Made by a program: the position numbers and the translations under genes
Assembly: GCA_037576195.1 (NCBI GenBank)
Contig: CM075102.1
Span: 21,634,745-21,698,744 of the forward strand
Direction of reading: 5' to 3'
DNA length: 64,000 nucleotides
Source of the DNA: Phytoseiulus persimilis
Lineage: Eukaryota; Arthropoda; Arachnida; Mesostigmata; Phytoseiidae
Shown here: positions 1-64,000 of the stretch, in pieces
How positions within the stretch are numbered: the first letter of the stretch is position 1
Layout of the letters: every line of letters starts with the position of its first letter
Notes under the pieces: generated by a model
Told to the model about the DNA's origin: nothing
Database searches by the model: none
What the model saw: the letters and a program-made list of their open reading frames with translations, nothing else

Positions 1-3000
1 TCTGGAGTGCCGAGCACGCATGGACTGCACTCGACCGCGTTATCAGGATACCGCTGCTTCTTGATTTCTCAGGCTTCGGGTTTGGCCCAATCAAAGGGGA
101 TCTTTCTCTTTCAGATCTGCGATGGCGTCTACCGCCCGAAAGGATGACGCTGCGTTCTCGTGAAAAGTAAAAGGCTTCGATAATTTCTCCCAACCTGAAT
201 GAATGACGTCATTAGCGCCACATCTTCGAGGACAGCCCATCCGACGGTATACCTCGGAGCAAGCCGTTCTCCGGCATTTACCCTCACGAACTGTGGAGTT
301 TGGACCACTCCCAAAGACCTTGCCACGTTGATGTTTCCAGGCTCCGATGAATCAATCGGGTGAGTCGGTGATTCGGGTCGAGTCAAACTCAGCTTGACAC
401 TGGGACGGCCGGGAAGAGGGAGTTCTGGGATCCGATGAATTGAGACGGTCCTCCCAGAAAGCGGTGACTTCAGACTTTTGGCTAAGAGCCTGATTTCGAG
501 AGAGCCGCCACGGGGCTCCAACCGTGGCGGCGCCGAACGACGCGGACCGAGCGGGCTGGGCTAGGCTTCGGAAACAAGGATTGAATAATGCTTTCGACAG
601 CATTGTCGCTTGAAGAACCAAAAGAAGCCTTCGAAACTCTCGCGATTCTCCTACTCCGAGGCTGAGAGTCGGCCAATCCGCCAATCGCACGATATTCTCC
701 GGAGAATGGTCACCGTTCGAGCCACGGATCCGAGTGTCAATCGAGGCAAGCGTGCTATCGCGATCCACGCGGTCAGCTGTGTGGATCCCGGATCCGGATT
801 CGATCTCCAGACCCGGTCCATGAAATAAACTGGAGAAGCCGTAGGTCCCCCGGCCTCGCAACACGAGTGCAGCTGTCAAAGCTCGGACTGAAGAGGACAT
901 AATTGTTGGCCATTCGAACATCCCGAGAGATCGTACGGCTCTGGGGATCGAACCCGCGGCGCTGCTTATTTTCTACGATTGCCAGGCAAGCATCCCAACC
1001 GCTATTTCAGACTCCCGCCCGTGGAGAGGGGCCCTTCCTCATTATTATTGTACGGGGCTCGAGCGAGCGAGTTTGTGATGGTGTTGATGCCGGGAGGAAC
1101 CCGAATCAGGGGGTCAAAGCAGGCATCCTCGTCTTCGGAGATAGCGCCGGAAAAAGCATCAAAAGTTTGTCGAATCCCGAAGCGCGGCGTCGTCCTTGGC
1201 TCGTTGACATGTCACCGATAACCTCCGAGACGTGTTCCGAGTCCTCGGGGCAAGAGCAGCTCCAAACGTCGTTTACAACCCATGGGAAAGTCTGCTACAT
1301 ACTCCGTATGTGGAGGGGCGGACTCGAGTGTTACCGGAATCATGTTACTTCTCGAATCGCCCAGAAGCTTGAATTCGTCCCGATTGAATCGGCGGGATCG
1401 ATCGATCGAGCACAGTGTCGATGACTCCAAATCCCACCGTGTTTCTTCCCGCCTCAAGAGTGTGCGCGGGAAAAGAAGCTCGGACAAAGGGGGGGGATGA
1501 GAGCTCAAACAGTTCGGATTTGCGTGATCTTCATCAGGTTCACTCATTGCTTCCTGGAGTTCAGTTGAGATAATCTGGATCTTTTTTTTTCCTGAGTTTA
1601 TACAGGTGGAAAATGCATGATGCAGACCCGCGGCCGATGTTCCGCGCGCGGCTACTGTGAGACTCGCAGACTCACTAAAAACCAACCCCTTTTCCTCGAC
1701 GGGTGCCGGTATCCCTAGTTTTCTTCAGCACCCAGTCGGGAGACTCTGAGGTCTCAGTTTGTTACAATCTGGATCTGCGGAAGTCCGAAGGGCTGTTGGC
1801 CCAGCGGTGGAGAGAGACTGCGTTAGTGTGAACCCGGGGCTGCCCGAGTCGGGGTGTTGAGCATAGAAGGATGGATTCAGGGTGGCTCCGACTCGGCTCC
1901 TAACTGATGACCAATAAGGTGATGAATCCGCACTTTCGAATACGGGCGCCCCAGGAAGAGCTAACGCTGCAAGTCTTCTCGAGTCGAGGCAGATTCAATT
2001 GTCGAAGAAGTCGTTGAATCGAGGAAAGGAGAAGCACTTTCGGAAACTCGAGGACATGGAAAACTTCCAGGATCTCACCTTGTTACCTCGGTATGCCCGG
2101 ATTTCATAGTGGAGTAGAACATGCTTCGCGATACGCGAGCAAGTTCGTATGCAGTGTGCAAGATCTCTTCAGGGATTTCTCGTAAAGCCCGGAGTAGAAC
2201 TTAAAGAGCTCCCCAAGGTCTCTCGACGACGTCGTCTACGATGGTTTTGAGGTCTTGACTTCGCAAATATCGACTCTTGAATGCGGGAGATGATTGGCCA
2301 AAGTTTCGCTGAAGTCCCTCGACGGAAAACGAAGAGACCAAATATCCGAAGGGACCAAATCGTCGAATTCTCGTTCGGTGTTCCTCCCAGCCCTCAAAGT
2401 TTTCATGGGAATCGCTCATAGATTCCTTTGAATGAGACCAGGATGATCAGGACTGGGATGGGAAATAAAAAAAGGGCATTTCCTCGTGGATTCCCGCGCA
2501 ATTGTTCAGTCTCTGATTTGTGGAAAAGTTGGCGAGTCTGCGCACACTTCGGGTCGTGACCATCAGAGCTTGATGGATTATAGCTGGCTGTTGGGACGGG
2601 ATGTCGGACCCGACAAATTCGGAACACGACCGCGTGACAGGGCCGAGCTCTTGTTCATTAAACGATTAAGAGTCAGTCACCCCGTCGGCCGTCATGTCTA
2701 CGACCTTAATTCCCGAACTTTCAATGTTTAATGTATGTAAACGTATCACAACGCTCGAATTCCTCTCGGACTCGACCTGACGGGGGCGCCGGAGAGATAT
2801 CTCAAATATCGAAGCCTACTCTGCCAGTAATGAGCTGGGAGTTGAGAGAACACGGTCGGATTTTCCGCGGGATGCAGTAGGATCGGATTCCATGGAAATA
2901 AGTGGAACCCTCGCTCGATGTCTCGAAAGTTTTCCTTGAACAAGCGTCAAAGACGACAGATCGCAATGATCACATTCAGGAATATGAAAACTCTTTGCTT

Positions 3001-4877
3001 GCATCAGCTCGAGCAGCATCAATCAACTCATAGCGCAAAGGAGCAAGTTGGGGGCCAGATTCAATTCATGCGCGCGGATTCGGCGTCCTTCGCTCGCTCG
3101 CTCGTCCGTTCAGCGTCCCCGCGACTCCCATGTTTTTACTCGGACGATGCGTCTCGGCACATTCTAACTAAGGAAAATTTAATCGAGGACAGTCGCACGC
3201 TTCGACACAAGCATTACTTAATGAGCTGCCATGAGTCTTATTAAGACGGATGAATCTCGCCGCTTCATGCACGCAGAAGGCAGCAAAGAGAGAAGTCTGG
3301 ATTCGTTGAGACGACGTGGGATGCTTTGAGCCGTTTCGCTTCCGGCCTCGTTGGTCAGTGTGGTACAAGTGGTAAGGGTAAAATTCCGAGAGACTCGCTG
3401 GGCAGCAGTCCGTAGTTCCATGCGGCGTCTCCGCTCTCCCCTTCCAGAATTCCGGGAGCGTTACCCATCATCCGGCATGATTTACACTGGGATCCCTCTT
3501 CAACGAGCCCGCGGATCCGGCCGAATCTCTCGCTTTGAAGAAACTCCGTAATTATGAGAGAACTCTGAGATTGTCCCTCTGGCAGGCTGGCCGAACGCAC
3601 AAGCGAAACCACTTCGCTGTTTCGAGGACTTCGCTCTAACGATTCCCGTTCCGACGAGATTTCGCTGCATCTGAAGGAATGGCGGCTCAAGTGGAATCGC
3701 GACGCGAGGAATCTCTCCTAGCTGTGCCATGAAGGGCCGCCGAACGAACGAGCCTCCGACAAGAGCTAATTTCGTAGGCCTAATGCGCCGTCATATCTCT
3801 CTCCGCATCGCTGTCATTCTTGTTTGCGTAGTCGGAGACGGCGACGAGGACTTTTAATTAAAAGCAGCATCACATCATAAAGTCTTTTGACTTGTGCACT
3901 CGGCCGCCCAGTCGGCCGGCACCCTGACTCCGTAGCCGATTCCTGGGCGGGTGGGGAGAACGCCCTCCGTTCTCGAACAAGGTTCGCCAAGGATGCTGGT
4001 TCGGAGAATGGAGCTGAATCTGTCCGGGCCGCCAATGATCGAGTCCTATTTTTCACCCGATGTCAAAATCAATGTATCTGCTAAATGGATGACACAACGT
4101 GGTTCGCGACGCGTTCCCATCCTTGGCGTGCTCTGCTGCGTTCGACTTTGCTCTCATCTACCGCCAGCCCCAGACTCGCCCGCGTTTCCCCTCGTTCCTG
4201 TGCGAGTGCGTTTGAACTCTCGGCCAGGTCCACCAGCCGCCCGGCACATTAAATTGTCAATATCTCTCTCGCTCCTCGTTCTTCTTGGCTTTCGTTCTGG
4301 ACCTCTGCCTCACTTCCCCGTGCAATATGCGCTTGACCATTAGCAGAGCCGTTTCGAGCCTCAATTTTTCATGCACCTCTCGCGTGTGTCGAACGCAAGA
4401 ACCGTCTCCGGGGGAGCTGTTCCGGACGGAAATTTCCTCCTAACAACGAGTTCAACACGATTCCCAACAAGGGGGCACCTTCTGTCGTGTTGCGAGGGGG
4501 AGGGGGGGCGGAAAACCAGACGAGGACATAGCGAGAACAACTGGCTGCTCGTTGTCCCTCCGACAAGCTTCAGAGAGATTCTTTGAACATCATAAGTCAT
4601 GGACTGCTTGTCGCTTTTGCTTCGTCGAGGCTCCGCGAGTCCTGGATCGCAACTCGGTGGCCCCTTCCGTTTTGCTACTCGTCGCCCCGGTCCCTCCGTT
4701 GCCATCGTCCCCCGCTCTCTCTCCCTCCCGCGCTCCCGAAAAGCCTCCCCACCAAAGCAAGGTTTTTATCTTCCGTCTCGTTCGCCACCGCGATTTTTAT
4801 CCAAAGATCCGGCCAGGCAACCAACCGAGTCTCAGACGGGCAAGCTAGCAGAGGACTAGCGAGGCGAGCCGATCCGC

Positions 4878-4895
4878 GGGGGGGGGGGGGGGGGG
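4878..4895. repeat. Homopolymer G18 tract
   Basis: An uninterrupted run of 18 G residues follows CCGC. Such tracts are prone to length errors in sequencing and can form G-quadruplex-like structures. No gene boundary coincides with it. Confidence 0.95.
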
Positions 4896-7800
4896 TCTCT
4901 GCTGTCAATTGTGGGATGCAGCTTCAAAGAGATCCCCGAAAGCGCGCCACCGAGGATTCTCTTTTCTTCACATTCACTTTTTCCTTCTTCTGCCGTTGCT
5001 GTCTGCCCTCAATCTACAAACTTTCACGACAGAGCTCTAATTCGTATCGAACGATCCCGCTTCACCTCGGGCTACTCGCTGCTGTTGTTGCGATGAACCC
5101 GCGCGATTTACCGAGCTCGAATCCGAGTGCGGAATCGGCTCCGCCGATAATCGAGAGGCTTCTCCTGCCATTCGGTTGCTCTCGATGTCTTCGCGAAGTC
5201 TCTGCTCGAACTTGTGGTACGAGGGAGCTGAGAGCTCTGTTTGTTGTAACATCGCCGAAATGTCACGGCGTTTAGATGAGGAAGTAAGAGCAGGACGCTG
5301 ACGGGAGGAACATCGCTGAGCGATGGGGTTCGAATGTGTTCCGTCGATGAAAGTGTCGATAAAGATTCTCTATCACGTTGCTCCGTTGTGCCGGAATAAC
5401 GTCTATCGAGCACTGATCGAATATTTCCTGCGTGATTACCTGAAGGCTGCTCGCCGAGTTCCGTCGTTCCGCTCGCTGAGGCAGCCACGAATCACCATAG
5501 GTCGTCGGAGGTCACTTCCATTACGAAAAAGTCGGTTTCCCTACCGTCCTTGCTTGCGCTTCTGGTTCGACAATCGTTCTTCGTCGACCCCTCCCGCCGA
5601 AGAAAAGGGCTGTTCTCCTTTTTATCGCTGGGCGCTGGAGAGTATTGAGCGAGAACGTCAATCCGGAGAGTGCTCTGCATCTCATACGTGTAGCACCCAT
5701 GTACATGGATGAGACTGCCCATGGGGAATCACTGCGTTGAACGTTTTGAGACGAGATCTCCGAACTCTGCGCTCTTGTCGGCTGTGTTAACTTCGGGTTT
5801 TGAACTCCTTCGAGTTTCGGAACGAAGGTGGACGTCGTGGGACAAAGTTGCTTAAGTGAGCAAAGTTTCGCTCTAACGCGACAGTTCCCTCTTCTCTTCC
5901 CCTCGCCCCCTTGCCACCCGGCAGACATTTCGCCCCGCCAGCTTCTCCCCGGATCTGACCGATTCGAGACATCAGACAAAAAAGCGTCCATGATGGACAA
6001 GCTCAACCTACTCCATGTTTTGTGAGGCTTGCGTGCTTGCACATTGTTCCGACTCTGCTATCCTCCTTTCAGTCCGTTTCCCGGACACCAAGCGATCCCG
6101 AGATACTTTCCCCGAGAGCAGAGCTCTTTGTACGATTTCGAGTACCCTGAAATCTCTCAGGCGGGGGCAAGAGGAGCTGGCGAAGCACATCTCGTTCCCC
6201 ATACGCTCGACGTTGGAGGATTCGTTCCGACGAGACCTTGGTGCTCGTTCCGGAGCTCCCCTAGCTCCAGTTACTCCCCAGGCTGAGCCGCCACATCTCC
6301 TTCTTCATAGACCTTCGGCGGACTCCAGAAGTCCAGCTATTCCTCTTGAAGCATCTGCTCGTTCGGAAAACGCCGCAGCAGCTTCATCAGTGAGCTCGAG
6401 TCGCAGCCGTCCGAGGCTGCTGAAGAGCTGTCGTTTTTCCGCGCCAGAAAAAAGCCTTTGAGATCTGACGTCGCCTTCGGCGAATATTCAGGCCAATTTT
6501 GTAACGTAACGCATCTTGCTCGTGACGGAAGCTCCCCCAGTCATTATTCCGTTTGCTGCCATTTTCCCGTCATTTATGCAGTGCCTCGTCGTCGCTCGCG
6601 AGACGTTTTTTCGCGCTCAGAAATCACTCCGCGCTCTCTGGATGGATCCTCCTCCCCCACCCCTCTCCTCCACTTGCACGGTGAGCGAGTGCCCCCTCCC
6701 CTCGCTTCGGCCATTGTTCGAATTTGAACGCGTACCCGAATATTCAACAATTCTCCCGCTTCCGGCGCCACTTCCGTTTTTAAATCTGCCACCGTTCGCC
6801 CCTTTTTCTCGCCATCTGGGAGGCGGCCAGCCGAACCTTTGCCAGCCGTTCTCCATCCGAGCGTTGAACGGGCGAACCGGCAAGCGCATGTGTGCCCTCC
6901 CGCCACCGACTTTGCGACCCGAGTGACTGAATCCGCTCCGACAACAACTAGGTGTGACTCAGTCAAAGGCGAGCAGTAAATGTCACCGTAAATTCAAAAA
7001 CTAGTACAGCAACGCGAAACGGGGTTGGGAGCGAGTATAAAAATGAGATAAACAGCCAGTTGTGTGTTCGGTCATTAACTTCATCTGAATTCTTATCGGG
7101 ACTGTCCGAGAGGAACACCCGAGCTCGTTCGGAATCATTTTTCATGAAACTACGATGATCTGATCTTGGTCGTGAGATTCGATTTAGAACTCATTCGACT
7201 GATGGTCCGAGTTTCCCTGCGGCGGCAAGAGGATCATTCCAGTGGCCAGGTCCCGCTGACGAACGGACGGACTGACTGACCGAAGCTTTGGATTGAGAGA
7301 ATCCAGACCCGTTATTTTTTCCTATTTCCGCTGCTTGTCTCTTGACTCGCCGTAGTGCAGGGATTTTCAAAATTCCGTGGTGCTTGTGGCCGGGAGAGGA
7401 ACGAGCCGCGGCTGCAAGAAGAGTTGCTCGGACCGCTCCCATATCTCATCTCTTCGTCCACATTCTCGGGTCGTCGACGGCATTGAATTTCATAAATGAC
7501 TCGCTGACAGCGGGACCGCGAATCCAGTGCTTCCCTCCCACATACAGGACGGGAGAAAAGTAAAATATCTCCCAAGACTCCGCTCGGCCGGAAAGATCTT
7601 CAACTTTTGCCCTTTCGATTGGACGAACACAGAACCATCTGTTTACACTTGGCCCTGCGATGCCGGAACCCGAATTTCTCGGAATCCCTCGGCCAAGCTC
7701 TCTGGAGCCATCTTCCCCATCCTAATTTCTACTGAGCATCGAATTCGTTGCACATTCCTCAGCCAGCATGCGAATCTCAAGTTTCGGATTATTCACTGAA

Positions 7801-8410
7801 TCGGAGTTTCGTAGGGCCGTCGAACTCCGAGTAGATACATCGACGAATCAGAGAAACAGTCATCGGGCTATTGAATTTCATCGACGGGTCGAGTTCCTTC
7901 CCGCAGAAACAGAGGCAGGAGCAGGAACAACGGTCGGGCACGGATTGGAACACCAAGCTGGGAGGGAAAAACAGAGAGGACTTGGGCCTGGGAGAAGACA
8001 AAGCAGACTGAGTCGTTCCCCTCCGCTCGAGCAGAACTGAAATCGAGATCCACAAACGCAATTATGAAGCACGCCTCCCATCTTTTCGTCTCCTTAACTT
8101 CGTTCAGTCTTGCTCGTTTTCTCTCGTGATGTTCATCCTCTCCTCGCCGCAGAGCTCGATCATATTCCGAGCACGGAGTGGACGCTGCGGTCTGTAGTCA
8201 TCATCAACGGATGCGAAAAGCTGTTGAGTGGACGCCAATCCTCGCAGATACCATTGCATTGGATCATGACGTGTCTTTTCCAACAGATGGGCACGCTGCG
8301 ATGAAGGGACACAATGATACGAAAATACACCCCGTTGGGTTGAGAGACCCGGCAGACTGCAATCGAAATATTCGGTGAAATGGTACTTTTCGAAACACGG
8401 CCAGTCGCTA

Positions 8411-8430
8411 GCAGCCGCCGCCGCCGCCGG
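8411..8430. repeat. GCC trinucleotide microsatellite
   Basis: Five tandem GCC units lie within GCAGCC...GCCGG. It explains the Ala run in the overlapping chance ORF. Confidence 0.9.
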
Positions 8431-8614
8431 AGCGCTCGTGAACCCATCACAGGAGGAGCCCCCGATTCGGAAATCTCCAGTCTGCCATTCTCATGGCTGG
8501 GTAGGCGATGATCAATTGTTTCATATCTACAACCCTCAGGGAACGTCTCTTCCTCTCAATCAAGAAGCCAATCTCAGCACGCGAATTATTAGAAATACCC
8601 GAGATGACCTCCGT

Positions 8615-8642
8615 CCACCTCCACCCCACCCACCCACCCACC
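8615..8642. repeat. CCAC/CACC tetranucleotide microsatellite
   Basis: Imperfect tandem CCAC units (CCACCTCCACCCCACC followed by CACC repeats). It is a simple repeat that produces Pro/His-rich chance translation. Confidence 0.85.
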
Positions 8643-11600
8643 TGACCCCGCGCACTTATCCCATCACGACTCAGCGCCTAGCCTCAGGCTGCCCAGGACC
8701 GGAACGACTACTGTGGCGAGCTTGCCGCCGATATCGTTCCGCCCAAGCCCTCGGCTGCCGTAACCAAAATTTCTGCGAAACCGGTCCGCTCCTCGTCTCC
8801 TCATCGGGAAGAATACCTCAGCGGGCTCAGAAGATCGAGAACACGTCACCGCCAGTTGAGCCATTGTATAAACAAATATTGACAGAAAGCTCGCTTCCTG
8901 TCTACTGTCCCAGTTTGGATGGCGAGTCATACGACCCGTCGAACGGATCGCTTAGCAAGCTTCAGCTGCAGAAGTGGCCACAGAGGTTTCGGGGAAGCCA
9001 TAGTTTGCAAGATGGATGTTCGTTACTCCGTACGAGTGTCGGAAAAAAAAGTCGAGCCCGAACCCTCCGGTCCAAGCTATCCGGAACCAACGTGAGACCA
9101 ACGTCTGCCGTTCGGCCTCTTAGCGAGGCCAGATTGCGTAGGGAGTGGGCCGGCTTTGAGGAGGACGAGGACAACAAAGAAATTATATGGAAACATCTGG
9201 AAGGAAGCTTCTTGGACCGCAACTGGCGCGGCAAGGCTCTGTTGTTCGATCATAGAACACGCTATCTCGGCGGGCAACAGCCGGTTGCGGTGATTATTAG
9301 ACCGCCAGCGCCGCTGGAGACTCCTGCTGATCGCGAACCCGCGCCGCTTTGATCCGAAATGCGACAATGAGCAAACTCAAAAACGTTTCGACAACGGGCA
9401 TCGTCGCCGGAAAAGCGCGAAGCGGATTCAGGACGGCTCGACTTGATCTGCGTGTCACTGGGCCGAAGTCAGCTCCCACCTTTCGCTAATGAAGGGTTAC
9501 GTAAGCGGGTTATAAATGGAGCCCCGCTCCCCCGCCCCCCAGCGTAACACCAGCCCCCCGACGCCATCAGACCCCGGTCCGGAACGAGTTACGCTGCGCC
9601 TTATAAATCTCGGCGTAATCGACGTTCCGCCGAAGAAAACGCAGTCTGATAATTTCCGGTATCGACGACGACGACGAATAAAACCCAATAACTTCAACTT
9701 GGGGAGCCGAGGAGGTCTGAAGCGAGAAGAAAAATCTCCTCCAGTTATGAGTGCCTCCGTTCACCGCGAAATCCCCAGCCCCGTCCCGAGCAGTGGGGGC
9801 GCCACGGGCAACCCCCACGGCTCGGCAGCCTGCCGACCTCGACGCGAATAGTAGACATGAAGGGAAGCAGAGCACGAGGCGTAAGCAGTTTAACAACACG
9901 TCGGGAACAATGAGCCAACGGCGCCATACGCGAGACAAGTATTCCGCGAGTCGTGAAACCCCATAACTGGAAGGCACCGTTATTCTGTCAAAGTTGTCAT
10001 CATCAAAGGCGTTCCACCACGTCCTGTGGATCGACTGAGTGAGGCTCAGCTGTTCATGGAGCGTGCGAGTTTTGACAAAGCGCAAGTAATTACATAGCCG
10101 ATTCCGCCGGCGGAATAAGGTGGGCTCGTGTTGAATATATGATGTTCTCATCGACCAAAGTGGATTTCAGGGCTGCGGGAGCGCTCGCGAGTGAGAGCGG
10201 AAAAGACAAGCCGAAGGAATTCGCAGCCCCCGCCGACAAGTCGCGGATCCGGGGAGGGGTGAGCGAGGAATAACGTGAAACTAATCACATCGGATTAGGC
10301 CTGCATTAATGTCTCGCCCACCTGGGAAATCGCAAGCTCTAATACGGCGAGTAGGCGAGCGGCAGAGCGAGCTCTTGATGCAATTATTGCCGTTCGACTC
10401 CTCCCAGAAGCGTTTACTCGTCGCGCTGACGTTATGCAAACCGGGAGTCGGGACGCTGAAAAGATGGAGCATGACACGACCAGAGAGGCCAGAGTCCTGG
10501 ACCGCCTCCTCCCCTCGAGAATCAGGAGCCTTTGGCTGCGACGCTCCGAGACCCGATGCGAGATCCTCTCTGTTGTGTGTACTTTCGAAGGGAGCGGAAC
10601 ACGCGAATCGGCGGCAAAAAGCTGGATGAAACGAAAAGCTGCGAAGGACCCGATTCACTGCAGCGGAGCCTCGTTTTTCGGCGAGACGGAGGGAGACGAG
10701 TGGCCAACGTGAGAACCTTATTGTCAGTTGACGGATGACGGGCTTACGCAAACGTTCATGCAAATTCCTCCCCTTAGACGTTGGACGACGACGTCGACGT
10801 AATCTTGTTACGCGTTCGGGACGCTTTCGTGCTCGCGCCCCCGTTCATGCGAAATGATCGACGTCGACCTGCCGGCATCGAACACGCGAAACGAGGTAAC
10901 AAGCCAGCAGTACCACGCTCCATCGACCACCTAATCCGAAACGTCTTCTTGCGGAGCGTCCTCTTTTTTCGTCTCCCCGCTCCTCTCGATCTGCTTTGAG
11001 AACGCTGCTCTCGAGGTGTCGGGGTCTCATTTGCATCGGCACTTTCCACTCGGAGCTCGCGCGAGCTCTTCTTCGTCGACGTCTTCTCTCCTTCGTTGCT
11101 TTCTCCCGAACTCGAAAGATCAAACGATTTTCACTGATTGCTTCTCTTCGGGTTGCCAACCATTGGAACGACGAATTCCGGCATCGAGCACGACACGGGG
11201 AGAACGGCGAGGCGCACGATCCAGACACAAAGGAGAGCGACGAATTCGACCGTCGTGGCTGAAACAGGACTCCTCAACCGGTCTGCAGATGAGTCGAACG
11301 ATCTGCCATATGGTCCGTAGCGTGGCCAATAAAAGCTGCGAGGTGCCAATCTCGGACACAAACTAACTTGGCCATCAGCCGCGCACCTAGAATGGTTACA
11401 CGCTAAGCGGACAGGCGGGCGGTATGGTCCCCGCCATCCGCTCGGAGTGGCCGTCTGAAAGGCCAGTTGTCGGAGGAGGCGGAGGAGGACCTCCCCACCC
11501 TCGCGAGGGAGGAATTGACGACCCGGCCAGCCGATAGTTCCTTGGCTGGTCATCCCGCTCAACGACAGAATCGGGAAGACAGCCGAACGAGACACGCCTC

Positions 11601-13070
11601 ATCAGTTCTCTTTGCAGTATCGAACACGGTGGATGCCCTGATTGTAGCGTGCGATACCGCGGCGTCGGGACTGAGCTTTTGTCATAGCTCCTTGCAGCCT
11701 TTTTTTTTGGACGGTTCGAGTCGACTCTCTGATTAGCTCTGGTATTAGCTCTTATTCTGTCACTTCCGCCAAGATGGTTCCAACGCTTAACGCTCCGACT
11801 CATGTCTCTTCGTATTTGGTTTTTTTTTTCCCCGCCTGGAACCACATTGCACAAACCTAGCTTCCGAGCCTCTATTGAGGACTCCGAAGAGACAGGGCAA
11901 CGGGGAGGAAAACGCCATTTCGACAATGTTCCGAGGGGGGCAGAAGCAGGTGACGATGGTCGTTCCGAAGGAAGATCCTGCGGACCCCTCCTGCCCACAA
12001 GCCATCCTCTTCCTTCCTCCCTGGGTTTCTCGATCACTAGGTTCCTCTGTTCACCCGTGGGCAGCACAAAACCTCGCTCGTGCCCGTCTCTCAATAGGGC
12101 GGGGGGAGGGGGCTTCCAAGGGGAAAACGGCCGACATGTAAGTAAACCAACAGGGGTGGTGATCCAATAAGAACTGGCGAAATACTGATAACCCGCGCAC
12201 GAAGGGGTTGCATTTTCACGCAAATTCACAGCTGCTTACTCGGCCGCTCTCGCACTTCGCTGCCAGTCGGACTCTGTGTTTCCCGGAGCCCGTCCGCTCA
12301 ACTGTCTGGCGCATGGAGGGTGTCGACAAGCGCTGCGTCGGCCAGCCGGGCCAGACACACACGGTGGTAGACTCCCTCGAGGTTGCGCCTCGTAGACCGA
12401 GTCCTGAATTCAATTAGGCCGCGTCCTAATCACCTCGGCGGCAAAGGTGGGGCAGCATCTGTAATACCAACTGGTGAGCGGGAGAGTTCGCGGGTCGACA
12501 GGGCGGATGGCGGAAGGACAAAGATAAGGCGCGATGGATTGCCTATGACTACGGGCGGAAAACCCGGGCAGACGGTCCACAACGGCAATAGACGGATGAC
12601 GAGGAAGCGAGGAGGAATGTTGGTAGAGTTGGTAAATGACAGGTCGAAAGTTTGCCATCGCGAAACGAATCGACAGCAGAGCGAAACTGCCGAACAACTA
12701 TCGATAAGGTTGTCGGTAGCAGGCAGAGTGTTCTTCTCCTCGACGCCCTCTTTCCAGAGCGGGCGGAGCAAGAGAAAAGTTCGGCAACACAATGTTGATG
12801 ACTGTGATGTCGTCTCTCTCACTGCATGTGAATACTCAGTTGAACAAACCGTTTGTTTCGAGCCAGTGTATCTGTCTCCGGCCGCCTTTTCTCAGTTGAA
12901 CCCAGCAATCAATTGTCGTCGAGGGAGCTGCCGCCCCCCTCTCCCCCCGTTCCGCGCCCAGAGTGTGCGCTCCGACTCCCCGCCAGTCTCCAACGAGGAA
13001 AAAAGAAATTGCGCGAGCGCATATGCACCCAGAGTACGTATTGTTGTCCCTTCCCTGCTCTTATTGTTAG

Positions 13071-13203
13071 AGTGGCTGGCTGTGTCGTTGCCGTTCTATT
13101 GGTGGCTGGTGTCCTACTCGTCCCCATAATCTTGATCATCGTCATGAAAGACTTGTGCGCTTGCCACCCACCCGGCAATTGTCATCGTGGCGGTTCCATG
13201 TGA
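13071..13203 (+). CDS. Candidate terminal exon encoding a single transmembrane segment
   Basis: A long pyrimidine-rich tract ending TTATTGTTAG precedes position 13071 and looks like a strong splice acceptor. Reading from GTG at 13072, with the preceding base finishing a split codon, gives about 26 strongly hydrophobic residues (VAGCVVAVLLVAG, then VLLVPIILIIVM). A short Cys-rich tail (KDLCACHPPGNCHRGGSM) and TGA follow. This is the layout of the C-terminal exon of a single-pass membrane protein with a cysteine-rich tail. No upstream exon could be assigned and I recognise no family. The nearest downstream plus-strand AATAAA is near 14463. A chance hydrophobic ORF behind a pyrimidine tract is the main alternative. 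Confidence 0.3.
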
Positions 13204-14949
13204 ACGCTGCCCGGCCACTGTCGCTGCTGGAATCATCTGCTGAGCTCCCACTTAACTTCACGGCTGGTTTGGCAGAAGTTACATTATCCAACGAACGGAC
13301 CAGCAGATGGACCCACCAGCAAGCAACTGCGCCCCGTCAGCGAATAGCCAACAATTGGACCGCGAGAAAAATCCCGACGCGATCCGGGGAAGCTGGGGCC
13401 CAAACGGCGGGTCGCAGCGATCAATCGGGGGCCAACCAGGGGCACATCGCGAGCCTGGAGTACGGATTGCTCGAATCGCGGCGGAGTCGTCGGTTGTTTA
13501 GAAACTTGGATCATTCCAGGTTTGTCGCTCGACACCGCGAAATCTTAGGGAACTCAAGCTCACGCGTTTCGAGGTGAACGCGTTTGTGGCAACGACGCTC
13601 ATGTTTCCAGCTCATGGAACTTGGAACGATCCGTCATGAATCTCGTGAAGCTTCTAGGGATCAATCAGCTCCTCCTCGCTTTACTGTTGGTACAGTATCA
13701 TCTACGTCGGTGGTTCAAGGACCTTCCGATGGAAACACTCAGAATGCTTGCCGTGCTCAATCAGAGGCCACTCGAAGAGCCGCGACTTGAGTACAACTCA
13801 AAAATTGCACTCTCAAACACCTTCCGTGACAGCAGCAGTAGCACTTCTTCTGAAAAATTGCTTGAGAAAGCTGGTGGACTCGGACAAAGCTCTCAACTGG
13901 TTCTTCCGAGCGAAACTCCGCACCCACTCGACGGGCGGTTCGAGTCCGCAACGGTCCTTCGTTAGGTCAGGCAGTGTTCCGAGCGGCTTGTAGGGCAGAC
14001 TGCCCACCAGCTGACTGGCTTACCTGCAACAAAGTGGGCACCCCATTAGATAACGACTTTTTGGCCTGCCAGACTAACCGCCTGCTTGTTTGTCGACTTG
14101 GTTGAGCTCCCATTCTTACCGTTTCGTGTCCCCCCCCCTCCCCTCTCCGCGTTCCACTTCCACAGCGAACCGACGGGGTCACCGGCGACATTTTCCTTCC
14201 TTGACCTGTGCCTCATGGAGGAAGTCCCATATCGCTCTTCGGGACGGGAACGCGTCGTTCAGGTACCACAGCATGCACAGATTTCCGTCCCGCTAGTTCA
14301 CATGGACAGGCCCTCGTTTGTCTCGGGGTTCCCATTTATTTCTGCTCTTGGGTTTGGGTGCCGCCGTCGTCGTGGTCCTGATGCTGCGTTTGCCGCAACA
14401 CAAATGCTTATCGAAGAATGCTGTTCTCGACAGCTGGCAACTCGACGGTGTGCAGCATCAGAATAAAAATGTCATACTTGATATGAGCGACAGACGTTCG
14501 GAATGCTCTCGAGAACGAGTCTTGTTCTGAGGTGTTCACATGGCCTCCGACGTAGGCGTAGTTTTCGTGGGGACGAGTAAATTTTCGTTATGCGGTTCCG
14601 TCTGTCCCGTTCGGGAACAGCTCAGCTCGGGCATTCCGCCTCGGACAGCTCTCCTAAAAAAAGTCGGTTGGAGACGAGGTGGTCGGTCGGAACGTTGACT
14701 TCATTCAAGGAGATATAAATCGATTGCACATGCGTGTTCGTCTGATTTGTAAATAGAGGCGAATGAGGTGGAAGAGGGGCAGCAGACGAATAAGTGCTCA
14801 ATCGGAATAGATTGGTGAGCGATGTACAAAGCACAGACCCGATATTGAATGGCGTCTATTGTATTACTCATAATTAAATCTCTCTCCGTCTCCCTCTTGC
14901 TCGGCAGCTTTCGGTCTGCGCCCACCGACCTAAGCCACTGTTCACCCAC
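13204..14949. other. No supportable gene
   Basis: Short chance ORFs only. A frame at 13621-13965 (+) begins with a hydrophobic stretch (LLGINQLLLALLLVQ), and another near 14318 (+) contains a Val/Leu-rich stretch. Neither has a conserved domain or convincing splice context. An AATAAA string on the plus strand near 14463 and one on the minus strand near 14334 could serve the two neighbouring candidates. Confidence 0.4.
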
Positions 14950-15159
14950 CTACGCAGCCCGCTGTCTCGACCCCACCCATTCCAGAGCTATCTTCACAAG
15001 TGCAACGACTGCTAAGAGCGAGAACCCGAGAGCGAAGTGGAGGGTTAGAGAGGCAATTAACCACAGCAACACTTGATTCAGCGCAACCGGAACGGCGCTC
15101 ATCGATTCCGACCGGGCGGCATCGGAACCCGGAGTGATATCCGATTGATTGGATGCCAT
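14950..15159 (-). CDS. Candidate 69-residue small membrane protein (sORF)
   Basis: The frame runs from ATG at 15159 (context GAGATGG, with G at -3 and G at +4) to TAG at 14950. Residues 1-20 are polar and Ser/Asp-rich. Residues about 30-55 form one long hydrophobic stretch (VLLWLIASLTLHFALGF, then SLLAVVALV). A short basic tail, VGSRQRAA, follows. The layout (polar N-terminus, single membrane helix, Arg-containing C-terminus) suits a membrane micropeptide. No homologue is recognised and no promoter or conserved neighbour supports it. A longer frame reads through the same DNA with noisy composition, so a chance ORF remains possible. Confidence 0.3.
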   Translation of the reverse strand: MASNQSDITPGSDAARSESMSAVPVALNQVLLWLIASLTLHFALGFSLLAVVALVKIALEWVGSRQRAA

Positions 15160-18100
15160 CTCCTACGCTGAGACTCAGCCGCGGGCCCTGTTGGGCAACG
15201 GAGGCCTCGACGGGCCCCTCACGGTGGACATCCGCGTTGATCAACGTTTTTCCTCTGCTCCCGGACTCTGTATTCCCTCGGTGGGAACGACAGGCCGAGA
15301 CTTGGGAGTGCGTCTTGGGGAAATTCTCACGTACAAAGCGGCTTGAGTGATGTGTTGCGAGGAACGCGGGCCAGTCCCGGTCTGAGCGGAAGTCGGCTGA
15401 CCTTCCGGAACTTGGCGGGAGAGTGATTCGCCGAAGGTGGGAGCTCTGCTTCGATGAGCTTGTCAGCCGTCTGCTGCTCCGCCGGACTTTCTGTCGGCTC
15501 GACAATACAGACAAGGGAGCAGACTGGTATCTGGGTTTAGTCGGCGGCTCCGGACCGTGGATGGCGGGCAGATGGGCTTTTGTTGTTCTGATGATAAACA
15601 GCGGCCCCGGAAAGAAGAATCCACAATAGGTGTCACACCAACCCGGAACAAATAGCACCTGGACTAAGCTTGCCGCCGCCACCGGTCGGTCCACCCTTCA
15701 TCCTAGGAGCAGTTGCTCATCGATGGACACGGGGCGAATTATTGAAGCTTCATGGATCCAATCGAGGGATCTGTTCGCCCAGTTGGTGGTCGCCTCGGCT
15801 GGGTTCTCGGGTCGACTCGAAAACCCGCCCGAGCGAACGCTGACTCCTCCGACACTGCGCGTTCCTCGCTCCAAGAAACAGGAACAAACATTCCGTCGAG
15901 AGTCGCAACGTCAAATTATTGTCGCAGCCCAAGGCTCAGGTTCCGACGAGGAAGGGCAGCTCATTTGACGATGGGTGCCTTCCGCTCCAGATCGAATCTC
16001 CTTTCCTCCAGTTCAGTTCGTTACGAAATCGTGATCTTCGTTTGTAGATTGGTTTAGAAGGGAGGCACGACATGCGTTGCCCTCGCCTGTCTGTTGCGCC
16101 GAACATTCTTGAGGACAGCGACTGACCTACGTCTTCGAAAAGCTACACTGATGGGGGGAAGAATAACAAGATGACGGGATTCGCTCCGGAAAATCCAGGG
16201 GAGATGGAGACTCACGTCGTCTTGGAGAGGCGTGCTTCAATGAGAGCGAGTTATCGAATTTATGAAGTTCTGTTAAATGACAACAGCCTCTATTCGTGCC
16301 CGAGAATTCGCGGAGTGAGGTCAACACGGTCGAAAAAACGAGTCATCTCATGAATCGATCGAGCCGGAACGCTGAATAGGGATTTTGGATCACCTTTCCA
16401 TTCTCCTGATGTCGATATATCCATCCAAACTAGATGTTGAGTTAATCCGGAGTATCCCAGAGTTTCGAGCAAACGTTCTTGTCACCGTCGTCGGATGTCG
16501 AAACGGGGCGGAACCTCTCCATCAGTGTGGAAAATCTTGAGCATTCACTCTGCTTTTGTTTTCATTCTAGCTCTCTCGTGCCCTTCTCGAGAGCTTTGAG
16601 TTAGGCAGTGAAGCCCGGTCGGCCTCTGATACTTGAGGCCTCCAAGAGGACTTCAGACCATCGGAATCATCCCATCTCATCTCGTCGGTTGTCAGTTTGG
16701 CAATCGATTTCCATGATTTTCCAAAAAATCTCGGTTGGCGCAGTTCCAAGGCCGGAAAATGATGTCGCCCGATCCGGCAGCCCACACTGGTGTCCCTCAG
16801 AGACAAGTTTATCCGACTCGAACACGGGGCGGCGTTCCTGGAGCTCCGAGTTCCTCGAGCATGACAGACCCATGACTATCACAGGGAAATGCATGCCCCG
16901 GGATATCTCTCCTGTGCTCATTTCCGCGCCACGAATTTGGATCGAAGATGGCTGATTCCAGAAATTTTGGAATTTCTCGTTTTGGGGCTCCGAACTGATT
17001 CCCGACTAGATCTCTCTCTGCAATGTCGGAGTCCGATCAACCTCCCCTGCCTAACCTGGAGTGCGGATGTGACCCTCCTCCCGTGCTGAGGCCGGAAGCG
17101 TTCGGGGAAACACGATGCAGAAGAGCCAAAGCTGGTAAGCTCACTTCGGCGGGCTAGCATTTCTGTAAATGCGGGGTTTCGGCTCGTGGATTTGCATATT
17201 TGCTCAGACGGGAACCGGTTAGATGCGATTTCGCCCCGAAACGACGACGAGAAAAGGAGCAGAAAATAGTGTTCAATCTTCAAGTCACTCGTAGACTGAG
17301 AGAGAAGGAAGTACTGCACGACACAGGGGCTGGTGATCCGTCAGAATACATGCTATGATTCTATGGTGCTCTCGATACTGCTGGGACTCCGCATCCGTCC
17401 ATGGCGGGGAACAAAACACTTACTCCCTCACGCACGCCTTCTTCCCGTTTCCTCGAGATTCCGTCCAATGCAACTCTGACCGAATGTCTGAGAGATGCTC
17501 CACGAGTCCTTCCATACGCTCGAAACAGTTTCGAAAAGTGCATCCACGCAGTCTCGGAAAGGATCGCGATCGCAATCCTCGCTCCAGGGAAACTCTGAAA
17601 CGTCCGATGAGGGTTGCCCCTTCCGCATCCCCTTCTTCGAACCTCACACCGTGCTCTAAGTAACTTTCCTCGAGACGCGCGGTGCTGTACAGCGAACACA
17701 TTTCTCGATTCGGCCGAAAACATCGGGTGTGCCTGCCTCATTTTTTCCCGCGGTGTGGTGAGCGAACGCAAGGGGCGTCGGGAGAGATCGGGAAGCTGAC
17801 CACCGGAGAAACGAAACAGCGGGCGAGCCGCAAGGAGTTCCAGACAGCGGAAAAAAACGCCACAACCGTCGCGGCGATCCGACATACGGGAGGGATCGCA
17901 TCCTCGTGAGATGTCCAGGGCTCATTCAGCCCCACCACAGCTTCTCCTCGTGGGCATTTTTTTCCTTAACCGAATCCTGGTGATTCCCCGCGTTCCTCCG
18001 AATGAACCCGGCTGGTTTCAACTCAACCGGTGGATGTGGAAACAACTGCTATTCCGCGCGAAAGGGAACAAAGGACCTCCGGCCCCGGTGTCGCAGTACG

Positions 18101-21100
18101 AATACGAAAGTGCGGTAACTGACGACCGAGGAACTGCTTGTTTGAGCGAGCGACGGGCGGAAGGAGGGTGTTACACCTCATCGAAGGCAGTTATGTTCAG
18201 TGAGAAAATAGGAACCAGGAGTGTCTCTATCTCTCAATGAGATGCACCCTGGCTATCATCCCGGCTGGCATATTCTGCAGCATCGGGGCCGTCTCACTCG
18301 TCATATGAGAACCGATCGGCTCCAGCAGTCATTGCTGTAGCACTCAACGCTCAAGCTATTCTATCCAGATGAGTCTAAATGCTCAGGGCGGCAATTTAAT
18401 ACCCCTCGGCCAGCTCCTGCGCAGCCGTACGTCATCTGCCTCCTTTTTTGCCCTTAACCCTCCTCAGTCCTACTCTACTAACGGACGTTGGCGATGCAAG
18501 AGCCTCGATGGAGCACCGAAGAGGAGTAGCGGCGGCGTCGCAGTGAAGTGCCGCGACCGAGGACTGCAATGGTGACAATCGACTGTTGCATAGCTAACTG
18601 CTGATTCCTAATGAGGAGGATACGCGGGCAAGTCAGCATCGATGTTAAGCAGCTGTTGGACAGCTGTTAACTTCCATCAACTACTCCCGAGAGGAGGCGT
18701 CCAACAGGAGGCAACGGTCGTGTCCTGCTTCGAGATTTTTTCCGATGCAGCCATCACGGCTTCCCGTGTCCCGGTGTCGTCCCGCTATTGTTGTTTTTGC
18801 TGCATTATCTGCGTTGGTTGGTTCGCCCACCCCACCCCACCTCAACGCCGATCCGAAAGTACGATAATCAGCTTTAGTCGGGTCGTTGGGGACAGAAGAT
18901 CACAAGGCTCAAAAATTTCATCGCTGCTTCCCATAGTTTTCCCTTTCATCCCGGCAACGCCGCCAGCTACAGCATGGACGACGACAGCGAAACGACTTGA
19001 ACACCGGAAGTTCAAGTAGGATACACCGCCCACCCCGGCTGTCTCGCTTCTGCCCGCCCCGCAACCAACGCGTGGATGTAACTCACACAGGCAGATCTTT
19101 CAACCACAGCCGAAACCAGGGCTCGTTGAGAAGGACGTTGGGTAACGAGGGGAAAAGGAGCCTCAGCTCCGGGCAGGAGGGGAGCGAGCGAGGAATAGGA
19201 AAAAGACTCGACCAGAGTCAATCCGTCGCGTGATTTGCAGCGGGCGAGCCACTCGTCATCAGTGATCTCGTCTTCCGGCAGCGGTTCCGGTCGTATAATT
19301 TGCAACTACTTTTCTCCCGAATTTTTTTGTTCCCCGCCTGCCCTCCAAGTCGGACAACAGCACCACGCCACGGTGCATAACGAGCCCGGCCGGGTCCGGG
19401 CCCGCGTCTGAGAGATTCGGCGCGGGCGGGAGCACGGTGCGGTGCGGAGCGACCCGAGCACGAGGAGTAAGAGGATCAGCCAACGAACTTCAGCGAACAA
19501 CAACAGTCTCGGATGAGTTATGCATCTTGAAAGAATCTGCCGACCGGAGCGCCGACATGAGCCGAGATTGTACCGCCGAGGTGTTGGCGGGCCCGCGAAA
19601 TCAGCCTGAGGCAATTTGGAGTATGGGCGAGCGCCTAGCTGCCCGTCCTCTCAACCCCTACCCTCCTTCCTCCCCTCGCGCCTCCGCCTTCCGTCACCAA
19701 GTTCCCATGATGGTCCATCGGATTTTCAGTTTATCTTCCTTCGACCGTCTGAATACTCCTGCCGGTGCCTCTTCTCCTCGCGCATCTCTTTGTCCGTTCC
19801 CCTGTCGCTCAGCCGCATCCTACTCAGCATCGACGTCCACCGTTCTCCCCGGTGTTGAAGACAATGAAAGTCTCGTGCGAGCCGAGAGCCCGAGCGGACA
19901 GGTCTTGAGGAGACGCTCCTCAGATAATCGAACGATCATCCAGAACCAGTTTCATTTTATCGTCTATCGCGGCGTTTTCCTCGGGATTTCATTTCTCCCG
20001 CTCCGACATTGATCCGCGGGAACGGAACTCAACAGGTGGATATTCCCGATCGGACTGAGGACATTCACGGGGCACTGAGAGAAGAAATGTCCAAGGATCT
20101 TGCCCTGCTCCGTGGCAGCTAGTATTTTGAAGGAGCAGAAAGAAGGGCGCCATGTTAGGACACGGGATCGGTCACTTCAGAGAGTCCTGACGCAACCGTC
20201 GGAGACGGAGAGGGAGGACGAGTTAGTCTTTAATTAATCCTGTCCGATCACATCCACTTGATGGACGTTTCGTGTTGTAATTATTTTCAAACGCCGCCGC
20301 TGCTGGCGTCGTGCACCTCTCGTCCTGTTTCCCGGAGTGCTGTCGAATCCAGTCAACCGAGCGCTCGGCGGCGACGACGACGACGAAATTTTCAGCGGTC
20401 CCTGCGGTCACGAGACTGTCCTCGATACGGGAATCGATACGTCGTCTTTCCCATCTCCTCTCCCAATTTCGTTCCAAGGCATCCCGGCTCACTCCCAGGA
20501 TCTCTTTTTTGTTCCCGCGTTCGCGGCGGAGATCCGCATCTCCCGCGATTGATTCGCTCACTAATTCCTCAAAGTTCGACTCCGAGTCCAGCGGCAAGCG
20601 GTGCGCGGGGACGCCCCTCGCCGAGCCCGGCTCAAGCGAGGGAGCGTGGAAAGCTTCGTCCCGCATCTCTCCCTTTTCGCAGGACCGGACGCGAGTCCTG
20701 CGGACTGCCTGGCTGGCATCGGTTCTTAATGACGTGACTGCTGTCATAACAGGCTTTCTCACCTCGAGTCGCACAACTGCCCGTTATCGGACAGCTGGGA
20801 CAGCATGGTTGCCCGTGAACGCGTCTAGTAGGGAGTTATTATGATGATTATTTGCCAATCTTATCGCCCCGTCGGAGCCGCGTTCAGATCCCTCCTCGTC
20901 GTCGTGTCCCTTGTGGAAATGACGCAACCGCCGCCGCGCTCCCTCGACGCCATTCGAAGCGTTGATGGAACTTTTAAATAGACCTCCCGAAACTGGAAGT
21001 GACGAAATGAGACGACGCGGACCAAATATGAAAACAATGCCCGACGCAGACAGTGCGAGGCGACCGGAAGTCGGATCTCAGCTCGTGATCGCACAGATTG

Positions 21101-24100
21101 GGATCCGAATCACTGCATCGAACGATCCCAGTGTCTGACAGTTGAACTGCAGAACTGCGAGAGAGCGGCGGCGGTCCGATGCGAACCTCATCGACAAACG
21201 AGCGGACGCGCAACGACCAACTGCGACGAGTGAAGTTAATGAGGCGTCCACCGAGCGAAGGCTTAGTAGGAGCGTCGAGCGGTGGACAGCGAACTCTCCA
21301 ACGTGGCGTCGATTCAAGGGTTTCGCTCCCCCGCAGTCAACTACCAACAACGGTTCAAGCCCGGTCTCGAAACCGTCTCCGACGCGCCTGCTAAACGTAG
21401 CTAACGAATACTCGCTCGCTCTATATCTCCGACTCGGTCTGACTCGAACGTGGGGCGCTCGGTTTCGGTCGGATTCGCTCACTTTTAATGCCGGTCGAGC
21501 TCTACGAGCTGCGGTGGTACGTTTCAATGCCTCTCAACGTTTTGAATCTTTTTTCCAATGTTCCACGAAACTACTCACTCGGACGGGAGCGCTCATGATG
21601 AAACACCCGGGGACGAAACGAGGAGGTTTCTTGAACTCCCGCGCCCTTCGGCGATGCTCCCTCAAACAGCCCATGCGAACTTTCGTCACGAGTTCACCGA
21701 ATCCTCAGAGTTCAGCTCATTTCAAGAAGATTCTCATTTCTTCCCCTTTCACGCTCGGTGCCGGACTCAATTCTACCCGTCTCCCTATTCAGCATCGTCT
21801 CAAACTTCCACACTAGAGCATCATCCCCTAAACGTCGCTCGCATTCAGAGCGGCCTTGGCGCTATCAGCAAACACCGAACACCAACAGCGGCTCCAGAGG
21901 ATTAGACGCTCGATAAACACTCGAGGGTTGGCGCTTTTGCTCCCCCTCTACGGAGATCCTCCCTCTCGGTATCCGTTCGCTCGGTTACCCTGCTCCGACC
22001 CCACCACAACATTTCTGAAACAGCGGCACTGTGTCAAGCCTCCTGGATTCTAGGTAGAAAGGTATTGAAATCAAGAATTCTGATGAAAATGCGTTTCATT
22101 GTAGGAACGAGGATACATTTCCAAGTAGTTCCTCCCTTCCCCTGCGAGGCGAGAGCGGGACAGCGGCATTTTGCGTTCCTTCAATTACTGACAATGGAAT
22201 CGCAAATCCAGAACTTTCGGAAGTTTCAGAGAGCACCTTTTCCGACCCCGGGCTCTCGCAACTTCCCACTCGCGTGGTCCAGCTCTTTGATATGAGCGAT
22301 CTCAGATTCAGGTTCGTGCATCGTCATGGTGCGAAAGTTCGTATAATCATAACGGATAACGACTTAATTAAATATATCATGGGGAATAGTTCACATGGTA
22401 TGGAATGGTGGCTGAGAAGGCTCCTGGAGTCGGGAGTCCCCGCCGAACGCCCGTTTTACTTCAACGGGATCATGAGTTTCTGAATCGCCACTGGGGCTGT
22501 GCATCCGGATGGGAGATGTTGTTCGCGCGGCTGACCCTGGAGCTTCCGCGGGGATCTAACCTCATCCTGACCCATAAAGCACCGGGCAGACTTGACCGGC
22601 GACGAGTGATGACGATTAGTCTTGGAGCACTCCTCAGCTCGGATTAGCACCATCTACAATCATTACTACGACACCATTTCTGATTAAACGCAAGCCAAGC
22701 GAGTGGCAGCTCGCCGCGGTGCGCCAACTGGCGTTGGGCGTTTACTGGCATTAGGAAATAACAACACAGACGACACCAACGGCATCAGTAGCTGCCCTAA
22801 GTCCACCATTCTGTCAAACAAGCCCCACGGGTGGTCTGAGAGGAACGAGCAGGGCGAAGCAAATGGAAGAGAACAAAAAGGAAAATCCTCGGAGGCATTA
22901 CCGGGAGAACTTCGGTCAGTAAGCAAGCAGCCTGGCAAATTATAGTGGGGCCAAAGTGTCCACCGAAGGAGGAGCGTTACTCATCCAAAACTGCGGCTCC
23001 GACATGAGGCGCGTTAACTGTCACTTCCTCCTCTGACGAGCTCCTCCGTCCGCGGCGGGGCTTCTTCTGGACTTGACGCGAATTCACTCGACCGCTTGGT
23101 CGCGTGGTTTCTGCGAGAAATCGACAAAAATCGCAGCGGATCCAGAGTCTGACGGGAGGACAAGATTCAACTGAAGATCGTAAACTTGGAGCAGAGGCGC
23201 CGCGAACTTCGATCAATTCACTTTGCAGCTGATGACGTGAACGCGTTGCGAAGACCACCGGGCTGTGACCATCCTCCTGCGATAATAAGGAGAATGGTTT
23301 GCTGGCGTCATAGGCCAGGCTCCTGGGATGTTCGCGTGGTGCAATCTTAATAACGATCACCACTCCTCATATTCGGGTCATCCGAACGTTTCTTCTCCCC
23401 ATGCGACGAATCGGAATGGATTCGTAGCTGACCGAGCGACTGTGACGCCAGAGACCAGATCGAGAATGGGGCGCGTGCTGAACGGTACGCAAGTGCAACA
23501 GGCGACCACGAGTCTATTGTGCTGAGTTCATTAATTATTACAACTTATTCCGATTTCACTAGTACTCGGGTGGCGCTTACAAACACGACACGTCTGCAAC
23601 CGAAAGTATCCCCGCAGTTCACGAAATTGAACGGCGCGTCCTGACTCTTCGGGGGTCGGTCCGAACAGCTTGACCTGAACGGCCTCGAAGACGCATGCTG
23701 GAGCGCGATCGGGGCTTCACGCTGCTGATGCTATGGTTGTCACTTGTTACTCGGTTGTCATCGAGCTCGTTGGAAGCCTATCGGTAGGTTTGATCCAGGC
23801 ATCCATCCTGTACAGGCTCGTGACTTCGGTACGTGTCGAAAGCACGAGCCGAAGTTCATCTCTCAGGCGTGCAGTTCCCACTGTGGCGCCAGTTATTAGG
23901 GGAGCCTCTTGGGGGGATCTCAGTTTGCTGAATATTTCTACTTTTCGAATTTAAATCCGTTCCGTGGAGGCGAACTCGCTTTTCGAGAGTTACATGAGCA
24001 GAACGTGACAAGTGGTCGTTAGCACTCTCGGATATCCAGTGCGACTTCGTTACATCGGTGCGGCTTTTTTTTTAGATTCGGCGAGCTGCAAGCGCTCGCA

Positions 24101-27100
24101 GAACCGCATAGCAGATCAGATGCGCTAGCTTGTACGCGCTCGTCTTCTCCTCGATCGTACTCGTCCCTCCTGGTCCCCTGCTATATCCCCCCTTCTTCTC
24201 TGGTTTTTATGCTCAATAATTGTCCGAATCGAGAGATCTTGACCACGAAGTGTGAACAGGAAGCCCTACAAAAAAACGTTACTCGACCAAGCGTGGCATA
24301 AGCCTGTATCTGAATATTAGTCGCTAAAAATAAGCTCAGCTTTCGTCCTCCCCACATTGGTCGCCACATTCATGAATCAACGAACAGCACCCCCAATGAT
24401 TTAATCACGTAATTTACGTTTTCATTAGGCTGAGGGCTGTCCGGGGCTCCAAAGGCGAGGCAACGAGTGAGCTCTGAGGGGTCCCGCGTGAGGGGGAGGT
24501 TTGAGGGAACGCGACGCTCGCTAGACACTCAATCGAACCTGGGGAGCGCTCCTTCATTAGAATCAATGAACTACGAACGCGATGGGCCTGCCTGGGATTT
24601 CCAAACGCGAGGGGTCTCAGCAGTTAAGTTGTCGAGGTCGACTGCTCGTCTCTGCTCGATGGACGATAGCTCGGAGCCCAGCAGTTCAGATCCGGCAGGG
24701 CTGGAACTCTGATGATGGCTTGCCGCATCGAGAGCACGAACACCCAGCGCTGCCTCATAAGAGTCGGGAGAATGAACTGGCGTCTGAGAGGAGAGTGCTC
24801 TTGAGTGAGATTCATTGCGCCACGAACCCGATGCAGTGTTGCAACGGTGGGAAATACGGCGGCGGCAGGAGAATAGGCGAACGAGTGCGATTGGCCCATA
24901 AAGAGCAAGCAGTTGTTGGCCTATTGTTCTGCGGGTCGAGTTTGGGCTATAAACATGTCTCGCACAGTTTGTTTTGCAGCGTTGGCTGCGTCCAGTTTGG
25001 TCCAGCTGCGCCCACCCCACCGCCATGGTTTAGTACAACACTGCGATTCGCTCTGCTCCAATGCATTCCGCAAGGGATCGCCCGGTCCATTTTATAACCA
25101 TTTGATCTTATCGTCCCGCCACCTATGCGACGCTGCGGTGTTTCGAGCAGTTTCCGTCAATCTCCTCAACGAGAGATCGTCCGGGACAGATTTCCAACTG
25201 TCTTTCTATGTCCACCGTCTCACCCGTCTGGTTAGCACCCGATCAACCCGAATGGTGAAGGAGGAGTATTCCTGCCGCATGAGACGAGTCCTGGTTAGTG
25301 GACGGTTTTTCTGAGGGAAACCTTGACGAGGCCATCATCGGGTGTGACAAGACTCCGACGCCAAGAATGCCAGACAAGCCGACGCGGTACGCAACTTTGA
25401 ATAATTTCGTCTTTTATTACATCAAACAGACGATCTCTCGACTCCGCAACGACGGTTCCGTCTCTTCTGACATCCGCTCCGCGCTGACGAACCCTGAGAG
25501 AATATCGAATTATGCAGATGTGCTTCCAATGGGTGAGGAAAGGCTGTCCGCGGGACAACGGACGAGGGAAACGCTCCAAAGCTCCGAGGTCTGCTTTGAA
25601 ACATTGTTCGATCTTGAGCCGACGGTTGCGTTCTTACAAAATTAGAGCAGACGCCGTTCCGCGATACCCGTTCCCAGTAAAACTTATCCCGGGAAATGGA
25701 GTTGCGAAATCCGAACGGGATGATTGCGGCTAGCGAGATCAGCCTCCGGCCAAACTCTGCAAGCCTTACAGAGCCGTTTCGTTTCTTGCCTCCGTACAAG
25801 AGCGGCGTCTCGTCCCTCTCGGACGCGCAGAAGAAGCCTGTTGTCGTGCCCGATCCTCTCATTCATACTTCCCTGCACTCGACAATGTCGCGGGGTCGCC
25901 TACACGCTCGACGGCCGTTCAGGCTAGCTGCTGGGAACGAGTTATCTCCGTTGAAATTCCGAACAATCGCACACCATTGAGAGACGTTGCGCCGGGTTTA
26001 AATGGTTCTTGCCCTCGAGGGCCGGAGTCCTTCTCCCACCCGTCCCTCCTCCGAGCTCCCTGGAGCGCAATCTTGACTTGAACTTTGCGAGTTTTGGCCA
26101 CTGGATTATCCACCGTCAGCCGGTCTGCTCGCTCGCCCGCCCGCCTGTTTAAGTCTTCTTAATATTTATGGTCCCGAGTTCGGTGCCGGACGGGCTCTCG
26201 TGAAGAGGGAGGGGGCGGGGCGAAGAGGATAGCATGACGGGGATCGGGTGGATTGGCTTGCTCCGGTGGCTGACTCGTTGCCGTGGCTGGCATTTACATG
26301 CATTTACTCCGTCCGACGTTCGCCTCGCGCCCCAGTGTCATAAATCAACCATCTTCTTTTTTCCTCTATGTCTCACATTTTTTATGCTCGTCGATCCCCA
26401 GGTGGCGGCTGCGTTGGCTGCCGAAGTGAATCGTTTGCTTTGATCGGCCAGGCCACCGGAGCTGAGTTTTCGCCAGTCGACCCTCCGGGCCACCGCTCAC
26501 TCGCGACTTCCGATTGCGCAGTTTTCTGTTTGACGTGGATGGCTAGATCAACGCTACGGCGTGCACATTTAAATACGTTTACATACGTGCACAAGCCTTT
26601 GACGATCCTCCGAATACATGGAATTCAGGCATGCGCCGTACGAATAATCCCCCGCCAGTGAACTAAGGGACAATCATGATTTGCCGCGCGTATCAACGTG
26701 ACTCACGAATCTCGGGTTGTGCAGGGAGTTGTGATTCCGAAATGCGGAGGGCTCGTCGCAACCTGACCTGAACAATCATGAACAAGGCTGGGCGTTCACC
26801 ATATGCTTTGATCCACGTGAATTCGATCATATGGTTCTCGATCGCGGGAGCTATCGACTCGTTAATACCGACTACATGAACATTGCACATCTAAGTATCG
26901 GTGACAGTGGCGGTGAAAGAACACCAGTGAAAGAAATAGCGATTGAGAACTGAATTGCCAGCAGCTTCTGATGATTTTCATTGACGGTTCGGTTGGGAAG
27001 TTAGGGTTCTAATGATCTGGTTTTCACAGGTGGCTCCAACTATGTGGAACATTTTTGACGCTCATCAGTACATTCAGTTTGGTTCTACTGCACTTCTTTC

Positions 27101-30100
27101 CGTTGATGCAGGCTGGTCAAGACAATCATTCATGTAACACGCCATTCTCAAGACTAAACGAACGCTTTCGTCGTTTCTGGAACTGAACCAATGATCCGCA
27201 GAAATACGACGAATACAACAAATGAAATCGAGATTAACCTTATCATATATGTAGCCATCGGAGGAAGCGACTGCGTTCACTCGCCGACTTGGCCGAGCGA
27301 ACGTGCACGAAAGATTTCGGAACAGCATAGATGAGATCGCTAGAAAGCGATGATGGCGTGCTCGTATCGAGGAACCGTGCTCCGAACCAGCATCCCTTCG
27401 GAAAAAAACGGCAGCACGTAGTCTTCGAGACGTCGATTTGTGATTGCAGGTTCACGTGGAGGAAGACGGCGAGACATGTGATGTTCTGGGCCACAGTCGA
27501 GTCGGGGAACGGAGCGGAATTAGAAGACCACGAAGACGTCGGAGCTCCAGTTCCTTCTGAGACCCTACAAATCATCTAACCACCCAGTATCATGCCGCTG
27601 AGTAGCGGATAAAGAGGGCCAGCCGTGAGGGGATAGGGTTCCGTGGGACCGGAAACGGGCCTGTGGCTGATGCTCCGTACACCGCGACTGTACTGCGGAC
27701 GTCCAATCGACAAATTCATTAGGCAGGGAAACGGAAAGATGGTGAACGGAGACCGCAAGCACGACGACGTTTTGAGGGATGAAATATGATCATCGTATTT
27801 GTTGTGCTCATTTCATATGAGATATCGATGCGACCATCCGCGCGAGTGCTTGTGATCGCCCGCTTGTGTACGTATCTGTGTATTTGAGGCCTGGCGGGCG
27901 GGGTGGGTATGTATAGACAGGTCATTTCGTCGGCTCTCTTTTCATGTCGTCCCTCGTACTCAACCCCACCCAGAGCACCCTTCTTCCGCGAGCGAGCGAG
28001 CTCGGAACGACAAGGGAAAAGATATATTCTTCAGGGGAGGACATATTTGATATTCATCACGGGTACGGTAATAGTACTCATCATCATCATGAGGCTCCCG
28101 CGGACCATCTCGACCTCACTGAGCTCCCAGCGTTCTTGCTTCACTGACTCCGCTGGCATCGAGGAAATCTTCCCGCACGGAAACTCGGGGTTTGCAATCG
28201 AGGGCTCGCTTGGATCCGGATCACACCCCCTCTGAGATTCGTCGTTCGCGGGAAGCCGGACTCGGAGTGTCTCCGTCTTGGAATAATCTCACCGAGTTGC
28301 GCGGAAGCGAGCCTTTGTACGTGAATTTCATTTTTTGTTCGATGATATGGTGCTCAAGCCCACGTGGATCGATTTCCTGCTTTCATCTGCCCGTGGGGGA
28401 CGGGAGCGATCCAACAACAAAAATTCAAACCGGTAATTACGCGAAAAACGGGGAAAAAAATTCTCTCACAACGCCATCTGGGTGTGAGGTGTTTTGTTTC
28501 CTGAGCAACAGCTTTGGGCGATGATTGCGAATTCATCTTGAGTCCACCCGTGGCCGCGGTCACCGTTTCGCGGGGAGAAGGAACATTCCGTTCAGCAGCA
28601 TTCCCGGGTTTTATCCGACTCCCACGCTCGGAAGTCCGTTAGGCCACTTTGAAGAAATGCAGAAAGCAGTCCGGTGGAGTTCGTTGAATTCGCGAAGCAC
28701 TCTTCAGCTTTACGCGCGAAAACCATGATGTTTCCTGATTATTTTCGGTTCTTTTCGCACATCGCACTGAACGGAAGCGTCAAGCAGCTCCGCGAAAACT
28801 GGCGAGACTCTGTCGTGCGCTCCATGATATTGTGAGAACATGACCTCGAATCAACCTCGCGGAAACGAAATTCCATCGGTTATTCCTGCTTACGCCACCA
28901 GTTCACTAATCTGAACGAAAAGTGTGGTCACTCGAGAGACACTGACTCGTGTCGACGGGCCGGTGGAAGTGGCTCTTCCCTGTCGCGATTCCTCTCATTG
29001 GCACGAATCAACTGATCAAATCCCGGCATATAAATCATCGGCCTCTTGAGTAGATGTACATACCATGTATACTGATAGCAAGAGAGAAGCGATCGTTCGC
29101 CCGCTCGCTCGTTCGGCAGAGCCGCTCAAGTCAGCTCGACGCGACGGTTCTCGTAACCCGAGTGGCTTGACGATCCTGGTGTGTAGTCGATGTTCAGTGA
29201 ACCATTCATCTTGGGACCGCCATGAAATATCGACATTTGACACCGACCACCCCTCCGTGGGCCCCTGTTCTCCTCAGCCGCTCGCATCCACACATCCATC
29301 CCCTTTCCGCTAGCAACGCCGGGCCGACGTACGTACATACACGGCCCGTTCTGACGTGAGCCAAGTAACACCAGCAACGAAGTATCCGTGTTCGATGTTC
29401 GACTGCCAGTCGATCGTTGTCCGTAGATATCCACTTGAAACCGATTCGAGATCGACTGCTAATCTCCGAAAGCGATTCCGACATGCTGCGATGATCGTAG
29501 TCTCGCTGGGCTCAACTTATCCTCTGCTCAGGAACAGTTCCTAGGAAGGCTCGTCTCGCCCGCAATCACAACGCGAGCGCTCAACATTTGCTAGGACGCG
29601 ACTTCATTATGCTGTTTTGGCCGACTGTCTTCGCTGCCGTGGCGACGCCCGTGACTCATCAGGACCAGACTCCGTATACTCCATACAATGAAGCGGTTGA
29701 GCACTGGGGGAATCGATTTCCATTTTCCCGTCAAGCACCCCGGGTTCGGCGTCGCGCCCGCTCCCCCCTGGCCACATTTCATGCTTTCCACAAGAATTCC
29801 TAGCGCGGTCTCGCTTTAATTAAAGGGAAATCAGAGGGAGGACGCCCTTGTCTAACTTTTGTTCTTGAAGTGGGCTGGTCCGCGTCGAGCAGGCGGCTCA
29901 GCATACAGGCCCGGCCGGAATAGGGCCCTGGGGGCTTCGCCCGGAATCAAGCGACTCCCCCATCCGAGGGAAGTCGATTCACAGGTTCGTCACTTTCATC
30001 CGGGACACGACATCCGGTGGTTTGCGCGGTGGAGAGTTCAAGCTAACTGTATTGCGATCATAGAGACCGAATCAGGACCTTTGTGTAGTGGAATCTCGGA

Positions 30101-33100
30101 ATAATTATCTTCCGCCCGAATAAGGATATTGGTGCAGAAACCAGAGCGAAGGAATGTACACTTGCCTTTGGTTAACGGATTCTTGTTTCATTCTCTTCGG
30201 AACCGAAAATCTCTAGATTCCATTCCAGGGAATGTTTGGAACCGAGAAGCGCCGAGGCTGGAGTGAAGGCCACGTTCCTATCGGGCATCAGGCCTACACC
30301 GAGTCCTATCCCGCGGAGTCTTGTTCTCGAAAGAACACTCCCGGAATAAGCCACGCGGCGCTCCTTCTACCGCGAGCAATTTGCTTATCAATGATGAATG
30401 GCGATCCCGAAGCCACAGAACGAACCAGCCGAGGCGCGATCGGAGGGAGCAGCGAGGGCGTGCTCTGTGAGTGGTTCCTCAAGGCTGACGAACACCGCTC
30501 CGTCGTGCAGAAGAATCAAGCAAACGAACGAACGAATGAATGAGTGGAAAAAGTTTCCAGTAGATTTATCTTATTTCTTCTCCAGGCTCCTCGAATTCTC
30601 CCTCTTTTCCTGGGCTTCCCGAGAGAGGAGAGAAGGCTAGCAGATATATGAACGGAGCACTTCGCACCTTTTCCGTTCGCGTCGTCTAATGCACACTGTT
30701 CATCAATTCATTCAGCCCTCCAGCAGCCCCGGTTCCACAAGCGCACCAAGACTCATCTCCACCCCCTCCCCCCTCACTTATGTATTCATTGCACGCCGTC
30801 GAGTTCGACGCTGAAACCGATTCACGAACAGTGGGCGCTCAAAGCTGACTCTCAGGAACCTCCGACGCTTCGTTTCCCGAACACTCCTTCTAGGATGAGT
30901 CGTCTCGGATCGTCGCCCCCTCCCCTCACTCTTCCATTCTACCCGTATAAGCGGGAACAAGACCTCCGATCTGAAGGCATGTAACGACAAATCCGCTCCG
31001 GGGGACGGCGACAGTCGGGCGACGTGTGGTGAACTTTGACTGCGGCCGCGATTGAAAAATTCCCGCTGTTCGTTTGTGGGTGTGAAACTGCGGATCGGCA
31101 GCGGGTGCTCGAGCACTATGGTAGACGAAGTTGGGGCACGGGACACATGCGGGCCCGGGCAGACGACAGTCGTACGGAAAGAGATCCCGTGATGGAGGAG
31201 ACATCAGTACTCAAAGTCGTGGTCGTCGTGTTCACTGCGGAGTGGCATCGCTCAGACTCGGGCGGCCGGGGTGTGCGGGCGGGAAGCGAGCGGACGGCTG
31301 GGCGGGTGAGCGGGAGGACGGTCGAACGGGTCGGTTGGGGACGAAATACATTTGACTAAAAACGTTCGCTCAAATGGAATTCTCAATGGCTCTCGGATTG
31401 TCGTATCCCTTATTTGTCGCATCGAGTAATTTTTTTCATGGGGAGAGACGCATGCATAGAGAGGCGAGTTTTTATCCTCTATATCGTCTATTCGTATGAA
31501 ACGTCGAGCGCTCATGGAGACTTCGCCGGAGGGAAAGTCACGGTCATGCATGCGGATGTCTTTTCGCTAATCCTTCCCTCCGAAGAAATCGGACTGTCTC
31601 GAACACAGGAGGTCGTACTCTCCATGCCTGATGACGGTCGATGAGATTCACTCGCAGGTGGCAGTGGATGTTCCCAGGCTCCGACAGCTGAGCTATATAC
31701 AAGACTTCAGGAGCAAGATTTTTGGCAGTCGAGGGAGAATCACTGACTTGCGCAAGAACTTCACCCGTGGTGCTCCGGGCTGAGCAACAAAGAGCACAAA
31801 TTGCGCCTCCAGGTCCTGACACTGATTTCTCTTTCTTCTCGCATCTTCCTCGGATGCAAAACAGTCTCGCCACGGTAGACAAGACGCTCGTTTACGCGAG
31901 GGATTCCTCTGGTAAAATACGAAGGAGTGTCCTCCGGAGTTTCTCGGAACACATCATGTCGTTGATGTTGCGGATCTCGACGTTACAGCTTCATCACAAG
32001 TCCGCTCATGAAGCCGTTCGGTCGTTCCGCGAACGCAGAGGAAAGGATCAACGCAAGAGTGCGTGTTTTCGCCGCGTGAATGAACTCCAGGCATTTAGGC
32101 TCTGAGACCTCAGTTCTCCTTCTGGTGGCCATCTTCGAATCATCGGACAATCGGGATAAAAAATTAATTAGAGACGTTATTGTGATCAGTGGGCCGTAGA
32201 GGTCGCCGCCAAGCGGCACAAAGACTCCGCGGACTGAGAATTAGCCTCCTAGCGACGAAGCTCCGGTGAGTCGTCAAAGAAAAGTATGAGTGGGCCGCAT
32301 GCGCGGGTGAGTTTACATCCATGCTGCTCCCAGAAACCTCGGCATCAACGAATCAGATGATTCATCCTCGATTACCAACTCGGAGGGTAGAGTTCTTTCC
32401 GCTTGGAACCTTTCAATCACACTCGGCCAATAAGCGTAGGAAGTGATAGTGGGAATTGAAGTCATGTACACTCACTCCGAGAGCCGCCATCAGCCGTTGG
32501 AGTTCTTCTGAGTTTTCAAGCACTTCGCAGATCGCAACTCAGGAGTATCACCTCGAAGTTTTTGTGTGATGAGCCAAAATAACCTCCCTAGCGTGCAATC
32601 GAGGTTTGGCTCAAGGGTCTTCATTCCGAAGACCGTGGGTTTGCTTCACTAGTGTTTAGGAGCCGGGGTGCGGATCACCGGGTGGCGATGTTAGTCGTGT
32701 GATCCCCAACATTCCTCGGCTGTGGTTAGAGCAAGTATTCGATTGATCGGCGCGCAATTCGAAGCAGTCAGCTGACAGGACGAACACAACTTTGGACCCT
32801 GCACGAGAGCCACCAGCCCGCGCGTGGTAGATCACGCATGAGGGGAAACAGGGACCGGAAAAGAAATCATCCGTCACTGACATCTTCCTCTATTGTGATC
32901 AACCAGTTCCTGTTCACTTCCTCAGTTTTTTCCTCCAGCCGTCCAATCTGAGGATTTCCTGCGCTACCTTGGTTGGGAGCTGCTCCGATGGAGGCGTCAT
33001 GTGTGATGGCTCATCGATCGAATCAAACGGAACGAGAAAGTCACAGTGAAAATCTCATTCGTCCCCCTCGCTTACTGATGCTCGGAAGGAATCGATATCG

Positions 33101-35264
33101 CTTGAAGTTCCGCGGATCAAGGAGTACTTAGAGACAAATCGACCCACGGATCGCTAATTTTGACCCAGATTGGCCTTTCGCAGGTGTTCGAGATCGAAAC
33201 AAAAAATATATGGAGAGCGGCGCGATAAACCGTGTTTCCATCTCCGCCTCCTCATTTCGGTACATTGCGCAAGGTTCAAGCCCTGTCAAAACTGCACTTA
33301 AAATTAGACCTGCTTCGAGAAATGAGCTCTTGCGAAACGCCCAACAGTCGCAATCGTCCAGAACAATCTTGGTGATGTGAGAGTGAAGGTTTCAAACGCT
33401 CTACGCTGGCGCAACCTTTCAAAGATCTGACATCGAAAGATTCCACTGCAGGGCTCCGACAAGTAGCGGCTAATAATTGCGGGGCCTCTGTCTGGCGAGA
33501 CAACCCTCCTGAGGGCTCTGGGGAGCTCTTCCCGTTCAGGAGACATACCGATCGAGGAGTTGATGAAACAGGCGGGAGGAAGGGGGTGCTCGGAGATCGG
33601 GGACGGCTGAGTTGAAAGAGCCTGAGGAGCTTTGAGGTGTTTTTGTACTACTCCGAGCTCGCTCCTCAACGAGAGGGCCAGAGGATTAAGATAATATTGT
33701 CACTATCATGATCGTAAGACATCTGAGTGAACTCAGGGTACAGATTGATAAGCCCGCTTAGTTTTGACTCGCTCACCTTCAGCAACCTCCTGAAAATTTT
33801 TTGAAGCGATTTCCATAACTATTATCAGCCAGGAGGACTCGCAAGAATGCTTGAGGGACTTCCTCGAATAATTCGTGATCGTCGGAGTGATTGAACCCGG
33901 CGCTTGACCTCCGTGGCACTTCGAGTCGCGGAAAATCTTCGATTTTTTTTCTTGGTTTTTGCGGCGCAACAATGCCTTTTTCTGTTCCAGACGTTTCGAG
34001 ATGAAGCGGGTGCCTTCTTTGGCCACTTCATGGCTTTCATTCAACCATTAATCTCCCCTGAATGGAAGGCACTTCACTCGCAGGCGACATCAACCATGAT
34101 CAGACACCCTTCCGTGTCTTAAAAGCATCCGAAACAATAATTAATCAGAAATTTCAAATAGTCACCCTGACGCCCAACCCCGAGGCAAGAAAGCCCGTGG
34201 CACCAGTACCACCGGCGATCTCGTCGGCCAATGTCCTCGGTTCCCTCGGCTGTGCTCACTCACTCCACAAAGGCCTTCGCTTGCACCCCCACATTTCGAA
34301 AACTCCTCCCCGTACTGGTTTGAGCCCGTACCCTGGAGAATCATCGAGCTTGACTAACTCTTCGATTCTCGAATCTTGACAATAATGTTCGACGAACAAG
34401 CTGCGAGCCACGAAGCGATGGAATCGATTCTGATGTTTGGAGTACGCAATCCGCATCCGATAACCTTGTCGCGACAACAACGGGGGATTAGACTCGGGAT
34501 GGGAAAAAATGTCTGAGCGCGGGACTGAAGCAGACGAATGAAAACGAACTGAGAACCCTCACTCCGTCGTGATTTCCTAGGAGCAACGAATGCACGGAGT
34601 CGAAATCCGACTGCGATGAGCCTCGGCGGTATTCGTCGACAGAGAGATGAAGGTTTTTCGACTGATTTGGAGTAGGGTTCCACCAAAGGTTTCGCCACGG
34701 GAACTACTCGTTCGCTCATCCGAGAAATCTGATCCTTCCGACGCTCCTTGCGAAGTTGATTAGTCCTGCGCGACTCGGAACGTTCCAACTCGGAGTCTCT
34801 CGTTTCCGAGACTCAGGCGAGTCCGTGCACTTGTTCCTCCTTGCTATCTTTCCAGTTCAAAGAAAACTCTGATGAGTGTTGCTGGTTGCGTCGTCGCACC
34901 CGAACCGATATCGCGACACACAAAAAAAAACAACTCCTCGAGCTCGTTCCGGACGAGCCTTACCCTAATGACAGCGAGTGTCTTGTCGACAGAACACCGC
35001 AACACTGTTCGCGGTGCGTCTAATGCTTCGAAAAGCACTTTCCCGCTGAAATCTCCTTCCTACTCCTCCGGTTCCTCGTTGGTGCCGTCTCGTTGCCGCC
35101 GTTGTTGTTCAATCCAATTGCATTGAGGAGGAGGACAAGATCACTTAGCTAACTGTTATAAACGGCCCCTCCATCTCGGAGCGTCTCAAATACGATTTGC
35201 TTTCCTTGCCCTTCTTGGCGATCGAGTGAACGCGGAAGAGGAGCGAACCGGATGAAGGACTGAA
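15160..35264. other. Gene-poor region, no supportable gene
   Basis: About 20 kb with only scattered short ORFs, none resembling a known domain. A GAC triplet run lies near 20369-20388. No rRNA, transposase or reverse transcriptase motifs were seen. A minus-strand frame ending at 22977 has a charged C-terminus (QKKPRRGRRSSSEEEV) but no other support. As with the first 13 kb, this could be intron or cis-regulatory DNA. Confidence 0.45.
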
Positions 35265-35492
35265 ATGGTACCAGCGGTAGCTTCATGGGCCGCTTGCGTG
35301 GCGATCGTTGTTCTGGCGGCAGTGGTTGACTCGCCTGATGCCACCTTCGGGGTCAGCTATCATCGAGAAACACCCCAGCAGCTCACATCTACAAATCAGG
35401 GTAGCCTGGTCTCGCTTGTGATGGTGGCCGCACTGCTGGTGGGCTCCCCCGTCCAGTTTCATGAGAGGGAGTCCCCTCGTTCCTCCCTATGA
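35265..35492 (+). CDS. Candidate signal-peptide-bearing ORF or first exon
   Basis: The ATG at 35265 sits in a strong context (GAAATGG, A at -3 and G at +4). It is followed by a short N-region and a hydrophobic core (AACVAIVVLAAVV), then DSPDATFG, which could contain a signal peptidase site. The open frame continues through a polar segment to a second hydrophobic patch (SLVSLVMVAALLVG) and stops at 35492. A possible splice donor, CAGG|GTAGCC, occurs near 35400, so the real product may be a first exon that splices onward. No downstream partner exon was identified and no family is recognised. Confidence 0.22.
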   Translation: MVPAVASWAACVAIVVLAAVVDSPDATFGVSYHRETPQQLTSTNQGSLVSLVMVAALLVGSPVQFHERESPRSSL

Positions 35493-35757
35493 AAGGAGAG
35501 AAAAAAGGCCAAACTCCCCACTAGCTCTGCGGGGGAGCGCCGCTCCCATTCTCCCTCAACGCGAGCCCTCCCCCGTACTTTTGAAGGGCGGATCGCTCTT
35601 TCTGATTCAGCGGGTCTGAGGAACACCAGGATCTCATCTCCATGGGGGAAATCCGAGGGAGCGACTCCAAAACAGGCCAAGAAGGCCTGATGTACAACAT
35701 TTGCTGCTGAGACCGCGCGCGCCTAGTTCTTCGGCTCGTTCGAGTGCCTGGACGCGA

Positions 35758-35775
35758 CCCCCCCCCCCCCCCCCC
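35758..35775. repeat. Homopolymer C18 tract
   Basis: An uninterrupted run of 18 C residues. It has the same length as the G18 tract at 4878-4895 but the opposite orientation. Confidence 0.95.
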
Positions 35776-38700
35776 ATCCGGCTCGACTACTACTACCTCC
35801 AATCTAGGGAAGTCACCCCCTCCGAAACCATAACCGTCCCCGATAGAGTTTCTCGACGGGAATTATTGAGGCAATCAAAATCGGCGACCATCCCTTGGGG
35901 GTACTCTTGTTGAACGGGTACTCGTTTTCGATCTTTGCACAATCCACTTCACCGACGTAAATCGTCGAGCTTGCAGTTTTCTCCTCTCCGATTCTGATGA
36001 TGGCAAAAGCTCTATGCCTTAAGTTTTGACTCTTATCGATGTCAAACTCGGCCATTTCGCGGCCGCGGATCAAGCCGGCTGCGGAAGGAGTGGTGTATGG
36101 AGTCTCGATCTCTCGGTCGGGTCAAATCCTCGATGGCCGCGCAGAGAATCTTCTTGGAATCGCCCTCGCAGCAGCTCGCGAATCTACCAAGGAAGCACGT
36201 GATTGGAATCATCGTGCTCGAGAAGAAGCGCGGCGAGGAGGAGCGCGAGGGGTTCACGAACAGTGAAGGTTCACACAATAGCACCGAGTTGGACTACAAG
36301 TTGTTTCAATCAAGAGCGGGAGATTCGATTGTTCAAAATCGGAAATCACTTCACGTTTTCATGGCTCACGCTAAGTGAAAAGGAACACACAGGGCCGACT
36401 AATTCTTCCTTCGCCTCGATTTCGCGGCATTTCAACGAACCTCCGAAATACTGAACACAATGGGCTCAAAGGCCTCGTTTGCGCTGCGAACCCGTCAATC
36501 GCGTCGCTCTGAAGTTATTCGCGTTTCCGATTCGTTGAGTCAGATGCCTGCGCTCCCATGTCCGCTCTAGAATCCACGCGGCCCGTTCTTCTGACCAGGT
36601 CTCCCGAACTTTCCCGATCGAGTCAACAAGTGATGTCTTGACAGACTGGCTCAGCCGAGAACCAGCCAGCGGGTTCTGGAAACTCGGCTCGTTCCACGGA
36701 TTCTCATCTCCTTTTTGAGAACTCTCGGCGGGAATCCCTCTCTGGAATAGTTACAAGCAGGGAGCTTTCCGGTCGGTGAACGTTTGATGTTCTCCGCCGC
36801 GATCTCTCTCTCTCTGAGCGCGACGGAGCACAATTCTGACACTGGCTTGAATGTTAAACAATCCGTGAAAGGCGCGTAGGAGGCCATCAGCGGTCGCGTT
36901 CGATGGAAAGAAACGAGAAAAGGAAATGCGGAGGATGGGTTCGAATCGCGTTCGCTGGATTCACTCCACGGAGTCATGGACAGAATCCGTGACAACTGTG
37001 GAAAAGAGTCGGAACCCAGGTCGACAGAGGCTCTGCTATATCGGCCTTCGTCCGTCGAAAATTTCCACTCCAAAGCGGAGACACGAATGAACCGAGCAGT
37101 CTCATTGGAGCCGGGAGAAGTCCCTCATCCAGATGAATCTTTGCCAGATAAAGAGATAGGTTCTCGTGTGGGCGTACGACTCCGCTCTCTCCGACTCAGC
37201 TGTCAACTCGTGCTGGCGGGAGACCCCTCTGGCTCTTCTAGCTTATCTACTTGTAACACAATGATATTGTTGTTGGTTCCGAAGCGCTTCAGAGCTTTCG
37301 TTATCGCGTGGATTAGGCTGCAAGAGATGACAACAATGATGGAAATATGCCCAAGTGGATTTACTTGAAGAGGAAAATCTGTCAGCATTGATTGATCGCT
37401 GTCTCGTTGTGAGGGGATGGCGAATGCGCGGGGACGGCTCAGTTAAACGACGGAACGGCTGCTGGCAACGCGGGTCACGTCGAAAACACCTTCGGAAATT
37501 ATTTGACGGGATCGAGGCAAATTGGAACTCTCCACCCGTCACGTTCCTCGTAGTTCCAGGCCCAATGGTTTCCCTCTTTCTGAAAAGCTTCGCACGACCC
37601 GAACGCTGGGCTCTAGCGCCTCACGGGACCGTCCCCGAAACATGCTTCTCGATGGACCTAGAGGCTAATAATGGAAGATGCGAACCCGTCATCCTGACGA
37701 TGAACGCCGGGCATCAAAGTGTCAAGCGTCGGTAATTACCAATGTGTCCTATCCTCGGCCATCGAACGAGAGTCGGACGTATCCCAGCTCGGAGAATCCT
37801 TCACTCTCCCTCCGACGCAGTGTGCAGATGCTCGAATGAGTCGCATCAGAGCGCCGAAATTAGCCCAATCTCAAATGCGTTAATTGAGAGTCAGTTTTGG
37901 CCGGCCAGAGTTGGCTCGCGGGGAGCGAAGAGTGATGCGGAGCGCGCACGACGGAGAGGAAACAACGATCGTGTGCCAACACCGCGAGGCGCGTGGAAAT
38001 CAATTACGAGGCGACGACGATTTTCGGAGTGAAATTTCTGTCCACCGATGTGAATCCGCTCCGAGTGCAATCACTCGACTCGAGGCTTCCACCAACCACG
38101 GGTTCGCAAGCTATCTCGGCCCTCGGATCACCCGAGCACGAGAGATGCTCCGAGAGCGAGCCACGTTTCTCGTTCGAAACGTTCGATGGAACTGTGGGAT
38201 CGAGTGAAATCCTGGGGAAAGAAAGAAAGCGGATTCGTTGTTCGGGGAGAGCTGCAAATTTGTTGATTATATCGATCTCAATCCCTGACGAACTTCGATC
38301 CAAAACGAGAGACGTCTCTTTTTGATTCATGCACAACCTCATGAGTCCACAAGAGGGTATACTCTGAACTTTCCTAAGCGACGACTCGATTCACGATCAA
38401 ATCTCTCTGCTTTGGAGCTAATAATGTCGACCTCGCGGTTTCCCTAGCGGCAACCCATGTATCACTGCTAACTTCGAAGATAGGTGACTGTGATTGCCGA
38501 ACAAACATGGGAACGGCAGCTCCGGGGCTCCCCGGAATCGAGGCAGGCGGGAGGTGGGAGGGGAGCGGAGGAGAATTCTGTCAGGTGAACCTTTGGATTC
38601 AAAACTGAGGTTCACATTTTTCGTCGGAGCATTATTCTGACTACGGAGAGCGGTCACCCCGGGCGATTCGAAGCGAATCAACGGCGGTTTCGAGTCGTGC

Positions 38701-39409
38701 GGAGAAATCTCACTGCGGAAGGTCCTAGGTTCGCGTCGAGGATGGCACTCTCAAGAATGGGATTCCGATGACCCCAGTAGCAGAACGAGGCTGGAGCTCG
38801 GCAAAATCGGTCAGGATTGGTATCGATTGATACGTCAGCCCACGGTAGCACTCCTCTCCTTAGTTCGAGACATTTCAGGACGCTTCTACTATGGCTTCCA
38901 CCTCGTATGACTGCTTCGCTAACTTCTCTTTCCCTATAGACTGTGAGGTTCTCCAGGACTTTCGAATTTCAGAAAATGATCTACAGTGGAGGCGAGCACT
39001 GATTTACCCCAGGAGAGTCACTTAGACCAGCGAGGTCAGCTGGAGCGCAGGTTTGAGGAGGGGCTCTCATCGTTCGCATTCTGATCGAGCGTGCGCCTGC
39101 TGCACGAGCCGGAGAGAATCTCTCACGCACCGAGACCGCGAGCGCCTGACCGATCTCTGACACCTGATTTCAGCGTTAGGTGTTGAGCACAGCGGCAGTC
39201 CAGAAAAAACAGGGAAATGGTCTGCGGAAATCTGGCGAATTATACCAACGGTAGCCCCCATTCACAACTGCAGGTCGTCTCGAGCGGGCATTGATCGCGG
39301 ATCGTGCCTGGAACGTTGCCACAGTTTCGTATTAAAGTATTATTGGACGTAACCCATATTCGTCTCCCTCCAGCAAATTTGGACTCTATTTCCGAAGACG
39401 CCACTCTGT

Positions 39410-39449
39410 GTAGAGCAGAGCCTACTCCCCTCTGCTCTACGCAGAGGGG
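39410..39449. repeat. Overlapping perfect inverted repeats (alternative hairpins)
   Basis: GTAGAGCAGAG (39410-39420) is a perfect reverse complement of CTCTGCTCTAC (39430-39440). CCCCTCTGC (39427-39435) is a perfect reverse complement of GCAGAGGGG (39441-39449), with the five-base loop TCTAC. The two stems share bases 39430-39435 and so cannot form together. Confidence 0.85.
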
Positions 39450-40772
39450 CGAGGCTTCCCCGCAGATTCCGGAGGATCTTGGTATTTTCTCAAGACCTGT
39501 GACGAGAGACTCGGGAAAGGAGTCTAATTACTTAGTCGGATAAAACATCACCAGCGAGGCACTCGATAATATTTTGATAGCGACTGATAGAGGTCGGAGG
39601 AAAATGAAGTCGGGCTCCGAGCCAGATAACGAGGACGGGCGAAGCAGGACATGAGTGAGAAGTGAACCAATAGACTCCTCAAGAGAAAACGGATCCGAAG
39701 AGGAGTTGTGTCGCGGAGGAACTTCAGAGTGCGGTGACGTCGCTCGATAAAACGACGAATCCCGCTGACAGAATGAAGAGGTTACCTTTCCCAAGCCGAA
39801 GTCACTTACGAACGATGAGAAACCAGGCATTTTGCCGAGAACCGTGTAGCGGATTCTTGGGCGCGATCGGCCATTAGAGTGAAATCCGAAACCCGAAACA
39901 GCGAGAGGTGCAACGTGCAACCAGAGACTGCCGGATGGATGGGGCATACAAGCAAATATCAGTCAGAATGATGAGAAGGAGAGCGAACATGCATCCGTAG
40001 GTCCGGTAATGGTGAAACACAACACCGTGTGGGAGACCGGAGAGAGCACGCACGTCTCTGAATCGGCTCGAGAGCGACCATGTTCCTGTCTCGAGAACGG
40101 GAACCGAGATCCTTGTGCAGGAAATCTGTCGACGGACGACATCATCAACACCCGCCCGTCGGGAGCCTCTGCAAATAAGTCGCTAATCACGTTGCATCCG
40201 AGTGGGATGCACATCGGAATGTCACGACACCGCCACGGGTGTTCAGCTATTCCACCTGGAGAGCTCTGATGATTTGCATATATTCAGCTCGTGTTATTTG
40301 ATGTGGCTTTGTAGTGCGCTCCGGTGCCGCGCCAGACACCGACCATCGAACCGGATAAAAGCTACAAAGGGTGACTCACACATCTACTAGTTCCAACAGA
40401 AGAAACGTGATATGCTTCGAATTTATTACGAACTTGTTCCATAACCCTTCTCCTCTTCGTCAAGATCAATAGGCGCCCGAGGCTGTCTCCTGAGCCCTCC
40501 CCTGGCACTGGGAGACCGCGAAGAAGTACCGCCGAGTCATGGCGAAGGTTCATAGGTAGACAACCAAAAGAGAGAAGGAGAGCGGGTGTGTTTCATTCAC
40601 GGAGCTCATCCGCTCGCCTGTACGCTGTGTTGGGCACGCGAGCCGTGAGCGACCAGATGTTCAGGAGGCCTCACGAGCGAGCTTCCATTCCGATGAGCCT
40701 CGTCTGAGTACGCCGCTGTATCGAAGCCCAAACTTACTCTCTGCACATATAGTGAGCAGCGTGCATTTATTT

Positions 40773-40790
40773 TCTCTCTCTCTCTCTCTC
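40773..40790. repeat. TC dinucleotide microsatellite
   Basis: Nine tandem TC units after a short T run. It is a simple repeat with no gene context. Confidence 0.9.
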
Positions 40791-42681
40791 TGAGACAAAG
40801 GAGGAAAAGCTCACTGATTCCGTCAATTACGAGTATTAGTTTAGCAAGCTATACATCAAATGAGGGGTCTTGACCAGAGGAAGAGAGAACGTCTCTGACG
40901 ATTTCATAAATCGCGCTCCTACCCCCCCGGCCGGGATTCCTTTTGGAAAGGACAGTGAAACACCCTTGCCGCCCGTCGCGTCTTTGCAGCTGTTGGTCGA
41001 AGCTGACTGAGGAAAGTCAGAGACCGCCGCCGCGTACAAAGGGTTGATGATTATACGCCTCCATGTTGAGCCGATTCGTCACACTGCTTGCTTGACTGCC
41101 TATACACCCAGCTTGATTCGTGTCGGCTTACTTCACAGCTATTCCAGCCTCCCAAGTCGGCCCCGCGTTGGTGGAAACGAATTCCGACAATATCCGACCA
41201 CCGAGATTGTATATGGAGAATTAACGTACCATATATCAATCTTTATGGAGTCAGAAAGAAGTTTTTCAATTACGAAGAGGGAGCCGACTCCGCTCTCATC
41301 GCTTCCCTTGGTCTTTCCCACGGGGCCAGCCTCGAGAGGCGGATCATGGACAGCATTTGTCATGCTGAGATTGCCAGATGCACATTTTGCTAAATCATCG
41401 ACCGGCGGACTTTTCAAGAGGGGGAACAGAAATGAGGACCGACGCAGACAAACTTTATTAGCAGACTCCGAGCTCACTGAAGTTCGTTCTGGGACTTCCG
41501 ACTGAGCGGAACACAACTTATAAAAGTATAAGAGCGATCGCTGCTGCGTTGCACGCGGTTATAAAATGGACATCTGTCACTTCCTTGGTAACGTTTGCCT
41601 TGAAGCATCTGACAATATTCTCGGGACGAAAAATGTACAATTCTGTCGCCATCGTGCACGCTCGAACAAAAGTTGTCTCATTTGCCGAAAGCGAGCTCTC
41701 TGGTTCTATCGATTCCGCGCCGTCGAATCTCGCCTCTTCTCTGTACGGACGCCGGAACGTGATTGCAAGGCGTGGAATCAACCCTTCCAGATACGATACA
41801 GGAGGCGAAGCGGTATTCCGTGGCCCTCATAATCCTCCCACAGCTGGAACGCGCGCACTTTTCCCTCCGGCAAACCTCGTGGCAGTCGATCAGTTTTATG
41901 CGCGCCAACCCACATCTGAATCCTCTGTCTCACCTGCGGAGAAGACCGTTGACACGGAAAATCCAAGCGCCGCGATCAAAGCGATCAACAACGTGCTGAC
42001 CGGCCAAGTCATCTTGATGTCATCAGTCACGTTTTTACTGTCATCCTTGGGTAATCCACTGAGGTTGTCACTGTTTGTCGTTTGTCACAATGATCACGCC
42101 GCAACGTTGCCAAGTGCGCGCATTCAGTTGCCACTCTTGTCACGAAAATCTCACCGCGCCTGCAGTTCCTTTGTTTTGAAAGAGTTCCCAGTGGTTACAG
42201 TGTCCCCCAGTCAGTCTGACTCACCCATCACGCTCTGGGGCTCGCCGTGCTCTGAGGAATGATCCAGTTCGCGCCCCGCAGTTCACAGAGCCGCCGCCAG
42301 GGGAGCACTGGTCGGCCATGTGCTTTGCTCGAGCGTTCGACACTTTGTATTGGCACTGGTCCCGTGGAGTACGAATCACCATGCAGGGTGTCAACAGAGC
42401 GAAGTAGGTCCGATTGAGGTGTGCAAGTCCGAGTGAAATGAAGCAAAATCTACAGACGAATACGGGCAGACCGCAGATCGTAAGTTCCGGAGGTCATCAC
42501 CGGGAAGTCCAAGAGCGAAGCCGGGAAAAGGGCGAGGGGAGAAGCGGAGAGCACGCGGCTCAAGTCGGTACAATTGATTCGGAGTTTATTTGCACGCATC
42601 ATTGTGATTGGGTCAAATTATGCTCCATGTGAGTACAATGAGCATCACCAGAGCGAGGTACTCGGTGTTGCGATCAACGGA

Positions 42682-42687
42682 TTTATT
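42682..42687 (-). terminator. Poly(A) signal of WDR35
   Basis: TTTATT on the plus strand reads AATAAA on the minus strand, about 31 bases past the WDR35 stop codon. It implies a very short 3' UTR. Confidence 0.55.
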
Positions 42688-42717
42688 CCATTCCATTTGA
42701 AGAGGACAAGATTTCTC

Positions 42718-45700
42718 TCACTCCTCTGGTGAATTTTGTTTGGGGAAATGACAGAGAGGACAGTTGGAAAATGCGAGGACTTCATTTCGGAGTGCAGAGT
42801 GTCGACACTGTCCGCATCGCCAAGCGCGGTCCGAGTCCGCAATCACCGCTCCTGATGCAACGCAAAGCGGATACCGGATTCCGCAGGTCGGACAAAGCGT
42901 CACCCTGGAAAACGGTATGGCGTGAGGAACGCTTCGGAGAAGGTCATCGACACCAACCGTAGTGGGCCTCGAAAAAACTCCTGCTGGTAGTGAACTTTCA
43001 GCTCACCCATCGGGTAGGGGGATCCCACAGCTGTTGCAAACCGAGTTTTCAACTTTGTCCTGCTTTGGAGCGTTTTTAGAGAAAATTCCAATGGCGGCGT
43101 CCTCGAGTTTTTCGCGTTCTGCTGCCGAGAATCCTTCATTTGTTTCAAGATAAGTGAGAGCTCTCGAACAGTGGCCCCAGGCTCGGCACATGAGGGATGA
43201 AAGAGCTGCAAGAAGTATTCGAGAGGAATTTCATTCGTCGAGTGCGCTCTACGCTCGAGTATAGATGGCTCGAGAAGTTTTTGCGTATAAATACAAATAC
43301 TCCACTGGAGCTTAAACAATTACGGTTCTCTTCCAGAGAGAATACCTACCGATCAAAGAGTAGACGGTTCTCGGATCAAGTATCTCATCGTATTCCGAGA
43401 GATGTAGCGATGTTACAAGCGCCTGCTCGTGCTTCTCCTTGTGAAACTGCCGTTGCGCCAGAGACAGGAAATGGTAAGCCTGTATCAGAGGGAACAGGAT
43501 GTCGAGCTCTGTCGTTGAAATTTCGTGTTTCAAAATAATCCGCAATCGATCGCTCCCCATGCCGTGATACCTGAGCGTATCTCCAGAGGTTGTCCTCTCC
43601 AAACAGCATGAGCGCTTCGGGTTTCCCCGAGCGGCCCTGGTCGGCGAGCATGGCAGCGAGTACATAGATCTGTTTCCGTAATATGCTGCCTTCAATCTTG
43701 TCCGACTTCGCCAGTTGGTTGAGGAGGCGAGCGGCATCTTTGAAGCGAGCAGCTCGCCTTAAGTTTCGAGCATATAAGAGAAAAACACATCGTCACAGGA
43801 GTTCAGAAGCCGTATTATCTTGTTCCACGTTACTAATTATCCCCGAATCTGATCCTACAACCTGGAGCCGGATATCCAACTGGATAAAGGCATCGGCGGA
43901 GTTTTCGAGATATGTAAGCTTTGTTAGACTGAAAATCACAGTAAACAATGCCGGGTGTTTTTTTGCCCGATTTCGAGCACACGGTCCCATTCAAGGAAAT
44001 TTTTCGCTAAATTGACTATCATTTCCGAATTGCATCCCGATTTGAATCCGGAAATGGAACCCCGAATATCCATGCCTCGATTGTGCCGGTCTCGTACATG
44101 CTTATTCGGAGTTGTTCAATTTTCAGAGGCGTAGGAATAGCCCATCAGAGAGCATCGAGTCGGGGTGGCGTACGATCGAGTATACCGTAATTAACGGCAT
44201 CCCAGCTCTGATGGGGGAGTTTACGGATCTTCTCTCGACCGCATGGACCGCGACCAACTCCTAGCCCCGCTCCTGCCCCATTCAGCACGCCAAATCGGTG
44301 CAAGCCCATTAACTCACCTGTAAAGTTCAACTGCACTGAGGATATTGTTGTTCTCGATGAACTGCCTAGCGTATTTTGCCAGCAAGCCGCTGACGTCTGC
44401 AACTTGCCCATGATCTCGCGCCAACTCTATAGCAGTTTTCCACTCGTTTAGCTCGATGCATACCTCCATCGCTCGCGTGTGAGCTCCGCTCTGAAAACAA
44501 AAGCACTCTAAAACTTCCTCTGCGGAGAGAATTCGCAAGAGTTGCATCCTTCCCACGCAAGTGGCTTCTTCAAAGGGATCAGCCACCGAGCGTGGCATTC
44601 TACCTCCAGAGAACGAATATAAAGCTTTATTCTCGTTCTCACGTTCACGAAGCAGTGGACGGCTTCATCACACATCCCGACGGACTCGAACATTTCTCCG
44701 ATTTTCAGCAGCAGAGCTTTGTCTTGAACCTCTTCGGCAACTTTCCAGAGGGCATCGAAATCTTCGACCATGTAACGAGCGGTGGCGAGCCCTGCTAAGT
44801 TGTGACTCTTTTCAAAACAATGAATGGCTTTCTCCCTGGAACAAATTCATCATAAAGTCGACACCGATTCTCCGTGTTTACCGTGATGGATAGATCATGA
44901 GATCGAAAATCGATGTAGTGGCGGTAATCTCTTCTAGGAGAGAAACTGGGGATGCAGGCATTTGAGCAAGACTGAAGGGACACACCATTGACCGTTCTCC
45001 AAATAGGATTGACCGAGGTGGCTGTAAGCGTTCTCGAGGATCGTGACATTGCTCTCATTCGTCACTAGAGCCAGCTCAATAACGCGTTCCCAATTTCCCA
45101 CTGTAGAATGCATTTCCAGCGCAAGGTCCCTACGGGAATCGGAAAAAGTTTCAGTGCGCCACAGATAATCTGATATCACGAGTCATTCTGTCGAATGCGT
45201 GATGCTCGCGGACTTCTCTGGTAGACTCTCTGAACAGAAAGTTATTGCGGGCGTTCAGATCGGGATGCTTACACTCGGTCGTTGTTGATATACGTTTGCT
45301 CGGCTTCTTCGAATTCGTTGAAATAGGCGAGAACTTCGGCCTCCCGCAACTCTCGGCTCTGCAGTTTCTGTATTTTGCGACAGAACAGGATTGCGTCCCA
45401 GTCTCTGCATCGTACCATAGCCATCTCTGCTGCGTCAAGATCGCCCTCGATCATGTAATGCTTGGCCATCTCCCGCCTTTAACGTGCCTCAAGAGAATCA
45501 ATGTTACGTGACCTTCATGACGAATAAACGCTTTAACTTTGGAGGAAAGGAATAACACACCAAAGTATTGTTTCGGAATCATTGTCTTCGATGAACTGCA
45601 CAACATCGGCGATGGACGCTTTATCCATAAGCTCGCGGAGCTGCTTCAGGAGACACGTGTCTTCAATGATGATATGAGTGCGAAGGGATATGGACGACGG

Positions 45701-48700
45701 GTTCGTCATGATTTCGTCCAGGAGCACACACTTTACTCGCATGTTTTCCAAAGCGCAGATATACCCAGAACAGGTCATGGCATCTTCGGTCTCCATCTTA
45801 TGAACTACTACAAGCCGCGTTTTCTCCATGTATGCGAACAGATCCGGGTCGTCCTGAAAGAGAAATCCCGCAAACATGAGCTGCCTCGCTGATTCCGACA
45901 CGTAAAAACGAATACGCTCTATGAATTCTGTACCATCACCGTCCCGATCCAACCCCCTCATTCGATTGCCCCTGATGATGACCGCGGCAGAGATAGAGGA
46001 GGCACTTCCACCGGAATTCAGTAGCTTGTGGACTCTTCCACAGTACTCTCTGCTACCGGCAAAGCAAACTCGACGAGCCGAGGTGGAACAACCTGAATAC
46101 GCCTTGCTTGAATTTTGAGAGGGAGTTTCAGTTGATGGGAAGCTTTAGGAATTTCGTGACCTTCGATCTCCAGCACTGAGGGTTGAAGAGTCATTGGGAC
46201 CTTGAAGGCTCCGTCCTGCATATCCCCGACATCAGGACCTCTTCCAGAAGTGAACCGTAAACTGATTTCCATCGCGCGGGCTGAACAAGCCCTGCCGCCA
46301 AAATACGACGGCATGTGGATGAGTGTCTCTCCACGAGCCGACGGAACAGTATCACGGCGTTATGCTGAGCTCGATTGGCGCGAGGGGATACACTTCGGCA
46401 ACCCGTCACTCGGCTCCCTTTGCCGTTTGATATTATTTAGCCAACAGAGAATTCATTTCTCCTCGTTCAAAAACTCCCGCGCCAGTAGAGGGCGCTACGA
46501 ATTGTAAACAAAAGGCGAACAGCTCAGAAGAGCCCATCAGTCAGTATAGTCGTTCCCGACGACAACTGGTTCGAATGTTACGTTTCATGACTCTCAGGAT
46601 CAAAAGGGGGACAGCGCGCGGAGCCTTGATGTTCCTCTTCGTATCGTGAAGTGGGGAAGGTACGGCGAACGCTGCAGTAAGAACAGGAGCTCGAAATTCC
46701 TGAAGCTTGTGAGTCCTCCGAGACCAGCCGACTCGAGGTATCGATCAGCTGAGTGAACGTCTCGCTCGGAAAATGGATATGTACAGGCGACACATCATCG
46801 CCAGCGTTGGTCTCTCCACGGCTTACATAATTTGGCATGCTTATCGGCGATGGAATGACTCTCAATGCCGATGCGGTTTCTGTCAACCCGAAAATCAAGC
46901 CGCACACGGTTACATAGTTGGTTCGCACGACCTGTGGTACAGATGCTCACAAGAGATCATAGACAAAGTCGAGTCGGCGAAATTCATCGCCGTCAACTGT
47001 TATTGGAAAGAGAACTTTCTCCAGCGCCGGAAAGTCGCTCTGATCGCCTTCGCGAGTTGCGCCGATCGGATCACATTCGTTCGGGTCTCCGAGCTTGGTG
47101 ACGTTCCGGACGAGCTCGCGGCAGTATTTCAGGATCCATCGATCATCAAAGTTGGCGTCGATGTCCTCGAGAATGCCGCGAAGCTCCGCGAAGATTACGG
47201 GATCGAAATGTATGGCTGTCTCGATCTCCGGTACATGGCCATGGCGACGCCGGTAATCAAAAGAAAGCTGGTGCAATCTGGCTCGGATCTCTCCCTGTCG
47301 TCGCTGACGGAAACGCTACTTGACGTGAATCTTACGAGAAATCACAAAGTATACTTTTCGGACTGGGAAGCCCCGCAACTCTCCAACGAGCAGATCTACT
47401 ACGTCACGGGACAAGCCATAACAACGTTCGAATTAGCAGTGAAAATTGCGCGCTCATACGGCTTGGTACCTCGAACGATCGGTTACCTCCTGAAGCCCTA
47501 TTTGTGGCTTGAACATTTCATAAGCAATTATTACGCGTCCTACATTGACCTGAACTTCAGTCTAGATCGAGTCTCCCGGCAAACAATATCGTTGAGGTCA
47601 CCGGCGCCAGATGGGAAGGCCATGAAAAGTTACAAAACCCTTAAAACACCTCTGTACGACAACTGCGTGCTCCTGTGTCCCGATATGGAGCATTTGTGCA
47701 CCTGTGACAGGCGCAAGGCGCAGTGGTACCTCGACAACGACCTGGGTGAAAAGATCGAGGAAGATCCGCTCACCGTGCGGCTGAAGTTCGAACCCGCGCA
47801 ACGCGCAATCTTGGATGCCCAATATTATTGCTTGTCGAAGCGCAACATATGTGTCGTCTGTGGATCACCAGACAATCTCGTCCGGAAGTACGTGGTGCCT
47901 CGTGAGTACCGTAAGCACTTTCCGAAGATAATGAAACACCACAACGCGCACGACATCGTTCTCACTTGTCTGAGTTGTCATACCAAATGCTGTTGGTACG
48001 AAGATCTGTTGAAGGAGCAATTCGGTGAGCACTGCGGTGCTCCTCTCAACGAGCCATCCAGAAAGTTTGTGGACAACCAAGAACTCAAGAGGGTTCGCGG
48101 TGCTGGGAACGCACTCCTGAAGGCCAAGAATGAGTTGCCGGAAAGCAGGCGCCAAGAACTCGAGGACGTTCTGAGGGCGCACTTTGACGTAGGCGAGCTC
48201 GATGAGGAGCTCATCGAATTCGCCGCGAACATCGATTATCGGGAAGCCAACGTGGATTATGTGAGCCACGGGAAACGAGTCGTGGATCACTTCGCTAACA
48301 ACGCCGGACTTCTGGTGCTCGAGACAATGTGGCGAGAATATTTCATTCTGAAACTGAGACCGGCGTTCTTGCCAGAACTGTGGTCCACCGATCACCATCA
48401 CGACATCATAGCTGTCAAGCTGAGCTTCATAAAGGAAGCCAATCCCGACGAAGCGACATCTCTTATGAAAAAATTGGGCATCACCCCTCAAGAAGTCGCG
48501 TCGGCTCTGCAGCGATTGAAGGAGCAAGACAACGTTAACTTCAATCGTATCAACTTCCAAAAAGGAAGATTGTTAGAGACGCAGCCGTGAACATCTTTCG
48601 ACCCGTTGTTGTACATTTGAAACTAGCCCTACCATAATGTTATCTTGTACAGCAGAATTGATTATTCTTGTTATAGAGCTATCCCGGGTACCGACCAAGC

Positions 48701-51700
48701 ATCGTGTTCTCATGACATGTGACATAAAATAGGCGGAGCGATCGAAGATTGGCACCTGAGTATTCTCGCGGTCTGGTAATAAATTATCGTTGATTCCCCG
48801 ATGTCTCTCGCCCGATGTTGTTCACATAAGGATCTTAGACTCCTCCTGCTCCGCTACTTTATCGAGCCCAGGAAATACGGTTATAGGTGACTGGGAAGCG
48901 AAAAATTCTCACCCTAGCCCACCGGATGTCCCACACGTCACGACGTTGGAAATCGATGGACTTCGCGACTCCCGATTCGGCTTTGATTTCATAGAAATGT
49001 AGAATTCCAGACATATCTATGATGGACATCATTCTTCAGATGAGACATGGAAGGAGGAAACGACTCGTTGGTTCAACTTGATACGGAAGCTACGTTATTC
49101 GAGAGACGCTACAAGGGTAGACATGGGTTGGGACAGCACTCACGTGACGTCAGAGTTCATGGCTAGCATTTTCGGTCGAACGGTCAAATTGTATCGATGT
49201 GAAACGGAAACGTTTGGCAGAGTGTACCGTTTGATGAGTCCCGACTCAAATGCCTGAAATCATACAAATCACTACTATTGGCAACCAGCCCGAGTTCCAT
49301 TTTCCTTCTGACAGTCCTGCATCGTCCTGATCGGACCGGAAGTCGAACGGTGGTTTCCCCGGGTTGATAATCATTAATAGCGTTTGCATACAAATATACT
49401 GACCACTAACAAGGTTCCTTTCCCTGCACTTAGACAGCAGATTTCTTCGGGTCCAGAATTGAGAGCGAATTTCGATTCCGTCTCAGAGGATATTTTGGAA
49501 ATGCTTCAAGCAAAATGAGACATTGTTTTCGGCTCCCCTCACTAACGGAAGTCTGGCACTCCGTATTCCTGGGAACGATATCGAGAATGTGGGAAACACT
49601 CACATTTTCTGGAGTTTCTTCCCTTGAGCTTCAATGCGTTGCTCAGTATCGTGGAAATGCCAAACGTAGAGGTCATAATGCGAAGCGATAGCGACGACGT
49701 TTCCCGCCATCGCCAACTTAACGGGTTCGCTCTCGATGATAACTTGGTCAACCAAAGCTCCGATGTCATCCCAAACCTCGACATTATACTGTGGAAATCA
49801 CACGAACCGATAGTCGAGAATTGTCTGGCTTGCAAAACTGGTCTCAGTTTCGAATCCATTCATGAAGTAGTTACGTGCCTGATCCGGGATCCCAGCAATG
49901 TTTTTCGATGCAACGGCAGCATATTCCTCGGACGATCCGATACAGAGAACACCCCGACGGAAATTTATATGTTTCTGCGGAAAAAAAAATATCGCGTTGT
50001 CCACGGAGAACCGCGATCGGGAATCTTCCTCATTAATCAACGGAAAGCATGACCTGCAGCTCGAACCTGTTCAGTTCTGGTGTCCCATAAAGTGAAACAC
50101 TGTTCCGCTCGATCTGGTTTCGAGTGCGTGAATAGTACAGAGTCTCCGAAGTAGGTCCATGTATAGTCAGGTCTCACGTTGACAAAGTATACGAAGGAGT
50201 CCACAGAGATGGCGAGACGGAGCCCGGTTCCCTCCCATGTGCAACCTGGAAGGAGGTTCTCATCGCGTTCGGTTTCGGATACCACCAAGGTGCCAGGAGA
50301 GAATCGGTTACCTGGAGCTGACTTTTGTAACTTGCAAACCAGCAACAACCGAACCTGTTATATGCTTCCCGGGTACCACGAGGGTGTGGAGGTAATTTCC
50401 CTGGTTGCTGAACAGCTTGATCACGTTTCGCTTATCAGGATCCCTGGTCTGGAGCAGACGTCCGATGACAGCAATCATGGTTCCCTGAGGCGACCACTCG
50501 ATACCGGCAATCACCATGTCGCAATCGATTACAATTGGAGCTGTTGCCAAAATTTGCTCGAAGTTAGTGCAGACCTATGCTCTTGAGTGATCGAGGTATC
50601 GCGGAGCCCGACTGCGGCCAGGTTTCTCCGGCAGGCAGGCTGGCGAGCGTTCTAAGACCAACTGTTCGTCGACTTGTGAGCACTTAACGACAGATAGAAA
50701 CATAAGGTTGCATATCAGGCAAATCTTACACGGATCCACTTCTTTTTTCAGCAGCTGCAAATGGCCATCATCGGTTACGATAGCCAACATGTGGTTCTCA
50801 CTCTCATGGCCGGGCCGTTCAGGCGGTCCCTTCTTGAACCACTTAATCATTGAAATCACGGAGTTTGGAGTCAGCAGGTTGACACTCATCCTCGACTGGA
50901 TCAATGGGAAAATGAATCAGTCAATCATCAACACCAGAATCGATACATCTAAAATCTACGCAATCCGGGTTTCAAAACTCGCCCTCCCAGTCGCGGATGC
51001 TCACCACGAAATTGCCGGCCTGATCGTAGATGTGCACTTCACCCGATCGCAACCCGAATAGGATAAGCCGACCGTCAGCGGACCACTGTAAACGACAGAA
51101 GGCCTGAGTTCACTGGAAGATCCGCACCGAGTATCCCTTGCTACTCGTCGGTTGCGCGCTGACCTCGACGATTTGAAGTGAAACTCCCTTGAGTTCTTTC
51201 CCCCATAGACGATTTCCGTCCACAGATCCCACAATTATGGCTCCGTCGTCGTAGATGATGCAGATTTTTGAGCCGTCTCCCGACCACGACATTCCTCGCA
51301 CAACGCTCTTGTTCCTATTGTTTATCATTTCCTCACACCACGAGCCCTTGTGCAGCATCCAGACAATTATGAGTCCGGAGGAGTCAGATGTGGTCAGTCT
51401 CTGATGTTTCTCGTTCCAGACCATCATCTGGACCGAGCCTGCATGTATAGAGTCTCTCTGAATTAGATTCCAATGATCTCAAGGAATACGGACGCCGAGT
51501 TCGATTCGATACAATCTCGGGAAAATTCTGGTCGAAGCTTCAAGGCTTTGAGGTACCGTTATGTCCGTCCAGAGTTTGATTCATTGAAAGGTTCGACGGC
51601 GCCACCAGGCCCTCTTTGGAGCTCTCAAGTTTCAAAACTTTTAGCAGCCCTTCATCGCCGCCGACAGCAATATAGCCGTCCTCCTGATTCCACGAAATGC

Positions 51701-51906
51701 ATCTCAGATTCACTTGATTCGGAATCGCGATCTGAAGGAAGAGTTGTCGTTAGGAATTGAACATTCGGGTCTAATGTCGAGCTGCATGTACAAGCAGCTC
51801 ATTGTCAGCGGAACAAGCCAATGGGAATAGAACTGAGATGTTCTCGCGCTCCTCGAAACGCTTGCGGGGGGTAGAGAAATACCTTTTTACTCAAATAGAT
51901 GAACAT
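42718..51906 (-). CDS. WDR35: WDR35 / IFT121, intraflagellar transport complex A subunit (21 exons)
   Basis: IFT-A subunit needed for retrograde ciliary transport and membrane cargo import. I traced exons (5' to 3') at 51906-51883, 51731-51557, 51438-51164, 51085-51005, 50895-50730, 50540-50355, 50245-50067, 49974-49879, 49788-49604, 49503-49404, 49253-49144, 49033-48913, 45853-45561, 45476-45273, 45129-44986, 44835-44643, 44490-44318, 43757-43571, 43479-43350, 43205-43007 and 42904-42718. Every junction keeps phase, giving 3,408 nt and 1,135 residues; vertebrate WDR35 has about 1,170-1,180. Recalled vertebrate landmarks reappear in order: MFIYLSKK start, [37 protein letters not shown]-like [70 protein letters not shown], and zinc knuckles CPTC, CGQC, CPLC at the end. 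Two WD40 propellers precede an alpha-solenoid. Intron 8 starts with GC instead of GT. Intron 12 (45854-48912) hosts a gene on the other strand. The exon 9/10 junction is the least certain; a 22-nt microexon at 49547-49568 would also keep phase. Confidence 0.95.
46773..48590 (+). CDS. EXD2-like protein A, intronless, predicted inactive exonuclease (605 aa)
   Basis: The product aligns along its length with EXD2, the 3'-5' exonuclease domain protein of the mitochondrial outer membrane. Order: N-terminal membrane anchor (residues about 8-22), DEDDy exonuclease fold (about 68-230), the EXD2-specific block TPLYDNC (292-298) with [13 protein letters not shown] (309-321), and an HNH-like zinc region with C360/C363, [12 protein letters not shown]393-D394 and C399/C402-H403. 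[10 protein letters not shown] and IKVGVD are preserved. The exonuclease ligands are not: the motif I D-x-E is N75-C76-Y77, the motif II Asp is N134 and the motif III Asp is Q214. Nuclease activity of this domain is therefore unlikely, while the zinc region looks intact. The ATG has A at -3 and G at +4. An Inr-like TCAGT lies near 46537-46541. The gene is a single exon inside WDR35 intron 12, antisense to the host, as expected of an old retrocopy. Family assignment is firm; role is unknown. Confidence 0.9.
   Translation: MDMYRRHIIASVGLSTAYIIWHAYRRWNDSQCRCGFCQPENQAAHGYIVGSHDLWYRCSQEIIDKVESAKFIAVNCYWKENFLQRRKVALIAFASCADRITFVRVSELGDVPDELAAVFQDPSIIKVGVDVLENAAKLREDYGIEMYGCLDLRYMAMATPVIKRKLVQSGSDLSLSSLTETLLDVNLTRNHKVYFSDWEAPQLSNEQIYYVTGQAITTFELAVKIARSYGLVPRTIGYLLKPYLWLEHFISNYYASYIDLNFSLDRVSRQTISLRSPAPDGKAMKSYKTLKTPLYDNCVLLCPDMEHLCTCDRRKAQWYLDNDLGEKIEEDPLTVRLKFEPAQRAILDAQYYCLSKRNICVVCGSPDNLVRKYVVPREYRKHFPKIMKHHNAHDIVLTCLSCHTKCCWYEDLLKEQFGEHCGAPLNEPSRKFVDNQELKRVRGAGNALLKAKNELPESRRQELEDVLRAHFDVGELDEELIEFAANIDYREANVDYVSHGKRVVDHFANNAGLLVLETMWREYFILKLRPAFLPELWSTDHHHDIIAVKLSFIKEANPDEATSLMKKLGITPQEVASALQRLKEQDNVNFNRINFQKGRLLETQP
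48778..48783 (+). terminator. Poly(A) signal of EXD2-like gene A
   Basis: AATAAA about 190 bases past the TGA at 48590. It lies before WDR35 exon 12 (48913-49033), so the nested transcript can end within the host intron. Confidence 0.55.
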
Positions 51907-52104
51907 TTCAGAGCTGGGAAGCTTCTGTTTTGCTTTCAATGTTTACCAGCCGAATCCGTGATAGCTCCATACAGCGTTTCTATGGGGACCGCGATACAAT
52001 GGGCTATCGGAGCTTCCATACCCATATGCGTCCGAGCGCACTCCTCGATAAATCCATGAATATGTTTCACGATCTCAAATCTACAAGAGATATCTGAGAT
52101 GAGG

Positions 52105-52790
52105 TCAAATGTCAGGGTCTCCGACTTTCATCCAAGTAATATCGCACGGCCGGACCCGGTGTATGGGGAGGATGCGCGGGTCACCAAGTTCACTCGAACT
52201 GATATACCGTCTGTTATTCGCTGGAAAAGGAGTGGGCCGCTGAATATGAGCTTCGGTAATAACTTGGCCACACTTGAAGAGTGTGGCAGCGCGGTTAAGG
52301 GCATTCATTCGTGTCGGACAAACACCGCAGGTACAGCCCTCATGACGAGATGATGATTTTCGTCGAAATTGGACACACATTGCGAAGTTGAGTCAACCCT
52401 TTGAAGGTGACCCGAAAGGTTCTGCCGCCGACATGAATGTAGAAAGGCTCTACGGGTATGGAGCAGTTTTCTCGGCTATTCGGCGTAACGATTGTCTTGC
52501 TTCCAGGATCATCCAGAGGTTTTCGAAAAGTCGTTCCATCGAGAATCGACGAACACATTCCTTATCGAAGGTAGCCCTACCACAACTCTTCTCGTTGTGC
52601 GGACGGCTACTGCGCAAAACCTGAACGGAGCACTTGGAGGATGACCTGAAAATCGGTGTCGTCGATTCGGCTGGAATTCCTTGGACTTCATCAGCTCATC
52701 AAACTGCGCTTGAAGCCGTTCCACGAGCCCCGAGAATTCTCTCGAACATGATTGACCCTCCCCAGGTAGCTCCCACGTGATAACCACAGA
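52105..52790 (-). pseudogene. Possible decayed or unresolved coding sequence
   Basis: Successive minus-strand frames show protein-like composition but jump frame. Examples: LVERLQAQFDELMKSKEF (about 52680-52740); a one-base-shifted continuation IDDTDFQVILQVLRS; ERLFENLWMILEARQ near 52520; PFYIHVGGRTFRVTFKGL near 52415; and SSELGDPRILPIHRVRPCDI near 52130-52190. Frames change without clean GT-AG boundaries, suggesting frameshift decay. Very short introns or sequence errors could also explain it. I do not recognise the family. It lies just upstream of WDR35 on the same strand and could belong with the candidate exon at 52956-53106. Confidence 0.25.
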
Positions 52791-52955
52791 TTATGCATAG
52801 GAGGGGGCATAAGCGTATCAGGACACTTCTGAGATGATTTCGAAGTCAACATAAGCGATTCACAGGAAACACTTAGGCCTCGTGAGAAGCAGGTAGATCG
52901 CTACTGTTCTGGCTCTAACTTCAAAGGCGAGAACAGACAAGAATTAAGAACCAAC

Positions 52956-53106
52956 CATGAAGAATGTCGATGTCACGCATCTGTTCTAATTTGAACCATA
53001 TCTGGAGGGCGAAGGCTCGCGGATTTTGTTCAAAAAGTACACTCCAACAAGTGTCGATTCTGGGCCTCCTCCGGAATTCGGAATCCGACTGCATTGACTC
53101 CTCCAT
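52956..53106 (-). CDS. Candidate first exon of an unidentified gene
   Basis: The frame starts at ATG 53106 with A at -3 and G at +4. It encodes about 50 residues of well-mixed composition (MEESMQSDSEFRRRP, then FEQNPRAFALQIWFKLEQ, then RDIDILH). It reaches a plausible donor, CATG|GTTGGT, at 52956/52955, leaving phase 1. A next exon cannot be placed with confidence; the best in-frame candidate is the decayed-looking sequence at 52105-52790. No family is recognised. Chance ORF is the alternative. Confidence 0.28.
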
Positions 53107-54644
53107 ACTCTCGGATCGCTATTTTCTTCAGAGATCTGGGCCGAAGAAGAAAAGAACACCCTTCAACAACGATGTTGTTCCGAATAGATATTTTCGAAGA
53201 AGGAATCTAGAGATCCGTGGTCGGTCGCTTTCGGAAATTGAGGGAGGCCGCCATAAAAATCATATCGGGTCCATTCTAGAACGATTTTCTATGGTTCTTT
53301 ACGATCGGGTATGAAGTGAGCCGAAGCAACATTGATTCTCTTTAGTATTCCGCCCCACGGAACTCAAGGATTTTTTCGAGCAGATCCGACATGAGCGATT
53401 TTGTAATTTTCCTGGTTATCACCCGTTTTTCCGATTTCTCTCCTCATTTACATCCCTACTTCAGGATCCCTCTTTGGTAACTGCAGTAGCATCCAACTTG
53501 CGTAACGAAAAGCCTCTGTTGAGTCCTCACGTGCATCTTGGTAGCCGTGCAACTTCTGAAGAGATCCTTCAGCGCATCCGAGAGGGAATATTCGTTACCG
53601 AGCTAAAATTATCCGAGTCAATAGTTTCTAGGATCAGCAAGCATTCCGAGTTCTCATTGGTGGACAACAGATTATTATTGTCACCCTCATCCGGGATCGA
53701 TTGAGCACACTGATCTCCCTCACACCCATCAAGGATTCTCATTCGCTCAGCGTAAACTGCAATAGCGTGAGGGTTCGTGATGCTCACTAGCGTGGCCAGG
53801 GGTTGACTTCAGCTACCTTCCATACTTCCAAGCTCATATGCATTTTGAGATTCCTCATCGAGAACCTGTTCTCCGAGTTTAGTCTGAATAGTTCACTCGC
53901 TAGCCTTGAATGATCTCCTGAGTTCTGGGGTTATGCCGAAAGAGAATAGCGGATGGTCATGGTCGATAGCGCAGTTCATATCATACTGTTACCTTGCATC
54001 ATGTGAGCATAGGGCTGAAATGTCTTCCTGAGTTTTCGGAACAGATTGTGCCTTCACCCCCAGTGAAAGAAAGAGTTGGGTTTTACTTCAAATAGATGCA
54101 TCGTTACTGCCTACGTTTGATAAGACTACGCATCGCAAGTCTCCCGTCTGAGATGAAAACCTCAAAACTCGAGCAATATCATCAACCTCAATCGCGTCGG
54201 TACAACTCCGATGGAATGTTCATAATCGGGGGCGACCAGAGGTGTGACCGATACGAATTTTTGAGTTTCCTCTTGGAAGCAGGCTTGCTTTTGGCTGAAA
54301 AGATAGCGCCGTCTCCGATCGGGCCTCCTGATCGGAGGCCTCATTCGGAATTGATTTCCGACCCGAACTCCGCAGCTTCGTTTTGCAGGCTGTCTGGAAA
54401 CTTGATAACAGTTCGTCCCGGAAACGGTGAAGGTTCTGCGACTCTGGTCGTCCGAGTTTTTGAAGAGTCGTTAAAGAAATAGCATCTCCAAGCGAGCGCG
54501 AACCCTTCTTCTACAGTCCCTCGTCAGCTCTGAGCATAGGAGAGGACATCCCTGATCCGAAGAGATCCCTTTCCCAGATCTGGTTACTCTCCGAAACATC
54601 CATTCACAAGGGAAAACTCCTTGAAATGCATGGAATTTTGAAAA
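53107..54644. other. No supportable gene
   Basis: Intergenic DNA between the 52-53 kb candidate and EXD2-like gene B. An open frame at 54096-54482 (+) has no recognisable domain. A small element at 54315-54340 can fold two ways: CCGATC with GATCGG, or GGCCTCC with GGAGGCC. Confidence 0.5.
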
Positions 54645-54650
54645 TTTATT
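54645..54650 (-). terminator. Poly(A) signal overlapping the stop codon of EXD2-like gene B
   Basis: The minus strand reads GAATAAATTTTC. The TAA stop (54648-54646) is contained within the AATAAA hexamer. If used, the 3' UTR would be only a few tens of bases. Confidence 0.5.
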
Positions 54651-56028
54651 CTTCCGACGCGGCTGATTGCGGCATCAGTGCGGGAATCATTTGTAGAATG
54701 AAGTGTTCTCGCCAAATTTCCTGCAGCAGCAGGAGCTTATGATCCGGCCATCTTTCACTAACAAGCTTTCCGTGATACTCGAAGCTCACGATGGGGATTC
54801 GGTAATCCACAGACGCGGCGGCACGGATGATTTCCTCGTTCAACTCTTCGACTTCGAAGGCTTGCATCAAGCAATTCTCTAATCTCCATCGACGTTCTTC
54901 GGATAAGGTGTCCCGATGCTGCAGAAGCATGTTACCCGCCTCACGAAGTTCTTTGAGATCATCGTCTTCATGATAGGGCCGATCGGGGTCTATGATTGGC
55001 GCGTCGAAGAACTTTTCCAGTTGTTGTTTGAGGATGTCCTGCGAGCACCGAAACTCATCCTCGCATCCCCCACACAGGATGAGCGTACAGTTGGGGCGCT
55101 GGTCAAACGTGTGGTGATATTCTTCTGGGACGATGTAAGCGTAGGTCAAATCAGCAGTGATTCCGCAGAAAAAGCAGATGTTCAACGGCTCACTAGGCGC
55201 GGACGATTCCAAAGGGAGTTGAACTCGCGTCAATCTCTCGACTCGGAAGGGCACATCCGCGTACATCGCGAACTCATGGCTTATGAAGTGTTCGAGCCAG
55301 TATTCTGGTCGTAAAGCCCCAAGTACATATGGGATTGCACCGCTCCTGCAACAAATTTCCCGAGTGACCTCGAATATGCTCACCGCTCGCTCGGCAAGAT
55401 CGTGGTTCTGTTCGGTAGAGGGCTCCCTCCCGATCCAGTCCCTCGCGTGCATCTGTCTGTCGCTAGCGACGTGAACGCCGAGTACCGTCTTCGAGAGAGT
55501 GCTCAACGAGAGATCCGCGCGGGCAAGGAGCAGCTCATGCCTCAAGGCCGGTGACTTCATTGCGATGTACCGAAGATCGATGCAGCCTTGGAGCTCGATG
55601 CCGCAGTCCTTCTTGAGCGAGGCTGCGCTGTCAACGATGTCCACACCAACTTTTATGATGCTGGGATCATCCAGCACGTGCTCAAGCTCCTCTGGTATCT
55701 GAGTGAACTCAGATAGTTTGAAAAGAGTCACTTCTTGCTTCGAGGCGACTAGGCTCAAACTCACGATTTTCGGCGGATCGATGGGGCTCACTTCCCACTG
55801 GAAATCGACTGCGATCACCTTTGACGCATTGACGCTGTTCAGAAAAGCGCTCTTGGAACGTTTCCACGCTGAGTGGGAGTCGAAAACTGAATATCGAACT
55901 GCACGGCATTGAAGCCCATTTTCACAGCGGTCCTTCTGGACGGTTCTCCACTTGCGGTACCCGTAGAGTCCAAGGTATGCGAAAGAAGCCGTGACGGCAA
56001 ACACAATCTGGCTGTTGCTCATGTCCAT
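54646..56028 (-). CDS. EXD2-like protein B, intronless and shortened, predicted inactive exonuclease (460 aa)
   Basis: A paralogue of the protein at 46773-48590, colinear over the first 250 residues: MDM start, N-terminal membrane anchor about 8-24, IKVGVD, GCIDLRYIAM, WLEHFIS. The motif I D-x-E is D75-F76-Q77, the motif II Asp is S134 and the motif III Asp is R214, with the preceding motif III Tyr also lost (D210). It keeps one acidic ligand of four, so exonuclease activity is unlikely. The block with [13 protein letters not shown] is deleted. In the HNH-like region the Cys pairs C285/C288 and C319/C322 remain, but the His-Asp pair and final CH are gone. The C-terminus ends soon after REHFILQMIP, lacking the tail of paralogue A. 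The ATG has AAC before it, a strong context. The frame is intact over 460 codons, arguing for selection or recent origin. Function is unknown. Confidence 0.88.
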   Translation of the reverse strand: MDMSNSQIVFAVTASFAYLGLYGYRKWRTVQKDRCENGLQCRAVRYSVFDSHSAWKRSKSAFLNSVNASKVIAVDFQWEVSPIDPPKIVSLSLVASKQEVTLFKLSEFTQIPEELEHVLDDPSIIKVGVDIVDSAASLKKDCGIELQGCIDLRYIAMKSPALRHELLLARADLSLSTLSKTVLGVHVASDRQMHARDWIGREPSTEQNHDLAERAVSIFEVTREICCRSGAIPYVLGALRPEYWLEHFISHEFAMYADVPFRVERLTRVQLPLESSAPSEPLNICFFCGITADLTYAYIVPEEYHHTFDQRPNCTLILCGGCEDEFRCSQDILKQQLEKFFDAPIIDPDRPYHEDDDLKELREAGNMLLQHRDTLSEERRWRLENCLMQAFEVEELNEEIIRAAASVDYRIPIVSFEYHGKLVSERWPDHKLLLLQEIWREHFILQMIPALMPQSAASEE

Positions 56029-57231
56029 GTTTGTTGAGGAATCCGTTGAATATCGAGTGACGAGCGAATGTAATTGGACTTAACACAGCTTACCAGGACA
56101 CGAATGAAGGTGGGCTCAGAATGCGTTCCTATTTGAGGAGGGTCAACGACCGATTGTGGAGAGAGTCGCCTACATAAAGTACGAAAGTTTATCTATTTCC
56201 GATAGCTCCCCGTATCTTGTGTCCCTCCGAGGACATCCGAGATAGAAATGATAACAAAGCTCGATTTCAATTGAGAGCGCAGACAACGACCCACAAAGTC
56301 CAGGGCCGGTTTCTGCTGATCAGAACCGCGTGTTGCGGCTGATTGGGTCGCTTCTACGAGCGGTCCACGGTAATCAAGATGATCAACAATGCGGACGACC
56401 GCCGAAACCGCAACGCTTATCTCAGCTTCTGTTGTCAGGGAAACAACTGCACATCCCGTGGAGTGACCGTGCGATGCGATTCCATTGCTGAAACTTTGCT
56501 TTGTTTCGTCAACCCATAGTCAATGTTGGAGGAACGTTCGGGGGTCAGTCCGTGGAATGGAACTCCCGAAGATTCGCTTTTCCATCCCAATACGAGATCC
56601 CCGAGGGAGCTTCTGATATCTACTTGAAGGGAAAGTTTCAGACATCATCAGCTCCGGTTGGGCTGATTCTTGGCACCCAATTTGAGCACTGTGAGACCAG
56701 AAGGAGAGACTTCACTATGAGGGGAAGCCGCCGGTCAGACAGCTGTTGCGGCTCCGCGGATATTCCACTCTGATTTCGAAAGCATAATGCATCGGAGGGT
56801 CGAGTAAATTCGTGGCCGAAGTCTCGGATCTCGATGATACTTTGTGAACATCATCCCCACCTGGAGCTGATATAGCTACGCGAAGTTCCAGCCGTATCGA
56901 CCACCCGATTCCCTACAATGACGAATAGGAAGTGCAGAGAACCTGTATTTTTTTCCAAGGGCTCCCGACGGGGACCATGTTTTCACGCTGTCGGATGGAA
57001 ATTCGAACCGCTCCGTCTTTGACTTCGTGCACGAAGATAGCCCTTCCCGTGGTTGCGCCACCGTGTGAAATGCGTCAAAATGAAGCCCCCTGGGCCCTCG
57101 ACACATGGGCGAGGTATCGTCAAGATCAGGATTCCTGAAAATGATCCATAGGGACCCCCTAGGAGACATGGGAATTCTAGGAGGGGCAATGACGCCCTAA
57201 AAATATTTCGGAAGTCCACGGTGGCTCACAG
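56029..57231. other. No supportable gene
   Basis: Region upstream of EXD2-like gene B. Short ORFs only. Parts next to 57232 may be further decayed transposon sequence, but no motif could be aligned. Confidence 0.45.
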
Positions 57232-57662
57232 CAGCTCGTACAGCGAATCGACGCAGTTGACCGCGACTTTGCCGCAAGATTCGATCATGACAATGGAAAC
57301 ACCGAGTTGGATTATCGATCCGTGGGCAGACCGGAAGGACCCCGTGACCGAATCCCTTCAAGAATAACTTGAGCTATCAACATACGAAGAGCTGAAAGTA
57401 CGATTCAACACAAGGTATCAGTACTTTCGGCTGAACACAGGAACCCCGGATAAATACCCGACATGGTGGAGCTCACCAAGACTCTCCTTATCTGTTCCGC
57501 ACCAACCTACTTGCTAGAAAGGGCTCTCTGTACTGTGATTATTATGCTGGCGAGAAGACAATCGGACTGCATATCGCGGCTCGAGCAGATTCACGATTTA
57601 ACCTAACAAAACTCGAGCCAAACGCGGAGAAACCGATTTCGTTGTATCAGGTACATCCATAG
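57232..57662 (+). mobile_element. Decayed hAT-superfamily transposase remnant (FAM200/ZBED5/SCAND3-like C-terminus)
   Basis: Translations in three frames line up in order with the C-terminal part of the FAM200/ZBED5/SCAND3 branch of hAT transposases. The pieces are IDAVDRDFAARF (57232 onward); PSWIIDP then LELSTYEELKVRFN and GTPDKYPTWW (57293-57470); TYLLERALCTV (about 57505-57540); and FNLTKLEPNAEKP ending HPS-stop (57585-57662). A TAA interrupts the LQE-LELS junction, frameshifts occur near 57465 and 57585, and stops follow. The reading frame is broken several times, so this is a fossil. No terminal inverted repeats or target-site duplications were recognised. Confidence 0.72.
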
Positions 57663-58028
57663 CATAATTACGTTCGTCAGCCCTCTCCATCTTCGTTATG
57701 ACGGAAGGTATAGCTTAGAGGTGATCAAAGATCCGTGGAGTAGGGAACAGATGGAAGCATTGATGACCTCACAATGAACCCTGTTATCTGTATCTGAAGG
57801 AACGAATAGTAACTCCGACAAGGTGCGACCAGTTTAATTTTTCAGGGATCCATGGAGGATGAAAGTTTCTGGTAGGGGGTCCACGTTTCTCATACTTCAA
57901 CCGGCAAGAGTATCATGTCGACCAGACCCGATTCTCAGAGTTCCTGTCAGAAACACGACCGATTCGGCGCATGCTCGGGAACAATGCCGCGTAGCCAAAT
58001 ATTCCCCCATAACTAGAGACGCCTCTGA

Positions 58029-58542
58029 CCGGACATTTTTTTCAAGACAACCGCACATGGTCCGGACATCAGTGTCGAAACCGGACATCGAACCGCTGGT
58101 TTCCAGATACACCAATCTATATGACTGGAAGAGGCCCGAGCGTCGATATGTTTTCCTCATTCCATGCATCAATGATGAGTCTCAACTACTAGGATGAGGA
58201 GTCAGAGTGAACTTCACTCTCTCTTCGATTATATCCCCCACATGTTGATTCGAGCACCACGGTCCAATGGCGGTGGTCAATGCGGTTAGCTATCTGATCA
58301 GTGTAAGTCCGCTAGCCGACGAAACAGGCGTCTGGAAAGACGGCGTTCAACCGTCCGCGGGCCTGATGCTCTCTCATACGGTGAATGCTATCTGGAGCAG
58401 GACATTTGCCCCCGAAAGGGCTTGGGTTCCCTTCGATTTCTCAGCAGGAGAGAATTACCCTCTCAAATGTCGAACTCCGGACGTTTTCTCCCACAATCCC
58501 AGAAGCCGGACATTTTCCGCTGAAATCTCGGGGACCGGACGG
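58029..58542. repeat. Cluster of CCGGACAT-like short repeats
   Basis: CCGGACAT occurs at 58029, 58062, 58081 and 58506. CCGGACGT occurs at 58477 and CCGGACGG at 58535, with a related AGGACATTT near 58399. The 58477 and 58506 copies are 29 bases apart and share flanking T runs, like degenerate tandem units. Confidence 0.6.
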
Positions 58543-58752
58543 ACAAGGACATGTCAGGTCATATCGCGTCTCTACCCATAACCCTCCCAAGATGCAATCC
58601 ACGAGCCTCCCCCAGCTTCCCCGATCACTATCCACGATGAGCCAGGAGTGTTGATCGATGGATCGCGTGCACCGATTACAGGGAATGTTCGCTCCGCAAA
58701 GGTTCTGTGCAACGAACATTCTCGGGTCTCTTATCTCGCAGTTGATTCGATG

Positions 58753-58824
58753 GAATCAGATAACAGCGATCTCGGAGTTGAATCCAAAGAATCAGATAAC
58801 AGTCAATCCGAAGTTCACTCTCGC
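58753..58824. repeat. Imperfect 36-bp tandem duplication
   Basis: GAATCAGATAACAG occurs at 58753-58766 and again at 58789-58802, exactly 36 bases apart, with partly similar sequence after each copy. Confidence 0.7.
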
Positions 58825-60064
58825 AAGGGCGCTGTTGATGGAATTCGATCAAATCACAGAGGTGGTCCTGGGAGATAGGGCGAAGTGCGGGCGTGTAGCT
58901 AGCAGCGTGGAGGAGGCCGAGAACGGGTGGCATACGTGGTTTTAGGGGACATTGATTATGTGGGACTATGGCTTGGGAATCAAGGGCCTGGCGAGGAATC
59001 CGCAACGGGGTGCCGCAGCTTTCTCAGAGCTATCCGCTGCACTGAATGATTGTACCCCGTAATGCTGAAGTTCTGCTTCACTTGCTCGGAGATGCTTGCA
59101 ATGAGCCGCGCCCACGCACACAAGTTCCCACGTGGGCTATCGTACCGTTCATTGAAGTCGAATGTGCACCATCGGCTCTAATCAGGGTCCATCAGAATCA
59201 AATATTCCTGCCACTCATCTATTTGTTCCGAGGCTTTCCATGATCCGCTCTTATTGCCAGCTCTCCAGAGCCTTGACGTGCTCAAACGACGATGATCCTG
59301 AGAATACTGGATGCTGATGTTAGCCATTGCGGCCAGTTGATGTCGTTTCTTCACTGCTCTTGCTCTTGGTCGACTGCTTCCAGGCGTTTTCCGGCGTCGC
59401 TTCCGACATTGGTGCCACCTCGGGACATCAGACTGATCGCATCGGATCCGGGAAACACCGAGCGACGCGATGCTAGTGTAGAAGCAAAGGTTTTTTCGAT
59501 GGGGCCACTCGAGCGGAGCTTCGAGAGCATTCCTGAACTCGGATCGCAGGTTTTCCGGCGACTGACGGTGTTAGAGACTCGGTGGTACTGGGATCGGAGT
59601 CCCCGTGATATTATACGCATATCAGGCTGGTGTCCGTTTATAGGAGTGACCATTGCGTAAGAGGGAAGGATACCGCCGAATCCTGAAGCTTTACAGTCGG
59701 ATCGTGGAAAAGACCACCGACGAAATCTGGCGGCTGGTAAAGAATTCACCGCGAAAACTTTGCTGTCCTCGACACACAGACGTATTCGAGTTGAACTCAT
59801 GGGTCCAGGAGAGGAAGATTTTCTAGCCGAGTTGTCCACCGATTCTCTCGTTACGTGTGTTGAATCGTAGAGCTGAGATAGGACTACATCCTCCACTTAT
59901 AAACATTCAGATCAGGCTCGGTGAGTGCTCCCACGGAGGATCGGAGTTGCTTTCATTGAAAGGACATGCGTTTTCGAGCCTGAAGCCCGATCTCGATGAA
60001 CACATTTCGAGGCGTTAGTTCATAATTTCCTCGAGCTTCAGCTGTATGCATAACGTGCGAATGC

Positions 60065-60101
60065 TATAAATAAGGCAACAAGTGCATTCCAGGTTCCAGT
60101 T
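60065..60101 (+). promoter_or_regulatory. Candidate TATA/Inr core promoter
   Basis: TATAAATA at 60065-60072 is followed by TTCCAGTTG, whose A is at 60098. This places the TATA box at about -33, close to the canonical distance, with an arthropod-type initiator (CAGTT). An ORF and an AATAAA lie downstream on the same strand. Confidence 0.4.
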
Positions 60102-60211
60102 GAAGAGGGACTGAAGAATACAAGAAACGAAACGATAGCTCTTGAGCTTATCGAAATTCGACCCACCCGAAGCTAAAGGATAACTTCAAATCCTCAAAGA
60201 AGCAATCGAAC

Positions 60212-60406
60212 ATGGAAGTGCAAAGAAGCTGTGTGCGTATGCCGACTTTCGTGACAGGGGGGAGCTGGGTCTTGGGGAACTTTGTTTTCCTGCTGAACCA
60301 CTCAGCCAGCCCTCAGAAGTGTCCCGGAATCACCTTTCGGTATTGCTTCAATAACACTACCTATCGCCTCGCAAAACCCATTGCGGGCGGTGGGCCTGGG
60401 TCTTAA
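60212..60406 (+). CDS. Candidate small protein of 64 residues downstream of a TATA/Inr site
   Basis: The ATG at 60212 is preceded by AAC and followed by G, a strong context, about 114 bases after the predicted start site at 60098. The product begins MEVQRSCVRMPTFVTGG, has a moderately hydrophobic WVLGNFVFLL segment and a Cys-containing second half (QKCPGITFRYCFNNTTY), and ends GGGPGS before TAA. AATAAA on the same strand at 60633-60638 would complete a compact transcription unit. No family is recognised. The unit converges on and overlaps the predicted 3' UTR of the minus-strand gene at 60815-64000. Confidence 0.33.
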   Translation: MEVQRSCVRMPTFVTGGSWVLGNFVFLLNHSASPQKCPGITFRYCFNNTTYRLAKPIAGGGPGS

Positions 60407-60525
60407 GATGGTTCAGATTTAGTTCTAATATAAATCAAATCCTCTTTTTACCACATAAGAAATCTTGGGGTCCTGGGGAACTGGTATCAGATGAATTTGG
60501 CTTCTCCGGGTTCTGGTCAATGATC

Positions 60526-60531
60526 TTTATT
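60526..60531 (-). terminator. Poly(A) signal of the PHFLS-repeat gene
   Basis: TTTATT on the plus strand reads AATAAA on the minus strand. It lies about 285 bases past the TAG stop at 60815. Confidence 0.5.
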
Positions 60532-60560
60532 CATTCCCGAGCGAAGAGTACTATGTTCTC

Positions 60561-60580
60561 TTTTTTTTTCTTTTTTTTTC
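60561..60580. repeat. T9C tandem tract
   Basis: Two consecutive units of nine T and one C, followed by TCTC. A simple low-complexity tract within the predicted 3' UTR of the minus-strand gene. Confidence 0.85.
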
Positions 60581-60632
60581 TCTAGATACATGATGCGACA
60601 GATATAAATATCGACCTCTTCTGCACCTCGTA

Positions 60633-60638
60633 AATAAA
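60633..60638 (+). terminator. Candidate poly(A) signal for the small plus-strand unit
   Basis: AATAAA within GTAAATAAATAC, about 230 bases past the TAA of the 64-residue ORF. Confidence 0.35.
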
Positions 60639-60814
60639 TACATATCCTCTTTTCTCCGATCTCTATCCTCTATAAACTCGTCGTTGGTATATTCTTCCGA
60701 GTGCACGTGTGTAAGTGTAGGTGTATACAAGATCTATGATTTCGCTATGAATATAGCTATGGATATTGAGATATCTCTCGCTGTGATGTGGTCACTCAGC
60801 CGATGGCGGTCGTG

Positions 60815-63800
60815 CTAGCGCTGCGATTGTCTCGCTTCGTCTCCAGCGGTCTCTTTTCCTGAGTCACTGCTGTGCTTCGCGTCCTTCGCGTCTTTTTCCT
60901 CTTCCTTGCCCTCCTTCGTGATATCGAAGTTGAGTTTATTTGTGGGCTTGGTTCCGAGTTTTTTCTGCAGTTCCTGCTCGCTCCCGATGAATTGAATCTC
61001 GGCATCTTTGAACAATTTGTTGAACTCGTCAACGGTCATCCTGATGTAGCCGGGGGGTGGATCGTGATGGGCTGGAGCGTAGTACGCGTGGTACAGCTGA
61101 GCATTACCAGTGGCACTGTTTGCCTCACCTTCCTTGGTTTGGATGGGTTGGAAATGAATCGCTCCCGCTCCCGCGGAAATGTCGTCTTCGTCTTGGTTCG
61201 CTTGCTTTGCGGCTTCATTGGCTTTCTTCGTTTGGATGTCGGGTCGGAACACGGGTTGAGGAAGACTTTCGAGCGGACCACTGGATTTCGTTTTGGTTTT
61301 GAGAGAGTTCAGGTCTGACGCCATCATTGGGATTCCAGGTTTGGCATCTTGGATCAAGATGTCTTCGGGCCCGACGGTTTGAGGACCCTCGGTGGATGTG
61401 GATGGGTTCAAGAATGGATCATCCACGGGCCATTGAGGAGCCTGAGTTGTGACTGGTGCAGAGGTTGATTTTCTGTGGAAGATGTCGTCATAGTATTCCG
61501 CATTGCTCAAATCGGGTTTTTCTGCGGGAACTTCATCGAGGCTCTGAAGGGGATCCACTGTCACCGGGTGTGGCTTGGTGTCGGCTCCCAGCTCGGCTTC
61601 CAAAGAAAGAGCTGAAAAACGGAAGAACTCTTAGAATTTCCAGCTGGGGCGATGAAGTGGAGCCGTTTCAGCCAAGCAGGACGAAAGAGACGGACCACGT
61701 TCACGGGTACTTCGTTTATTTGTGTCATCCTCATCACAGTTTGACTACATACTCGCACATGCTCGAGTGACGATTGGTACAACAGCGAAAAGGAGGCAAA
61801 CACCAGCACCAAGAGATAACAGACAGCAACGATCACATACAACCAAAGAAGCTTCCAGAACTCAGCTCCGTAGGAACATTAGGGTAAGCGAACAAACCTA
61901 CATCTATATCCGACACCCGGTCCGTTGTTACCAATGATCCAGAAAGGTCACGCAGAAGATCACAACGACTCAAAAATTTGGAAAGTACTCACCAGGGCCG
62001 TGACTGGATTTGGTATCAAGATGTACCTTGGCGTTCACTAAGGAGTCTCTGCTTGGAACATGATGGGAGCTGTGCTCATGGTACTCGCTCAATGTGTGCT
62101 CCGCGGGTGCTAACAGGATTTCGGACGTCGGAATAGACGGCGGTAAGTGAACTGTCGGGGCAGGGGACGGCCTCCTCTTCTTCTTCTTGTGATGATGGTG
62201 AATGTGGACATGCTCTTGAGGGAAGATGGAGGTATGGTGGTCCTTCTCCACCGAGTGCTCAGCTGCTTTCTCAGCGTCGGAAAGTTTCGATTCAGTCAGA
62301 GGCGGCAGAGGCTACGGAAGACATGTCAGACGTCAGATTCAACTTCTTCGATCTATCATTGAGTTGCGTTGGAAGAAAATCCGGGAGCATCTCGGAACCA
62401 GAACTGAGTCTGATCTTCGGTGAGATCCGCGCGATCACACTTGGGAGCAGAGAAAGCGGACTCGTGGAATCGAGAGAATGCCAACGAATTCGCGGAAAGG
62501 CACCCGCGGCTTACCTTCTTTCTCTTTCGAGTTGTCACTGTGGTGACAGTGTGAGGTCTTTGAAAGCCTTCAGAGTTAAGGTGCACGCCATCATGGCCGT
62601 GGGGGACGATGTATTCATGACTCGCACTATGACTAGCAGCTATGGGAGTCGTCTAGCACCACATGCAATCAATCATTAACGAGCAATTAGACGAGAGCGG
62701 TTTGCGCAACGTGGGGAACTGACTCGTTTGGGCATTTGTTGTTACTCAGCAATCGGTTAGGGTTTTGGTCCGTGATCGCGCCCCCAGACACTAGGAGTTT
62801 AGTTCGAACCAAGGGGGAAGAAGCTTAATACCGTATCGCCGTCTGGACTCACCTTGCTTCGCGAGATCCCCGCGAATGAAGACTTCGGTGGAGCTGGCGG
62901 CAGGGAGCCAAAACTAACCGGAGGAGATGCAAGGGGCTTTATATGAAAATCTGGTAGGGGCGCTGGATCTCTTTGAGATTTCGCCGGCTCAACGAAGGGA
63001 GGGGGGTTGTCGATAGCTGGAGACACAGACTCCGAAGGGTCGGCGGCAACGTTCTGTTTCTTCCCGGACAGAATTTCCGCGATCAGTAGCGCTGTCTCCG
63101 GTGAAAGGTCCGGAGGAAACATTCCGGTTCGTTGGAACTGACTCAGAATTTCATCGACAACATGGGGAGGCGGAGGCTGAGCCACGTTCCGTTTCGGAGG
63201 TTGAATCTGCTCCGGACGCTTGATCGGGCGCGTCGGGACCGGTGGCACGATCTCGGGCTCAGGAACAAACTGAGGAGGCGGAGCGAACTCCTGAGGGGGG
63301 AGCGGCTTTTGGAATTCGATCGCGGGAACTTTGTCGAAGTTCGTGATCGGAGGGTGAGACGCCGGGACGAAGGATTGGAGGCTCTGGAATCCGTTCCCTT
63401 GGAAGGAGTTCTGAGGGATGCTCTGCGCGAAATTGAAATTATCAATGGAGCTCTGGGCTTCATACGGGACGTTCTGATTCACGAAACCAAATGGCCCTCC
63501 AGACGGTTTCGGAACTGGCTGTCTCCGCCGAAACGGGTTCCAAATCTGTCGCTTCATCCTGGATCTGATTGCAGGTCGCTCCGGTTTGCTTGCAGCCTCA
63601 AGGACTCCTCTCACGACGCTACCGACGGCTGTACGACTCAGAAAATGGGGCGTGTCATCCTTGGAAGCCGGGTCTTCTGCGGACACTGGAGATTTCGCGG
63701 TGCTGGCCGACTCCTTCGATTCTTGCGCAGGTTCTCTGATGAGCGTCTCCAGAATCTCTTTTTCAACGGCGGCCACGCCAGCTGGACTCAAGAAATGAGG

Positions 63801-64000
63801 GCCCTGCTGAGCTGCCGTTTTAGTGTTCGGAATCTCTGAAGCAATTTGGGACGTTTTTCCGGAGCTACTAGATTCCTTGGAGGCGATCGCCTCTGCGAGT
63901 TTCTTTGTCAAGCCCAGGATCGCTCCCGGACTAAGAAAGTGAGGTTCTTCGTCATCTTGGGTTATTTTGTCTGTTTTTGCCTCATCCAAAGCGTCGTTTC
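60815..64000 (-). CDS. Proline/histidine-rich protein with PHFLS repeats and a furin-like site (5' partial)
   Basis: Four exons join in phase: 64000-62853 (open to the window edge), 62652-62515, 62311-61993 and 61611-60815, ending in TAG; about 799 residues are visible. The first exon has three PHFLS motifs 48 and 50 residues apart, each followed by a short Ala/Val/Leu helix-like stretch (for example PGAILGLTKKLAEAI). Next come RSRMKR, a likely furin site, and a Pro/Gln/Phe-rich segment. The second and third exons are His-rich with basic patches (TTRKRKK; HVHIHHHHKKKKRR). The last exon is acidic and Pro/Thr-rich, with a compact patch PPGYIRMTVDEFNKLF and a Lys/Glu/Asp-rich end. The composition and cleavage site suggest a secreted or extracellular protein, but the N-terminus is missing so no signal peptide can be checked. 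The acceptor of the second exon is pyrimidine-poor and least certain. No family is recognised. Confidence 0.8.

Follow-up and report, generated by a model that had tools for sequence, protein, structure and literature searches.

Pseudonucleases of the DEDD exonuclease fold are already established as a kind. The animal proteins EXD1, Maelstrom and Exuperantia possess this fold and descend from other branches of it, while the parent in the present case is EXD2. Their catalytic set is incomplete, in which they resemble the proteins described here, and in known cases they are retained for RNA binding. PMC8097288 names them as pseudonucleases and also treats the fungal pseudonucleases Ssd1 and Dis3L2, in which the active site was lost repeatedly, in some cases following a duplication, and the remaining domains were conserved; these, however, belong to the RNase II family and to fungi. 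The PXL module of PML-1, a different protein, is reported as a nucleic-acid-binding module, in a paper where the terms pseudonuclease and DEDD occur (PMC12934764). In the mite Demodex, EXD2 has been reported as lost (PMC9218549), a precedent for an animal without EXD2, although in the material studied here dead copies persist. Our limited literature search found no pseudonuclease derived from EXD2. The role and site of EXD2 itself are disputed between nuclear DNA repair, translation in the mitochondrial matrix, and the outer membrane; one paper on this dispute places the human protein at the outer membrane and contests the assignment to the matrix made by others (PMC5876329). Two further papers describe RNA binding by human EXD2 at the outer mitochondrial membrane (PMC8370977), and slow digestion of RNA-DNA hybrids together with non-catalytic co-condensation and shielding (PMC13425236).

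The window, i.e., the whole stretch of 64,000 nucleotides from Phytoseiulus persimilis that was analysed, has a GC content of about 52%. Two intronless EXD2 paralogues, each in a single open frame, were located in it: copy A at 46773..48590 on the plus strand (605 amino acids) and copy B at 54646..56028 on the minus strand (460 amino acids). This pair had been proposed in a first-pass annotation made from the letters alone, and its membership of the EXD2 family was confirmed by Pfam PF01612 and by the solved structure 6k17. The scores for PF01612, the 3'-5' exonuclease family, were 41.9 bits for A and 34.5 bits for B, with the cut-off at 23.6 bits, and the matches defined an exonuclease-like domain at residues 60-226 of A (46950..47450, plus strand) and residues 61-206 of B (55411..55848, minus strand). 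Human EXD2, 6k17, was the top match among solved structures for A (E = 2.4e-17) and B (E = 6.4e-10), and likewise for copy C, introduced below. Matches of copy B to designed TIM barrels were taken as chance, as no single stretch was significant. Seven further open reading frames, from the 40 stop-to-stop frames of at least 150 amino acids in the window, gave no Pfam match above the cut-off.

The annotation had spoken of two paralogues. Both are real, but the EXD2 family of this animal is larger. Protein and DNA searches of the genome (181 Mb, four large contigs) placed family members on contigs C1-C3. Copy C starts at C2:15219374 and is open, intronless, 467 amino acids long and 54% identical to B. 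Copy D, starting at C2:21271324, duplicates C at the DNA level, with 84.7% and 83.1% identity in two stretches that extend into the flanks; its frame is disrupted by a stop and by deletions of 71, 7 and 1 bases, the longest of which takes out motif I. Locus E (C1:16386796-16388639) is of the canonical type. Smaller remains were found at C1:73250, where a 153-base alignment to E has 90% identity, and at C3:15217393, a decayed B-like piece.

Compared with human EXD2, whose sequence outside the exonuclease part is a presumed one, copy A is collinear throughout: a hydrophobic N-terminus, a DEDDy-type domain, the CTCD linker, a Cys4/HNH-like module and a C-terminal tail follow each other in the same order. 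Differences are seen in the catalytic columns, which in human EXD2 are the acids D108, E110, D171 and D246 and the tyrosine Y242. On the alignment, with the letters rechecked, A has N75, Y77, N134 and Q214 at the acid columns, and B has D75, Q77, S134 and R214, exactly the letters and numbers given in the annotation. Copy C shows the same D/Q/S/R as B, so that the DEDDy acids are retained as 0/4 in A, 1/4 in B and 1/4 in C. The catalytic tyrosine, four residues ahead of the last acid, is kept as Y210 in A, and is replaced by D in B and by N in C. The claim that both copies had lost the catalytic ligands thus stands for all four acids of A, where the tyrosine is kept, and for three acids and the tyrosine of B, but D75 of B is retained. 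Along the plus strand, the positions in A are 46995..47003 for motif I (N75 and Y77 for D108 and E110), 47160..47174 for motif II (D130, derived, and N134 for D171) and 47400..47414 for motif III (Y210 retained, Q214 for D246). The corresponding positions in B, on the minus strand, are 55798..55806 (D75 retained, Q77 for E110), 55627..55641 (D130, and S134 for D171) and 55387..55401 (D210 for Y242, R214 for D246).

Around these columns, the fold motifs GC(L/I)D(L/I)RY and IIKVGV are conserved across A, B and C. The longer IKVGVD, previously listed among the conserved motifs, is not simply conserved, as its aspartate (residue 130 in A and B, residue 128 in C) is a derived residue common to the three copies, with glycine in human EXD2 and copy E. 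The exonuclease domain of A, B and C has diverged as a whole: of the 68 columns where human EXD2 and E agree, 34 are retained in A, 29 in B and 27 in C. The first column is D in B and C and N in A, so that this loss is A's own. Different losses in each copy, as the annotation had it, are therefore seen at the first acid, but the losses of B and C look shared; judged by the aligned letters, the ligands were lost independently at least in part. From the same columns we infer that catalytic activity was lost in A, B and C.

A shift of the ligands to nearby positions had been named as a point to check. No restored site was seen in A, where the D and the E of motif I are both gone. In B, residual metal binding is formally possible through acids that occupy or flank the ligand columns, namely the retained D75 together with D130, D133, D210 or E213, and D130, common to A, B and C, lies four residues ahead of the third acid. 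B, and perhaps C, could in that case be a residual or rebuilt nuclease with modified cutting. We regard this as unlikely, for C, the nearest intact relative of B, has the same D/Q/S/R but no equivalents of D133 and D210, and function was not rescued by nuclease-dead human EXD2 (PMC9859823), which makes the known activity dependent on the site. AlphaFold2 predictions from a two-row alignment gave mean pLDDT of 35.8 for A and 38.3 for B, too poor to show an intact pocket.

Outside the exonuclease domain, A carries a putative membrane anchor, an N-terminal hydrophobic stretch at residues 8-24 (46794..46844, plus strand) followed by RRW, which is weakly indicated by Kyte-Doolittle values and position. 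The mean over this 17-mer was 1.29 in A, i.e., only mildly hydrophobic, 1.49 in B and 1.69 in C, with 2.09 in the presumed human sequence. A motif at residues 309-320 of A (47697..47732, plus strand) has the same letters as in the presumed sequence of human EXD2. The zinc-type module with C360..C363 and C399..C402 in A (47850..47978, plus strand) is HNH-like, and its counterpart in B, C285..C288 and C319..C322 (55063..55176, minus strand), is without the HNxHD motif. A contains both the CTCD linker and the Cys4/HNH-like module, and B and C contain the Cys4 module without the linker, the reference being the presumed human C-terminus; in B the alignment gap amounts to about 74 linker residues. 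All these comparisons presume that the human C-terminal sequence used is correct; the exonuclease part of the same human sequence agrees with the PDB letters.

The C-terminal module raises the question whether the dead exonuclease fold could be a platform for a neofunctionalised enzyme, with the HNH-like module as its working part. A is nearest to the presumed human EXD2 sequence in the CTCD linker (38/67 identical; E 26/66) and the HNH-like stretch (34/68), and one part of the disrupted copy D exceeds the Pfam HNH cut-off, with 23.8 bits against 21.4. The HNH scores of A and C stay below the cut-off (E 0.22 and 0.2), however, the linker is absent from B and C, and what we presume from the HNH motif to be the place of its histidine is occupied by Y in A and by N in the presumed human sequence. 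Such an enzyme therefore seems to us improbable.

The frames of A, B and C were analysed for selection within this one genome, chiefly in the B-C pair. Over 458 codons, B-C gave omega 0.22 with dN 0.41 and dS 1.85. The pseudogene reading, a dN/dS near 1, was rejected for B-C (2dlnL 101.9) and also for A-B (2dlnL 161.5, dS saturated). Omega = 1 was rejected as well for the exonuclease part of B-C alone (2dlnL 50.0, dS saturated) and for the C-terminus alone (omega 0.34, 2dlnL 20.8). For copy A, dS was saturated against every other copy. Neutral simulations, restricted to substitutions, were taken to 0.3 substitutions per site; out of 2000 per copy, none left the frame of A, B or C open. Chance is thereby excluded as the source of these open frames, which are under purifying selection, best resolved in B-C. 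Since B and C have D/Q/S/R in common at dS 1.85, the dead state has been maintained for long, and with omega at 0.22 and omega = 1 rejected it is old and selected, rather than a stage of decay. The role other than exonuclease that had been proposed for such pseudonucleases is supported by this value and by the absence of a restored site in A.

Ordinary decay does occur in this family. The breaks in D, the duplicate of C, and the pieces of E and of B-like copies elsewhere in the genome would allow A and B to be young unconstrained copies on their way out, as D is. When the changes between C and D were polarised with B, the counts by codon position were 12/7/17 on the C branch, 12/13/18 on the D branch and 6/3/17 ambiguous, small numbers in the expected direction that are not decisive. 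The open frames of 605, 460 and 467 codons in A, B and C, the omega of B-C and the simulations speak against such decay, which is already contradicted for B and C, and we hold it to be very improbable.

An intron-containing EXD2 with intact DxE, the search for which had been suggested, was found once, in locus E, and its frame is broken. All four acids are present in E (DCEW, DD, RDA), and a single GT-AG intron, 87 bases long, was seen in its coding part. Four one-base shifts interrupt the frame, near positions 5100, 5475, 5855 and 6325 of the stretch L028, together with a TGA at 5631, and the Tyr codon sits exactly at a frame break. The intron, the only visible coding one in E, is missing from A, B and C; a single intron is too little to separate retroposition from intron loss as the origin of the three copies. 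The protein and DNA searches, with exons read singly and the best candidates scored, revealed no second E-type EXD2 with four acids. A Pfam search of the genome gave 8 matches and missed locus E; since it did so, and exons were read singly, further intron-split EXD2 genes could have escaped.

Two control families were used for judging the assembly. Among 27 HSP70 matches, 5 cover at least 598/599 positions each in a single stop-free frame, and among 19 TCP1 matches, 4 cover at least 466/490 positions each in the same manner; the rest were mostly shorter pieces. Exceptions were three stops in a long TCP1 match, two in a short TCP1 match and one in a short HSP70 match, as well as one long HSP70 match that reaches no further than position 523. 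The stops may come from introns that were read through. The long open HSP70 and TCP1 frames, together with A, B and C, indicate that the assembly is not generally broken. Judged by its letters, locus E has probably become a pseudogene only recently, although its breaks may also stem from an error in the local assembly.

The family tree that had been called for was built on the exonuclease domain with WRN as outgroup. A, B and C form one clade, supported by 100% bootstrap; E and human EXD2 fall outside it, and the exact place of E has 54%. The split of A, B and C was also found in the unrooted C-terminal tree (99%) and the unrooted full-length tree (100%). The likeness to human EXD2 is distributed unequally over the domains. 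In the exonuclease domain, E is identical to human at 68/163 positions (42%) and A at 54/176 (31%), and in the C-terminal part, measured against the presumed human sequence, A is identical at 118/272 (43%) and E at 97/261 (37%). Columns where human is matched by just one of the two number 34 for E and 15 for A in the exonuclease domain, while in the C-terminus the counts are 31 for E and 51 for A (p = 0.0006 by the Fisher test, with the presumed human C-terminus). The branch lengths go the same way, with 0.57 for E and 1.59 for the path to A in the exonuclease domain, and 1.24 and 0.88, respectively, in the C-terminus. As far as the presumed human C-terminus serves as reference, these comparisons show a complementary loss between A and E by domain.

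This bears on whether A or B could be a dead partner subunit, which would pair with active EXD2 and regulate it, shaping a heteromer rather than binding nucleic acid alone. Catalytically dead paralogues that activate their partners are known elsewhere (PMC5201418, PMC3663545), and the conserved GC(L/I)D(L/I)RY and IIKVGV motifs of A, B and C would suit a retained partner. However, E, the sole candidate found for an active partner, is frame-broken in the assembly, and A and E resemble human EXD2 in opposite domains, which fits a division of labour better than a partnership. We consider the heteromer improbable, if a little less so than the residual nuclease or the C-terminal enzyme.

The account that we lean to, with somewhat better than even confidence, is that A, B and the unlinked C are EXD2-family pseudonucleases working without cutting. 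An ancestral EXD2 would have duplicated. In the line of locus E, the metal-dependent exonuclease site would have been retained and the C-terminal region would have drifted; in the line of A, B and C, the DEDDy ligands would have been lost, and the exonuclease fold motifs and the N-terminal hydrophobic stretch kept. Copy A would have kept the C-terminal Cys4/HNH-like region as well, and the B/C branch would additionally have shed the CTCD linker. A, B and C would be anchored, probably at the outer membrane of mitochondria, where human EXD2 is reported to lie. There the inactive exonuclease fold, together with the C-terminal module, may bind RNA or RNA-DNA ends, shielding or tethering them. We infer both the membrane location and the nucleic-acid binding from human EXD2 and from the features retained: a binding or shielding role fits dead copies with fold motifs, a hydrophobic N-terminus and a C-terminal module. 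The likeliest reading of A and B is that these pseudonucleases are retained as anchored scaffolds or binders of nucleic acid.

That the intact copies are dead, and the only copy found with a complete site is apparently broken, suggests that the protein is kept for a task other than cutting. A more far-reaching version, which we offer tentatively and think rather doubtful, is that EXD2 was split by domain between the copies and that the copy with the exonuclease later disappeared completely, leaving the animal with only dead EXD2 proteins. If true, the indispensable conserved function of EXD2 would be non-catalytic. What makes the finding interesting is that the only active copy may have been lost. 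With the fold and the C-terminal module under selection and the catalytic site discarded, this lineage would be a natural experiment separating the disputed roles of EXD2, one that suggests the C-terminal module and nucleic-acid binding as what is retained. The non-catalytic protection described for human EXD2 (PMC13425236) would thereby become testable, through the parts that evolution refuses to lose.

The C-terminal piece of copy D, the broken duplicate of the third intact intronless EXD2 copy (C), lies at L030 4547-4870 (G000 C2 near 21.272 Mb) and contains the stretch DHIVPLEYH. It scored 23.8 bits against the Pfam HNH profile, over the cut-off of 21.4, while the intact copies A and C stayed below the cut-off. 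This result lends support to the view that the C-terminal module of EXD2 derives from HNH.

Fragments of EXD2 copies also lie elsewhere in the genome. An isolated fragment at L029 4751-4902 (G000 C1 near 73.3 kb) aligned to copy E, the frame-broken locus with an intron and all four acids, with 90% identity across 153 bases, and an ORF close to it looks, by its motif, reverse-transcriptase-like. Copy E itself is adjoined by an ORF piece on the minus strand (L028 3284-3568), whose motif suggests a segment of the reverse transcriptase of a non-LTR retrotransposon. A B-like fragment at L035 4394-4780 (G000 C3 near 15.217 Mb) is decayed, with two stops and a protein identity of 38-40%.

Other exonuclease-domain genes of the genome, L001, L002, L004 and L006, appear to be EXOSC10-, EXD1/Egalitarian- and Mut-7/Nibbler-type members. 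Motif I reads DAEG in L002 and DAEW in L004.

According to the alignment, the IKVGVD motif of copies A, B and C has a derived Asp in common (D130 in A and B; window 47160-47162 and 55639-55641, respectively), the residue being Gly in human EXD2 and in copy E. This shared derived Asp is possibly part of a new pocket function.
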